A stretch of DNA of 64,000 nt from Actinomycetes bacterium (GCA_021828475.1 JAJZIY010000008.1:1-64000), one strand, 5' to 3'; positions 1-64,000 are shown, counted from the stretch's first letter. Notes: generated by a model from the letters alone, not told the origin. Numbers and translations are program-made.

Positions 1-1
1 C

Positions 2-1552
2 TACGGCGGCCTCGGCCTCAGCCACGTCTACTACAACCGGGCCCTGGCGCTGGCCGGCACCACCCACCCGGCCATCAGCACCCTGCTGTCGGCCCACCAG
101 TCCATCGGCGCTCCCCAGCCGCTGAAACTGTTCGGCACGCAGGAGCAGAAGGCGGCCTTCCTGCCCCGCCTGGCCCGGAACGAAGTGAGCGCGTTCCTGC
201 TCACCGAGCCGGACGTGGGCAGCGACCCGGCCCGCATGAGCTCCTCAGCCGAGCCGGTCGAGGACGGCTCCGCCTACCGGCTCAACGGTACGAAGCTGTG
301 GGCGACCAACGCGCCGATAGCCAGGATCCTCGTCGTCATGGCGGTGGTCCCCCCAGCGGGGGACCACAAGGGCGGCATCACCGCCTTCGTCGTCGAAGCA
401 GCTACCGAGGGAATAGCCGTCACGAGGCGCAATTCGTTCATGGGCCTCAGGGGCATCGAGAACGGCGTCGTCGAGTTCCACGACGTGATCGTCCCGGCCG
501 GCAACGTGATCGGCGACGTGGGCTGGGGCCTCAAGGTGGCGCTGACGACGCTCAACACCGGGCGCCTGTCGCTGCCCGCCCTGTGCGCCGCCTCGGGGAA
601 GTACTCGTTGAAGGTGGCACGCGAATGGGCGAACGAGCGCGAGCAGTGGGGGGCGCCCATCGGCCGCCACGACGCCGTGGCGCAGAAGCTCGCCTTCATC
701 GCTTCCACTGCCTTCGCCATGGAGTCGGTCGTCGAGCTGTCCGGCGCCATGGCCGACGAGGCCCGCAACGACATCCGCATCGAGGCCGCCCTGGCGAAAC
801 TGTTCTGCTCCGAGATGGCATGGCTCGTCGCCGACGAGATGGTGCAGATCCGCGGCGGGCGCGGCTACGAAACGGCCGAGTCGCTGAGAGCCCGCGGGGA
901 ACGCCCCGTGCCGGCCGAGCAGGTGCTGAGGGATCTGCGAATCTCCCGCATCTTCGAGGGATCGAGCGAGATCATGAAGCTCCTGATTGCGCGCGAAGCG
1001 GTCGACGAGCACCTGTCCGTCGCCGGTGACCTGGTCGACCCCAAGGCGGGCCTGCCCGAGAAGCTGGCGGCGGCCCGGGCAGCCGGGCGCTACTACTCAC
1101 GCTGGCTCCCTCGCCTCGCCCTCGGGCCCGGCAACGGTGCGACCGCCTACGCCGAGATGGGCGAGCCCATGGCGGAGCACCTGCGCTCGATCGAGCAGTC
1201 GAGCCGGCGGTTGGCTCGCTCCACCTTCTACGGCATGGTCCGCTGGCAGGCCAAGCTCGAGCGCAGGCAGGCGTTCCTCGGTCGGCTCGTGGACATCGGA
1301 GCGGAGCTGTTCGCAATGAGCGCGGTATGCGTCAGGGCGCGGATGCTGGCCGACGACGGCGCCCTGGAGGGTCCGGCGGCGATCGAGCTGGCGGACACCT
1401 TCTGCCGCGCCTCGCGCCGACGCACCGACGCGCTGTTCAGCGGGTTGTGGGACAACGACGATTCGCACAACCATGCGGTGGCCGACAAGGTGCTGTCCGG
1501 GCGTTACACCTGGGCCGAAGCAGGCATCCTGGACCCGTCGGCCCTCGGCTGA
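2..1552 (+). CDS. Acyl-CoA dehydrogenase, VLCAD-like (5' end outside window)
   Basis: FAD-dependent alpha,beta-dehydrogenation of acyl-CoA thioesters in beta-oxidation. The reading frame is open from base 2, so the N-terminus is missing; a GTG at 185 lies inside the conserved core and is not the start. Family signatures are the TEPDVGSD flavin/substrate motif, the GIENGVVEF-type beta-domain segment, an RGGRGYE stretch, and FEGSSEI, whose Glu sits where the catalytic base of medium- and very-long-chain enzymes lies. About 190 residues follow that motif, longer than a short-chain ACAD and typical of the ACAD9/VLCAD group with an extra C-terminal helical domain. Long-chain preference is inferred from length only. 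It converges with ilvD. Confidence 0.93.
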   Translation, partial: YGGLGLSHVYYNRALALAGTTHPAISTLLSAHQSIGAPQPLKLFGTQEQKAAFLPRLARNEVSAFLLTEPDVGSDPARMSSSAEPVEDGSAYRLNGTKLWATNAPIARILVVMAVVPPAGDHKGGITAFVVEAATEGIAVTRRNSFMGLRGIENGVVEFHDVIVPAGNVIGDVGWGLKVALTTLNTGRLSLPALCAASGKYSLKVAREWANEREQWGAPIGRHDAVAQKLAFIASTAFAMESVVELSGAMADEARNDIRIEAALAKLFCSEMAWLVADEMVQIRGGRGYETAESLRARGERPVPAEQVLRDLRISRIFEGSSEIMKLLIAREAVDEHLSVAGDLVDPKAGLPEKLAAARAAGRYYSRWLPRLALGPGNGATAYAEMGEPMAEHLRSIEQSSRRLARSTFYGMVRWQAKLERRQAFLGRLVDIGAELFAMSAVCVRARMLADDGALEGPAAIELADTFCRASRRRTDALFSGLWDNDDSHNHAVADKVLSGRYTWAEAGILDPSALG

Positions 1553-1570
1553 GCGCCGGTGCGCCGGGTG

Positions 1571-1590
1571 GGGCCGCCTTCCGGTGGCCC
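1571..1590. terminator. Hairpin between convergent acyl-CoA dehydrogenase and ilvD
   Basis: An 8-bp GC-rich stem with one G-U pair and a TTCC tetraloop (GGGCCGCC / GGTGGCCC) lies 18 bp past the dehydrogenase stop and 39 bp from the ilvD stop. There is no T tract, so it is at best a bidirectional hairpin of the kind common in GC-rich actinobacteria. Confidence 0.45.
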
Positions 1591-1629
1591 GGAACGCCGG
1601 GCTCCAGGGATTGCCAATGGGGTCGAGCT

Positions 1630-3312
1630 CTAGGGTTCGGTGACAGCGCCCCGCTCGGCCCCGGCCACCAGGCGGGCGTACTTGGCCAGCACCCCGTGGG
1701 TGTAGCGCGGGACGGGTGGCTTCCACTGGTCCCGGCGGGCGTCCAGGACCGCCTCGGGGACCCGGAGCTCCATCGAACGGCTGGGCACGTCTATCACGAT
1801 GCGGTCACCGTCTGCCAGCAGGGCTATCGGGCCCCCGTCCACCGCTTCGGGAGCGACGTGGCCTATGCAGAACCCGTGCGTGCCGCCGCTGAAGCGCCCG
1901 TCGGTGACCAGGGCGCAGTCGCCCCCGCGGCCTGCACCCTTCATCGCGCCCGTCACCGCCAGCATCTCGCGCATACCGGGCCCGCCCTTTGGCCCCTCGT
2001 AGCGGATCACCACCACCGTGCCGGGCTGGATGTCGCCCCGCAGGATGGCGTCGAGGGCGGCCTGCTCCCCGTCGAAGACGCGCGCCGTGCCCTCGAAATG
2101 GTCGAAGTCCAAGCCTGCGACCTTGACGACGGCGCCCTCGGGGGCCAGCGAGCCTCGGAGGATGGCGATCCCACCGTCGGCATGGATCGGGTCCGAGAGG
2201 GGCCGCACGACACGTCCGTCCGGGATCGGGGGGTCGATGGCCTCCAGGTTCTCCCGCAAGGTCCGGCCGGTCACGGTCGCGCAGTCGCCATCGAGCAGGC
2301 CGGCCGACAGCAGCTCTTTCATCAGGACGGGCAGACCACCCGTGCGGTCGAGGTCCACCATGTGGTACTGGCCGTGCGGCTTGGTGTCGGCCAGGTGGGG
2401 CACCCGCCGGCCGATCCGGTCGAAGTCGGAAAGGCTCAGTTCGACCTCGGCCTCGTGGGCGATCGCCAGCAGGTGCAACACGGCGTTGGTCGAGCCGCCG
2501 AGCGCCATGACGACGGAGATGGCGTTCTCGAAGGCCTGCTTGGTCATGATGTTGCGGGGCCGCACGCCTGTTTCGAGCAACTTGACCACCGCCCGACCGG
2601 ACTCGTACGCGTAGTCGTCGCGGCGCCGGTCGACCGCGGGGGCGGACGAGCTCCCCGGCAGAGCCATGCCCAGAGCCTCGGCCGCACAGGCCATCGTGTT
2701 CGCGGTGAACATGCCTGCACAGCTCCCCTCCGTCGGGCAGGCCCGCCTCTCGATGAGCTCGAGCTCCTCGTCTGTCAGGGTGCCGGCGGCGTGTGCCCCG
2801 ACGGCCTCGAACACGCTGACCAGGTCCAGGGCCTCGCCCCTGAGGCCGCGCCCGGGCAGGATGGTCCCGCCGTAGAGGAAGACCGACGGCAGGTTGACCC
2901 GGGCCGCAGCCATGAGCATGCCCGGGAGCGATTTGTCGCAACCGGCGAAAGTGACCAGAGCGTCGAAGCGCTCAGCGTGCATCATGGCTTCGACGGAGTC
3001 GGCGATCACCTCACGGCTCACAAGGGAGGCCCGCATGCCCTCGTGGCCCATGGAGATGCCGTCGGACACGGCTATGGTCACGAACTCGACGGGGAACCCC
3101 CCGGCCTCGCGGACGCCCACCTTGGCCCGCTTCGCCAGACGGTCGAGCGGTAGGTTGCACGGGGTGACCTCGTTCCACGAGGAGGCGACCGCCACCTGCG
3201 GCTTGGCGAAGTCGGCGTCGGTCATGCCGATCGCCCGCAGCATCGCTCTGGCTGGCGCCCGCTCCGGGCCGTCAGTGACTTCGTGGCTGCGGGGTTTCAT
3301 GTCGCTCGGCAT
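1630..3312 (-). CDS. ilvD: Dihydroxy-acid dehydratase
   Basis: Dehydrates 2,3-dihydroxy-isovalerate and 2,3-dihydroxy-3-methylvalerate to the 2-keto acids in valine, leucine and isoleucine synthesis, using an Fe-S cluster and Mg2+. The 560-residue length is normal for the IlvD/Edd family. Three conserved cysteines are visible: Cys52 (VTPCN), Cys125 in [10 protein letters not shown] and Cys198 in [13 protein letters not shown]; Asp84 and Glu91 lie in [10 protein letters not shown]. The chosen ATG has AGGGTGG just upstream; a second in-frame ATG lies four codons in. It stands alone, divergent from the lipoprotein gene, and the two start regions touch. No leader peptide or riboswitch was seen. 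Confidence 0.97.
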
Positions 3313-3832
3313 GCGGCCACCCTATAGGCCTGCCATCGGCGTCACGTCGGCCTTACTGGTCGCTGCCGGCCTGCTCGGAGGCTGTTCGATAAAGGCCGGC
3401 GACACCATCTCGGCGCGCAATGTCGAGCGCGTGATAGCGAGCCGCCTGGCCGGGACCTTCCACTCGCCGCTCCCGGCAGTGACCTGCCCGGGCGCCGTCC
3501 CCGCACAGGCGGGCACGACCTTCGAGTGCACGGCGACTGTCGACGGCCAACGCCTCGCCATCCGAGGGACCGTGACCGGCACGCACGGCCGGGTGAAGCT
3601 GCTACCCGAAGCAGCCGTGGTGACCAGAGCCGGCACCGAGGCGGCGCTGTCACGTCACCTAGGCACAGCGCTCGGAGCCGGCGTCCGCCTCACCTGCCTG
3701 GCACCGGCCCTGCTGGTGGCCAACCCAGGACGTTCCTTCGAGTGCACGGCGCTGGTCGGGCACAGCACGCGCCGCGTGATGGTGCGTTTCACGAGCAAGG
3801 ACGGGGCCTTCAGCTACCGCGTGACCCCCTGA
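3311..3832 (+). CDS. Putative lipoprotein with two DUF4333-like repeats
   Basis: Small exported protein of about 173 residues. A short basic start and hydrophobic stretch end in LLGGC, a good lipobox, so the mature protein is probably anchored through a lipidated Cys. The rest is two copies of one module of about 70 residues, each with a cysteine pair in the patterns TCPG...G..FECTA.VDG and TCLAP...[10 protein letters not shown]; each pair probably forms a disulfide as in the DUF4333 family. No enzymatic motif is present and the function is unknown. An upstream ATG at 3299 is in frame, but 3311 gives a more typical signal peptide. Neither has a strong ribosome binding site, and the gene may be leaderless from the ilvD divergent region. 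Confidence 0.75.
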
Positions 3833-4075
3833 GCCAACACGCCGCCCGAGGGGCCGCCGGGCCGCCTGGCCGCGGTGCCGCCTGGAGCCATGGGCGGTCG
3901 GTGCAGGCGGCGGCAGGTGCCATCCCGAAAAGGCCGAAAGTGCAACCTCTAAGGCGGCCGCATCACATTTCCACTACATCTTGGGCCCACTATTGGCACG
4001 TCCCGCATCCGCGTGACCACTGTCAGCACTTGTCGTCCAGCGCTGCCCGTGTGCCGCAGCAACAAGGAGGTCTAC

Positions 4076-4951
4076 GTGTCGCCTGAGGGAACTACTGGAG
4101 CCGCAACCCAGCGGCAACGATTTGGAAGCCGCCTGAGGGTGTGGGCGGCCGCCCTGGCCGTCTTCGCCGTCGGCGCCGGTGCCGCCGTCCCGCTGAGCGC
4201 GGGCACGGCCGCAGCCGCACCGCGTGCGGGAGCTGCCTACACCGACGCCTCGGGGCACGGTCACAGCGGCGACCCGGGCAGCCACGGCCGGGGCTGGGGG
4301 CCCGATGGGCGCGCCGATGTGAACTTGCGTGGAATGGTCCAACAGTTGGCCAACGACGAGCTGGTGCTCACCTCCACAGCGAGTACTGGGCCGGACCATG
4401 TCAAGGGCACCGTTACGGTCGCCATCGGGAACACCACCCGCTACCGCGAACCCGGCATCCGCAACGGCGGACCGAGTGCCATCGTCCAGGGCGACGTCGT
4501 GGCAGTGCGCGCGAAGCGTGACAGCAACGGCAACCTGCAGGCACTCGAGGTGACCCTGCCGCTGGTCCGAGCAAGAGGCTTCGTCGCCACCTCCGTCGCG
4601 GGCAGCTTCACCCTGACGGGCACGGGCACCACCCTGGGCCGGGCCTGGGGCGGGAAGGACCTCACGGTCAACTTGGGCACCTCCACCCGCTACGTCGAGC
4701 CTGAGAGCGACCGCCGCGGCGCTCCGAAGTCCCCCACCGGGCCCCTCGCACTCGGCTCGAAGGTGACGGTCGTAGGCACCCAGGACGGTTACGCCACCCT
4801 CAACGCCCTGAGAGTCCTGGTGCTCCCCGACAAGCACCCCGCCGGGCGGGGGCACGGTGACGCCAACCACGGCAATGCCAAGAAGGGGTCGGGCGATGCC
4901 GGCCACGGTGGCCGCACCACCGGCCGGGGGCACCCGAGCCGGGACAGCTAG
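4076..4951 (+). CDS. Secreted DUF5666-like beta-rich protein
   Basis: Predicted exported protein of 291 residues. The GTG start follows a perfect AAGGAGG at a 5-base spacing, which decides it over an ATG at 4013. An Arg-rich start, a hydrophobic core (VWAAALAVFAVGAGAAV) and an Ala-rich AAAAP region look like a Sec signal peptide. Two similar modules follow, each of the type G.V..V....LT......V..NT.TRY.EP...G..VAV......, resembling the OB-like DUF5666 repeats. The ends of the mature protein are rich in Gly, His and Asp (GHGHSGDPGSHGRG; GHGDANHGNAKKG), which might bind metal. Function unknown. Confidence 0.75.
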   Translation: MSPEGTTGAATQRQRFGSRLRVWAAALAVFAVGAGAAVPLSAGTAAAAPRAGAAYTDASGHGHSGDPGSHGRGWGPDGRADVNLRGMVQQLANDELVLTSTASTGPDHVKGTVTVAIGNTTRYREPGIRNGGPSAIVQGDVVAVRAKRDSNGNLQALEVTLPLVRARGFVATSVAGSFTLTGTGTTLGRAWGGKDLTVNLGTSTRYVEPESDRRGAPKSPTGPLALGSKVTVVGTQDGYATLNALRVLVLPDKHPAGRGHGDANHGNAKKGSGDAGHGGRTTGRGHPSRDS

Positions 4952-4978
4952 CACCGCAAAGCAACCGAGCCATTGAGC

Positions 4979-5021
4979 CGGCTCCCGCCCCAGGCAGTAC
5001 GCCGCCCCGGGACGGGAGCCG
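4979..5021. terminator. Hairpin between convergent DUF5666-like gene and gatB
   Basis: A perfect 9-bp inverted repeat (CGGCTCCCG / CGGGAGCCG) with a 25-nt loop, extendable with one bulge, sits in the 75-bp gap between two convergent stops. It has no T tract on either strand. A bidirectional terminator is the simplest reading. Confidence 0.5.
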
Positions 5022-5026
5022 ACCTC

Positions 5027-6469
5027 TCAGGCGCCGCGGCGCCTGCGAAGCATCTCGGTCGCCGCCCGGAGGTCGGCCTTGCCCCCCGTGGCGGCCTTGA
5101 CCTTGCCGACGAAGAAACCGACCAGCTTGTCGTCGCCGCAGGAAAAGCGCTCCCACTCCTTCGGGTTGGCACTGATGACGGTTTCGACCGCGCCAGCCAG
5201 CTCCTGCGAGCCCATGGCCTCGAAGCCGAGCTGCCTGGCGATCGCCTTGGGATCACCCCCGTCGGCGACGAAGTCCTTGAGCACGGTCCTGGCCTGGGCC
5301 GACGTCAGCTCACCATCGTGCTCCATACGGACCAGGCGCACGAAGGCATCGGGGTCGATGTCGTGGACACCGCTCTCGGCCAACTGGCCCGCCACCTCGT
5401 TGGCGAGGCGGCGCAGCGCCAGGGCGGCGTCCGCCTTGGCCGCAACGGTCGCCATGACGAGGGCGTCGAGACCGAGGCGCACGACCGTCGCCACCGGCTC
5501 GGAGCCGGCCTGGACACCGGCGGCCTCCGCCACGCGCCGCCGGCGCTCCGCCGGCAGCACCGGGAGAGCGTCCTCGACAGCTCTGACCCACTCCTGCGAA
5601 GGGGCCAAACTGACCAGGTCCGGCTCCGGGAAGTAGCGGTAGTCGAACGCCTCCTCCTTGGAACGCATGGCGTGAGTGCGCCCGTCCGCCTCGTCCCAGT
5701 GCCTCGTCTCCTGGACGACGCTCCCACCCGAGCTCAGGACCTCCACCTGACGGGAGGCCTCGTACACGATGGCGCGGCCGAGGCTGCGGAGCGAGTTCAT
5801 GTTCTTTATCTCGCAGCGAGTCCCGAGGGCGGTCGAACCCTGCGGTCTGATGGACACGTTGCAGTCCACACGCAACGAGCCCTCCTCCATCTTGCCGTCG
5901 GACGCCCCGGTGGCCACCAGGATGGCCCGTAGCTCGTCCACGTAGTCGCGCGCCTCGTCTGCACTGCGCATGTCGGGATCCGAGACGATCTCAACGAGCG
6001 GGACACCGGCCCGGTTGTAGTCCACGAGCGAATGGGCCGCCCCGTGGATGCGGCCGCCGCCGCCAACGTGGGTCGTCTTGCCGGTGTCCTCCTCCATGTG
6101 GGCCCGCACGATCCCGACCCGCTTGCCGCTCGGCAGCTCGAGCCAGCCGTCGGCGTTGACGGGCACGTCGTACTGGCTGATCTGGAAGTCCTTGGGCATG
6201 TCCGGGTAGAAGTAGTTCTTCCGGTGGAACATCGACGGCTGCACCCGGCAGTGCAGTGCCCTCCCTATGCGGATGGCGTACTCCACCGCCTGCTTGTTGA
6301 GCACGGGCAGCGAACCGGGCAGGCCGAGGCAGACGGGGCACACGTTGGTGTTGGGCTCGTCGCCGAAGACGTTGCGGCAGCCGCAGAACAGCTTTGTCTC
6401 CGTCCGCAGCTCACAGTGGACCTCGAGGCCGACCACGACCTCCCACCCGGACAGCGTGTCGTCGCTCAT
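5027..6469 (-). CDS. gatB: Asp-tRNA(Asn)/Glu-tRNA(Gln) amidotransferase subunit B
   Basis: The tRNA-binding and phosphorylating subunit of GatCAB, which converts misacylated Glu-tRNA(Gln) and Asp-tRNA(Asn) to the amides. The 480-residue protein begins with the family signature GLEVHCEL, has the cysteine cluster CGC...CPVCLGLPG that binds zinc in this family, then the cradle domain and the helical YqeY-like tail ending in MLRRRRGA. Its ATG overlaps the gatA stop by four bases (ATGA), so the three gat genes are translationally coupled in the order C-A-B. Confidence 0.98.
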
Positions 6470-7911
6470 GCGGCACCTCCGCTCGAAGGGGCGGCGGCCT
6501 CGAGCACTTCGGCCACCTGGAACATGACAGGTTCGCCCAGCGCCGGCGCCAGCACCTGCACCCCTACGGGCAGTCCGTCGTCGCCTGTGCCGAACGGGAC
6601 GCTGGCAGCGGGGTGGCCGGCCAGGTTGGAGGGGATCGTGCAGACGTCGTTCAGGTACATGGTGAGCGGGTCCGACGTCTTGGCGCCGAGCTCGAAGGCC
6701 GTCGTCGGCGAAGTAGGCGAGAGGAGCACGTCATAGGAGCGGTACGCCGCCTCGAAGTCGCGGATTATGAGCGTCCGCACCTTCTGGGCCTTGCCGTAGT
6801 AGGCGTCGTAGTAGCCGGCGGAGAGAGCGTAGGTCCCGAGCATGATCCGCCGCTTGACCTCCGGCCCGAACCCGGCAGAGCGCGTCGCCACGTACATGTC
6901 GGTGATGTCGGCGCCGGGCTTACGCAGCCCATAGCGCACCCCGTCGTAGCGGGCCAGGTTGGAGGAGGCCTCCGCCGGGGCGATCATGTAGTAGGCGGAC
7001 AGCCCGTACACGACGGATGGCACGCTCACCTCCTCCACCTTGGCGCCGGCAGCGGCCAGAGCCTCGGCGGCCTCGTTGACCCGGGCAGCCACGTCGGCCG
7101 AGATCCCCTCCGCTCCGGCCAGCTCGGCGATCACGCCGACCCGCAGGCCCTGGGCACCTCGTCCCAACCTGCTGCCAGCCGCCGCCCGCTCGTCGGGGAG
7201 GCTGGTCGAGTCCCTGGGGTCGTGCCCGGCGATGGCGTCGAGCACGAGGGCGGCGTCGGCGACAGTGGTGGCGAACGGCCCGATCTGGTCGAGCGAACTG
7301 GCGAAGGCCACCAGCCCGTAACGCGAGACGAGCCCGTAGGTGGGTTTGACGCCCACGACGCCGCACAGGGCGGCGGGCTGGCGTATCGAGCCCCCAGTGT
7401 CACTGCCCAGCGATGCGGCGGCGAAACCCGCTGCCACCGCTGCCGCGCTGCCGCCGGAAGATCCCCCGGGCACACGCGCGAGGTCGTGGGGGTTGCGGGT
7501 CGGCCCGAAGGCCGAGTGCTCGGTCGACGAGCCCATGGCGAACTCGTCCATGTTGGCCTTGCCCACGAACACCGCTCCCGCGCCCGCCAGGCGGCTGACC
7601 ACCGTGGCGTCGTACGGAGGGACCCATCCCTCGAGGATGCGCGAGGAACACGTGGTAGGCACACCCCGCGTGCAGATCAGGTCCTTGAGGGCCACCGGGA
7701 CCCCGGCCAGGGGCCCGGGATCGCCACCCGCAGCGACGGCACGGTCCAGTTGCTCGGCGCGCTGCCTGGCAGCGTCGGCCGTGACCAGGTTGAAAGCGTG
7801 CACGGACCCCTCGCGTTCGGCAATCCGGCCGAGGTGTTCCTCCAGGACCTCGGCGGCGCTACGACGACCCGAGCGCACGTCCGCTGCAATGGCGTGCACC
7901 GGTCCGCTCAC
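6466..7911 (-). CDS. gatA: Asp-tRNA(Asn)/Glu-tRNA(Gln) amidotransferase subunit A
   Basis: Glutaminase subunit of GatCAB, an amidase-signature hydrolase that frees ammonia for GatB. The catalytic triad is visible as Lys76 (VALKDL), Ser151 in the [11 protein letters not shown] loop and Ser175 in [11 protein letters not shown]. Its length of 481 is normal. The GTG start overlaps the gatC stop by four bases (GTGA), and the 3' end overlaps the gatB start. Confidence 0.98.
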
Positions 7912-8210
7912 GGTGCCTCCCCGAGTATGCGGGGGATACGGAAGCGTTCCTGGTCGACCTCGGGCGCCTGGGCAAGGACCTCGTCCCGGTCGAGGCTCGG
8001 CGTGGGCACGTCCTCCCTCAGCACGTTGACGAGCGGGAAGGGGTGGGCGGTCGCTTCGACGTTGTCGATGTCGAGCGCCTCGATGTCCGCCGCGTGCCTG
8101 AGCACGCCGGCCAGTTGCGAGGTGTACTGCTCGAGCTCGTCGTCGCTCAACGCCAGACGGGCCAGGCGGGCCACGTGGGCGACGTCGTCTTTGGAGATGG
8201 GCTGGGCCAC
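7908..8210 (-). CDS. gatC: Asp-tRNA(Asn)/Glu-tRNA(Gln) amidotransferase subunit C
   Basis: Small belt subunit that wraps GatA and GatB. The core is recognisable: [20 protein letters not shown], then a helix ending in [14 protein letters not shown] and the tail [21 protein letters not shown] chose the GTG at 8210 because it gives 100 residues, the usual family length. An upstream in-frame ATG at 8315 would add an Ala/Pro-rich stretch and overlap the divergent SCP2 gene. No strong ribosome binding site precedes either start. Confidence 0.92.
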
Positions 8211-8308
8211 CGGGCCATCGTAACTACCGGGTGCGGCAGGGTCGACCTGAGGGCTCGCGGCCGGGCGCCGGGCCGGGCGCGGCTCGGCGGTAAGCTGCTC
8301 GGGCACCG

Positions 8309-8851
8309 ATGGCAAAGTACCTCTTCCTCAGTGACGAGTGGGTTGCGCAAGCACGGCGGATCTATGCCGAGTTGCAGGCGGCGGGTGGCCCGCCCCCGGC
8401 CGCGGCGCTCGCGTCCGTCCGGGTCAACCTCGTCGTCTACGACGCTCCGTTCTCCGCAGAGCCGCTCCAGGCCCACGTGGACACCTCCGCCGGGCACGTC
8501 GCCGTAGAGACCGGGCATCTCGACAGACCCGATGTCACAGTGTCGCTGGACTGGGCGACGGCCCGCTCGCTGTTCGTGGGCGGCGATCCCCAAGCGGCCA
8601 TGCAGGCCTTCCTGAGCGGCAGGATGCGCGTCGACGGCGACATGAGCAAGTTGCTCGACCCGGGCAGCGGCATGTGGCCGGCCACCGGTCCTGGCATGTT
8701 CCGCACCAACCGGACCCCGCCCGGCGGGCCCGGGACCGCCGGCTCGCCCGTTGCACAGGACAGCCCCGGCGGGCCGGCCCAGGAGGCCATGACCCTGCCC
8801 CGCCCACCCGCGTTCGAAGCGGCGGCGCGGCTTCAGGAGATCACCGAGTAG
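8309..8851 (+). CDS. SCP2 sterol-carrier-like domain protein
   Basis: About 180 residues. The first 125 look like a single SCP2 lipid-binding domain: a beta strand VRVNLVVYDAP, the segment ADVTVSLDW-like (here PDVTVSLDWATARSLFVGGD), and the closing helix AMQAFLSGRMRVDGDMSKLL, which matches the family's usual GK..V.GD..K ending. The last 50 residues are Pro/Gly-rich and probably disordered. Stand-alone SCP2 proteins bind hydrophobic ligands such as acyl chains, but no partner enzyme is fused here. The stop overlaps the next start by one base, so it forms an operon with the S4-domain gene. Confidence 0.8.
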   Translation: MAKYLFLSDEWVAQARRIYAELQAAGGPPPAAALASVRVNLVVYDAPFSAEPLQAHVDTSAGHVAVETGHLDRPDVTVSLDWATARSLFVGGDPQAAMQAFLSGRMRVDGDMSKLLDPGSGMWPATGPGMFRTNRTPPGGPGTAGSPVAQDSPGGPAQEAMTLPRPPAFEAAARLQEITE

Positions 8852-9213
8852 TGGACGAGACGCGGGTCGACAAGTGGCTCTGGGGGATCCGCCTGTTCAA
8901 GACCCGCACCGACGCCACCGACGCCTGCCGGGCAGGGCACGTCAAGGTCAACCGTAACGGTGCCAAGCCTGCAACCCTGGTCAAACCGGGCGACACCGTC
9001 GAGGCGTCGACACCGGGCGGGGACCGGGTAGTCGAAGTGACGGCGATCGTCGACAAGCGGGTGGGCGCCCCTCTCGCGGCGGCGTGCTATGTCGACCACA
9101 CGCCGCCCCGCCCTAGCGAGGAGGCCGCTGTGGCCAACTTCGTGCGTGACCGCGGCGCCGGGCGCCCGACCAAGCGGGAACGCAGGCAGCTGGACCGCGC
9201 CCGGCACTCCTGA
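8851..9213 (+). CDS. S4-domain RNA-binding protein (Hsp15-like)
   Basis: A 120-residue protein with an N-terminal S4 fold: R.DKWLWGIRLFKTRTDATDACRAGHVKVNRNGAKPATLVKPGD.V. This is the arrangement of Hsp15 (HslR), which binds stalled 50S subunits carrying peptidyl-tRNA. The C-terminal tail is strongly basic (GRPTKRERRQLDRARHS), as in the family. It starts with GTG immediately after the SCP2 stop (TAGTG), with AGGAG about 11 bases upstream. Ribosome rescue is a family-based inference. Confidence 0.85.
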   Translation: MDETRVDKWLWGIRLFKTRTDATDACRAGHVKVNRNGAKPATLVKPGDTVEASTPGGDRVVEVTAIVDKRVGAPLAAACYVDHTPPRPSEEAAVANFVRDRGAGRPTKRERRQLDRARHS

Positions 9214-9376
9214 CCTGGCGCCTCCTCGGCAGGAGCTTGTGCCCCCGGGGCGCATCAGCGGCTGCACTTTCAGCCCGCCTCGCCGCTCCGGCGCGAGTAG
9301 GTCACGGTCGCCCGGCGACGGACGTCGAGCGCGACCGGCCTCGGACCGCTGACGTCCCCCTCGCCGGGGCCTTGAC

Positions 9377-11572
9377 TCAACCGGCCACGAGGGTGATCGA
9401 CTTGCCGTACAGGATCGACGTACCCACGGTGGGGACCGAGCCGGTCACGGCCGCCAGGGGGCTGCCCTGCACCCCTGAAACGTAGATGCCCAGCTTGAGC
9501 AGGTAATCAGTCGCTTGACCCTGGGTCATACCGACTATGGCCGATGGGATGCTCACCATGTGGGGGCCGAGGGACACCGTCACGGTCACCTCCGTGCCCA
9601 CCACCTGACTACTGCCCGGAGCCGGGGAGGTCGCGATCACGGTCCCCTCGGGCACGGTGTTGCTGTACTCCTGCAGTTCGTGGACCGCGAGGTGCAGAGC
9701 CGCCAGCTGCGCCGCCAGGTGCGTGTACGAACTGCCGTCAGCGCCCGGGGGCACCGTGACCATGGGCTTGCCCGTTGACACCACGACATCGACCTTGCTG
9801 CCCGGCAACAGCTCGTGGCCGGCGTCGGACCACGAGATGACGGTCCCCGCCGGCACGGTCATGCTCGACCGGCGAGCAACCGTCCCAAGCTGCAGCTGCT
9901 GGCCATGCAGGACGGAACGGACCTGCGCCAGGTCCAAGGTCGACAGCGACGGCACTGCCACCGGCTGAGGCCCGAGCGAGAGGGTCACCGCCACCACCGT
10001 CTTGGCGTGGACCCGTGCCCCCTGCCGTGGGAACTGCGACATCACTTCGCCGCTGGGCGTCGACGGGCTCCACTGGCGGCCGGCCACCGCCAGGCGCAGG
10101 TGCCGGGCGTGAAGGGATGCCGCCGCTGCGCCCGGGCTCTCGCCGCTCAGGGAAGGAACGGCGTAGACGGGTGCGGGCCGGGTCAGCAGCACGGCGGCGG
10201 TGGCGCCGCCCCCGAGCACGCAGGCGACCAGTACGAGCACAGCCAGCCGGCGCGGCCACCGGCGGCGTCTGCGACCCCGGAGCTCACGCCGCCGAGCGCC
10301 CCGGTGCTTACCCGAAGGGCTCGAAGCAACCGCCGGCCCATCGCCGTGCGCCGGCCCGGCAGGTGGCGCCGGACGGACGGAGGAAGGCGCAGGTGGTTGG
10401 GCCCCTGCCACCGTGAGGTCGCGGTCGCCGGCGCTCACCGGAGGCGCTGCGGGCTCCACGGTGGCCGGCGGCTCGCCATCCGCCGTGGCCGCGGCCATGG
10501 CCGATGCCTGCCCGTCGGAGTCGCCGGTCGTGCCCGCTCCACCGGCCTGGACGGCACCCTCCGGCATGGCGCTCGCCAAGTCCTCGCCGACCTCGTGCGC
10601 TGCCACGATCTCGAGGTCGTCCACGAGGACGGTCGGGCCGGCGTCCGCCGGCCGTGCGGCCCCCGTGCCGAGCTCGGTGGGGTCGGGGCTCTCGAGTGGC
10701 GCCGCCGGCAGGGTCACGTGGACGGGCAGGCGCGCCGGCGCGCGTAGCTGGCGGGCCACGACAGCGATCTGCTCGGCCAGCTCCTCGGCCGACAGCCGGT
10801 CGTCCGGAGAGGGTGTGCCCGCCCCCTCCAGCACGCCGGCGAGCGCGCCCAGCTCTGCCGGCACCGGAAGGGGTTGGGAGGCCCGGGCCATCAGGGCGCC
10901 GAGAATCGTGTCACGCGCGAACGGCACCATGCCCGTGACGCATTCGACCAGGACGAGCGCCAGGGCGTACACGTCGGCCCGCCCGTCCAGCGCTACGCCC
11001 TGGAGCTGCTCGGGAGCGGCGTAACGGGCCGTGCCGACCAGCGCTCCCATGGGCTCGGTCCAGCTCGCCTCGGCCAGGGCGCGGGCGATGCCGAAGTCGG
11101 CGACGCTCGAACGACCCTCCTCGTCGAAGAGCAGGTTGGCCGGCTTGATGTCGCGGTGGACCAGTCCACGGGCGTGGGCATGGGCCAGGGCCGCCGCCAC
11201 GTCCACTCCGAGGGCGGCCGCCTGTGAGACGCTCAGGCGGTAGCCCGTGTCGAGCAGCCCGCGCAGGCTCCCTCCGTCCAGGAGCTCCATGGCGAGGTAG
11301 GCATCGCCGCCCTCCTCCCCCCAGTCGTAGACCCGCACTATGCCCGGATGTCGCAGGGAGGCCACGAGCTGTGCCTCCATCTCGAAACGGCGCAGGAAGG
11401 AGCGGTCCTCGGCGAGCACCGGGTGCAGGACCTTGAGCGCCACCCGGCGCTTCAGCCGTACGTCCTCAGCCACATAGACGTGGGCGGACGCGCCGCTGCC
11501 CACCGGCCGCAAGAGCCGGTACCTGCCACCGACGACCCTGCCTACCAGGTCCGAGCTATGCGACACCGACAC
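9377..11572 (-). CDS. PASTA-domain serine/threonine protein kinase (PknB-like)
   Basis: Membrane receptor kinase that in actinobacteria senses muropeptide or lipid II and phosphorylates division and envelope targets. Residues 18-280 are the kinase: Gly-rich loop GSGASAHVYV, Lys47, the HRDIKPANLL catalytic loop (139-148) and DFG at 159-161. A Pro/Ala-rich juxtamembrane stretch follows, then a basic patch and one membrane span around 443-464. About 265 extracellular residues hold four PASTA repeats, the last slightly short. GTG start, no strong ribosome binding site. No FtsZ, FHA or phosphatase genes adjoin it, unlike the classical pknAB cluster; here it follows ligA by 95 bp. Confidence 0.93.
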   Translation of the reverse strand: MSVSHSSDLVGRVVGGRYRLLRPVGSGASAHVYVAEDVRLKRRVALKVLHPVLAEDRSFLRRFEMEAQLVASLRHPGIVRVYDWGEEGGDAYLAMELLDGGSLRGLLDTGYRLSVSQAAALGVDVAAALAHAHARGLVHRDIKPANLLFDEEGRSSVADFGIARALAEASWTEPMGALVGTARYAAPEQLQGVALDGRADVYALALVLVECVTGMVPFARDTILGALMARASQPLPVPAELGALAGVLEGAGTPSPDDRLSAEELAEQIAVVARQLRAPARLPVHVTLPAAPLESPDPTELGTGAARPADAGPTVLVDDLEIVAAHEVGEDLASAMPEGAVQAGGAGTTGDSDGQASAMAAATADGEPPATVEPAAPPVSAGDRDLTVAGAQPPAPSSVRPAPPAGPAHGDGPAVASSPSGKHRGARRRELRGRRRRRWPRRLAVLVLVACVLGGGATAAVLLTRPAPVYAVPSLSGESPGAAAASLHARHLRLAVAGRQWSPSTPSGEVMSQFPRQGARVHAKTVVAVTLSLGPQPVAVPSLSTLDLAQVRSVLHGQQLQLGTVARRSSMTVPAGTVISWSDAGHELLPGSKVDVVVSTGKPMVTVPPGADGSSYTHLAAQLAALHLAVHELQEYSNTVPEGTVIATSPAPGSSQVVGTEVTVTVSLGPHMVSIPSAIVGMTQGQATDYLLKLGIYVSGVQGSPLAAVTGSVPTVGTSILYGKSITLVAG

Positions 11573-11667
11573 TTTACGAGGCTAACCAGCCGCAACGCGC
11601 CAGAGGTGGACCCTGGCGCCGGCAGCGGAGCGGCCCGGTGAGGGCCCTGCGGTACCCTGAGCGACGC

Positions 11668-14962
<3,295 letters not shown>

Positions 14963-14966
<4 letters not shown>

Positions 14967-16141
14967 CGCAGTACCTTGCGGACCGGGAGCGCGCCGGGCG
15001 CGACCGCCTCCCTCAGCCGGGACACGGCCCGTGGTACGGCCTCGAGAGCCATGTCGACGTCAGCGTCCGTGCTGGAGTGGCCGAGGCTCAACCTGAGAGC
15101 ACCCCGCGCCAAGGCCGGCGGGGTGCCCATGGCCGTGAGCACGTGACTGGCCTCCAGCGCCCCGCTGGCGCACGCCGACCCAGCCGAGGCGCAGACCCCG
15201 TACGAGTCGAGCAGGAAGAGCAGCTCCTCGCTGTCGACCCCCTCGACGACCAGGTGGCAGTGGCCGGGGGCCCTCGGTACGTCCCCCGCCGTGAGCCGGA
15301 CGCCTTCCAGTGCCGCCAGCAGGCCCAGCGCCAAGCGGTCCCGTAGGGCCGTGACGCGCTCGCTCTCAGCTTCCCTGTCCCGGCGCAACCAGGACAGGGC
15401 GGCGCCGAGACCGGCGGCTCCCGCCACGTCCTGGGTGCCCGCCCGGCGCCCGCGCTCCTGGGGGCCGCCAAAGCTCAGCGGGGCCAGCTCGACCGGTCTG
15501 GCGAAGGCCAGCACGCCGGCGCCCTGGGGGCCGCCGAACTTGTGGGCGCTGATCGTCACCAGATCCGCGCCCTGCGCCATCTCGGCCAGGTCGTACCACG
15601 GCGCCGCCTGAACGGCGTCGGTATGCAGCACGGCCTGCGGCGCCCGGCGTCGGACCAGCCGGGCGACCTCGGCGAACGGCTGCAGGGTACCGACCTCGTT
15701 GTTGACCAGCTGGACCGACACGATGCTGACCGAGCGGTCGAGGGCATCCGCAAGTTGCGCCAGGTCCACGCGGCCGTCTGCGTCCGTGCCGACGGTGCGC
15801 ACGGGGCACCCCGCCCAGCGCCCCGCGGCCTGCGCAGCCCTCAGAACAGCGTGGTGCTCGACGGCGCTGACAACGACTGCGCCTGGCGCTGCCAGTGCCC
15901 GGCCGAGCACCGCCAGGTTGTCGGACTCGGTCCCTCCGGAGGTGAACACGACGTCACCCGGGGCCGTCCCCAGAACCGTCGACACGACTTCGCGGGCGTC
16001 GTCGAGGGCGGCCCTGGCGGCAGCGGCAACCGAGTGCGGTCCCGACGGGTTGCCGAAGCGTTCCCCGCTCCAAGCCAGCGCGGCCCGGCGTGCCGGCTCG
16101 CACAGGGGCGTCGTTGCTGCGTGGTCCAAGTAGGCGGGCAT
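14963..16141 (-). CDS. Cysteine desulfurase (NifS/IscS family)
   Basis: PLP enzyme that takes sulfur from cysteine as an enzyme persulfide. The N-terminal YLDHAATTP signature, the PLP lysine Lys201 in SAHKFGGPQG and the active cysteine Cys324 in GSACASG are all present; the 392-residue length is normal. Translational coupling to mnmA makes tRNA 2-thiouridine synthesis its likely main role, although such enzymes also feed Fe-S assembly. No iscU or iscR lies nearby. Confidence 0.95.
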
Positions 16142-16159
16142 CGGGGCGCGGTACCGGCA

Positions 16160-17935
16160 CTACGTGCCGGCAGACCGCCTCGACTGCGTCACGACCGGCA
16201 CCGGAGCGCTCGCCGTGCCCGTTGCGGGCGCGGTGGTGGGGACGCTCGACCCGGCGGCGCTGGCGGTCGTGGTGGGCCGCGCCGGCGGCGGTGTGGCGGC
16301 GCCGGCAGTGGTCGGCCGGGTGGTAGTGGCCGCCGTGACGAGCGTCGTCGGGTGGTTGGTGGCCGTCGTGGCAACGTTGGTGGCCGTCGTGGCAACGTTG
16401 GTGGCCGTCGTGGCAACGCTGGTGACCGTGGTTGGCGCTCCCGCCGAGGTCGTAGCGGCCGTCGTCGCCACGGAGGTGCTCGTGGGAGGTGGGGCGCTGG
16501 TGGAGCTCGACGGCACGGTAGCGGTCGTGGTCGGCGCCGGCGGGATGGTCGTGGGGTAGAACGGCGCACCGGACGGCGGGGGGGGCAGGGTGGTGGGGCT
16601 CGTCGTCGAGACCGGCGTGCTCAGCTGGGACACCTGTGCCGGCACCCACTTGACCACCGAGGGCCCGAAAGACCAGTCCATCAGGCCGTGGTCCGTGACC
16701 CTCGGGGGGCGCCCGGGACCGACGACCTGGACTATGTCCCCGACCCGGCTGAAGTGCAGAAAAGTCTCGGCCCGGGCCGGGCTGATGTTGATGCACCCGT
16801 GGGAGACGTTCTGCTGGCCCTGGATGGACAGATCCCAGGGCGCGGCATGGACGTACTCGCCCGCGTCAGCTATGTGGACGTCCCAGTAGACGAGCTCGTC
16901 GTAGCCGCCCGGCGAGTTGACCGGGATCCCGACCGTCGCCGAGTCCATGCGCACTACGGCTTCGCGGTCGAGCACGATGTGCGTACCGGCGGTGGTGGGC
17001 CATCTGGGGGCACCGGCGCTGATCGGCCACGTGTACACCAGTTGGCCGTTGTCGTAGACGTTCATCTCGTGGGTGTCGAGGTTGACGATCGAGACGTGCT
17101 TGGCCCCGACGGCGAACTGCGTCGAGACCGCTCCCGAACCCCACTCGCCTGTCGCAATGTGCCAACCGGCGAGGTCACCGGAGACAGCTACCTGCTCGCC
17201 CACGGGCCAGTACTGGCTGGGACGGAAGTGCAGCTCGACGGGGCTGAACCAGTGCCAGCCCCCCGGCACCGGCTTGCTCATGGCGATGTGCAGGTGCGAA
17301 ACGACGGAGGACTGCCCGACATAGGTGAGCACGGGCCGGGAAAAGGTGAAGACGATCGGCTCGCCGACGCCGACGATCAGCCCGGGAGCGGGCCAGACCG
17401 TCGCTGTCACGGCCTTGGGCGGTGGAGCCGTGCTGAAGCTGGAGCTCCCGGACGCCGTGACGCCACCAGTCCCCTCGACCTGGTACGAGACCGTGTAGCG
17501 GGTCGCCGGTACCAGGTGCGAGCTGGACACCCACACGGCTCCCGAGGTCCCGAGCGACCCACTGACGCTGGCGCCGGTGCTCGAGCGGACGTCGACCGAG
17601 CCGAGCCGGCCGGTGGAGGCCCGCACCTTGACGACCGTGCCCGCTCCCACCTCACTGGCACCACGCGCCGGGGTGACCGACACGGCCGAGAGGAGCTGGG
17701 CCGCCGCTTGCGCACGGCTCGTGGTCGACGTCGTCGGTCCCGCCGTGGTGGTGGTGACCCCGGTCGTCGGCGAGCCGGCGGCGACCCCTTTCGGGCTCGG
17801 CGCGCCTGTCCCCCCACTGCTCAGGACCAAACCGGCAACGCCGGCCGCCACCAGGACGGCGACGGCCGCCAGGGAGAGTGCCACACCGTGCCCACCGCGC
17901 GCCGGGCGGCGCCTACCAGTGCTGCTCACGCCCAT
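16160..17935 (-). CDS. L,D-transpeptidase with Ig-like domains and Thr-rich tail
   Basis: Cell-wall enzyme that makes 3-3 cross-links between meso-diaminopimelate residues. A hydrophobic segment at 18-40 is a signal anchor. Two Ig-like domains (about 82-170 and 175-277) precede a YkuD catalytic domain (about 280-405) with the SHGCINIS motif, His379 and catalytic Cys381. The arrangement is like mycobacterial LdtMt2. After about residue 440 the protein becomes a long low-complexity Thr/Pro/Ala tail, partly built of VATTATN repeats, that may thread the wall or carry glycans. The gene starts four bases after the glgB stop, so it is co-transcribed with the glucan genes. Confidence 0.9.
   Translation of the reverse strand: MGVSSTGRRRPARGGHGVALSLAAVAVLVAAGVAGLVLSSGGTGAPSPKGVAAGSPTTGVTTTTAGPTTSTTSRAQAAAQLLSAVSVTPARGASEVGAGTVVKVRASTGRLGSVDVRSSTGASVSGSLGTSGAVWVSSSHLVPATRYTVSYQVEGTGGVTASGSSSFSTAPPPKAVTATVWPAPGLIVGVGEPIVFTFSRPVLTYVGQSSVVSHLHIAMSKPVPGGWHWFSPVELHFRPSQYWPVGEQVAVSGDLAGWHIATGEWGSGAVSTQFAVGAKHVSIVNLDTHEMNVYDNGQLVYTWPISAGAPRWPTTAGTHIVLDREAVVRMDSATVGIPVNSPGGYDELVYWDVHIADAGEYVHAAPWDLSIQGQQNVSHGCINISPARAETFLHFSRVGDIVQVVGPGRPPRVTDHGLMDWSFGPSVVKWVPAQVSQLSTPVSTTSPTTLPPPPSGAPFYPTTIPPAPTTTATVPSSSTSAPPPTSTSVATTAATTSAGAPTTVTSVATTATNVATTATNVATTATNHPTTLVTAATTTRPTTAGAATPPPARPTTTASAAGSSVPTTAPATGTASAPVPVVTQSRRSAGT
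16356..16418. repeat. Three perfect 21-bp tandem repeats inside the L,D-transpeptidase tail
   Basis: Three identical consecutive copies of a 21-base unit (begins TTGGTGGCCG on the plus strand) encode seven residues each (VATTATN pattern) on the minus strand. The period is a multiple of three, so copy-number change would keep the frame. Confidence 0.95.
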
Positions 17936-17939
17936 CAGG

Positions 17940-20387
17940 CTACGGCGCAGGGGCCAACCAGAGTACAGCGAGGGGCGGGAGCACGATCTCGGCCGAGAAA
18001 GGCTGCCCGTGCCAGCCCCGGTCCTCGGCCCGTACCTCGCCCATGTTGCCCAGCCCGCTGCCGCCCCACTCCCGGGCGTCCGTGTTGAGCAGCTCGACCC
18101 AGCGCCCTGCGCTCGGGAGGCCGACCCGGTAGCCGAGCTGAGGCACAGGAGACAGGTTGGCTATGCACGCCACCACATCGCCAACCGGCATGGCCGGCCA
18201 CGACGGGTCAGCGCTGCCTGCCCCCTCGGCGTCCCGCCGCCGTAGGCGCAGGAAGGAGAGCACGTTGTGGTCGGCGTCGCTTGCGTCGACCCAGCGGAAG
18301 CCGTCAGGTGAGAAGTCATGCTCCCAGAGCGCCGGCTCCGCCCGGTACACCCGGTTGAGCTCGGCGACCATCCGGCGCAGCTTGGCGTGGTCCTCCCACT
18401 GGTCCAACACCCACCAGTCCAGTTGGCGCTCGTGGGACCACTCCCGCTCCTCTCCCAGCTCGGCTCCCATGAAGAGCAGCTTCTTGCCCGGGTGGGCCCA
18501 CATCCACGCGTACAGCGCCCTCAGGTTGGCCAGCTGGCTCCAGCGGTCGCCTGGCATCTTTGCGAGCAGGGAGCGCTTGCCGTGCACGACCTCGTCGTGC
18601 GACAGCGGGAGGATGAAGTTCTCGTACCAGGCGTATATGAGGCCGAAGGTCAGGTCGTTCTGGTGGTAGCGGCGGAAGAGCGGGTCCACCTCGAAGTACT
18701 GCAGGGTGTCGTGCATCCACCCCATGTTCCACTTGTAACCGAAGCCCAGGCCTCCGAGGTAGGTGGGCCGCGACACACCGGGCCACGACGTCGACTCCTC
18801 GGCGATGGTGGTGGCCGCAGGGTACATGGCGAAGAGGGTCTCGTTCAGATCTTTCAGGAACTGCACGGCATCGAGGTTTTCGTTGCCGCCGTACTTGTTT
18901 GGCGTCCAGTCCCCGGGTTCGCGGGAGTAGTCGAGGTACAACATGGAGGCGACGGCGTCGACGCGCAGTGCGTCGACGTGGAACTGCTCGACCCAGAAGA
19001 GGGCATTGGCCATCAGGAAGTTGCTGACCTCGTGCCGGCCCAGGTTGAACACCAGGGTGCCCCAGTCGGGATGGGCGCCCATGGGCCCCGAGTGTTCGTA
19101 CAGGGCCGTGCCGTCGAAGTTTGCCAACGCGAACTCGTCGCGGGGGAAGTGCGCCGGTACCCAGTCCACGATCACCCCGATGCCGTGGCGGTGGCAGGCG
19201 TCCACCAGGGCGCGGAAGTCGTCGGCGCTGCCGAAGCGGGCGCTCGGCGCGTAGTAGGCACTCACCTGGTAGCCCCACGACCCCCCGAAGGGGTGTTCGG
19301 CCACCGGCAACAGTTCGAGGTGGGTGAAGCCCATGTCGGCGACGTAGCGGGGCAGCTCCTCCGCCAGCTCGCGGTAGGTGAGCGGCCGCTCGCCCCCGGC
19401 TCCGTCGTCCGTCCAGCGCCACGACCCGAGGTGCACCTCGTAGACGGACATCGGGTGCGCCAGCGGGTCACCCGACCGGCCCACGAACCAGGTCTCGTCG
19501 GCCCAGCCGTGCGCCGCGGGCGGGGCGATGACCGAAGCGGTGCCCGGCGGGACCTCCGTGGCGAAAGCGAAAGGGTCGGCCTTGAGCGTGAGACGTTCGT
19601 CGGCCGTGACTATCTCGTACTTGTAGCGGGCACCGACATCCGCTGCGGGCACGAACAGCTCCCAGACCCCGGAGCTACCGAGGGAGCGCATCGGGTGCAG
19701 CCGGCCGTCCCAGAAGTTCCAGTCCCCCACGACGCGCACCGCCTTGGCGTTGGGGGCCCAGACGGCGAACGCAGTGCCCTCCACGCCCTCGTGCGTGCGC
19801 CGGTGGGCGCCCATGACCTCCCAGAGCCTGCGGTGCCTGCCCTGGTTGAACAGGTGAAGGTCCAGGTCGCCGAGCGTGGGCCAGTGCCGGTACGGGTCGT
19901 CGAAGACGAACCCGGGCGACCCGGCGCCGCCGTAGACGGCCTCCAAGCGATAGCCGGGCGCAGCCGGGCTCAGCTCGGCCTCCCACAGGCCGCCCGGGTG
20001 CACCCGGCGCATCGGGGCACGCGCCGTCACCTCGCGCTCGGGGGCCGGACCGGTCACGAGCAGGTACATCTCGAACGCTTCGGGGCGCAGCGTGCGCACC
20101 ACGCCCCCGTGGCGACCGAGCAGCGAGTGGGGGTCGTGGTGGCGGCCCTGGACCAGGAGCTCGACCTGGTCCTCGTCCAGCGGGGCGGCGTCGGGGGTGA
20201 CCAGCGCCGGCTCCTGCCGGGACGCCGCCTCCCCGCCCTGCTTGCCCCGCCTCGGTTGGCGAACGTCGGCTGTGGTCATGGTTGTGTCCATACCCCTTTT
20301 GGCTCGGCTGGGGCTCACAGCCCCCTCCGAGGGTGGGTGGCTCCCCGGTCCTACCGGGTTGGCGTCAGTGGTCCGTTTCTTCGACAT
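17940..20387 (-). CDS. glgB: 1,4-alpha-glucan branching enzyme (GH13)
   Basis: Introduces alpha-1,6 branches into alpha-1,4-glucan made by GlgE. An N-terminal CBM48-like region is followed by the GH13 barrel with nucleophile Asp477 (ALRVDAVASM), acid/base Glu530 (TIAEEST) and the LSHDEVVHGK motif, then the C-terminal beta domain. The ATG at 20387 overlaps the maltokinase stop by 23 bases and has GACGAGG upstream. In-frame ATGs at 20291 and 20279 would remove a poorly conserved Pro-rich lead and are possible alternatives. The 815-residue length is slightly above the family's usual 730. Confidence 0.96.
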   Translation of the reverse strand: MSKKRTTDANPVGPGSHPPSEGAVSPSRAKRGMDTTMTTADVRQPRRGKQGGEAASRQEPALVTPDAAPLDEDQVELLVQGRHHDPHSLLGRHGGVVRTLRPEAFEMYLLVTGPAPEREVTARAPMRRVHPGGLWEAELSPAAPGYRLEAVYGGAGSPGFVFDDPYRHWPTLGDLDLHLFNQGRHRRLWEVMGAHRRTHEGVEGTAFAVWAPNAKAVRVVGDWNFWDGRLHPMRSLGSSGVWELFVPAADVGARYKYEIVTADERLTLKADPFAFATEVPPGTASVIAPPAAHGWADETWFVGRSGDPLAHPMSVYEVHLGSWRWTDDGAGGERPLTYRELAEELPRYVADMGFTHLELLPVAEHPFGGSWGYQVSAYYAPSARFGSADDFRALVDACHRHGIGVIVDWVPAHFPRDEFALANFDGTALYEHSGPMGAHPDWGTLVFNLGRHEVSNFLMANALFWVEQFHVDALRVDAVASMLYLDYSREPGDWTPNKYGGNENLDAVQFLKDLNETLFAMYPAATTIAEESTSWPGVSRPTYLGGLGFGYKWNMGWMHDTLQYFEVDPLFRRYHQNDLTFGLIYAWYENFILPLSHDEVVHGKRSLLAKMPGDRWSQLANLRALYAWMWAHPGKKLLFMGAELGEEREWSHERQLDWWVLDQWEDHAKLRRMVAELNRVYRAEPALWEHDFSPDGFRWVDASDADHNVLSFLRLRRRDAEGAGSADPSWPAMPVGDVVACIANLSPVPQLGYRVGLPSAGRWVELLNTDAREWGGSGLGNMGEVRAEDRGWHGQPFSAEIVLPPLAVLWLAPAP

Positions 20388-21801
20388 CGGCAGCCTCGTC
20401 GTCTCCCGGGTCGCCCTCGAGACGGCCGGGGAGGGCCGTCAGCACTTCGACAGGTTCCGACAGTAGGCGAGCGAGGGCGGCTTCGGGTATGGACGCCCAG
20501 TCCGGCCGGTAGGCCCGCTCGTAACCGAGCTCGTACATGGCCTTGTCCAACTCGAAGGCGACGCGTACAGCCTCGCGGTCCTCGGGAGGCGATGGGAGCA
20601 GTTCGCCGATGCCATCGCGCTCGTAGTACCCGAGCAGGAACGCCTGGCAATTGCGGTCCTGCCATGCCCGCGCCGGCGGCTCCAGCACCGCCAGCTCGCC
20701 CTCGGCCCGCTCCCGCAGGGCGAACTGGGGCGCGTACCGCAGGGAGCGCAGCATCCCGGACACGTCCTTGAACACCGAGGTCGGCACCAGCCGCTGTTCG
20801 AGCGGACGGTTTGGCTCCCCCTCGAAATCGAGGACGTACCAACCGGTGTCGGTGCGCATCACCTGGCCCAGGTGGTAGTCGCCGTGGACGCGCACGGACG
20901 GCCCCACCGCTGCCACCTCCTGGAGGCGCTGGAAGAGGGGATGGCCGTCGACGGCCAGGTCCGGCGCCAACTCTCCGGCCTGGCGCTCCAAGGCCGTGAC
21001 GAACTCCTCCCACTCCCCGGCCAGGCTGTCGGAGGTGCCGTAGGCCTCGGCCATGGCGATGTGCATGTCCGCCGTCACCTGTCCCAGGCGGGTGGCTTCG
21101 GCGGCGAAATCACCTCCGGACGCCGCCGGCTCGCACGGCCCGCCAGAGGAGCAAGAGCCGTAAAGGTCCCGCAGCGAGGTCAGCGCCAGGGCCCAGCCGT
21201 CGGTGCCCCCGGCCAGGAACTGCTGGCCGAAGGCCAGGTCCGTGCCGTCCCGCTGCCAGCGCACCAGGGGTGCGGCCACGTGGGCGAAGCCTGTCTCGGC
21301 CAATGCCGTCGTCACCTCTACGTCCGGGTTGGCTCCGCCGGACAGGCGGCGGAAGAGCTTGAGTATCAGCCGGTCGTCGAAGACGACAGAGGTGTTGGAC
21401 TGCTCGACGGTGAGAGGGCGCGCCCTGTGCGCGTCCTGCTCGCCCCCACTCGCCGCCCGAAGGAAGGCGACCGCCATCTCCGAGTCGACCACCGCGTCGT
21501 ACCATGTGACCCGACGGTCCGAGCCCATGAGCGCCTCGTCGTGACCGCGCAGGCGCTCGGCGGCCTCGGCCGAAGGCCGTTCGGCGACCAGGACCTGGTA
21601 GCGCGAAGCGCCCGCCTCGACAACCGCCCACAGGAGCCGCCCCTGCGCCGGCACCCCCGATGCGACCCGGGCTGATCCCGCCACCGCGACCTGGGCGGGC
21701 TGGCCCTGCCCGGCGTACCAGCGCTGGCGCGCCAGGTACGCTCCGAGGACGTCCACCAGGGCACGGGGCAGTTCCTCGGGGACCAGCCATTCTTCCCCCA
21801 T
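20365..21801 (-). CDS. mak: Maltokinase (Pep2/Mak)
   Basis: Phosphorylates maltose with ATP to maltose 1-phosphate, the precursor of the GlgE donor. The protein has a eukaryotic-like kinase fold: an N-terminal LARQRWYAGQG segment typical of Mak, the LILKLFR lysine strand, VHGDYHLGQVM as catalytic loop and VLDFEGEP as the metal-binding segment. Its 478 residues suit a stand-alone Mak; it is not fused to TreS. One base separates it from treS, and its end overlaps glgB. Confidence 0.94.
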   Translation of the reverse strand: MGEEWLVPEELPRALVDVLGAYLARQRWYAGQGQPAQVAVAGSARVASGVPAQGRLLWAVVEAGASRYQVLVAERPSAEAAERLRGHDEALMGSDRRVTWYDAVVDSEMAVAFLRAASGGEQDAHRARPLTVEQSNTSVVFDDRLILKLFRRLSGGANPDVEVTTALAETGFAHVAAPLVRWQRDGTDLAFGQQFLAGGTDGWALALTSLRDLYGSCSSGGPCEPAASGGDFAAEATRLGQVTADMHIAMAEAYGTSDSLAGEWEEFVTALERQAGELAPDLAVDGHPLFQRLQEVAAVGPSVRVHGDYHLGQVMRTDTGWYVLDFEGEPNRPLEQRLVPTSVFKDVSGMLRSLRYAPQFALRERAEGELAVLEPPARAWQDRNCQAFLLGYYERDGIGELLPSPPEDREAVRVAFELDKAMYELGYERAYRPDWASIPEAALARLLSEPVEVLTALPGRLEGDPGDDEAADVEETDH

Positions 21802-21802
21802 G

Positions 21803-23548
21803 TCAACCTCCAGTCGCTGTCGTGCTCCGGCCCACCAAGCCGAACCAGTAGAAGCCGTACGGCGGCAGCGTGATGAAATAGGGTTGCTCGCCGACTGGCG
21901 GGAAGGGGACCCTGCCCACCAGCTCTATCGGTGTCATACCCTCCCAACGCTGGAGCGGCAACTGGGCCGGTTGCGCGAAGCGGGACAGGTTGCTCACGCA
22001 GAGGACGTGGTCAGGGGTCGCCTCGGTGCCGTCCTCATCGGCCGCCCCGGTCTGCGCCGGCCCCTCCTGCCCGGGCAGGGAGGAGCGGACATAGGCCAGG
22101 ACGGACGGGTTGTCGGTGGAGACGACGTCCATGGCGCCGGTGCCGAAGACGGGATGCTGGCGGCGGACCTCGAGCATCCGGCGCATCCAGTGCAGCAGCG
22201 AGCTGGGGTTGCGCATCTGCGCCTCCACGTTGACCGACTCGAAGCCGTAAACCGGGTCCATCAGTGCCGGGAGGTAGAGCTGGGCGAAGTCCGCCCGCGA
22301 GAAGCCCCCGTTGCGGTCCGGCGACCACTGCATGGGCGTCCGTACGCCGTCGCGGTCGCCGAGGTAGATGTTGTCACCCATCCCTATCTCGTCGCCGTAG
22401 TAGAGCACGGGCGAGCCGGGCAGGCTGAAAAGCAACGAATGCAGGAGCTCGGCCACCCGGCGGTCGTTGTCCACCAGGGGCGCCAGCCGCCGCCCGATAC
22501 CTATGTTGCGCTTCATCCGCGGGTCCTTGGCGTACTCGGACCACATGTAGTCGCGCTCTTCGTCTGTGACCATCTCCAGCGTCAACTCGTCGTGGTTGCG
22601 CAGGAATATGCCCCACGTGCAGCCGTCCGGTATCGGGGGTGTCCGGGCCAGTATCTCGGTTATGGGGTAACGCTGCTCGCGGCGGACGGACATGAACATG
22701 CGCGGCATCAGGGGGAAGTGGAAGCACATGTGGCACTCGTCGTCGTCGCCGAAGTACTGGACGACGTCCTCGGGCCACTGGTTGGCTTCGGCCAGGAGCA
22801 CCTTGCCCGGGTAGAGCGAGTCGACCTCCTTGCGCAGGCGGCGCAGGTAGGAGTGCGTCTCCGGCAGGTTCTCGCACTCGGTGCCATCGCGCTCGAAAAG
22901 GTAGGGCACCGCGTCCAGGCGGAACCCGTCGAGGCCGATGTCCAACCAGTAGCGGACCACGTCGAGCATGGTGCCGGCCACTTCGGGGTTGTCGTAGTTG
23001 AGGTCGGGCTGGTGCGAGAAGAACCGGTGCCAGTAGTACTGCCCGCGCTGCGGATCCCATGCCCAGTTGGACTTCTCGGTGTCCACGAAGATTATGCGGG
23101 CGTCGCGGTAGCGCTGGTCGTCGTCGTTCCATACGTACCAGTCCGCCTTCGGGTTCGTCCGGTCCTGCCGGGACTCCACGAACCAGGGGTGCTGGTCGCT
23201 CGTGTGGTTCATGACCAGGTCGGCGACGACCCTCATCCCCCGCCGGTGGGACTCGTCCACCAGTTGAGCGACATCGGCAACCTGGCCGTACTCGGGCAGG
23301 ACGGTCCAGTAGTCGGAGATGTCGTAGCCGCCGTCGCGCAGGGGTGACTGGTAGAAGGGCAGCAGCCAGATGCAGTCGATGCCGAGCCACTCGAGGTAGT
23401 CGAGCTTGCTGATTATCCCTGGTATGTCTCCCGACCCGTCGTTGTTGCAGTCGTAGAAGCCGCGTACCAGGACCTCGTAGAACACAGCCCTCTTGTACCA
23501 GCGGATATCCGAACTGGCGGTGCCGGAGACTCTCTCGCCGGGCACCAC
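21803..23548 (-). CDS. treS: Trehalose synthase / maltose alpha-D-glucosyltransferase
   Basis: GH13 enzyme that interconverts trehalose and maltose. Conserved features include [17 protein letters not shown] at the start, nucleophile Asp212 in [16 protein letters not shown], acid Glu254 in [11 protein letters not shown] and the [12 protein letters not shown] motif. The 581-residue length lacks any fused maltokinase. Tandem GTG codons at 23548 and 23545 are possible starts, one base after the glgE stop, so coupling is likely. Confidence 0.96.
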
Positions 23549-23549
23549 C

Positions 23550-25646
23550 CTAGCGGCCCTCCGGCCCGACGACGGCCAGGATGTGTGCGACCCTGCGATA
23601 GGGGTCGAGCCTCACGTACGGGTTGGCACCCCACGTGTACTCCTCCCCGGACAGCTCGTCACGTACGGCGAAGGCCCTGTCGGCCGGCACGTTGAGCGCC
23701 GAGAGGTCCAGGTGCAGGGTCGACTCCTGCGTCACGTACGGGTCGAGAGTGACAGCGCACACCACGACGTCGGCACCGTCGTCGGACGTCTTGGAGTACA
23801 CGATGACAGCGGGGTTGTCCGAACCGTGGAAGTGCACGTTGCGCAACCGGCTGAAGGCCGGGTGGCGGCGGCGGATCCGGTTGACGGTGGCGAAAAGGGG
23901 CGCAAGAGAGCCGGGGCGGGAGTAGTCGCGCTGTTTCAGCTCGTACTTCTCCGAGTGCAGGTACTCCTCGTTGTCCGCAGAGGCCGGCTCGTTCTCGTAC
24001 AACTCGTAGCCGCTGTAGACGCCGTAAAGAGGGCTGAGGGTGGCGGCCAACACGTAGCGCAGCGCGAACGCCGCGGGGGGGCCGTTGCGCAACGGGCCGG
24101 AGAGTATGTCCGGCGTGTTTGGCCAGAAGTTCGGGCGCATGTAGTCTGCCAGGGGCCCGTGCGCCAACTCTTCGACGTAGGTGCGCAGGCCCTCGGGCCC
24201 GTACTGCTCGGTACGCCACGTGAAGTAGGTGTAGCTCTGCGAGAACCCGACCTCGGCGAGACGTGCCATCAGCTTGGGACGCGTGAAGGCCTCCGCCAGG
24301 AACACCACATCGGGGTGCTCGGCCCTCACCGCGGCGATCAGCCACTCCCAGAAGGCGAACGGCTTGGTATGGGGGTTGTCGACCCTGAAGATCCGCACTC
24401 CCCTGGCCAACCAGAACTCGAGCACCTCCCTGCAGGCCGCCCACAGGGCACGCCTGTCGGTTTCGTCGTCGGGCCAGAAGTTGACCGGGTATATGTCCTG
24501 GTACTTCTTGGGCGGGTTCTCTGCGTAGGCGATCGAGCCGTCGGGCCGGTGGTGGAACCACTCGGGGTGCTCACTGACCCAGGGGTGATCGGGTGAGCAG
24601 TTGAGGGCGTAGTCCAGGGCCACTTCCATGCCGTGCTCGGCCGCCGTGCGCACCAGGTGGTCGAAGTCCTCGAAGGTGCCGAGGTCGGGGTGCAAGGCGA
24701 GGTGCCCTCCCTCGCGCGCCCCGATGGCCCACGGGCTCCCGGGGTCACCTTCGCCCGCCTCCAGGGTGTTGTCGCGGCCCTTGCGGAAACTGCGCCCGAT
24801 CGGGTGCACCGGAGGTAGGTAGAGCACGTCGAAGCCGAGACCGGCCAGGCGCGCGACTGCGCCCGCCGCTCCCCTCAGGCCTCCCAAGCTGCGAGGAAAG
24901 AGCTCGTACCACGCGCCCACGCCGGCCCGTTCCCGGTCCACCCACAGAGCCACCGACTCCGAGGTTGCATCCCTGGCCAGCTGAGGGCCAGACAACGCAC
25001 GTGCGACGGCAGGAGAGAGGGCCGGGTTGACCCTGGCGGCCTCGTCCGCAGCCTCGTCACCCAGTGCCTCCAGTGCACGGGCGACCGCCGGGTCGCCGGT
25101 GCCGCTGCTCGAGGCCCCCCACTCCGCCAGCAGGGCAAGCCCTTCTGCGATCTCGACCGACACGTCCTGGCGCGCCGCCAGCTTGACGGCCGCCTTGTGC
25201 GCCCATGTGGCGTACCGGTCCGTCCACGCCGTCACCACCAGGCGGTGCAGGCCGGGGCGAGACGCGCTCAACGTGGCCGACCACACGTCGTTGCCGAGGT
25301 GTTCGAGCCGGCCCGCCGACACCACCTCATCGTCCACGAACAGCTCGGCCCGGGCCGCCACCACGTCGTGGCCGTCACGGAAGATGCTGGCCGTGACCGG
25401 TACGGCCTCCCCGACGACCGCTTTTGCCGGGTAGCCGTGGGGCGTGGACGGGCGCAGATCCTGAACCACGAGCCTGTACAGCCGGCCGCCACCGGTTGGG
25501 GACGCAACGGGAGCCGCCGCCACGGTGCCGGTGCGCGCCCTGGCTCCATCGGTCTGCGGGCCGGTCCCCGGGCCGGGGCCCGAGGCCTGCGGCAAGGAGG
25601 ACGGGCGGCGCTGCTTGGGCTTGGTGTCGGGACCCTCAGTCGTCAT
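23550..25646 (-). CDS. glgE: Alpha-1,4-glucan:maltose-1-phosphate maltosyltransferase
   Basis: Extends alpha-1,4-glucan with maltosyl units from maltose 1-phosphate. About 55 disordered residues precede the N-terminal beta domain; the GH13_3 barrel shows [19 protein letters not shown], nucleophile Asp423 ([12 protein letters not shown]) and acid Glu452 (FLAEAFTRP), all diagnostic of GlgE. The ATG has a strong GGAGGAG just upstream. It is the first gene of a minus-strand operon that continues with treS, mak, glgB and the L,D-transpeptidase. Confidence 0.97.
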
Positions 25647-25743
25647 CGCTCCTCCAAGCTATAGGGGCACGTCCCGCTTGCCCACCCCCACGTAGGGCGG
25701 GCCGTTCGGCCGAAACAACCGCGGCTTGCTACGTTGGCCGCAG
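25647..25743. promoter_or_regulatory. Divergent promoter region between glgE and glgP
   Basis: The only 97 bp between the synthetic operon and the degradative glgP gene must hold both promoters. I see no convincing -35/-10 pair; a CTATAG hexamer lies about 12-18 bases upstream of the glgE ATG on the minus strand, too close for an ordinary -10 unless the mRNA is nearly leaderless. Opposed regulation from a shared operator is an inference. Confidence 0.4.
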
Positions 25744-28284
25744 ATGAAAGCGTTCAGGAGCTTCACCGTCAGGGCCCGGCTGCCGGAGCCGTTGGCCCCT
25801 CTGCAGGAACTGGCGTTCAACCTGCGCTGGTCGTGGGACGAGAGGACGCGTGACCTTTTCCGTTGGGTCGACCCCAACCTGTGGGAGCACACCCAGCACG
25901 ACCCCGTCCAGGTGCTGTCCCTGGTGGAGCGCGAGCGCCTCGAGGATCTGTCCAAGGACACCGCCTTCATGTCCTTCCTGGGCGAGATCCACGCCGACCT
26001 GCGCCGCTACATGAGCGTCCCCCGCTGGTTCCAGAACCGGGGCCGCTCGGCCCTGGTCAAGGTGGCGTACTTCTCGCCCGAGTTCGGCATCGCCGAGGCG
26101 CTGCCCCAGTACTCGGGCGGCCTGGGCATACTGGCCGGCGACCACCTGAAGGCGGCAAGCAGTCTCGGCGTCCCCATGGTCGGGGTTGGCCTGCTCTACC
26201 GGGAGGGGTACTTCCGCCAGCGGCTCAACGCCGACGGCTGGCAGGAGGAGCGCTACCCGGTCATGGATCCCCATGCCATGGCCCTGACGCCCATCGAGGG
26301 CACGCGCGTCAGCGTCGACCTGGCCGGGGAGCCGCTGTCGGCGCGCATCTGGGTCGCAGCCGTCGGACGCGTCAGGCTTTACCTGCTGGACGCCAACGTC
26401 GAGGAGAACTCCGACGAGGTGCGCAGCGTCACCAACCGCCTGTACGGCGGTGGGACCGAGCACCGGTTGCGCCAGGAGATCCTCCTCGGTATCGGTGGTG
26501 TGCGAGCCCTCGAGGCCCTGGACGAGCAGCCGCAGATATTCCACTCGAACGAGGGCCACGCCGGCTTCCTCGGCCTGGAGCGCATCCGCCAGTTGGTCAC
26601 CGAGCGGGGGCTGAGCTTCAGCGAGGCCGTCGAGTCGGCCCGGGCCGGCACCATCTTCACCACCCACACCCCCGTGCCTGCCGGTATCGACCGCTTCCCG
26701 GCGGAGCTGATGGAGAAGTACTTCTCCGGTTGGGCGGACGAGTGCGGCGTGGGGTTGAGCGAGCTGATGGGCCTGGGCCACCCTCCGGGCGAGCCCTCCA
26801 ACGCTCCGTTCAACATGGCGGTGATGGGCCTGCGCCTCGCCAGCATGGCCAACGGAGTGGCCAAGCTCCACGGCGAGACCAGCCGGGCCATGTTCCAGCA
26901 GCTCTACCCGGCTGTGCCGCTGAAGGAGGTGCCGATCAGCTCGGTAACCAACGGTGTGCACGGTCGGACCTGGGTGTCGCCCGCCATGAACGACCTGTTC
27001 ACCAAGTACATCAACCCGTCCTGGGAGGACGCAGGCCCGGCCGACTGGGCCCGCATAAACGAGGCTCGCGACGACGAGCTCTGGAGGGCGCGCGAGCAGG
27101 GCAAGGAGGCCCTGGTGACCTTCGTCCGCACCCGACTGCGGTCCTCCCTGCTCGAACAGGGGGCCTCTCCCATCGACGCCGCCTGGGCGGACGAGGTCCT
27201 GGACCCGACGCTGCTCACGATCGGGTTCGCCCGGCGCTTCGCCTCCTACAAGCGGGCGACCCTGCTGCTGTCCCAGCCCGAAAGGCTGAAGGCCCTGCTG
27301 CTCGACCCGAAGCGGCCGGTGCAGCTGATCTTCGCAGGTAAGGCACACCCCGCCGACGATCTGGGCAAGGAGATGATCCGCCAGATCCTCCAGTTCGCCC
27401 GCGACCCTTCCGTGCGGCACCGCTTCGCCCTCATCGAGGACTACGACATCGCCGTGGCCCGGACCCTGCTGCAGGGCTCGGACGTGTGGCTCAACAACCC
27501 GCGCCGGCCGATGGAGGCCAGCGGCACCAGCGGCCAGAAGGCCGCCCTCAACGGGGCGCTCAACTGCTCCGTCCTCGACGGCTGGTGGGACGAGATGTTC
27601 GACGGCAACAACGGCTGGCAGATCGCATCGGCGGAGTCTTACAGCGACCTGCAGCGGCGCGACGAAGTCGAGGCCAACAGCCTGTTCGAGATCCTCGAGC
27701 GCCAGGTCGTCCCCCTCTACTACGACCGGGGGGGCGACCGCTTCCCCCGCCAGTGGGTGGGCAGGGTCAAGGACTCCCTGAGCTCACTGGGCCCCCGCGT
27801 CCAGGCGTCGCGCATGGTCCGCGACTACGTGAGCCAGATGTACGAGCCCATGGCCCGGCGTGCGGAGGCTCTGGGTGCCGACAACTTCGCCCGGGCACGC
27901 GCCCTGGCAGAGTGGAAGACGGCCGTGTTCGAGCACTGGCCCAAGGTCAGCGTGGTCTCCGTCGACATCGACTCGACGGCGCTCGTCACCGACCTTGGTG
28001 CGACACGCCACGCGACCGCAGAGGTCGAACTGGGTGACCTCAGGCCCCAGGACGTGGTGGTGGAGCTCCTGCACGGCCCCGTGAGCGGCACGGACGACCT
28101 CGCCGACTGGGAGGCCCTGCCCATGCAGGTCAAGAGCGCCGCAGCCTCGCCGAGCGTATGGCAGGGCAGCTTCGTGTGCGACACGGCCGGCCGGCACGGC
28201 TTCACCGTGCGGGTCATGCCTGCGCACGCCGACCTGAGCGTGCCAGCCGAGATGGGCTGCGTCACCTGGGCCAAGTCGGCCTGA
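25744..28284 (+). CDS. glgP: Alpha-glucan (glycogen) phosphorylase
   Basis: Releases glucose 1-phosphate from alpha-glucan. It belongs to the DUF3417-containing branch of GT35 found in mycobacteria: residues 1-110 are the N-terminal DUF3417 region (LAFNLRWSWDERTRDLF), followed by YFSPEFGIAEALPQYSGGLGILAGDH and the C-terminal domain with MEASGTSGQKAALNG, which contributes to the PLP and phosphate site. Its 846 residues match M. tuberculosis GlgP. The ATG at 25744 starts the conserved sequence; a TTG at 25726 is a weaker option. Neither has an obvious ribosome binding site. Confidence 0.95.
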   Translation: MKAFRSFTVRARLPEPLAPLQELAFNLRWSWDERTRDLFRWVDPNLWEHTQHDPVQVLSLVERERLEDLSKDTAFMSFLGEIHADLRRYMSVPRWFQNRGRSALVKVAYFSPEFGIAEALPQYSGGLGILAGDHLKAASSLGVPMVGVGLLYREGYFRQRLNADGWQEERYPVMDPHAMALTPIEGTRVSVDLAGEPLSARIWVAAVGRVRLYLLDANVEENSDEVRSVTNRLYGGGTEHRLRQEILLGIGGVRALEALDEQPQIFHSNEGHAGFLGLERIRQLVTERGLSFSEAVESARAGTIFTTHTPVPAGIDRFPAELMEKYFSGWADECGVGLSELMGLGHPPGEPSNAPFNMAVMGLRLASMANGVAKLHGETSRAMFQQLYPAVPLKEVPISSVTNGVHGRTWVSPAMNDLFTKYINPSWEDAGPADWARINEARDDELWRAREQGKEALVTFVRTRLRSSLLEQGASPIDAAWADEVLDPTLLTIGFARRFASYKRATLLLSQPERLKALLLDPKRPVQLIFAGKAHPADDLGKEMIRQILQFARDPSVRHRFALIEDYDIAVARTLLQGSDVWLNNPRRPMEASGTSGQKAALNGALNCSVLDGWWDEMFDGNNGWQIASAESYSDLQRRDEVEANSLFEILERQVVPLYYDRGGDRFPRQWVGRVKDSLSSLGPRVQASRMVRDYVSQMYEPMARRAEALGADNFARARALAEWKTAVFEHWPKVSVVSVDIDSTALVTDLGATRHATAEVELGDLRPQDVVVELLHGPVSGTDDLADWEALPMQVKSAAASPSVWQGSFVCDTAGRHGFTVRVMPAHADLSVPAEMGCVTWAKSA

Positions 28285-28292
28285 GGCCCGCT

Positions 28293-29471
28293 GTGGAGGG
28301 CTTCGTCGACGTCGAGCGCCTGCTGGCGCTGACGAGTGCCCTGGTGGCCGTGGAGACCGCCAACCCGCCAGGTGACGAGGCAGGGCTCGCAGACGTCCTA
28401 CGCGAGGCCCTGGCCCCGTGGGCGCCGGACTGGCAGGAGGTGGAGCCGGCACCCGGCCGGCTGTCATTGCTGGCCCGGGTACCGGCCACCGGCGGGGGCG
28501 GCCGGCCTCCCACCCTGATCGTCAACGGCCACACCGACGTCGTACCCGTGGTCCCCGAGCGGTGGTCGCGACCACCCTTCTCGCCGACCCTCGTGGGCGA
28601 CAGGCTCTACGGGCGGGGGGTGGCGGACATGAAAGGCGGTGTGGCGGCGGCAATCTGCGCACTGGCCACCCTGGAAGCGGCCGGAGCAGACCGGCCCTGC
28701 GACATCGTGTTCCAGTTCGTAGCCGACGAGGAGCGCGGCGGCGGCTTGGGCACCCGTGCCCTGATGGAGGCCGGGCTCCTGAGCGCCGACGCCGCCCTCG
28801 TGCCCGAACCGACCGGCCTGGCAGTATGCGTCGCCGAACGCGGCCTCCTGCAGGGCCAGCTGCTCGTCAAGGGGCGCCCCGCCCACGGCAGCAGGCCCCG
28901 GGACGGCGTCTCCGCCGTCGAACACGCCGCCCAGCTGGCACTGGCACTGCACGCGGCAGACTTCCCCGGCCCCGACCACCCCCTGCTCGGCAAACCGACC
29001 GCGAACATCGGCACCATCCGGGGTGGCAGTGCCGTGAACATCGTGGCCGAGCAAGCCGAGGTCGGCTTCGACCGCCGGCTCCTCCCGGGCACGACGAGCC
29101 AGGAGGCGGTTGCCGGGCTCCGCGAACGCATCGAGTCCGCCGGGCTCGGTGACATCGACTACGAAGTAGTGGTCGAGGACTATGGAGAGGGCTCAGAGAT
29201 GAGCCCTGACCACCCCTTCGCCTCGCTCGTCGGCCGCTGCGTCGCCTCGGTCACGGGCGAGCAGCCTGCGACGATCGGCATGACGTTCACGACCGACGCC
29301 AGGTTCATCCGCAACCAGGGCGGCACCCCGGCCGTGGTGTGCGGCCCAGGCAATGTGGCACAGGCGCACAGCATCGACGAGTGGGTCGCCGTGCGCCAGC
29401 TCGTCCAGGCCGCTGCCGCCTACGCAACCCTCTACAGGTCCTTCGGGCCCGGGTGGGACCAGGCCGGCTGA
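28293..29471 (+). CDS. M20-family metallopeptidase (ArgE/DapE-like)
   Basis: Probable amidohydrolase or deacylase with two zinc ions. Ligands and catalytic residues are in place: NGHTDVVPV (His, Asp), GRGVADMKGG (Asp), ADEERGG (Glu-Glu), VPEPTGL (Glu) and AQAHSIDEW (His). The lid domain (about 180-290) is complete. The family covers ArgE, DapE, succinylases and carboxypeptidases, and the substrate cannot be told from sequence alone. The GTG start lies 8 bases after the glgP stop; a TGAGG just upstream may serve as ribosome binding site. Confidence 0.88.
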   Translation: MEGFVDVERLLALTSALVAVETANPPGDEAGLADVLREALAPWAPDWQEVEPAPGRLSLLARVPATGGGGRPPTLIVNGHTDVVPVVPERWSRPPFSPTLVGDRLYGRGVADMKGGVAAAICALATLEAAGADRPCDIVFQFVADEERGGGLGTRALMEAGLLSADAALVPEPTGLAVCVAERGLLQGQLLVKGRPAHGSRPRDGVSAVEHAAQLALALHAADFPGPDHPLLGKPTANIGTIRGGSAVNIVAEQAEVGFDRRLLPGTTSQEAVAGLRERIESAGLGDIDYEVVVEDYGEGSEMSPDHPFASLVGRCVASVTGEQPATIGMTFTTDARFIRNQGGTPAVVCGPGNVAQAHSIDEWVAVRQLVQAAAAYATLYRSFGPGWDQAG

Positions 29472-29504
29472 CCGGCCGGGTTCTGTGACCGGGCACCCCG
29501 GCTG

Positions 29505-31394
29505 ATGTCCCGCTACCTGCGGACCGGGGTGGTCGACGAGGAGGCGGCACGGGCACTGCTCGAACCGCGCCGGGGCCTCGTGCTGGAGGCGGTGCTCACC
29601 GGGCAGCCGGCCAGCACGCCGGGCAAGGGGACCGGGCTGACGGGCACGACGGCCTTCACGCAGCTCGAGGGCCCGCTCCTTCACTACGCCCGGTCCGTCG
29701 AGGTCCAGGCGCTCCCCGACGGCAGGTTCAGTGCCAACCAGACGGTCGAGCTGAAGCTCGGCCTGCCCTGGTGGTCCTGGCTCCTTCGGCTGCCGCTGGG
29801 CCTGGCCCTCGCGCACCTCGGTCCCCAGGGTGGACGGCTGCCCTGGTGGGCCCCCCCGGCCCGCCTCGACCGGAGGTCAGCCTGCACGGTCGCGACCCTG
29901 GCCGCGCTCACTGCCGTGCAAGGTTTCGTCGGCGGCCTCCTGCCCGAGACGCTGACATACGCTGCGAGCGAGTTCCACAGCGGGGACCTGGTGCAGGGCT
30001 CGGTGTTCGCAGCCGTGCAGATGGCCTCCGTGCCGGCCCTGCTCGCCCTGGTCCGCGCCGACCGCCGTGGCCGGCGTTCGGTCGTGCTCTGGGCCACGAC
30101 CGCATCGGTCCTCTCGAGCGAGGCCAGCGCCGCTTCGCTCTCGATCGCTTGGCTGGCCGCGGCCCAGATCCTGGCGGGCGCCACGCTGACCGCCGCCGGG
30201 ACCTGCGCCATCGTCATCGCCGTGGAAGAGGTTCCCACCGGTTGCCGGGCGTGGGCCGTCGGGGTGCTGGGCATGGCAGCGGGCCTCGGCGCCGGCATCC
30301 CCCTGGCTCTGCTGCCCCTGGCCGGCACTGGCCCCAGCGGCTGGCGCTGGCTGTTCGCCACCAGCGTCGCCTGCCTGCCGGTAGCACTGCTGAGCGCACG
30401 CCGGCTGCCGGAGAGCCGGCGCTGGAGCGCTGGGCACAGCCGGGACCGCTGGGAGACGCCAACCGGACGTGGGCCAGCCGCCGCGCCGGGCTCGGGGTGG
30501 GCGACGCTGCCCGGTCGTGAGGAAGCGGGGCCGGCCGGAGCGAATGCCGGGCGGCGCTCCGGCCCGGGCAGGAAGTCGGCCCGGCGCCTGATCGTCGTCT
30601 GTGCCGGGGCGGCGCTGTTCGCGCTCTTCGCCACCCCGGCGGGCCAGTTCCAGACCCAGTTCCTGCGCCAGCAGCGCCACTACAGCGCCGCGGCCATTTC
30701 GGGCCTGCAGCAACTGGCCGGGACCCTCGGAGGTCTCGGCGTGCTGGTGGGGGGGCGCCTGGCCGACACGCGAGGGCGCCGGCCGGTCGGCATCGCCTGC
30801 GTCGCCGGGGCCACGGCCGCCACCCTGGCCGCCTACATGCTGCGTTCGTGGCCGATGTGGGTGGCGGCCACGGGTGCACAGTTCTTCTTCTACGCGAGCA
30901 CGCCGGTGCTCGGGGTCTACGGCGCCGAGTTGTTCGCCACGGCGAGCCGGGCCCGTTCGGCGGGGATGGTCGCCGCCGCTTCGGCTGTGGGCGGGGTGGC
31001 CGGCCTGTTGGCCGCCGGGGCCATGGCAGGAGGCGGGCCGGGCCTGTTGTCCGGAGCGGGGCATGCGGTCGGCGCCGCCGGCCTTGGCCGGGCGCTCGCC
31101 GTGCTGGCCCTCGGCCCGGTCCTACTCGTGGCGCTCCTCGTCCGCGCCTACCCCGAGACAGCCGGGCGCAGCCTCGAGGACATCAACGGAGGCCAGCCAG
31201 TCGACGACGGCGGCAGCGACAGCGGCCTCACGCCCTCGCAGGCCATGGTCACCGCCTTCGAGCCAGCGCAGGGTGACGGGGCCGGGTACCCCGGCCACGG
31301 CGGCGAGCATCTCGTCCTGGGTGGCGAAGGCGTCCCGGGTGCCCGAGACGAAGAGACAGGGCACGGACAGGGCCGGGAAGTGGGCGGTCCGTAG
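29505..31394 (+). CDS. MFS transporter with C-terminus antisense to a hydrolase gene
   Basis: Multi-span membrane protein of 629 residues. The first 85 residues are soluble; from about residue 86 hydrophobic spans occur in two blocks of roughly six, separated by a cytosolic Arg/Gly/Pro loop (about 305-360). MFS signatures are the loop VRADRRGRRSVV after an early span, GGRLADTRGRRPVG in the second half and PETAGRSLEDI after the last span. Substrate unknown. The final 70 residues after SLEDI are Gly/Asp-rich, match nothing and run antisense through the catalytic half of the next gene, so the true functional end is probably near 31190. Confidence 0.82.
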   Translation: MSRYLRTGVVDEEAARALLEPRRGLVLEAVLTGQPASTPGKGTGLTGTTAFTQLEGPLLHYARSVEVQALPDGRFSANQTVELKLGLPWWSWLLRLPLGLALAHLGPQGGRLPWWAPPARLDRRSACTVATLAALTAVQGFVGGLLPETLTYAASEFHSGDLVQGSVFAAVQMASVPALLALVRADRRGRRSVVLWATTASVLSSEASAASLSIAWLAAAQILAGATLTAAGTCAIVIAVEEVPTGCRAWAVGVLGMAAGLGAGIPLALLPLAGTGPSGWRWLFATSVACLPVALLSARRLPESRRWSAGHSRDRWETPTGRGPAAAPGSGWATLPGREEAGPAGANAGRRSGPGRKSARRLIVVCAGAALFALFATPAGQFQTQFLRQQRHYSAAAISGLQQLAGTLGGLGVLVGGRLADTRGRRPVGIACVAGATAATLAAYMLRSWPMWVAATGAQFFFYASTPVLGVYGAELFATASRARSAGMVAAASAVGGVAGLLAAGAMAGGGPGLLSGAGHAVGAAGLGRALAVLALGPVLLVALLVRAYPETAGRSLEDINGGQPVDDGGSDSGLTPSQAMVTAFEPAQGDGAGYPGHGGEHLVLGGEGVPGARDEETGHGQGREVGGP

Positions 31395-31748
31395 CCGGTC
31401 CGGCTTGCCCGGGGGATGGAGCGGGTAGCTCACCAGCACCAGGCCGGCCGACGCCAGACCCGCGGCAACCGCCATCGAGCAGATGCGGCCGCCCATGGAG
31501 CGGCCCCCCAGGTAGATGCGCTGCGGCGGCAGGCCCGACTCGCTGGCCAACTGCTCCGCCTGGCGCTGGACGGCAGCCACCAGCGCCTCGGGGCGGTCCG
31601 GGCTCCGCCGGCCTGCCAGGCGATAGGGGAAGTCCATGCGCCTCGTGACCACGCCGAGCGCACTGGCGGCGCGGTCCAAGGCGACCAGACCGGCGTGGTC
31701 GGCACCGGCTCCGGCGCCGGGGGCCAGCAGGAGCCCGGAGCCGGGCAT
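31122..31748 (-). CDS. Alpha/beta hydrolase (KANL3/Tex30-like, dienelactone-hydrolase clan)
   Basis: A 208-residue serine hydrolase of the compact bacterial type. It starts LLLAPGAGAGADH (oxyanion segment), carries nucleophile Ser84 in YLGGRSMGGR, Asp139 in VSGTRDAF and His168 in EGGDHGL, so the triad is complete. The ATG at 31748 begins the conserved sequence and lies 5 bases after the upstream stop. Residues after about 186 are a tail with no conservation signs and lie opposite the end of the MFS coding sequence. Substrate unknown. Confidence 0.87.
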   Translation of the reverse strand: MPGSGLLLAPGAGAGADHAGLVALDRAASALGVVTRRMDFPYRLAGRRSPDRPEALVAAVQRQAEQLASESGLPPQRIYLGGRSMGGRICSMAVAAGLASAGLVLVSYPLHPPGKPDRLRTAHFPALSVPCLFVSGTRDAFATQDEMLAAVAGVPGPVTLRWLEGGDHGLRGREAAVAAAVVDWLASVDVLEAAPGCLGVGADEERHE

Positions 31749-31753
31749 CGCGT

Positions 31754-33136
31754 TCAGACCATCTCGTGCAGCATCTCGGCCAGAAGGGCGGCGCTGCGGG
31801 TCACCTCGTCCGGGCGGCCGCCGACCTCGATGGCCCGAGCCAGTGTCCGGCCCTGCGAGCGGATCCGCCACCAGAACGCGTCGTCCACCCCCACCGGGGT
31901 GGGCTGCTCGACGGCTCCCACCGTCGTCATGAAGGCCTGCTGGCGCTCCTCGCTGGCCGGGTCGTTGGCCAGGCGGTCGACGGCGCGGAAGAGCTCCTCG
32001 ATCATCCGGTACCGCACCTCGTCGTCCTCGTCTGCCAGGCCGTGCACCTGCTCGAAGAGGCTCTCCACCTCGCCCTCGTGCTCCTCGGCCACGGTCAGGT
32101 CGGAGCCGTCCCAGTTGTAGGCGATACCGGCGGACTCGAGCAGGAGCGAGAGCTCCACCCTCTGCTCGGGCAACCACTCCACCAGCTCGAAGACCAGCTC
32201 ACCGGTCTCTTCGAGCTCTTCGTCCTCCATCTCCCCGACGAGCTCGTCTGCTACCTCGTCCTCAGCCTCGGCCGGAGGACCGGCGGAGGCGAGGGGCACC
32301 GGGGTAGCCACGAACCCGCCTTCTGGCTCTGCGGTCGGCGAGGACGCTGCGCCGGCGACCTCGGACGCCGCTGGGGCCTCCTGGGCGCCTGCCGGCAGGG
32401 CAGAGACGTTTTCGCCTGCGGGCGTGACGTCGGACTGCGGCAGCTCGACGAGCCGGCCCTTCTTCTTGGCGCCCTCCTCGAGACGCAGGCGCGCCCGCGC
32501 TTCCTCGCGCTGCGCCTCGTCCTCCCCGGCAGCCGGCGCCACCAGCCGGCACAGGAGCTCGGACTGATGACCGATCTCGTCCTCCATGGCCTCGTCGGCC
32601 CCGAGGGCGCCGAGCAGGCGCCGGGTGACACGGCCGATCGCCGCCATGTGGTCCTCGTCCATACCCGGGAGGCGCTCGGCAGCGAACAGGAGGGCCGAGG
32701 CTTCGCTCAGCGCGGCGTCCGCATGCATGTCGGTGGGGTCCTCGCGCAGCCGGCGCGCCGCGTCGTAGACCTCGCGGGCTGCGTCCCGGTCACCCTCGAG
32801 GGGGGCCACCGGCTCCTCCTCGTCGTCATCCGCGTCCTTGCCCACCCCGCTCACGCGCGCGACGAGGCGGTCCACTTCCGCCTCGTCCACCGCCAGGACC
32901 ACCAGCTCCTCGTCCTCGAAGCGGTGCAGGACGCCGGCGCCGACCAGCTCCGCTATGAGGCGGCCCCGGGTCGGGTCGTCCCACTGGTCAAGCCGGTAAC
33001 CTACCTCGTCGTCGTCGGGGCCGGAGTCCAGCTCAGGCAGCGGCGAGGCGGTCAGGCGCTCGCCACAGCTGTGACAACGGCCACGGTTGGTGACCTCGTA
33101 ACCGCAATTGGCGCAATACCAGACCTTGGTGCTCAC
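31754..33136 (-). CDS. Acidic zinc-ribbon protein of unknown function
   Basis: A 460-residue protein with an N-terminal four-cysteine zinc ribbon (CANCGYEV...CHSCGERL, residues 8-25). Two copies of a module of about 60 residues follow, one near residue 45 (YRLDQWDDPTRGRLIAELVG...) and one near 320 (LVEWLPEQRVELSLLLESAG...), each ending in an E..VD.L helix. They are joined by a very acidic, Ala/Glu-rich region that is likely disordered or helical. No catalytic motif is visible. It overlaps the flavoprotein gene by four bases (ATGA) and is followed by the hydrolase gene, so the three are one transcript. Function not recognised. Confidence 0.8.
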   Translation of the reverse strand: MSTKVWYCANCGYEVTNRGRCHSCGERLTASPLPELDSGPDDDEVGYRLDQWDDPTRGRLIAELVGAGVLHRFEDEELVVLAVDEAEVDRLVARVSGVGKDADDDEEEPVAPLEGDRDAAREVYDAARRLREDPTDMHADAALSEASALLFAAERLPGMDEDHMAAIGRVTRRLLGALGADEAMEDEIGHQSELLCRLVAPAAGEDEAQREEARARLRLEEGAKKKGRLVELPQSDVTPAGENVSALPAGAQEAPAASEVAGAASSPTAEPEGGFVATPVPLASAGPPAEAEDEVADELVGEMEDEELEETGELVFELVEWLPEQRVELSLLLESAGIAYNWDGSDLTVAEEHEGEVESLFEQVHGLADEDDEVRYRMIEELFRAVDRLANDPASEERQQAFMTTVGAVEQPTPVGVDDAFWWRIRSQGRTLARAIEVGGRPDEVTRSAALLAEMLHEMV

Positions 33137-34788
33137 GATGAAACGGCCTTCGCCCGCTTGGGCAGAATGGGCGCGGCCCGGCCGGAGCCGTCCCCGCCTG
33201 CTTCATGAGCACCCTTGTCGGCACCGGGCGAGATTTCTTCGTGATATTCCTCTTCCACGTTCACAGACCATACGTCATGGGAGGCCCCGAGCAGGTTTTC
33301 GACCGTGAGCATCGCTGTGTACATCGAGTGGTCCTGGTTGTTGTAGCGGTGCATTCCGTTACGCCCGATGGGGTGGACGTTGGGCACGTTGTCGGCCAGC
33401 CACGACCGAACTGTCTCGACATTGCGCTTGTAGTCGGCGTCGTAATAGGGGTACGCCTTGGGCATGCGCACCACGTAGCCGGTCTCCACGGTGGCAGGGT
33501 CGACCAAGCCGAGTTGGCCGATCTCGCGCTTGCCCATCTCGACCAGGTCGTCGTCGGCCATCGACCAGACCTCGTCGCCCTCGAAGACGAAGTACTCGAG
33601 GCCCAGGCAGGCCCGACCGTCCTTCACCATGTAGGGGGACCAGCGCCCGAAGTTCTGGATGCGGCCCATCTTGACTGCCGGGTCGTGCACGTAGACCCAG
33701 TTGTCCGGGAAGCTGGCCGACTCGGGCACCACCAGGGCGACGGTGAGGTGGTCCCGGTAGTGCAGGTCGTCGGCAGCCGCCCTGACCTGGGGCGGCGCCG
33801 GCGGGTCGATGGCCCTGACGAGGGCCGAGAGGGGCATGGAGGAGACGACGGCGCTGGCCTGGTGCTCCGTCTCGGCTCCATCGGTCATCGATGTGACCGA
33901 GACCGCCCTGCCACCTTCCCTGCGGACCCGGGTCACCGCCGTGTTCGTGAACACCTTGGACCCCGACGCCTCCACCTTGTCCCTGGCACGCTCCCACATC
34001 ATGCCGGGGCCGAGCTTGGGGTACTCGAACTGGTCGATGAGGGTGGTGATCCGTCGCTGGCCCTTTTCGGGGAAGAGGGCGCTCTTGACAGCGTTGAAGA
34101 GGTTGAGGTTCTTGATGCGTTGAGCCGCCCAGTCCGCCTGCAGTTCCGAGCCCGGGTAGCCCCAGACCTTCTCGGTGTAGGTCTTGAAGAAGTGCCGGTA
34201 CAGGCGCCATCCGAACCTGGCGGCGACCCATCCCTCGAAGTTGTCCTGGTTGGGCGGCGGGCTGACCCGAGCCCAGGCGTACGAGGCGGCGCAGCGGGCC
34301 GACTCGACCAGCCCCAGGTTGCGCAGCGCGTTGAACGGCTTCAGGGGGTAGTCGTAGTACTTGCCCTGGTAGTAGATCCGCGAGAGCCGGGGCCGCACCA
34401 TCAACTCCTCACCCGGCAGGATCTCGTGCCAGAAGTCCTCGACCGCCTTGACCTTGGTGAAGAAGCGGTGCCCGCCGATGTCGAACCGCCAGCCGTCGCG
34501 CTCAACGGTACGCGAGATGCCGCCCACGACGTCGTCCGCCTCCAGCACGGTGCACGACCGGCCCGTCCTTGCCAACTCGAAGGCCGCCGTCAGGCCGGCC
34601 GGGCCGGCGCCTATGACGACTACGTTGTCCGCAGGGCTCTGCGCCGCGCCGGCACCGGGTGCCGTATGGTTGGGGCCGGCCTCGGTCGAGGCGTCCGGAC
34701 CGGGTTCGTTTGGGACGGGCACAGGTTCTGCTCCTGGGAGACGAGGGGGTACTTGGCCGGGGGGAATGCCGCTCAGCCGTCTTTCCAT
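33133..34788 (-). CDS. FAD-dependent oxidoreductase, UDP-galactopyranose mutase-like
   Basis: Flavoprotein with a Rossmann dinucleotide motif VVIGAGPAGLTAAFELA (residues about 56-72) after a 54-residue Pro-rich lead, then GGISRTVERDGWRFDIGGHRFF. The order NAD-binding motif, GGHRFF loop, YYQGKYYDYPLKP and late RNGMHRYNNQDHSM FAD contacts matches bacterial NAD(P)/FAD proteins related to UDP-galactopyranose mutase and protoporphyrinogen-oxidase-like enzymes. A role in envelope sugar metabolism is suggested by the GT39-like neighbour, but the substrate is unknown. Confidence 0.82.
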   Translation of the reverse strand: MERRLSGIPPGQVPPRLPGAEPVPVPNEPGPDASTEAGPNHTAPGAGAAQSPADNVVVIGAGPAGLTAAFELARTGRSCTVLEADDVVGGISRTVERDGWRFDIGGHRFFTKVKAVEDFWHEILPGEELMVRPRLSRIYYQGKYYDYPLKPFNALRNLGLVESARCAASYAWARVSPPPNQDNFEGWVAARFGWRLYRHFFKTYTEKVWGYPGSELQADWAAQRIKNLNLFNAVKSALFPEKGQRRITTLIDQFEYPKLGPGMMWERARDKVEASGSKVFTNTAVTRVRREGGRAVSVTSMTDGAETEHQASAVVSSMPLSALVRAIDPPAPPQVRAAADDLHYRDHLTVALVVPESASFPDNWVYVHDPAVKMGRIQNFGRWSPYMVKDGRACLGLEYFVFEGDEVWSMADDDLVEMGKREIGQLGLVDPATVETGYVVRMPKAYPYYDADYKRNVETVRSWLADNVPNVHPIGRNGMHRYNNQDHSMYTAMLTVENLLGASHDVWSVNVEEEYHEEISPGADKGAHEAGGDGSGRAAPILPKRAKAVSS

Positions 34789-34842
34789 TGTGGCCTGTGG
34801 CCGGCGACCATGGCCAGGCGGGAGAAACGCCTCAGAATCTTC

Positions 34843-36462
34843 TCAACCAGGGAAGGCGACAAGGTTCTCGTACTCGTAGTACCCGGCGGCGTCGGCCTTG
34901 ACGACAGTCTGCATCCCTGGCAGGGCCTGGGCGAACCAGCTCCGCAGCTGGCCACAGTCCGAGCCGAAACCCTGGTAGCCGTCCCTGTACACGAGCCACA
35001 GGGTGCTGCCCGGAGCCAGCTTGTTCTCGATGTCCCTGGCGAAGGTCCCCACGTGGGTCTGGCGGATGTAGGCGAGGTAGTCGACCCAGTCGATGCGCTG
35101 GGGGCCGTACATCCTCGGGAAGGTGAGCTCGGTCACGTCCGGGACCTTGAGCAGGCGGTCCACGGCCGGGCCGAGCTGGTCCGGGCAGTAGACAACCATG
35201 TCTCCCGGCTTGGCCTCGGCGTTGAGCACGGCCGCCACCTGGACAGCCTGCGTACGCGGCTGCGAGGACCACTGGCGCCCTGCCAGCAGACCGGCGACGC
35301 AGGCGACGGCCAGTACCCCGGCCGCCATCCGGCGCGAGCTGAAGGCACTCAGCCCGAGTGCGCACACCAGCACGAAGAAGGGGAAGACAACCGCTATGTA
35401 GCGCTGGTCGAAGGCGGCACCGGTCACCGCTCCTGCGACGACGGCGACGGCGAGGGTGCCAACCGCCAGGGCGCCGAGGAACCGCGACCTCGGTTGCGGG
35501 TGCACGTCCAGCACCACGCTCGTCGACCTGGTGCCCGGGCGCCCGAAGAAGGCCAATGCAACCAGGGCGAAGAAGAGGAAGGCGAGCAGCACGGACCAGG
35601 GGCCGACGCCGGCGAAGTCGCCGAAGACCTGGAGCAGGTCCTGCGGGCCGGGGGGCGACGTCCAGGGAGTCCCGGTGTGCAGGGCCTGGAACACGAACAC
35701 CGGTGACCATGGGATGAAGAAGGCTCCGCCGGCGATCAACGACCACAGGACCCTGACCGCGGCTCCCGGGGCCGCCCCCGGCTGCAACCTCCCCCACCGC
35801 CCTTCGGCCCAGGTACGCCAGAGTGCCCACAGACCCGCCACCCCTACCAGGTAGAGGTCCCAGTAGTGGGTGTACATGAGCACGGCGGTGAGCAGCCCCG
35901 TCAGGACCAGCCGGCCCTTGGTCGGAGCCTCCATGGCCCTGCGCAGGGCGAGGAAGAACAGCAGCGCCTCCAGCGCCATCATCGAGTACATGCGGGTATA
36001 GGACCCGAAGTAGATGGCCCAGGGCGACGTTGCCGCCAGGAGCAGGGCCGACCAGGCACCCCTCCTGCCCGCCACGCGCTTGCCTGCGACCCACATGAGC
36101 GGCAGCAGTGCAACCGAACAGACACCCGACAGGGCACGCACAGCCACGTCGCCCTGGCCGAAGACGAGCATCCAGAAGTGCAGGACGACGTAGTACAGGG
36201 GCGGTGAGCCGTCCCACACCAGGGCGCCGAACAACTGCGAGAGGGGAAGCTTGGCAATGTTGACCGACAGGGCCTCGTCCAGCCAGAGGCCGCCGGGGGC
36301 GACGAAGCGGTACGCCGCTCCGGCCAGGGTCGCGGCCAGCGCCACGGCCACAGCGACGCGCGAGAGCCCACGCTCGGGCAGGGCCCGGGGCACGTGTTCC
36401 CAGACAGGCGCTCTCCGTGGCCGGACCGGCGCGACGGGAGGCGGCGTCACAGCAGTCGCCAC
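34843..36462 (-). CDS. GT39-like membrane glycosyltransferase
   Basis: Integral membrane protein of 539 residues with about ten hydrophobic spans. The first extracytoplasmic loop has LWLDEALSVNIAKLPL, the Asp-Glu position used by polyprenyl-phosphate-sugar-dependent GT-C enzymes (GT39/ArnT-like clan), followed by LVWDGSPPLYYVVLHFWM, also typical. The C-terminal 110 residues after the last span are soluble. The donor is likely a polyprenyl-phosphate sugar; the acceptor is unknown. The GTG start has AGGA about 9 bases upstream. Confidence 0.83.
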   Translation of the reverse strand: MATAVTPPPVAPVRPRRAPVWEHVPRALPERGLSRVAVAVALAATLAGAAYRFVAPGGLWLDEALSVNIAKLPLSQLFGALVWDGSPPLYYVVLHFWMLVFGQGDVAVRALSGVCSVALLPLMWVAGKRVAGRRGAWSALLLAATSPWAIYFGSYTRMYSMMALEALLFFLALRRAMEAPTKGRLVLTGLLTAVLMYTHYWDLYLVGVAGLWALWRTWAEGRWGRLQPGAAPGAAVRVLWSLIAGGAFFIPWSPVFVFQALHTGTPWTSPPGPQDLLQVFGDFAGVGPWSVLLAFLFFALVALAFFGRPGTRSTSVVLDVHPQPRSRFLGALAVGTLAVAVVAGAVTGAAFDQRYIAVVFPFFVLVCALGLSAFSSRRMAAGVLAVACVAGLLAGRQWSSQPRTQAVQVAAVLNAEAKPGDMVVYCPDQLGPAVDRLLKVPDVTELTFPRMYGPQRIDWVDYLAYIRQTHVGTFARDIENKLAPGSTLWLVYRDGYQGFGSDCGQLRSWFAQALPGMQTVVKADAAGYYEYENLVAFPG

Positions 36463-36618
36463 GGAGCCAATCCTAGTAGCGCGCCAACCGGCCGGCTCCG
36501 GGGCCAGGGAGTGAAATGAGTAGCTCCAGCTGGAATCTCAGCGGACTGTCAGGTGGCCGTCCCGCCCCGGCGCGCCGGGCCGACCTCGCACGGGCAAGCA
36601 GACGTACCGACCATGCCC

Positions 36619-37707
36619 TCACTGGCCCGGGGTGGGCCAGGCAACCGGGACGGCCTCGTCGCCTGCCGGCACGGCCCATCTCCCCACGGAGCGATAGAAG
36701 GCCGCCGGCCCGTGGCCCCTCACCTGCCCCTGCGCCCATCCGGCTTCCCGGGTAGCCGCTTCGAGCGCCATCATGAGCTGCCGCCCCACCCCCTGGCGCT
36801 GCACCCGTCCCGCTACGCATACGGTCACTTCGACCGGGGACCCCGGGGCGGGCCCGGCGACGGCGACTGCACCCGCAACTGTCTCGTCCTCCCGGCGGCC
36901 CGTGAGCACTATGCACCCAGCGGACGCCGGCTCCCGGGAGCCTGAGTGCTCGCCGGCGCTACCCCGACAACCCCCCGGAGCGTTCCCCGCACCACGCCCG
37001 GCCTCCGCCCAGACCTCCGCCGAGGCCTCCGCCCCGGCCCCCGCCCCGGCCCCCGCCGAGGCCCCCGCCGAGGCCTCCGCCCAGACCTCCGCCCAGACCT
37101 CCGCCCAGACCTCCGCGAGGTCGGGGCCGATGACCGACCCCTGCCAGATCCAGGTTTCCAGGCCTCCCCGGCCCACCACTCGCGGGGGGCCGAGGCCGGC
37201 ATCGGCCAGTGGCTGCCACCTGTGGTCCGCCTGCTCGAGCATGACGACCCGGTCGAGGTGCAGGCTCCGGCGGTACCCGGCGAGGCAGGACACCGCCGCC
37301 CTGATGGCATCGGGCTGAGCGTCCTCGCACAGCGTCACGTGCGCCACGAAGGGCCAGCCTTCGGGCCTCGCCAGCGGTGGCCGGTGCAGGGCAGCGCGCA
37401 AGTCGGCCAAACGGCCGGCACCCGGGCCGCCGACTTGAAGGTAGAGGACCGGGCTCAGGGGGTGGAACGTGGCCACCGGCCCGAGCTCGAGCGTCAAACC
37501 GCCGGGAAAGGCGGAGGCGGCCTCCCGCAAGACCGACACGGCCGAGAGCACCGAAGCCCGGGGCACGTTGACCGGCGGCACCAGGGTCACGTGCGGAGCG
37601 ACGGTGCCGAGGGCCCCATCTCCGAGGGCGCGGCGCAGACCGTCGACCTCGGTCCCCACACCGCCTTCGACCAGCAGCGCCACCCCGAGGCGACGCCGCG
37701 TGCTCAC
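36619..37707 (-). CDS. Fusion of 2'-5' RNA ligase-like phosphoesterase and GNAT domain
   Basis: A 362-residue two-domain protein. Residues 1-190 look like the 2H phosphoesterase family: HVTL at 39-42 and HVTL at 123-126 are the two catalytic His-x-Thr motifs, about 85 residues apart as expected. Residues 199-236 are a repetitive EVWA/AGAG linker. Residues 262-350 resemble a GNAT acetyltransferase core, with the acetyl-CoA loop RVQRQGVGRQLM (301-312) and the later FYRSVGRW motif. The GTG start is 16 bases past the atpC stop, so it is the last gene of the atp transcript. Substrates are unknown; RNA 2',3'-cyclic phosphate or a nucleotide-like ester is a family guess. Confidence 0.72.
   Translation of the reverse strand: MSTRRRLGVALLVEGGVGTEVDGLRRALGDGALGTVAPHVTLVPPVNVPRASVLSAVSVLREAASAFPGGLTLELGPVATFHPLSPVLYLQVGGPGAGRLADLRAALHRPPLARPEGWPFVAHVTLCEDAQPDAIRAAVSCLAGYRRSLHLDRVVMLEQADHRWQPLADAGLGPPRVVGRGGLETWIWQGSVIGPDLAEVWAEVWAEVWAEASAGASAGAGAGAGAEASAEVWAEAGRGAGNAPGGCRGSAGEHSGSREPASAGCIVLTGRREDETVAGAVAVAGPAPGSPVEVTVCVAGRVQRQGVGRQLMMALEAATREAGWAQGQVRGHGPAAFYRSVGRWAVPAGDEAVPVAWPTPGQ
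37000..37119. repeat. GC-rich 12-bp tandem repeats inside the phosphoesterase/GNAT linker
   Basis: About 120 bp of imperfect 6- and 12-base units (GAGGTCTGGGCG on the coding strand, with GAGGCC/GGGGCC variants) encode EVWA and ASAG/AGAG runs. The units keep the reading frame. Slippage-driven expansion is the obvious origin. Confidence 0.85.
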
Positions 37708-37723
37708 GACCCCGGGCGCCCTG

Positions 37724-37999
37724 CTACGGCTGGCGTTGGCGCTGGGCGGAGCTGGCCAACACCACGACGCGGTTTTCGCTGACTTCCACGAAGCCGCCTT
37801 CCACGTCGAAAGCGAGCTCGTCGGGCCCTCCCACCGGGTGAACGACCCTCAGGGGATGGGGCGCCAGCGCGCCGACATAGGGCATGTGGTTGGCCAGGAA
37901 GGCGATGTCGCCACCGGCCGTCCGGCAGACGACCATCTCCGCCTGCCCGGAGAAGAGCATGCCGGACGGTGTGACCAGGTCCACCTGGGTCGTTGCCAC
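37724..37999 (-). CDS. atpC: ATP synthase epsilon subunit, short form
   Basis: Central-stalk subunit of F1. The protein starts VDLVTPSGMLFSGQAEMVVC, the usual first strands of the ten-stranded barrel, and ends after EVSENRVVVLAS plus seven polar residues. At 91 residues it lacks the helical hairpin present in the usual 130-140-residue form, which in other bacteria inhibits ATP hydrolysis. GTG start with AGGG 5 bases upstream, placed in the end of atpD. Confidence 0.93.
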   Translation of the reverse strand: MATTQVDLVTPSGMLFSGQAEMVVCRTAGGDIAFLANHMPYVGALAPHPLRVVHPVGGPDELAFDVEGGFVEVSENRVVVLASSAQRQRQP

Positions 38000-38005
38000 G
38001 TCGCC

Positions 38006-40395
<2,390 letters not shown>

Positions 40396-40399
40396 CGAG

Positions 40400-42004
40400 C
40401 TAGGCCCCCGCGCTCGGGCCGGCCGGCGCAGCCGTAAGTTCGGGGCCCTCGCCGGTCTCCTCGGGATCCCCGTCGGCGCCCCGTGCCGGCCGGGTCGTAG
40501 CGAAGCCGCGCTTGACCTCACGGATCACGGCCTCGAGCTGCTCCACTGGCGGGAGCTCCCGGGTGGTGCGGATATGCTCGAGCAGCTCGGGGCGGTTGGC
40601 TCGCAGGTGCTGGAGCAGGGCAGTCTCGAACGGCCGGACGTCCCCGACCGCCAGGTCGTCGACGAAGCCATTGGTGCCGGCGAATATCGACACCACCTGC
40701 TCCTCCACGGGCATGGGCGAGCTCTGCGGCTGCTTGAGCAGCTCGGTCAAGCGTGCGCCCCGCTCGAGCTGAGCCCGCGACACCCGGTCGAGCTCCGACC
40801 CGAACGTGGCGAACGCCTGGAGCTCGCGGTACTGGGCCAGGTTGATCTTCAAGGCGCCCGACACGGCCTTCATGGCCTTGATCTGCGCATTGCCCCCGAC
40901 CCTGGACACCGACTGGCCGACGTTGATGGCCGGACGGATGCCGGCGTAGAAGAGGTCGGTCTCCAGGAAGATCTGCCCGTCGGTGATGGAGATGACGTTG
41001 GTGGGGATGTAAGCGGAGATGTCACCGGCCTTGGTCTCGACGATCGGCAGGGCGGTGAGCGACCCGGCACCCAGCTCGTTGGAGAGCTTGGCCGCCCTCT
41101 CCAACAACCGGCTGTGCAGGTAGAACACGTCCCCGGGATAGGCCTCCCGGCCGGGCGGCCGCCGCAGCAGCAGCGACAGCGTACGGTACGCCTCGGCCTG
41201 CTTGGACAGGTCGTCGTAGACGACAAGGGCATGCTCGCCCCGCTCCATCCAGTGCTGGCCCATGGCACAGCCGGCGTAGGGAGCCAGGTACTTGTAGGGC
41301 ACCGGGTCCGACGCCGGTGACTGCACGACGACCGTGTACTCCATCGCCCCGTGGGCGCGCAGCGTGTCGACGGTCTGCGCCACCGTTGAGCCCTTCTGGC
41401 CGATGGCGACGTAGATGCACTTAACGCCCTGGCCTTTCTGGTTGATGATCGTGTCGATGGCGATCGACGTCTTGCCCGTCTTGCGGTCACCGATGATCAG
41501 CTCGCGCTGGCCACGGCCGATCGGCGTCATCGAGTCGATGGCCTTGATGCCGGTCTGCAGCGGCTCCTTGACGGGCTGGCGTGAGACGATGCCGGGCGCC
41601 TGGATCTCCAGGCGACGGGTCTCGGTGGTCGGCACTGGCCCCAACCCGTCGATGGGCCGCCCGAGCGGGTCGACGACCCGGCCGAGCAGGCCGTCGCCGA
41701 CCGGCACGGACAGGATGCGGCCCGTCGCCCGCACGAGCTGGCCCTCCTGCAGGCCGCCGGTCTCACCGAGCACGACAGCACCGATGGAGTCCTCGTCGAG
41801 GTTGAGGGCCAGAGCGGTCAGGCCCTCCTCGAGCTCGAGCAGTTCGTTGACGGCGACGTTGGGCAGCCCCGTGACCCGGGCGATGCCGTCGCCGATCTCG
41901 CGGATGCGCCCGACTTCCTCGGCCATCGTCCCAGGGGAGAAGTCAGCGATATTGCGCTTGAGTACCTCGGCGATGTCCGCCGCATTGATGCTCAGTTCAG
42001 CCAT
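40400..42004 (-). CDS. atpA: ATP synthase alpha subunit
   Basis: Non-catalytic nucleotide-binding subunit of F1. It has the P-loop [13 protein letters not shown], the [13 protein letters not shown] segment and [13 protein letters not shown] near the catalytic interface. The ATG at 42004 begins the family's usual MAELSI lead and has AAAGGA 9 bases upstream; an ATG at 42022 overlapping the atpH stop (ATGA) is the alternative. The C-terminal 25 residues are a polar tail. Confidence 0.97.
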
Positions 42005-42018
42005 TGAGACAAGTCCTT

Positions 42019-42942
42019 TCAATGCTCGTCCGGACGGCGCGCCTGCGCTCCGGGCAGCGGGGACGGCGCAAACAGAAGCCCTTGGGCCTCCTCCAGCCGC
42101 CGACGCAGACTGGCGTCGACCACCGTGTCGCCAACGGAAGCTACAAAACCCCCGAGGAGGTCGGGCTGGGGCGTAACGCGCACCGCAACCTGGTAACCGG
42201 TGAACCGGCTCAAAGCAGCTGCCAAGCGCGCCCGCTCGTCGTCGGACAGCTCCACCGCCGCACGCACGTCGGCCACCCGCCGGTTTGCCTCGCCCGCGAC
42301 ACGCTCTATCAGGCCCCGCAGGTGGACCGAGTAGTCACGGGGACGGCCCCACCTGGCAGCGTAGGCCGCCATCCTGGTCACCTCGCCTGTCGTACGGCCG
42401 CTGAGCAGCTCGAGCACGATTGTCCGGCGCGTCGCACCGTTCAGCTCGTTGGTGCTGAGCACGGCCTGCAGCCCCGCCTCGTCGCCTTCGACGATCTGCA
42501 CGAAACGGAAGAGGTCGTCCTCCACCTGACCGAGCTGGCGCTCGTCGAGCGCTCCCAACAGTGCCGTGGCGTAGCCGTCGAGGCGTTCGGAGGCAGCTCT
42601 GCGGCCGAGCTGCCAGTCCTCCAGTACCACCTTGCCGTCACGCTTCGCCGCTGCGGACGCGGCGATGCCGGCCACATCGGCCTGGTAGTCGGCGCCCGCC
42701 CCGTCCTGGACAGCAAACCGCAGCAGCGCGACGACGACCGGGCTGGCTTTCCCGCTCAGGAGCTCCTCGACGATGGCACGGCGCGCTGGCGCCGGAACGT
42801 TTGGGCTCACCAGGACGCCACGCAGGTCCTCCGAGCTCGCGAGGAGCGCCGAGAAGGCCTGGAGTTGCCCGGCCACCTCGCCTATGTCGGTGCCGACACC
42901 CTCCAGGACGGCGTCGGTGTAACCACGAACACGCTCGTGCAT
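42019..42942 (-). CDS. atpH: ATP synthase delta subunit with duplicated N-terminal domain
   Basis: Peripheral-stalk subunit joining b to the top of F1. At 307 residues it is far longer than E. coli delta (177). Residues about 4-80 and 119-196 are two copies of the six-helix N-terminal domain; compare [13 protein letters not shown] at 54-66 with [13 protein letters not shown] at 172-184. Residues about 215-292 are the C-terminal domain ([16 protein letters not shown]...[20 protein letters not shown]). Related long deltas and the mycobacterial b-delta protein also carry an extra domain, so this is an actinobacterial feature rather than an error. The ATG abuts the atpF stop with no gap. Confidence 0.95.
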
Positions 42943-43497
42943 CTAGAGCCCGGGTCTACCGGCGCCGGGCGTCGCCAGCACGTCGGCACCCGCGGCCTGC
43001 GCCTCGACCTCGGCGATGGCGTTGTCGATTATCCGCCGCTGGTCGGCAAGTGTCACACCCTCGCCGAGCACCCGCTCGACGACGGTGACCACGAGGCCTG
43101 CCACCTGGCCCTTGAGCTCTTCGGCAGCCCGACGGGCGGAGGCATCGATGTCCGCACTGGCGCGGGCCACGAGACGCTGGTACTCCTCTTCGCCCTTCTT
43201 CTGCAGTTCCTGGCGGAGCTGCTCGCCTACGCGCGCCGCCTCGTCCTTCAGCAGCCGGGCCTCTTCCCGGCTCTGCTCGAGGGCTTGGCGCTGCTGTTGC
43301 TCGAGGTCGCTGGCGCGTCGGCGCGCCTCGTCGGCTTCCCCTATGCTGCGCTCGATCGCCTGCTGGCGGCCTTCGATCGCCTTGTTGAGGTAGGGAAGGA
43401 CCCACTTGGCCAGGAAGCCGAGGACGAGCAGGAATATGATCAGCTCAACGACGAAGGTGGCGTTGGGCACCAGGAAGTTTGAAGCGCCGATTACCAC
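42943..43497 (-). CDS. atpF: ATP synthase b subunit
   Basis: Membrane-anchored peripheral-stalk subunit, 184 residues. One span (VVELIIFLLVLGFLAKWVLP) is followed by a long charged coiled-coil rich in Arg, Glu and Gln (about 45-150). It is not fused to delta. GTG start with AGGGG about 8 bases upstream. Confidence 0.95.
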   Translation of the reverse strand: MVIGASNFLVPNATFVVELIIFLLVLGFLAKWVLPYLNKAIEGRQQAIERSIGEADEARRRASDLEQQQRQALEQSREEARLLKDEAARVGEQLRQELQKKGEEEYQRLVARASADIDASARRAAEELKGQVAGLVVTVVERVLGEGVTLADQRRIIDNAIAEVEAQAAGADVLATPGAGRPGL

Positions 43498-43518
43498 TTT
43501 GGAACCCCTGACCCGCCG

Positions 43519-43779
43519 CTAGCCCGTCGCGAGGACGAAGACGAAAAGGGCCGTGAAGGCGAGGTTGATGAAGTACATGGCTTCGACCAGGCCCACGATG
43601 AGGAACATGGTCGAGTAGAGGCGGCCCTGGACCTCGGGTTGGCGGGCGATACCGGCGATCGTCTGGCTACCGGCCAGACCGTCACCGACGGCCGCGCCCA
43701 CGGCGCCGCCACCGAGGGCGAGACCACCGCCCACGAAGGCGCCGGCGAGCTCCACCGCCTTCGTCATGCTTGCAGCCAT
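43519..43779 (-). CDS. atpE: ATP synthase c subunit
   Basis: Ring-forming proteolipid of 86 residues with two spans. The first carries the Gly-rich helix [16 protein letters not shown] and the second the proton-binding Glu in [15 protein letters not shown]; the polar loop has [10 protein letters not shown]. Glu rather than Asp, with no adjacent sodium-ligand pattern I can recognise, suggests H+ coupling. GAGGAG precedes the ATG. Confidence 0.97.
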
Positions 43780-43819
43780 TTGTTTGTTCTCCTCTTCGGT
43801 TTCTGTTGGTTTTGGAAGG

Positions 43820-44560
43820 TCAGTGCGCTTCCTCTGCTACCGCGAACTGGTAGTAGAGGATCGTCAGCAGGGCGAAGATGAATGCCTGGATCACGCCGAT
43901 GGCCATGTCGAAGACCTTCCAGGCGACGCTGAAAATGATGCTGGCCGGCGCAAAGTAAAGGGGGGACGCTAGAGCGAGCAGGAGGGCGATCATGATGCCG
44001 CCGGAGAAGATGTTGCCGAAGAGCCGCAGGGCGAGCGTGATCGGCTTCATCAGCTCTTCGAGGATCCTGATCGGGGCCAACCAGCGCGGGCGGGCGAAGA
44101 AGGCCTTGACGTAACCCCCCACCCCGCGTGCGCGGATGCTGGCGATATTGGTGAGGACGAACACCAGCACGGCGAGCGCGTACGTGAGGTTGACGTCTGC
44201 GCTCGGCGACGGCAGGTAGTCGGTGTTGTGCCAGAGGCCGGGAAGGATCTCGACCCAGTTGCACAGCAGCACCAGGACGAAGATGGTCACGGCCAGCGGG
44301 ACGACGTGACGGTAACGCGGCCCGAGGCCGGAGTCGACCTGGTCCGAGACCCAGTTGACGACGAGCTCCCAGAGGACCTGCACCTTGTTGGGCTTCTCCG
44401 AGCTCACCTTGGCGCGCAGGTACAGGCCGAGCGCCATGACAGCCAGGCCCGCCAGGGCGGTGGTGTAGATCGTGTCCATGTCGAGCCCGGCCACCTTGAT
44501 GTGGTCGCCCACCGGGATGTTTATGCCGCCCACGAGGGCCGGCAGGTGGAGGCTAGCCAT
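43820..44560 (-). CDS. atpB: ATP synthase a subunit
   Basis: Stator channel subunit with about six spans. The essential Arg lies in [17 protein letters not shown], and the final helix has [28 protein letters not shown] chose the ATG at 44560, giving 246 residues and overlapping the AtpI-like gene by 8 bases; an in-frame start at 44596 would add a Pro-rich dozen residues. Confidence 0.95.
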
Positions 44561-45026
44561 CGGCCTGCCCGGTGCCGTCGGCAGGCCCGGGGGCACCTGC
44601 GCCCCGGGCGGCCGGCACGTTGCCGGAAAGCTGCATCCTCTGGTACCTCCACAGCGTGCCCAGTGCGTTCATCATCAAAAGGACCTGGAATGCCACCAGG
44701 CCGCCCACCATGCCGAAACCCATGGGCCGCACGAGGAACAGGAGGGCGAAGGCCACGACCGTCAGGCCCCCGAGACGGGCGGCGACGCTGCCGGCGTACG
44801 GCTTGCGGTCCAAGTGGCCCTCCGTATCGCTGTAACGGGCGGTGGACAGCTGGAACAAGCGGTGGTTGCCAACTGCCCCTGCCAGTCCGATGACCACCCC
44901 GATGCCGGCCAGGGGCTGGCCGAGCAGCACCGTGGCGGCGAGGGCCACCACGGCCAAGCCGATACAGGACGCGATCGTGCGCCGCACGATCAAGTCGACA
45001 TAGAGGACCGGGAAGTCTGCGAGCAT
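44553..45026 (-). CDS. AtpI-like small membrane protein
   Basis: About 157 residues with four hydrophobic segments. Its position directly upstream of atpB and its pattern of short spans with a polar, Arg-rich ending match the ATP synthase I (AtpI-like) family, thought to help assemble the c-ring. The ATG at 45026 opens the hydrophobic part; the frame runs further upstream but only through unlikely Cys/Trp/Pro-rich sequence. The tail is Ala/Gly/Pro-rich. The family assignment relies partly on position. Confidence 0.7.
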   Translation of the reverse strand: MLADFPVLYVDLIVRRTIASCIGLAVVALAATVLLGQPLAGIGVVIGLAGAVGNHRLFQLSTARYSDTEGHLDRKPYAGSVAARLGGLTVVAFALLFLVRPMGFGMVGGLVAFQVLLMMNALGTLWRYQRMQLSGNVPAARGAGAPGPADGTGQADG

Positions 45027-45165
45027 CAAGACCACATCGTTCTGGGCGTGGGACGGGCGGTGGGCCCCACCGGGCACCTGGCACCAGGGCCATCCCATGT
45101 TACACGTGCGGCAGTGGCCGCCCAAGCGTCGGTGGGGGCGGGCAAGTAGTAGGAGAAGATCCTGC

Positions 45166-45402
45166 TCAGCGACGGTAGCGGCGCAACTCTGCCCGGGTCG
45201 TGAGCACTCCGAGAGCGGCACCGGCCACCAAGCCGGCCAGCAGCAGGAGCGGCAGGGTGCCCAGAGACCGGTCCCCAAGCCACCCGAGCGCACCCCCGGC
45301 CAGGAGCAGGAACGCGTTGACCATGCCCAGGCCGGCGTACGCCATGGGCCCCGGGTAGGGCCGCCTGTCGCCGTCCCGGTCGGGGCTCGGCAGCTGGCTC
45401 AC
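45166..45402 (-). CDS. AtpZ/AtpI-family protein
   Basis: A 78-residue protein with two spans (AYAGLGMVNAFLLLAGGALGWLGD and LPLLLLAGLVAGAALGVLTT) and a basic tail RAELRRYRR. Such proteins open atp operons and belong to the AtpZ/AtpI family, implicated in Mg2+ handling or c-ring assembly. The GTG start overlaps the wecA stop by four bases (GTGA), which ties the atp operon to wecA. Confidence 0.75.
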   Translation of the reverse strand: MSQLPSPDRDGDRRPYPGPMAYAGLGMVNAFLLLAGGALGWLGDRSLGTLPLLLLAGLVAGAALGVLTTRAELRRYRR

Positions 45403-46817
45403 GGCCGGTTACGGGGCGCGCCCGAGCCGGCTTCGGTGCCTGGGCCACCGGGCGGCGGGAAAACACGCTGACCAGGGTACGAAACACGCACGTAACGCTG
45501 CAACTCCACCCCCGCCCGCCCGTGGGTGCCCTCATGTCCCCCGGGTGGCGCCGGCACGGGGTGCGAACCGTTTGGCGGGGTACTACCGGGTGTCGGCCGG
45601 GGTGACGCAGCGTTGCCGCGGGAGCCGGGCGGACGTACTGGGGGGCGCGGCCCGGGGGCGGGCGCCCGGCGCTCCTGGCGTTGAGTGCCGCCGGGCGCTT
45701 CGACGCCGCCACCGGCCCGGCCCCTCGGAGCAAAGAGGGTGTAGAGCAGGATCGCGAGCGCGCCGACGGCGATCGGGGGTATCTCGTTGTGCGAGTTGGT
45801 GACGCCCGGCCACAGGACCAGGCCTGAGAGCAGGGCGGTCCACGCCCAGAGGATCACCACCGTCGGGCGGTGGCCGTGGCCGAGGCGCATCAGACGGTGG
45901 TGCATGTGGTTGAGGTCCCGCACAGCAGGGCTCGTGCGCTTGCCCGCACGGCGCACGATGGCGAAAGCGGTGTCGAGTATGGGGATGCCCAGGATGAAGA
46001 ACGGGATGATTATGGGAGCGAAGAAGAAGTACGTGCGCCCGCTGAACTGGTAGGGGTCCTGGCCGACGACGGCGAGCGTGGACGCGGCCAACAGCAGCCC
46101 GAGCAACAGGGCACCCGTGTCCCCCATGAAGATCCGGGCCGGATGGAAGTTGTGCGGTAGGAAGCCGACGCAGACGCCCAGAGTGACGACTGCGATGAGC
46201 GGGCCGGCATTGGAGGTCGTGATGTTGCCCACGGCGCCGAGCTGGTGCGAGTAGACGAAGAAGGCGGCAGCCGCTATGGCGACGATCCCTGCGGCGAGGC
46301 CGTCCAGGCCGTCGATGAAGTTGACCGAATTGGCCATGATCGCCACCCAGAGGACCGTCGCCAGGACGGCCCAGTCGGGGCTGAGCACGAGGGTCGTCGA
46401 CGCCAGCGGCACGTGGAAGAAGAGCATGCTCACGCCGAAGAAGTAAAGGACCATGGCCGCCAGCACCTGGCCGGCGAGCTTGGCTGGCGGCGACATCTCC
46501 CTCAGGTCGTCCATGAACCCGACAGCGAACATCACCGTCGCCGCCAGCACGACCCCCATCGGTGCCGAATTGCCCTGGAAAATCGACGAGAAGGCCGGCA
46601 TCTGCGAGGCGACGGCTATCGCCACCAGCATCCCCACGTACATGGCGGTCCCGCCGACGGTGGCCGTGGGCCGCTCGTGGACCCGCTGCTCGTCCGGTAG
46701 CACGACCAGCGCGTGGCGCCGGGCGAAGGTCCTGACCAGGAAGGTGGCGGCGAAGGTGACCCCGGCCGCGACGGCGAAGACGATGATGTACTCGCGGAAG
46801 TGGATGTACCCGATCAC
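45399..46817 (-). CDS. WecA/MraY-family polyprenyl-phosphate sugar-1-phosphate transferase
   Basis: Membrane enzyme that moves a phospho-sugar (usually GlcNAc-1-P) from a UDP-sugar to undecaprenyl phosphate, starting wall polymer or glycan synthesis. Around ten spans carry the motifs VGFMDDLREM, NSVNFIDGLDGLAAG, FMGDTGALLLG and the HMHHRLMRLGHGHR loop, all diagnostic. The GTG at 46817, with AGGGCAGAGG upstream, opens the first span; the frame continues upstream without sense. Residues after about 345 form a Pro/Gly/Arg-rich soluble tail of about 125 residues, unusual for the family. Confidence 0.92.
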   Translation of the reverse strand: MIGYIHFREYIIVFAVAAGVTFAATFLVRTFARRHALVVLPDEQRVHERPTATVGGTAMYVGMLVAIAVASQMPAFSSIFQGNSAPMGVVLAATVMFAVGFMDDLREMSPPAKLAGQVLAAMVLYFFGVSMLFFHVPLASTTLVLSPDWAVLATVLWVAIMANSVNFIDGLDGLAAGIVAIAAAAFFVYSHQLGAVGNITTSNAGPLIAVVTLGVCVGFLPHNFHPARIFMGDTGALLLGLLLAASTLAVVGQDPYQFSGRTYFFFAPIIIPFFILGIPILDTAFAIVRRAGKRTSPAVRDLNHMHHRLMRLGHGHRPTVVILWAWTALLSGLVLWPGVTNSHNEIPPIAVGALAILLYTLFAPRGRAGGGVEAPGGTQRQERRAPAPGPRPPVRPPGSRGNAASPRPTPGSTPPNGSHPVPAPPGGHEGTHGRAGVELQRYVRVSYPGQRVFPPPGGPGTEAGSGAPRNRP

Positions 46818-47128
46818 GCCTCTGCCCTCGGTCCGAGCCGCTAGCCGCGCCCGAGGCGGCCCTCCGCCCCCGCGAGTGAGGTACGAGGCCCCAGCCTGGC
46901 GCCGGCCCGTCCCGCCCGCACCGCCGTCGCCTCCCCGAGGGTCGAGAGGAGGGCCCGGTCGCACGTCACCCCAGCGAGCCTACCCGGGTCCCGCCTGGCG
47001 GGCACGGGCCGGGGCACCCACCCGGGCACAGCCAGACGCGCAGGGGCCGGGCTGTGGCCACCTGTCGCAGCCGTGACGGCACCGCACTGGCGCACCGGCC
47101 CGCAGGGCTCGGCTGCCCGCTCCAGGGC
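46818..47128. other. Non-coding gap between tsaC and wecA
   Basis: This 311-bp stretch holds no convincing gene. Open frames exist on both strands, but they are Pro/Arg/Ala-rich and lack ribosome binding sites and recognisable motifs. It presumably includes the wecA leader. I see no clear hairpin, riboswitch or promoter pair. Confidence 0.6.
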
Positions 47129-47761
47129 TCAGGTGCCCCCCGAGGCGACCGTGACCACTTCGGGACCGGGCACCCTGCCCTCGCGCAGGATGCGGGGGGC
47201 GTCACCTGTGCAGTCCACGACGGTCGAGGGCAGGCCGGCACAACGGCCGGCGTCCAGCACGATGGCCACCTCCCCACCCATGTGGGCGACCAGGTCCCCC
47301 GCTGTGGTGAGGGGCGGCTCGCCGTGGCGGTTGGCGCTGGTGGTGGCGATGGGCCCGACCGCCCGGCAGACGGCGAGGGGGACGGGGTGGGCAGGGCACC
47401 TGATACCTATGGTCGCGTCCTCCTCGCCCAGGTCGGCGGCGAGGCCGGGCCGCCTCGGCAGGACCAGGGTGAGCGGGCCCGGCCAGTACCGCTCCATGAG
47501 CCGCACAGCGGACGGCGGTACCGAAGCACAGAGATCCATGGCCTGATCGGCGTCGGCCACCAGCACGGGGAGCTCCACTGCGCGAGGCCGGCCCTTGACC
47601 CGGAACAGCCTGTCGGAAGCACCGGTATGGAAGGGGTCGGCAGCCAGCCCGTAGATGGTGTCGGTGGGCATGCCCACGATGTCACCGCCGGCGAGGGCGT
47701 CGGCGGCAGCCTGGATGGCAACCGGCGGCGGGGGGTCTCCGTAGGCGGGGACGACTGGCAC
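47129..47761 (-). CDS. tsaC: L-threonylcarbamoyladenylate synthase (TsaC/YwlC)
   Basis: Makes threonylcarbamoyl-AMP from Thr, bicarbonate and ATP for t6A37 of ANN-decoding tRNAs. Typical features are MPTDTIYGLAAD, the KGRP segment (KxR site), RYWPGPLTLVL, and TTSANRHGEPP. The 210-residue length equals the single-domain TsaC. It follows prmC by 30 bp, the usual actinobacterial order. Confidence 0.95.
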   Translation of the reverse strand: MPVVPAYGDPPPPVAIQAAADALAGGDIVGMPTDTIYGLAADPFHTGASDRLFRVKGRPRAVELPVLVADADQAMDLCASVPPSAVRLMERYWPGPLTLVLPRRPGLAADLGEEDATIGIRCPAHPVPLAVCRAVGPIATTSANRHGEPPLTTAGDLVAHMGGEVAIVLDAGRCAGLPSTVVDCTGDAPRILREGRVPGPEVVTVASGGT

Positions 47762-47791
47762 GGCGCCAACCTACTGCGTACGCCGGCGACC

Positions 47792-48715
47792 TCAGGGGGC
47801 CCGTAGCCGGGCGACGAGGGCGCGGTCCCTGCCTGCCAGGTCCTGGCGCACCTCGGCGACGCCGAACCCGCTTGCCAGGGCCAGCGCTGCCGTGTCGCGG
47901 GCCTGGTGGGGGGCGAGCTCGCAGACCAGGACACCTTCGGGGCACAGCCAGGAGGGCGCTCCCTGGACGATCTCGGTGATCGCCTCCAGGCCGCTGGGCC
48001 CGGGCACGAGCGCCGCCCACGGCTCCCAGTCGCGCACCTCGGAAGCCAGCTGCACCAGCTCGGCTTCGCTCACGTATGGCGGGTTGGTCACCACGAGGTC
48101 CACCTGTCCCCGGAGGTCGCCGGGCAGAGCGGACCACCAGTGGCCGTGCACGAACCTGACCCGCCCGGCCGTCCGCGCCCCGGTGCCGGCCAGGTTGGCC
48201 GATGCCACAGCGAGCGCGGCCGTCGACCCGTCCGTGCCCCATACGAGGCTGGAAGGAGCCTCGGTGGCCACCGACAGGGCTATGGCACCCGAACCCGTGC
48301 CCAGGTCGACGACGATCGGCGCTCGGGCAACGGACCGGCGCAGCTCGGCCAGGGCGACCTCCACGACGACCTCGGTCTCGGGCCGGGGTATGAGCACCCG
48401 GCGGTCCACCATCAGGTCCAGGTGCCGGAACGCCCAGTGACCGAGGACGTACTGGACCGGTTCGCCGGCCAGGCGGCGCTCCAGCATCGAGAGGAAGAGC
48501 TCCCCCGCACGGGTGGTGACCGCGTCTTCGAGCACGGAGGGCCACTCGCCTCCCGAGGCGTCCTCCACCAACCAGCGGGCCACCCGGCGGTCGCCGCCCA
48601 AGTGCTCGGTCGCCACCTTGTACAGGTCTGACCAGGTCGCGGGGAGCCGGCCGGCTCCAGGAACCATCAGGGCGTCGGCGAGCTGGCTGCCTGGCCCGGC
48701 GTGCTCAGGCAGCAC
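47792..48715 (-). CDS. prmC: Release factor glutamine methyltransferase
   Basis: SAM-dependent N5-methylation of the Gln in the GGQ motif of RF1/RF2. The N-terminal helical domain ends in AFRHLDLMVDRRVLIPRPETE; motif I is VDLGTGSGAIAL and the substrate motif is TNPPYVSEAE. It follows prfA, its substrate gene, with an 11-base overlap from the GTG at 48715; an ATG at 48667 is a possible later start. Confidence 0.95.
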   Translation of the reverse strand: MLPEHAGPGSQLADALMVPGAGRLPATWSDLYKVATEHLGGDRRVARWLVEDASGGEWPSVLEDAVTTRAGELFLSMLERRLAGEPVQYVLGHWAFRHLDLMVDRRVLIPRPETEVVVEVALAELRRSVARAPIVVDLGTGSGAIALSVATEAPSSLVWGTDGSTAALAVASANLAGTGARTAGRVRFVHGHWWSALPGDLRGQVDLVVTNPPYVSEAELVQLASEVRDWEPWAALVPGPSGLEAITEIVQGAPSWLCPEGVLVCELAPHQARDTAALALASGFGVAEVRQDLAGRDRALVARLRAP

Positions 48716-49775
48716 CTGCCCCGGCCAACTGCCTGGCCCGCTCGTCCGCCATCAGGGCGTCCACCAGGTCGTCGAGCTCGCCCATGAGGACCCTGTCGAG
48801 TTTGTGCACCGTCAGGCCGATGCGGTGGTCGGTGACGCGGTTGTCCTTGTAGTTGTAGGTGCGCACCTTCTCGGCGCGGCCACCTCCACCGACCTGGCTA
48901 CGTCGGGCCAGGGACATCTCGGCGGTCTGGCGGTCCTGCTCAGCCTTCAGCAGGCGGGCCCGAAGGACCTGCATGGCCTTGGCCCGGTTCTGGATCTGGC
49001 TCTTCTCGTCCTGCATCGCCACCACCATGCCTGTGGGCAGGTGGGTGACCCGCACCGCCGAGTCGGTCGTGTTGACCGACTGGCCACCCGGGCCCGTGCT
49101 GCGGTAGACGTCGACCCTGATGTCCTTGTCCTCGATCTGCACCTCGAGGTCCTCGGCTTCGGGGAGCACGGTGACCGTCGCCGCCGAGGTGTGCACGCGA
49201 CCCTGGGACTCGGTGACCGGGACCCTCTGAACCCGGTGCGGCCCTCCCTCGTGCTTGAAACGCGCCCACGCCTCCTGGCCCTTGACCATGAGGGTCGCCT
49301 CGTTGAAGCCACCCATCGGTGAGGGGTCGGTGGCCAGGACCTCGATCTGGAGGCCCACTCGCTCGGCGTAGCGCTGGTACATCTCGAACAGGTCGCGGGC
49401 GAATAGGTTTGCCTCCTCGCCACCCTCGGCGCCCCGGATCTCGACGATCACGTTGCGCCCGTCGTTGGGGTCGCGAGGCAGCAGCAGGACCTTGAGCTGC
49501 TCCTCCAGGTCCGCCAGGTGCTTCTGGATCCCCTCGAGCTCCGAACCGACCAGCTCACGGTCCGCCCCCTCGGCCTCGGCGTACATCTCGCGCGCCACCT
49601 CGAGGTCTGCCTGAGCCGCGCTGTAGGCGTTGTACGCCGCTATGACCGGCTCGAGCTCGTGGTGGCGGCGCGAAACCTCGCGCAGCCTCCGCTGGTCGGA
49701 GATGACCGCAGGGTCGGACAGCTGCGCGAGGATGTCGTCGTACTCGGTTACGAGCTCCCCTAGGCGCTCGAACAC
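48705..49775 (-). CDS. prfA: Peptide chain release factor 1
   Basis: Terminates translation at UAA and UAG. The PVT tripeptide in RVQRVPVTESQGRVHTS identifies RF1 rather than RF2, and STGPGGQSVNTTDSAVR carries the GGQ hydrolysis motif. Its length of 356 is normal. The GTG start follows the rpmE stop directly (TAGGTG). Confidence 0.98.
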   Translation of the reverse strand: MFERLGELVTEYDDILAQLSDPAVISDQRRLREVSRRHHELEPVIAAYNAYSAAQADLEVAREMYAEAEGADRELVGSELEGIQKHLADLEEQLKVLLLPRDPNDGRNVIVEIRGAEGGEEANLFARDLFEMYQRYAERVGLQIEVLATDPSPMGGFNEATLMVKGQEAWARFKHEGGPHRVQRVPVTESQGRVHTSAATVTVLPEAEDLEVQIEDKDIRVDVYRSTGPGGQSVNTTDSAVRVTHLPTGMVVAMQDEKSQIQNRAKAMQVLRARLLKAEQDRQTAEMSLARRSQVGGGGRAEKVRTYNYKDNRVTDHRIGLTVHKLDRVLMGELDDLVDALMADERARQLAGAGAA

Positions 49776-50000
49776 CTACTGGGAGGCGCCGGCCTTCGCA
49801 GGACGCCGCCCGTAGCGGCGCTCGAAACGCTCGACGCGACCTCCGGTGTCGACCAGCTTCTGCTTGCCGGTGAAGAACGGATGGCATTCGTTGCAGAGCT
49901 CGGTGTGCAGCTCAGGCTTGGTGGAGCGGGTAGTGAACGTGTTGCCACACGAGCACACCACCTTGGCTGAGAGGTACTCGGGATGGGTATCGGCTTTCAT
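49776..50000 (-). CDS. rpmE: 50S ribosomal protein L31, zinc-binding type
   Basis: A 74-residue protein with the four zinc cysteines VCSCGNTF and [14 protein letters not shown], i.e. the C+ form made under zinc-replete conditions. GGAGGGG precedes the ATG closely. It sits between rho and prfA, as in most actinobacteria. Confidence 0.98.
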
Positions 50001-50012
50001 GGCCCCTCCAGG

Positions 50013-51881
<1,869 letters not shown>

Positions 51882-51973
51882 TGACTACCTCTGTGGTGAT
51901 ATAGGGGGGTTTTGGAGTATTTGCAATACGACCGGACAGCGGGCTGACGTCCGGAGCTCCTGGGAACCGGGGG

Positions 51974-51992
51974 CCCTGCCGATCGGGCAGGG
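51974..51992. terminator. Hairpin in the thrC-rho intergenic region
   Basis: A 7-bp perfect stem (CCCTGCC / GGCAGGG) with a 5-nt loop lies 170 bp past the thrC stop and about 90 bp before rho. It lacks a T tract. It may end the hom-thrC transcript or be part of a rho leader, since rho is commonly autoregulated through its leader; the sequence does not decide. Confidence 0.35.
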
Positions 51993-52160
51993 CGGGACGG
52001 GCAAAGGGGCAACCGGGAAGTCCCGCTCCGGATAGGTCCCCTCCTCCGCCTGCCGGCGAGAGGGGGCAGAGCCCATCATAGCGGGCCCCCGGCCCTTACG
52101 CCAGGAACCCCCTGCGGCACCCCGCCCGGGGCGCAAGGGGCACGGTCCGCGCCTGGCCCC

Positions 52161-53210
52161 TCAGAGGCCCAGCTCGGCGCGCACCGCGGCGAGGTCGGCG
52201 TCCACAGCGGTCGGCACCGCGATCTGCCCGATTGCGATGTCGGGGTCTTTCAACCCGTGGCCCGTGAGCACGCAGACGACGCGGCTGCCCTCGGGGACTC
52301 CCACCTTCAGCAACCCGGCCACCGACGCCGCCGACGCCGGCTCGCAGAAAACGGACTCTTCGCGGGCCAGGAACCGGTAGGCAGCGAGGATTTCCTCGTC
52401 GGTCACGGCATCGATGAGCCCACCGGATTCCGAAGCGGCCGCGCTCGCCCCGTACCAGGAGGCGGGCTTGCCGATCCGGATGGCCGTTGCGACCGTCTCG
52501 GGCTTGTCGACGGGGTGGCCGAGGACGATCGGCGCCGCCCCGGCGGCCTGGAAGCCGAACATCCGTGGAAGCCGACGGCACCGGCCGGCGTCCTGGTACT
52601 CCCGGTACCCCTTCCAATAGGCCGTGATATTGCCGGCATTGCCGACGGGCATGCAGTTGACGTCGGGAGCGTCGCCGAGAACGTCGACAACCTCGAAGGC
52701 ACCTGTCTTCTGGCCCTCGATACGGTACGGGTTGATCGAGTTGACCACCGTCACCGGCTCGACTTCGGCCAACTGGCGGACCAAGGCCAGCGCCCTGTCG
52801 AAGTTGCCGCGGACCTGCACCACGCGCGCTCCGTGCACGAGCGCCTGGGCCAGCTTGCCCAGGGCGATGTAACCGTCGGGTATGAGGACGACGCAGGTCA
52901 TCCCGGCACGGGCCGCATAGGCTGCCGCCGACGCCGAGGTATTTCCGGTGGACCCGCACACGACAGCCTTGGCGCCTTCCTCGAGCGCCTTGGATATGGC
53001 GACCGTCATACCCCTGTCCTTGAACGACCCGGTGGGGTTGGCACCCTCGACTTTCAGCCAGATTTCAGCTCCGGCCCGCTCGGAGAGCCGGGGGGCCGGC
53101 ACCAACGGCGTGTTGCCTTCGTGAAGCGTCACCACCGGGGTCGTAGCGCTTACGGGGAGGTGTTCGCGGTATGCCTCTATGAGCCCGTGCCACCTGGGGG
53201 CGGTGTTCAC
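52161..53210 (-). CDS. thrC: Threonine synthase
   Basis: PLP enzyme that converts O-phosphohomoserine to threonine. The PLP lysine is in [12 protein letters not shown], followed by [19 protein letters not shown] and the phosphate loop [13 protein letters not shown]. It is the short (349-residue) class. The GTG overlaps the hom stop by four bases (GTGA). No thrB (homoserine kinase) adjoins, though it usually follows thrC in actinobacteria. Confidence 0.97.
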
Positions 53211-54616
53211 GGCCCGACCACCCGCACCAGGCCGCCGATGCGGCGCACGGCGTCCAACTGGTGGATCTCGTGCAGGCAGGCCTGCATGTCCCTCTCGAAC
53301 GCCGGGTGCGTCACGAAAACGAGGTGGGCCTCGCCGTCCTCGTCGCGCGCGACCGCGGCGCCGGAGGAGTGGCCCGCCTGGCCCGGGGGCAGCGAGCCGG
53401 CACCGTGCGAGGTGTCCTGCTCCATCGAACGCACCGAGACGCTGTGGCGGCCGAGCACCCCGGCTATGGCTGCCAGGACCCCCGAACGGTCGGCCACGTA
53501 CAGGCTCAGGTAGTAGGCGCAGCGGAGGTCGTCGATCGGCGTGAGCGGGACCTCGTACAGCTCCATCTTGCGGGCCGCGCCCCTCACGGTCAGGTTGTGG
53601 GCGGCATCGACGAGGTCGCCCAGGACGGCGCTCGCCGTCGGCGGCCCGCCTGCTCCCCGCCCGAGCAGCATCAGCTGACCGACGGAGTCGCCCTCTATGA
53701 AAACGGCATTGAAAGAGTCCCGGACCGCTGCCAGGGGGTGCTCCTGGGGCACCATCGCCGGGTGGACCCGCACGGCCAGGGACCGGCCCGGGCCGGCCTC
53801 GACGACCGCCAGCAGCTTTATGACGAAGCCGAGCCGGCGTGCCGCTGCCATGTCCTGCCCGCCGATGCCCGATATGCCCTCGCGGTAGACATCCCCGGCC
53901 ACGACCTTGGCACCGAATGCCACGTTGGCCAGGATCGCCGCCTTTGCCGCTGCGTCGAAACCCTCGACGTCGGCCGTTGGGTCGCGCTCGGCGTAGCCCA
54001 GGCCCTGGGCCTCGGCCAGGGCCTCCTGGTAGCTGGCTCCGGAGCTGTCCATGCGGCTCAGGATGTAGTTGGTGGTGCCGTTGACGATGCCGGTGACCCG
54101 GTGGATGCGCTCGCCGGCCAGCGACTCCCGCAGGGCCCTGATGAGGGGTATGCCACCGGCCACGGCCGCTTCGAAGAGCAGGTCCACCCCGGCGGCGCTC
54201 GCCGCGTCCCAGAGCTCCCCGCCGTGGTTGGCCAGGAGCTCCTTGTTGGCGCTCACGACAGGCTTGCCGCTGCGCAGCGCCCGCAGGACCAGGTCCCGGG
54301 CCGGCGAGATGCCACCCATGACCTCGACGACCACGTCGATCGTCGGGTCCGAGACCACCTGGGCCGCGTCCGTGGTCAGCAGGTCGGCGAGGCCGGGCAC
54401 GTCGCGCTCCTTGGCCAGGGAGCGCACCGCCACCCTGGCCAGCTCGAGGCGTATGCCGGTCCGCTCGGTGATGCGCTTGACGTCGGTGACGAGCAGCCGC
54501 GCCAGGGCTGCGCCGACGTTGCCGCAACCGAGCAGGCCGACGCGCACGGTCGGGCGGCCGGCGGGCCCTTCGTCGCGCTCTGTGAGGGACGCCTCTTGGG
54601 ATGGGTCTTGGGTCAT
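53207..54616 (-). CDS. hom: Homoserine dehydrogenase with ACT domain
   Basis: Reduces aspartate semialdehyde to homoserine. It has the dinucleotide motif [23 protein letters not shown], the catalytic region [18 protein letters not shown] and [11 protein letters not shown], and a C-terminal ACT domain ([23 protein letters not shown]) consistent with threonine feedback. The ATG at 54616 opens about 25 residues before the core; a TTG at 54664 is less likely. A Gly/Ser/Ala-rich insertion splits the ACT domain. Confidence 0.96.
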
Positions 54617-54694
54617 GGCTATGACTGGGCAGGCTAGCCAGCCCGGAAGGGGCCCGGCCACCAAGGCCGGCCGGCACCCGCCCGGCCGGGCCGG

Positions 54695-56047
54695 CTACTG
54701 GTCGAGGGCCATCAGGTCGGCGTAGGTCTCGCGGCGCACCACGACGCGCCAGGCACCGTCGGCCACGAACACGACCGGGGGGCGCGGCACCTTGTTGTAG
54801 TTGGACGCCATGGAGTGACCGTAGGCACCGGTGACGGGGGTGGCCAGGATGTCGCCCACGGCCAGGTCCGACGGTACCGCGGCGTCGCGCACGAGCAGGT
54901 CACCGGACTCGCAGTGCTTGCCGACGACGGTCACCGTCCGCGGACGCTGGGCAAGCACCTCTCGGGGCAGGAAGGCTTCGTACCCGGACCCGTAGAGGAC
55001 GGGCCGGGGGTTGTCGCTCATCCCGCCGTCGACGCTCACGTAGGTGCGCAGGCCGGGCAGCTCCTTCACCGTCCCCACCCTGTAGCACGTCAAAGCCGCC
55101 GCGGCCGCCACGGCGCGTCCGGGCTCGGCCGAGAGCACGATATGGTCACCGATGCCCGCCGCCCTTGCGGCCTGCCTCACCGCACCTGCCCACTGCGAGA
55201 TCGTGGGCGCCTCCTCCCCGCCGACGTAGGCAACGCCGAGGCCGCCCCCGACGCACAGCTCCTCGAGGCCAAGGCCGGCGAAGAAGGGCCCGAGCACGGA
55301 GAGCTCCCTGTCGAAGCTCTCCAGGGAGAAGATCTGCGACCCGATGTGGGCGTGGATGCCCACGAGACGGGCGCCGCTGCCGGGGCGCGTCAGGCGCTCG
55401 ACCGCTTCCGCTGCGGCGCCGGACGCCAACCCGAAGCCGAACTTCGAGTCGTCCTGGCCGGTCATCACGTACTCATGGGTGTGCGCCTCGATACCGGGCG
55501 TTACGCGTACCAGGACGCTGGGGAGGGCGGCGCCGGCCGCCCCACCGGCGTGCAACGACGCCAGCCTGTCGATCTCGCCGAAAGAGTCGACGACGATCCG
55601 GCCGACGCCGGCGCTCACCGCCGCCTCGATCTCCTCCACGGACTTGTTGTTGCCGTGCAGCACGAGCCTCTCGGCCGGCACCCCGGCGGCCAGGGCCACA
55701 GCCATCTCGCCCCCGGTGGCGACGTCGATGCAGCAGCCCTCCTCGTAGGCAAGGCGTGCCATCGCCTTGCAGAGGAAGGCCTTGGACGCGTAGGCCACCC
55801 GGCTGCCGAACGCCTCCCTCGCCTCGCGGCAACGCGCCCGCAGGTGCTCCTCGTCGTAGACGAACACAGGGGTACCCACCTCGTCGGCGAGCTCGACGAC
55901 ATCAACCCCGGCCAGGGTCAGGCGACCCTCGGCACTCACACCGGCACTGTCCGGCAGCAGGCGCGTGGGCAGTGGCCCCGAGGGGTGCGGGACGGCAGGG
56001 GCCGGAGTCTCCCCGGGCAGCATGCCGGTGGCGGGGTCGGGCATCAT
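54695..56047 (-). CDS. lysA: Diaminopimelate decarboxylase
   Basis: PLP enzyme that makes lysine from meso-diaminopimelate. The PLP lysine is in [13 protein letters not shown], the glycine loop in GGGLGVAY and the C-terminal active-site cysteine in [12 protein letters not shown]. Two adjacent ATGs (56047, 56044) are preceded by GGGTGG; the frame extends further upstream but would reach toward the tRNA. About 450 residues, normal for the family. With hom and thrC it forms an aspartate-family cluster; the 78-bp gap to hom allows read-through. Confidence 0.95.
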
Positions 56048-56193
56048 GGGCCACCCATGCTGCCAGGGCCCGCGGCCCCGCGCCACACGCTGGCACACCG
56101 CCCGGCTCGGCATGCGGCCCGGCGCGGCCGCCTGCCGCCCGGCGCGGCCGCCGTCCGAGCCCTCCCGGGCACAGCACTATGCTGGGGTGGGCT

Positions 56194-56265
56194 GCCCTCG
56201 TAGCTCAGGGGATAGAGCACCGGCCTCCGGAGCCGGGGGCGCAGGTTCGAATCCTGCCGGGGGCA
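56194..56265 (+). tRNA. tRNA-Arg (anticodon CCG)
   Basis: A full cloverleaf can be drawn. The acceptor is GCCCTCG with CGGGGGC (one G-U), the D stem GCTC/GAGC, the anticodon stem CCGGC/GCCGG with loop CTCCGGA (anticodon CCG at 56227-56229), and the T stem GCAGG/CCTGC with loop TTCGAAT. The discriminator base is A and CCA is not encoded. Its 3' end is a common attachment site for integrative elements, and element remnants follow directly. Confidence 0.97.
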
Positions 56266-56548
56266 CGCAACGCAACGCGACCAACCAGTCCTCCCCACTT
56301 CTCGGTGCGGCGGACTGGGTAGTCTCGCTGCCGAGATCGTAGAGGGTGGCTGCGACATCGATGGCGCTGTCGGCCGGCTGGTAGACGACGTCGAGCTGTA
56401 GCGAGTCGAACAGCGCCCGCAGTTCGCCCTGTGGCGCTGCGTCGAGCGAGCTGGCGAAGATCGGCAAGCGGTCCAGTAACGGGGCGACGTCGGCCGACGT
56501 GGGCGCCTCTCTCGCCGAGACGCCGTGCGCTGCGGCCGGGCTTGGCAC
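56266..56548 (-). pseudogene. C-terminal remnant of a large serine recombinase
   Basis: About 94 codons whose centre reads DVAPLLDRLPIFASSLDAAP...LRALFDSLQLDVVYQPADSAIDVAATL. This is the pattern seen at the far C-terminus of actinobacterial large serine recombinases, a helix-rich segment followed by an LFDAF.L.V.Y strand pair. No catalytic Ser domain, recombinase domain or zinc ribbon remains. The frame runs on into the antisense of the tRNA and would stop there, which fits an element inserted at the tRNA 3' end with the recombinase gene reading toward it. The upstream part was probably removed by the deletion that joined it to the next fragment near 56550. Confidence 0.55.
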
Positions 56549-56549
56549 A

Positions 56550-57482
56550 GGAGAGCCCGTAGCGGACGGCGACCTCGAAGGCGGGGAGGTCGCTCGCCTT
56601 GTGGACCGCGTGACGCATGTCGGCCGTCCCCATCTGGTCAGGGACCGGAGGCCGCGCGGGGGTACTCCGCCAGGCGGCGAGCACCCGGGGGATGAGTGCG
56701 GTAGGCCGGCCGGTCTGAAGTAACCGGGCGGCTCGGATGAGCATGCGGGTGGAGCGGGAACCGGCGGGGCGGACGAGGACCTGGACCAGTCCCTGCTCGT
56801 CGCCTCCCCAGGAGCCGAGTGCGCCGATCACGGTGCGAAGCGGATCGACGACATGGTCGGTGCCGAGTGGGAGCCAGGCCGGTGCCGCGAGCCGCAGCTC
56901 ACCGCAGGAGGTGAGCCGACCGGCGAGGTTCGGGCGGTGGGCGTCGCGGACCTGGCACTGTGCGCCCGGCCAAGCCGAGGAGACGGCCTGGGCGACGGCG
57001 TGCGCCGAGATGCCCGCGGACACCCAGAGCCGCAGACCGATGCCTTCACCGGACCCCTCCATCTCGAAGACGACGTGGCCGGTGGGACGAAGCAGGTGGC
57101 GCTTGGCGGCCAGCACCGGGTGGAGGTTCCGCCAGAAGGCGAGCGCACCCTTCGCCTCGACGACAGCCGGCATCGCCACCTCGACGAGCTGGCCAACGGT
57201 CGGTGGCCGGAGACGGCCAAGCACTCGAATGACCACCCAGGCGGCCATCAGCCCCAGAACGGCGATCACCACCGGCACGGCGATGGGCAGGACCTGGTTG
57301 GCGAAGTGGGCGAGATGGTGGCCGGGTCTTTCCACCAGGCGTCGGGGTGGGCGAGGAAGTGGGCGAGCGGGCCGTGGGGCAGGCTCGGGGACGGTGCGGG
57401 GGCAGTCGGTGGCAATGGGATCCTCCTGTGATCGATGGCTGTCTGCGGGAGGACCCGACCGAAACCGAAAACCTCCACACAT
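56550..57482 (-). pseudogene. N-terminal fragment of a conjugation-type (HerA/TraG-like) membrane protein
   Basis: The frame encodes a membrane span (QVLPIAVPVVIAVLGLMAAWVVIRVLG) and then a soluble domain with ALAFWRNLHPVLA, HVVFEMEGSGEGIGLRLWV, AVSSAWPGAQC, GELRLAAPAWLPLGTDHVVDPLR and FEVAVRYGL. This is how actinobacterial ICE proteins of the HerA/type IV secretion ATPase group begin, but the sequence degenerates after FEVAVRYG and no Walker motifs follow. The start is uncertain: GTG at 57482 has no ribosome binding site, whereas an ATT at 57416 follows a perfect AGGAGG at 5-6 bases. Function lost or altered. Confidence 0.6.
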
Positions 57483-57573
57483 AAGAACAGGGGGGTCCTC
57501 GCGCGAACACCGGGAAGGCGTCCGGAGTCGAGACAGAACAAGCTGCTACGCTGGGAGAACGAAAAGCGCCTAT

Positions 57574-57936
57574 TTGTCGAGGTCTGGGGCTGCGGACGAG
57601 TTCGAGCAGGAGGGTCGCGCCATCGAGGCGACCCTCGCTCGGGGCCAGGCCGCCCGACTCGCACCGCATAGGGCCGCGCTCATCGAGTCGCTCACCGCCA
57701 TGCGCAGCGACGCCGAACTGGCGCTCCACCAGGCGATCTACGAGGCGAACCCGGACGGCTGCTCATGGCGGCTGCTCGCCAAGTTCACCGACATGTCCTG
57801 GCAGACCCTGCACCGCCGCTACCGGGGGCGACCGACCAGGATGCGACCGCCGCCCGACAAGGACACCTGGCTTCGCAGCCGACGGCAGGGCGGAAGGGTC
57901 GTCACATCGTCGTTCGACGAGAACTGGTGGTCGTGA
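57574..57936 (+). CDS. Small helix-rich protein, possible HTH DNA-binding protein
   Basis: About 120 residues, helical and charged, with an Ala/Arg-rich first half (DEFEQEGRAIEATLARGQAARL...) and a segment GCSWRLLAKFTDMSWQTLHRRYRG that resembles a helix-turn-helix followed by a basic stretch. No family recognised. The start is a weak guess: TTG at 57574 is the first possible start in this stretch; ATG at 57700 would leave only the second half. It is divergent from the conjugation-like fragment, as small regulators in integrative elements often are. Confidence 0.5.
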   Translation: MSRSGAADEFEQEGRAIEATLARGQAARLAPHRAALIESLTAMRSDAELALHQAIYEANPDGCSWRLLAKFTDMSWQTLHRRYRGRPTRMRPPPDKDTWLRSRRQGGRVVTSSFDENWWS

Positions 57937-58187
57937 CGCGCGCTGCCGGCGGGGACTCGATGGCCAGAGGCCGCCTCTTGTCGGCTCCTGGGCCCCAGCC
58001 GGATCGGTAGGTCCCGCGCCGGTCCCGTCCGGCGAGGTAGAACCTATCCGTGCCCCAGCAAGCTCCGCCGAGACTGTCACACCGCCTCACTACCCTGCCC
58101 TCGTGTCCCTTTCGGACGGTCCAGCGCACCTTGGTCACCATCTCGGACCTCCCGCTCCGCACTAACGCGAGATAGGAAGACCGTGCA

Positions 58188-59432
58188 ATGGTCGCGACTC
58201 AAGCTGCCCTATTCGAAATGCAGAAGCTCATCGAGCCGTCCACGGCCCGCCTTGGGGTATTCGACGACAACCGGTCCAAGGCAATCCACCGCTGGTACCC
58301 CTTTATCGAGGGATACAGCGCCGACCTTGTCGAAGCGGCCCTAATCGACGTCGGCGGCAAAGACGTCCACGTGCTCGACCCATTCGGTGGGTCGGGTACG
58401 ACTGCCCTGACGGCGTCCGCCCTGGGCTTCGACTGCTCATTCTGTGAGGTCAACCCGTACCTAGCGTGGGTAGCGGAGGTCAAAGTCAACGTCGCCCGGG
58501 CTGCCGCCGAAAGCCCCGATCTCGGGCTGCTGGGTGATCTCGCCGCTGTCTTGGACGCGGGCGGCAAATTCGGGGCACCGCCCGGAGACCATCCCTTGCT
58601 CGATGTTGATGCTCACCGACACTTCTTCCCGCGCGGCGTGGCCAGTCGCATCCTTGGACTTCTGGCGTGGATCGACGCCAACCTGACGGCCCCACTGGAC
58701 GACTTAGCGCGATTGGCCGTGACCACGTCTCTCATTCCCGCGAGCAACATGGTGCGCCGTACCGATTTGCGCAAGCGGCACACAGGCGATGCCCCACCAG
58801 CTCATCTGGAATCGACCGTTGCATCGCAGCTGCGGATGATCCAAGCAGACGTCATTGAAGCCGCCCCGAAGTTGGGAGGCTGTGCCGTGCGGGTTGCCGC
58901 TGACGCCCGCACGCTGACGCCACAGCCCCATCCCTTTACGACCATCGTTACCTCGCCCCCGTACCTAAACGGAACCAACTATTGCCGCAACACCAAACTG
59001 GAGCTTTTTTCGCTTGGCCTGCTTGAGGAGGCCGAGTTGGCGGAGCTGCGAGTGAGATCCATCACAGCTGGCATCAACAACGTGTCCAAGCGGCGCGCTG
59101 CACCAACGCTGACCGACGACGTCGAACAGGTCGCACAGCAGCTGGATTCAGTGGCTTATGATAGGCGTATTCCAGCCCTGGTGCGCCTGTACTTCTCCGA
59201 TATGCAGGTAGTGTTCGAGCGCGTGCGATCGGCGTCGGCTCTCGGCGCTGCGTGGCTGCTGGACATCGGCGACAGCCGCTTTGCTGGTGTCAGCGTTCCG
59301 ACGCCCGAACTTCTTGTATCGGTCGCATCGTCCGTTGGCTGGCGACTCGAAACCACTCGGACGTTACGAGAGCGGAAGTCGTATGATGGCACGCCGCTCA
59401 CGCAGGTGCTGCTCTCGCTGAGGGCGGCCTAG
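58188..59432 (+). CDS. DNA methyltransferase 1 (N4-cytosine/N6-adenine type)
   Basis: SAM-dependent amino-methyltransferase of 414 residues. Motif I is VLDPFGGSGTT (64-72 core) and the catalytic motif IV is TSPPYLNGTNY (255-259 core), separated by about 190 residues that should hold target recognition. SPPY is commoner in N4-cytosine enzymes than in N6-adenine ones, but this does not decide. The ATG has AGGAAG 8 bases upstream. The sequence is clearly less GC-biased than the chromosome, with runs such as TTTTTT, a sign of transfer. One base separates its stop from the second methyltransferase. Confidence 0.88.
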   Translation: MVATQAALFEMQKLIEPSTARLGVFDDNRSKAIHRWYPFIEGYSADLVEAALIDVGGKDVHVLDPFGGSGTTALTASALGFDCSFCEVNPYLAWVAEVKVNVARAAAESPDLGLLGDLAAVLDAGGKFGAPPGDHPLLDVDAHRHFFPRGVASRILGLLAWIDANLTAPLDDLARLAVTTSLIPASNMVRRTDLRKRHTGDAPPAHLESTVASQLRMIQADVIEAAPKLGGCAVRVAADARTLTPQPHPFTTIVTSPPYLNGTNYCRNTKLELFSLGLLEEAELAELRVRSITAGINNVSKRRAAPTLTDDVEQVAQQLDSVAYDRRIPALVRLYFSDMQVVFERVRSASALGAAWLLDIGDSRFAGVSVPTPELLVSVASSVGWRLETTRTLRERKSYDGTPLTQVLLSLRAA

Positions 59433-59433
59433 G

Positions 59434-60609
59434 ATGCAATTGCACTTGCTCGCCGATGGCATCGGCCCTCGACCGACCGGTGATCTAGTCAGCCGCGCCG
59501 AAGCATTCTGCGTGGAGGCTCCATACCGGCAGCCTCCCTTCAATATGCGCAATTGGGGTGGTCCCCTGCATTCACTCTGTTCTTACCAGGGGAAGCTGAA
59601 GCCCAGCATCGCCGCGTTCCTCGTCTCCTGGTTTAGCGAGCCGGGCGACCGTGTGCTCGACCCGATGTCGGGTGTCGGAAGCGTACCACTCGAAGCCCGA
59701 CGGCAGGGCCGGGTCGGTATCGGCAACGACCTGAGTCCACTTGCTGCGACCGTCTCGGCGGCGAAGCTTGTACCATTCGATACGGATGATGTTGATGACG
59801 TGCTCGGGCGACTGACGAAGCGGCTCGACGAAGATACCCCGCTAAGCGTCTTAGAACGGAGCGTCGATGTCGACTTCGGGCTGAATGGGCCGATACACTC
59901 GTACTTTCACCCTGAGACGCTGCGAGAAGTCCTGGTAGCCCGCCACTTCTTTCTTACCGAGCCATCTAACGGTGCAGCGCATGACGTTGTGCGCTCAAAC
60001 GTGTTGCACATCCTGCACGGTAACCGTCCTTACGCGCTGTCGCGACGGTCGCATCCGGTTACTCCGCTCGCTCCAACGGGGGAGTTCGAGTACCGATCGC
60101 TGACACGACAACTCAAAGCTCGCATTCATCGCATCTTGCCGGAACTGCTGGCACTCATAAGCCAACCTGACGGCCAGGCCTATCAGCAGGACTTCCGTAC
60201 ACTGGAGCTGGAATCACCGGTCGACGCGATCTTGACGTCGCCGCCATTCGCCAAGTCGCTCCGCTTCTGGTCCATGAACTGGATGCGGCTTTGGTTCGCC
60301 GGTTGGGACCCAATCGACTTTCAGACTGAGCCGAAGCGCTACCTCGAAACCGAGCAGATGACCAGCTTCGACGCTTACTCCGACTTCGCGCGCTCATCCG
60401 CCCGACTGTTGAAAGACGGTGGCATCCTCGTGATGCACCTCGGCGAAACTGCCACACTGAACATGGTTGACCACATCCGTCCGCATCTCGCTCCCTTGTT
60501 TGACATTGCGTTTACTGGTCGAGAGTGCGTCTTGGATACTGAGTCCCACGGGCTTAGTGACAAGGGTGCAACCACCGCTCACTGGTACCTGTTCGCCCAG
60601 AAGTGCTAA
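59434..60609 (+). CDS. DNA methyltransferase 2 (SPPF type)
   Basis: A second SAM-dependent DNA amino-methyltransferase, 391 residues. It starts with a conserved SLCSYQGKLKPSIAAFLV motif, has motif I as VLDPMSGVGS (76-83 core) and motif IV as LTSPPFAKSLRF (268-272 core). It is not a copy of the first enzyme; identity is confined to these motifs. Coupled start (TAGGATG). Paired methyltransferases often serve restriction systems with asymmetric sites, one per strand. Its stop overlaps the stop of the convergent endonuclease gene. Confidence 0.87.
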   Translation: MQLHLLADGIGPRPTGDLVSRAEAFCVEAPYRQPPFNMRNWGGPLHSLCSYQGKLKPSIAAFLVSWFSEPGDRVLDPMSGVGSVPLEARRQGRVGIGNDLSPLAATVSAAKLVPFDTDDVDDVLGRLTKRLDEDTPLSVLERSVDVDFGLNGPIHSYFHPETLREVLVARHFFLTEPSNGAAHDVVRSNVLHILHGNRPYALSRRSHPVTPLAPTGEFEYRSLTRQLKARIHRILPELLALISQPDGQAYQQDFRTLELESPVDAILTSPPFAKSLRFWSMNWMRLWFAGWDPIDFQTEPKRYLETEQMTSFDAYSDFARSSARLLKDGGILVMHLGETATLNMVDHIRPHLAPLFDIAFTGRECVLDTESHGLSDKGATTAHWYLFAQKC

Positions 60610-61988
60610 GTCAGCCGCTGCTGCCGCTCCTTTCCTAGGTCTATCGAAACGCCGTCCGGTAGCGCGCTCAGGGTCTTTTGCAGTGCCTTGACCAGCAAGT
60701 CGGCAGCTTGTTTGCCGTCTCGGACTCGCTGCAACTCGGGCTGCTGCAAGAACTCGTCGAAGAACCAACCAAGGCGGGCCCGTAACAAATTGATGGCTTC
60801 GATGTTTGGGCTGGGATCCCTGAGCTCGTCCAGCGTCAGCTTGGTGATAGCGGCCAACCGCCTCAGCTCGTCCTCCGTGTAGAACGCGACCGGTGGCCTA
60901 TCCCGCTTTTCGGAGTTGTGCGTACAGCACAGACAGGTTGCAGTTCCATCGAGAGGCCATAAGAGGGCCAGAGGTCGGGTGTGGTCCAGATGCATGTCGT
61001 TTGGGCTGGCGAGGGCCGTCCCGCATTTGAAGCATCGTCCACCGAAACGCGTCCAGACATCATCGGCCAGCTCGCGTCCCGTCTGCAGTCTATATATTAA
61101 CTGGGGCGATCCTTTGTATAGGTGGTCCAGCAGGAATTCAATCGCCCGACGACGGGCAGCATCTTCTTTCATCTGGGCTGCCGTTCGTTGCGGGTTCAAC
61201 GCAGCATTCACCGCGAACTTCTTGCAGAAACGGCATTCGAGCTGGAATCCATAGGTCAATTCCACCACTTCGCCGGTGCGCGCATCGCGGATGCGGCCGA
61301 AGCCGGTGTGGGAACACGGCAGTCTGTGCTGAGCCTTGCAGTGGTTGGAGAAGCTGAGGTGTGCTCGCTCGTCGTCAATGTTCACGGGCAGGTAGCGTCC
61401 ACAGCGATTACAGGACTTCAAAGAGATCATCGCTGCACGATGTACCACTGCCAACCCTTCATCGCCGACCCGGACGATGCCCTGTCCGTCGGGAGGATAG
61501 AAGTTGGCTTCGGGTGCAAAACGCCACATATTGGGCAGCAGAGCGGGGCGAGCATCGTCGAGATACTCATGCTCGACTCGCCCGCAAAGCATGTCGAAGG
61601 TGGCCACATGGGTCGGACCTTCTGCTCGGAAGATGAGGCGGATGGTGCCTTGACCGGCATCCGGTGCCAGCCACTGGCTGCCAACCTTGCCCCAGTTCGG
61701 CATTACCGCGTTCTGCAGCAGGACGCTCCGAGGAAGATCCCCCTCGAGGCTGATCGCGACATCGCCACCAGTCGTGAACCACCCTCCGAAGCCCAGTCGG
61801 TCACCAGGCTCGGACCCAGGGAAGCTGAACTCGTAGCGCAGCTCTTGGCCGTCCTTTAGGTAGTACCCATTGACCTCATCGAACTGCATCTCGACCGCAC
61901 TGCTGGCCGAGAATCCCGACCGACGGGTCATGGGCCTACGGCGGCCTGCCCACGTTGCCTTGCCTGGCAGCTTGTCGTCGCGTGGCAT
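60606..61988 (-). CDS. HNH endonuclease with N-terminal uncharacterised domain, probable restriction enzyme
   Basis: A 460-residue protein. Residues about 33-185 form a probable beta-rich domain (YYLKDGQELRYEFSFPG...RLGFGGWFTTGGDVAISLEG...) that I cannot assign. Residues 190-260 contain two zinc-knuckle-like clusters: Cys193/196 with His216, Cys217, His221 and Cys225, and Cys252/255. Residues 308-365 are a zinc-stabilised HNH nuclease: CFKCG (319-322), the catalytic LDHTRP (His336) and CLCCTHNSEKRD (352-362). The ATG at 61988 has GAAGGT upstream; the frame continues upstream only through chromosome-like Pro/Arg sequence. Convergence on two methyltransferases makes a restriction role likely. 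Confidence 0.78.
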   Translation of the reverse strand: MPRDDKLPGKATWAGRRRPMTRRSGFSASSAVEMQFDEVNGYYLKDGQELRYEFSFPGSEPGDRLGFGGWFTTGGDVAISLEGDLPRSVLLQNAVMPNWGKVGSQWLAPDAGQGTIRLIFRAEGPTHVATFDMLCGRVEHEYLDDARPALLPNMWRFAPEANFYPPDGQGIVRVGDEGLAVVHRAAMISLKSCNRCGRYLPVNIDDERAHLSFSNHCKAQHRLPCSHTGFGRIRDARTGEVVELTYGFQLECRFCKKFAVNAALNPQRTAAQMKEDAARRRAIEFLLDHLYKGSPQLIYRLQTGRELADDVWTRFGGRCFKCGTALASPNDMHLDHTRPLALLWPLDGTATCLCCTHNSEKRDRPPVAFYTEDELRRLAAITKLTLDELRDPSPNIEAINLLRARLGWFFDEFLQQPELQRVRDGKQAADLLVKALQKTLSALPDGVSIDLGKERQQRLT

Positions 61989-62197
61989 GCGGACCTTCGG
62001 CGGCTGGGCCAGGGGGACGCGACCGTCTGCCGCAAGCGATGCATCGCGCCGCTCGCTGCGACAGCGAGCACCACTACCGTAGGCGCGTCGGCGGCCGGCG
62101 TGCGTGACATGGCGCCTTCCAGACCCCGCTGCAGGCCGATGTGGCGCTTGCCAGGTCATTGGATCGTGGGTCCACAACCTGACGGGGGACCATGGCC

Positions 62198-63539
62198 TCA
62201 CGAGGTCCTCGCGTAGAACGTCGGCCGCCGCCGGTGGGTCTCCCGCAACGCCGTCAGGTGCGCGGCGAGCTCGCCCTGGCGGTCCGCCGCCTGCGCCGCC
62301 TGTGCCGCCTTCTTCAGGATCGCCACCGCTCGCACGTACGCCGCCTTTCCGGTCGTCTCGAGCTGGAGGTCGGCCAGGCGCAGGTAGACGTCGAGCGCGT
62401 CGCCGGGCGCAGACGCTTCTCGGGCCTCGGCCAAGCGCACCCACCGCTGCGGACCCGGATCCCAGCCGGGACGGGCTCCGGGGACCTGCCAGGCAGCCTC
62501 GGGCTCGCCGTCGGCAAGCAGCACATCGACCAGGCCACCAGGGTCGTGCTCCGCCAGCACCTCTCGGGCCGCCGGGCGCTCGGCCGGCCACACCCCACCG
62601 GCCTCGGCTGCGGAGCGCAGGAGGCCGTACGTCGACGACGAGGGCATCCGCTGGTGCTGATCGCGACGCAGCCGGAGCACCTCCTGGTCCTCTCCCCGGC
62701 GGGTGTGGGCCCCGGCGGCGAGGTCGTAGAGCTGGGCGACCTGCCAGCCGGCCGACTCGGCGATGCCGCGAGTGGCCCAGGACAGGACATCGTCGTCGCG
62801 GCCCAGCTCCGCCATGGCCTCGGTAACCCTGATGAACTGGTGCGGCCGGCTCAGGTCACCGCCCAGCAGCCCGACGAGGGCCTCCGCGTCGCCGTCGAGG
62901 ACGGCCAGACGCTCCTGGGCGTAGGTGGCGGCAAACGAGTCACCACCGCCTGCTTCGACGCGCTTGGTCACCTCGCGGCGGTACGCCGCGAGGCCGAGCT
63001 CGCCCAAGGCGCCGGCGTAGCGGACCGGGTCCACCTCGAAGAAGTCCTGGTCGTCGAAGCGGAACCGGACCATCCAGCGGGCCAGCTTGATCGGATCTGC
63101 GCTCCCAGCGTCGCACGCCCGGGCATGCAGGTCGAGCAGCTCACGCGCCAGGTCGCCGATCAGCCCGTCGGAGTCGTCCGCCTCGAGGATCACCTTCACG
63201 ACGTGGCCGATCGCCCGCTCGACCAGCAGCACCAGCTCGGCCGTTGGCGACGAGTCGACCGCCTCGCCGATCGCCTCCACGACGGGCCTCGCCTGCATCG
63301 CCCAGCCGCCGCTCTCCCGGTAGCCGAGGTACCGGTTCGTCCGCAGCCCGCGGTCGATCTCCGCCTTCAGCTGGGAGAGATCCCCCGGACCCCCGGGTTG
63401 CCGCCAGGCGGACCGCCCGAGCGACGTCCTCGTGGCGCTCGGCGGCCTTGCCGACGATCCCACGGAGGTCCTCGGCGTCGAACCTCGCGATAAGCACGTC
63501 TAGGTCGTCAGGGTCTGGTCGTGGCGCACGTGGACTCAT
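62198..63539 (-). pseudogene. SWIM-associated DUF6880-like gene with a frameshift
   Basis: Two frames together make one protein. From ATG 63539 the first frame reads DLDVLIARFDAEDLRGIVGKAAERHEDVARAVRLAA; near 63380-63395, in two runs of five cytosines (plus strand), the sequence must move one base to continue as GDLSQLKAEIDRGLRTNRYLGYRESGGWA and on to the stop at 62198. The total is 447 codons plus one base, so a single extra base explains it. The content (LLDLHARACDAGSADPIKLARWMVRF, ALGELGLAAYR) resembles the helical region that follows SWIM zinc fingers in actinobacteria. It may be a true pseudogene or a homopolymer sequencing error. Confidence 0.65.
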
Positions 63540-63670
63540 GGCGAATGCTCGCTGGTCATCGCCTCGCGACGGTAGCCGCCACCGCATGGCCGCCCCGCCG
63601 CGGTGATCAGGCCAGCTCCAGCCGCCGGCTCAGCAGTACCACCCGCCGGAGGACTGGTACGGCTCCCCCC

Positions 63671-63681
63671 GGGGCACGCAA
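63671..63681 (+). repeat. 11-bp direct repeat of the tRNA-Arg 3' end region (possible att site)
   Basis: GGGGCACGCAA occurs here and at 56260-56270, which covers the last six tRNA bases and the next five, in the same orientation 7.4 kb apart. The match is short but lies where the accessory block would end. It is a candidate right attachment site. Confidence 0.4.
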
Positions 63682-63701
63682 GGATTGGCTGGTCAGAGGG
63701 G

Positions 63702-63992
63702 GTGAACGACTCCCTCTGCGCGTTTCCGGCGACCGGGGAGCCAGCCACAGGCCACAAACAGGCCACAGTCCCATCGGTCTCGCGCGGGCTGCAACGGCCG
63801 TCACGGGCGACCGGGTACGACCAGGTGTACGCCAAACCGGAGCGGCAGGCGGACCTGACCATCCTTCGCGACGACATCGCCGGGTCGGTGCTCGCCTGCA
63901 AGCGGGTGCTGGAGGTGGCCGCCGGGACCGGCTGGTGGACAGACGTCCTCGCAGCTCGAGCAGTCACACGCGCGCTGACCTCGCCGCAGTAG
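63702..63992 (+). pseudogene. Truncated class I SAM-dependent methyltransferase
   Basis: The frame reads YDQVYAKPERQADLTILRDDIAG then VLEVAAGTGWWTDVLA, the entry helix and motif I of a small actinobacterial SAM methyltransferase, but about fifteen residues after motif I it hits a stop at 63990. At least 100 downstream residues, including motifs II-IV, are absent, so it cannot be functional. The GTG at 63702 is only a nominal start. It lies just right of the att-like repeat, so insertion or loss of the element may have broken it. Confidence 0.5.
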
Positions 63993-64000
63993 CGGATCCG

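Follow-up and report, generated by a model that had tools for sequence, protein, structure and literature searches.

A predicted type II restriction-modification system with two amino-methyltransferases and an HNH nuclease in a tRNA-Arg island of an Actinomycetes bacterium

What kind of restriction-modification (R-M) system, if any, is encoded by the block of two methyltransferase genes and one nuclease gene (M1-M2-R) found at positions 58188-61988 of the 64,000-nt stretch of Actinomycetes bacterium DNA analysed here (the window)? An earlier note on this DNA proposed a complete cassette of an undescribed kind, whose nuclease carries an unassigned N-terminal domain that could confer specificity or sense modified DNA. 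The computational evidence presented below makes us highly confident of an intact type II R-M system, IIA/IIS-like in subtype, whose target is predicted to be asymmetric.

Gene organization and the two methyltransferases

The block is composed of the following genes:

58188-59432, + strand: M1, methyltransferase of 414 aa (ORF call, PADLOC match and motifs)
59434-60609, + strand: M2, methyltransferase of 391 aa (ORF call, family match and motifs)
61988-60606, - strand: R, predicted HNH (beta-beta-alpha-Me) restriction endonuclease of 460 aa, with its ATG at 61988

M1 and M2 are separated by 1 nt, and M2 and R are convergent, with stop codons overlapping by 2 bases (TAA of M2 at 60607-60609; TAG of R at 60606-60608). 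The three ORFs make up the whole cassette: family scans (Pfam, PADLOC) identified methyltransferases and an HNH protein, and neither these scans nor the ORF calls revealed an ATPase/helicase or a specificity subunit within M1-M2-R. The gene coordinates, the overlapping stops, the methyltransferase motifs TSPPY and TSPPF, the three cysteine clusters and the HNH nuclease described in the earlier note were all recovered.

M1 matches the PADLOC model MTase_II PDLC03389 over its full length (E 2.5e-75), and several PADLOC type II methyltransferase models match M2, more weakly than for M1; the Pfam matches of the two proteins are N6_N4_Mtase and UPF0020. Motif I precedes motif IV in both M1 (DPFGGSGTT, TSPPY) and M2 (DPMSGVGS, TSPPF), the sequence HGNRPYALSRxSHPxTP is near-invariant in M2, and no C5 methyltransferase model of Pfam or NCBIfam matched either protein. 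By these motifs, M1 and M2 are SAM-dependent DNA amino-methyltransferases; they had been called unlike, which holds in that they are distant from each other, but both belong to one SPP(Y/F) class. SPP(Y/F) in motif IV favours N4-cytosine methylation, and since both enzymes carry it their product is probably N4-methylcytosine, although the motif does not strictly exclude N6-adenine. As regards specificity via named relatives, among the PADLOC controls M1 was matched only in Methanocaldococcus jannaschii, and the REase_II model PDLC03469 was matched nowhere.

Conserved linkage and distribution of the triad

Scans seeded with R yielded 17 genome loci, one plasmid and seven viral contigs, and M1 and M2 adjoin R wherever the contig is uncut beside it (16/16 genome, 1/1 plasmid and 6/6 viral loci). 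The M2-seeded viral scan found R in all nine loci, three of which were new and divergent, and the M1-seeded scan, which added locus L073, found a complete triad in 10 of 13 loci, the exceptions being three distant ones (24-25% identity). Altogether, each of the 28 distinct loci in which R or M2 is uncut, window included, has the full triad, and both methyltransferase domains are conserved in every complete copy. Some loci are close relatives, so that 28 exceeds the number of independent events; nevertheless, this recurrence argues that the arrangement is not due to chance. The stable linkage of separate nuclease and cognate methyltransferase genes that is typical of type II systems is therefore present, the complete cassette of the earlier note is upheld, and the lack of linkage in other genomes that the note had named as refuting its proposal was not seen. 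Two remoter relatives of M2 from the phylum (L095 and L096) lie in other gene neighbourhoods, without R. Two extra matches obtained when the phylum was searched with R were rejected as generic HNH proteins, and the phage records searched with R gave none.

The triad is spread over actinobacteria, proteobacteria, verrucomicrobia, planctomycetes, an archaeon, prophages and a small plasmid. Among the hosts or record names are Acidimicrobiia, Sanguibacter, Paraconexibacter, alpha- and gammaproteobacteria, Verrucomicrobia, Phycisphaerales and a Euryarchaeota MAG, and the cultured carriers comprise Paraconexibacter antarcticus, Litchfieldella xinjiangensis and Sanguibacter keddieii. No literature on plasmid pA39BP3 was found. 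A 4.5-kb contig labelled 'Bacillota' (L002) is probably misbinned, given its 64% identity. Locus L073 is recoded (TGA=Gly), with 21 in-frame TGA codons in R, 24 in M1 and 20 in M2; glycine is the commonest homologue residue at 12 of the 20 scored R positions of TGA. M1 is frameshifted in L044. In two phage-like contigs (L004, L041) the system lies just after the endolysin and other late genes, and in L046 just after a spanin-like gene.

The convergent order seen in the window is the rule, from which L007, L013 and L014 deviate. M1 and M2 are fused into a single ORF in at least 11 loci (L003-L006, L010, L012, L041-L043, L046 and L047). A C-protein-like HTH gene (HTH_3, E 1.7e-14) is located directly upstream of R, or overlaps it, in seven loci (L005, L009, L011, L012, L013, L019 and L042), an arrangement beside the nuclease that is known for type II systems (PMC2997769); no such gene is present in the window or in its two closest relatives (L001 and L002). 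R, M1 and M2 show correlated pairwise distances (r 0.42-0.88; reached in none of 2000 permutations). Between R and the methyltransferases the correlation is moderate, and members may accordingly have swapped partners or diverged in specificity.

These observations bear on the nature of the target. Some type II systems possess two methyltransferases without having an asymmetric site, and M1 and M2, whose predicted recognition regions differ, might accordingly act redundantly on one palindromic site or serve two different sites. We consider this unlikely, since both genes have been kept, often as a fusion, over deeply diverged copies, as strand-wise protection predicts, and since the M1 and M2 distances correlate closely (r 0.88). 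The suggestion that two methyltransferases point to an asymmetric site thus stands as a prediction. Type IIA enzymes are often accompanied by one or two methyltransferases, each modifying one strand (PMC4081073). Under the preferred type II reading, one strand of a shared non-palindromic site would be modified by M1 and the other by M2, most likely to N4-methylcytosine, and the target should then hold a C on each strand.

Architecture of the nuclease

Window R showed no significant match in Pfam, NCBIfam or PADLOC, and no PDB chain was matched by sequence or profile. Several homologues weakly match the HNH_5, Endonuclease_7, HNH and REase_II profiles over the HNH part, in some cases the PADLOC model REase_II PDLC03469, which gave no match for window R. 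The HNH assignment of window R is based on these weak homologue matches and on conservation of the motif LDHTRPL...W..D..AT.LC...N..K. An AlphaFold2 model (17 sequences, mean pLDDT 83) and the homologue alignment delimit the following parts:

61899..61988, - strand: residues 1-30, arginine-rich arm (RRxxTRxSGF), low pLDDT
61569..61898, - strand: residues 31-140, predicted beta-sandwich/jelly-roll, CBM-like, pLDDT about 90
61203..61421, - strand: residues 190-262, zinc-ribbon region (C193/C196...C252/C255)
60894..61076, - strand: residues 305-365, HNH domain with zinc knuckle and predicted catalytic residues
60609..60893, - strand: residues 366-460, conserved C-terminal helical tail (FYxxxELxxLxxITG...)

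The catalytic His, metal-binding Asn/His and CxxC knuckle expected of an HNH nuclease are all found in R. D335, H336, N358 and K361 are invariant in 29/29 R homologues and form the predicted catalytic set, the zinc sites being presumably structural. The three cysteine clusters are conserved among homologues: C193, C196, C252 and C255 of the zinc ribbon are invariant (29/29), with H216, C217...C225 and H227 as an optional second site, and the HNH knuckle comprises C319, C322, C354 and C/H357. C319 is likewise kept in 29/29, and the other three are jointly missing from L062 and L063. Residue 357 is Cys in some homologues and His in others, the kind of swap that a zinc site would be expected to show. 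This zinc richness had been taken as a sign of an undescribed system, a reading that finds no support: structural Cys4 zinc is known in HNH restriction endonucleases, where more than one per subunit is possible (PMC4081073). R17 and R18 of the arm are present in 28/29 homologues.

The N-terminal part (about 190 aa) found no sequence match in Pfam, NCBIfam, PADLOC or PDB, as the earlier note had anticipated. The fold check that it called for gave a predicted jelly roll, for which the nearest solved folds in Foldseek were jelly rolls, CBM61, CBM16 and CBM6 among them; the match probability reaches 1.0, yet E is 0.04-0.09 and TM to target about 0.4-0.5. The full R model retrieved nothing in Foldseek at E below 0.001, a domain-only model returned the same CBM-like fold at non-significant E, and a viral fold library gave tail-fibre-like beta domains only, which are uninformative. 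We regard the similarity to CBM-like jelly rolls as a predicted fold resemblance, with homology unproven. This domain evolves fastest (mean pairwise identity 30% versus 57% for the rest of R), its distances correlating at r 0.86 with the rest of R and at r 0.43-0.57 with the methyltransferases. A CxxC zinc ribbon takes its place in L062 and L063, and a second, small HNH protein of locus L014 (L014b) has the core but no N-domain. The jelly roll thus forms a swappable module attached to a conserved zinc ribbon-HNH-tail core.

Could R be a modification-dependent, type IV-like nuclease that lies beside the methyltransferases by coincidence, its jelly roll sensing modified DNA? The absence of a family match for the N-domain and its predicted CBM-like fold are compatible with this, and SRA-HNH enzymes show that HNH nucleases can bear sensing domains (PMC6212794). 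Type IV systems lack a cognate methyltransferase, however, and every assessable locus pairs R with this same duo; a nuclease that attacked the DNA its own neighbours modify would kill its host, the C-protein genes mark type II systems, and some linked members lack the N-domain, the least conserved part of R, or carry another in its place. We therefore judge such a nuclease to be very improbable, and the idea of modification sensing by the N-domain is not borne out. Equally hard to credit is the proposal that the jelly roll recognizes phage DNA bearing sugars (glucosylated or arabinosylated) or some other feature outside the bases; if it did, a methylation-controlled type II enzyme could also engage hypermodified phage genomes, and members with a zinc ribbon instead would have a different reach.

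As a type II enzyme, R would cut unmethylated copies of the target in incoming DNA, with cleavage catalysed by the HNH domain and structural roles for the zinc sites. The arginine-rich arm and the zinc-ribbon/C-tail core would probably provide the essential DNA contacts, and the jelly roll would probably be an accessory recognition or oligomerization module.

The closest likeness is with HpyAV/Hin4II (CCTTC 6/5), which likewise combine an HNH nuclease with two methyltransferases, encoded apart in Hin4II and as a fusion in HpyAV, and which act on an asymmetric site of the type predicted here (PMC2816704). This precedent speaks against an undescribed kind of system; the kind is known, and the family is new within it. 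The HpyAV/Hin4II methyltransferases are C5-cytosine and N6-adenine enzymes (PMC2816704), unlike the two SPP(Y/F) amino-methyltransferases found here, and no mention of a jelly roll was found for HpyAV, which was set apart from R by description. HpyAV resembles no known restriction endonuclease except its isoschizomer (PMC2816704), so that finding no homologues is nothing unusual for enzymes of this sort. PacI, Hpy99I and KpnI (type IIP) are also HNH/beta-beta-alpha-Me nucleases, but their targets are palindromic or pseudo-palindromic, whereas that of R is predicted to be asymmetric. SRA-HNH (TagI) similarly joins a non-catalytic recognition domain to an HNH nuclease domain; it is modification-dependent and has the SRA fold, in contrast to the predicted jelly roll and the ever-present two methyltransferases of this system. 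The R family and its architecture, of which the modelled jelly roll is the unusual part, thus appear to be undescribed in Pfam, NCBIfam, PADLOC and PDB, HpyAV/Hin4II having been compared by description.

A cargo slot in a tRNA-Arg island

The surroundings of the block display the following organization:

56194..56266, + strand: tRNA-Arg (CCG), left end of the island, where same-genus synteny stops
56984..57827, no strand assigned: degenerate island sequence, left border of the slot, 68% shared with the same-family genome G007
57828..62215, no strand assigned: cargo slot, holding M1-M2-R in the window and an hsdM remnant, IrrE/M78 and DUF4411 in G007
62198..63463, - strand: DUF6880-like gene, right border of the slot, outside the R-M unit, with 88-92% identity in other genomes of the order

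In the same-genus genome, the counterpart sequence resumes after the tRNA-Arg at about 66.9 kb of the window, and this synteny break indicates that about 10.6 kb were either inserted in the window genome or lost in the same-genus genome. G007 has the same tRNA-Arg, left remnant (68%) and right flank (92%), and carries serine-recombinase fragments, none of which were found in the window island; in another genome (G032), an hsdM/IrrE neighbourhood adjoins the same right flank. A search for an attR site repeating the 3' end of the tRNA found none. M1-M2-R is thus cargo in a slot of a decayed tRNA-Arg island that is common to relatives, in agreement with the decayed mobile element noted earlier. 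The lower GC content noted there also holds (59-62% in M1, M2 and R versus about 71-73% in adjacent genes). R is present in one of 41 relatives and absent from the other 40, and among 296 genomes sampled from the phylum a full-length R match was found only in the window's own genome. This narrow presence, the lower GC and the synteny break together indicate that the system was acquired.

With the element around them degenerate and devoid of the recombinase fragments seen in G007, the genes might be a decaying passenger, intact by chance and no longer functional. This is quite improbable: none of the three reading frames is interrupted or truncated, every conserved motif is intact, and absence of the system from the same-genus and same-family genomes searched fits a recent arrival over old decay. 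The type II system would spread by horizontal transfer, here filling a defence-cargo slot.

The locus provides a documented case of defence cargo being exchanged at a single tRNA-Arg island. If active, the system would represent a compact, widely transferred type II family whose nuclease lies outside the Pfam, NCBIfam and PADLOC endonuclease models, and it may offer a new cutting specificity together with a probable pair of N4-methylcytosine enzymes for protection. The swap between jelly roll and zinc ribbon makes it testable which part of the HNH enzyme reads the DNA.

The tRNA-Arg(CCG) island and its right flank

The triad, read as a type II restriction-modification system, is comprised of two DNA amino-methyltransferase genes, M1 and M2, and of R, a 460-aa predicted HNH nuclease. 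In the window it lies in an island at tRNA-Arg(CCG), which is also present in locus L052 of the same-family genome G007, and whose cargo slot is exchangeable.

Cargo of the tRNA-Arg(CCG) island
Window 56194-62215: M1-M2-R
L052 (G007): hsdM remnant, IrrE and DUF4411 genes

The DUF6880-like gene on the right flank (window 62198-63463) is probably mobile in its own right, since copies with 88-92% identity occur across the order, in genomes that belong to different genera and families, and the related genome G032 has several copies.

Variants of the nuclease

The archaeal triad copy (L014) is adjoined by a second, small HNH protein of 284 aa (L014:1874-2728), which has the zinc ribbon-HNH-tail core in common with R, lacks the N-domain, and could be a second subunit or nicking partner. 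R variants of just 328 aa (L062:6703-7686 and L063:6138-7121), whose N-domain is a zinc ribbon, have lost the HNH zinc site and kept the linkage to M1 and M2; putative serine-recombinase genes adjoin both.

Gene neighbourhoods in other loci

On three phage-like contigs the triad is located immediately after lysis genes, which suggests a prophage defence slot as its site there.

Lysis gene ahead of the triad
L004, L041: endolysin
L046: spanin-like gene

A small ribbon-helix-helix-like gene, recognized by eye, precedes the methyltransferase gene in L010, L011, L042, L043 and L046, and is a possible second regulator on the side opposite the C-protein position. In L096:635-9544, a distant M2 relative is located amid TIR-like, caspase-like and HerA-like genes (assigned by eye), a candidate defence island distinct from the triad system.

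A recoded carrier

Viral contig L073 (IMG/VR 3300031994_005358) carries a complete triad and requires TGA to be read as glycine (code 25); the triad's range thus extends to recoded (Gracilibacteria/Absconditabacteria-type) lineages or their phages.
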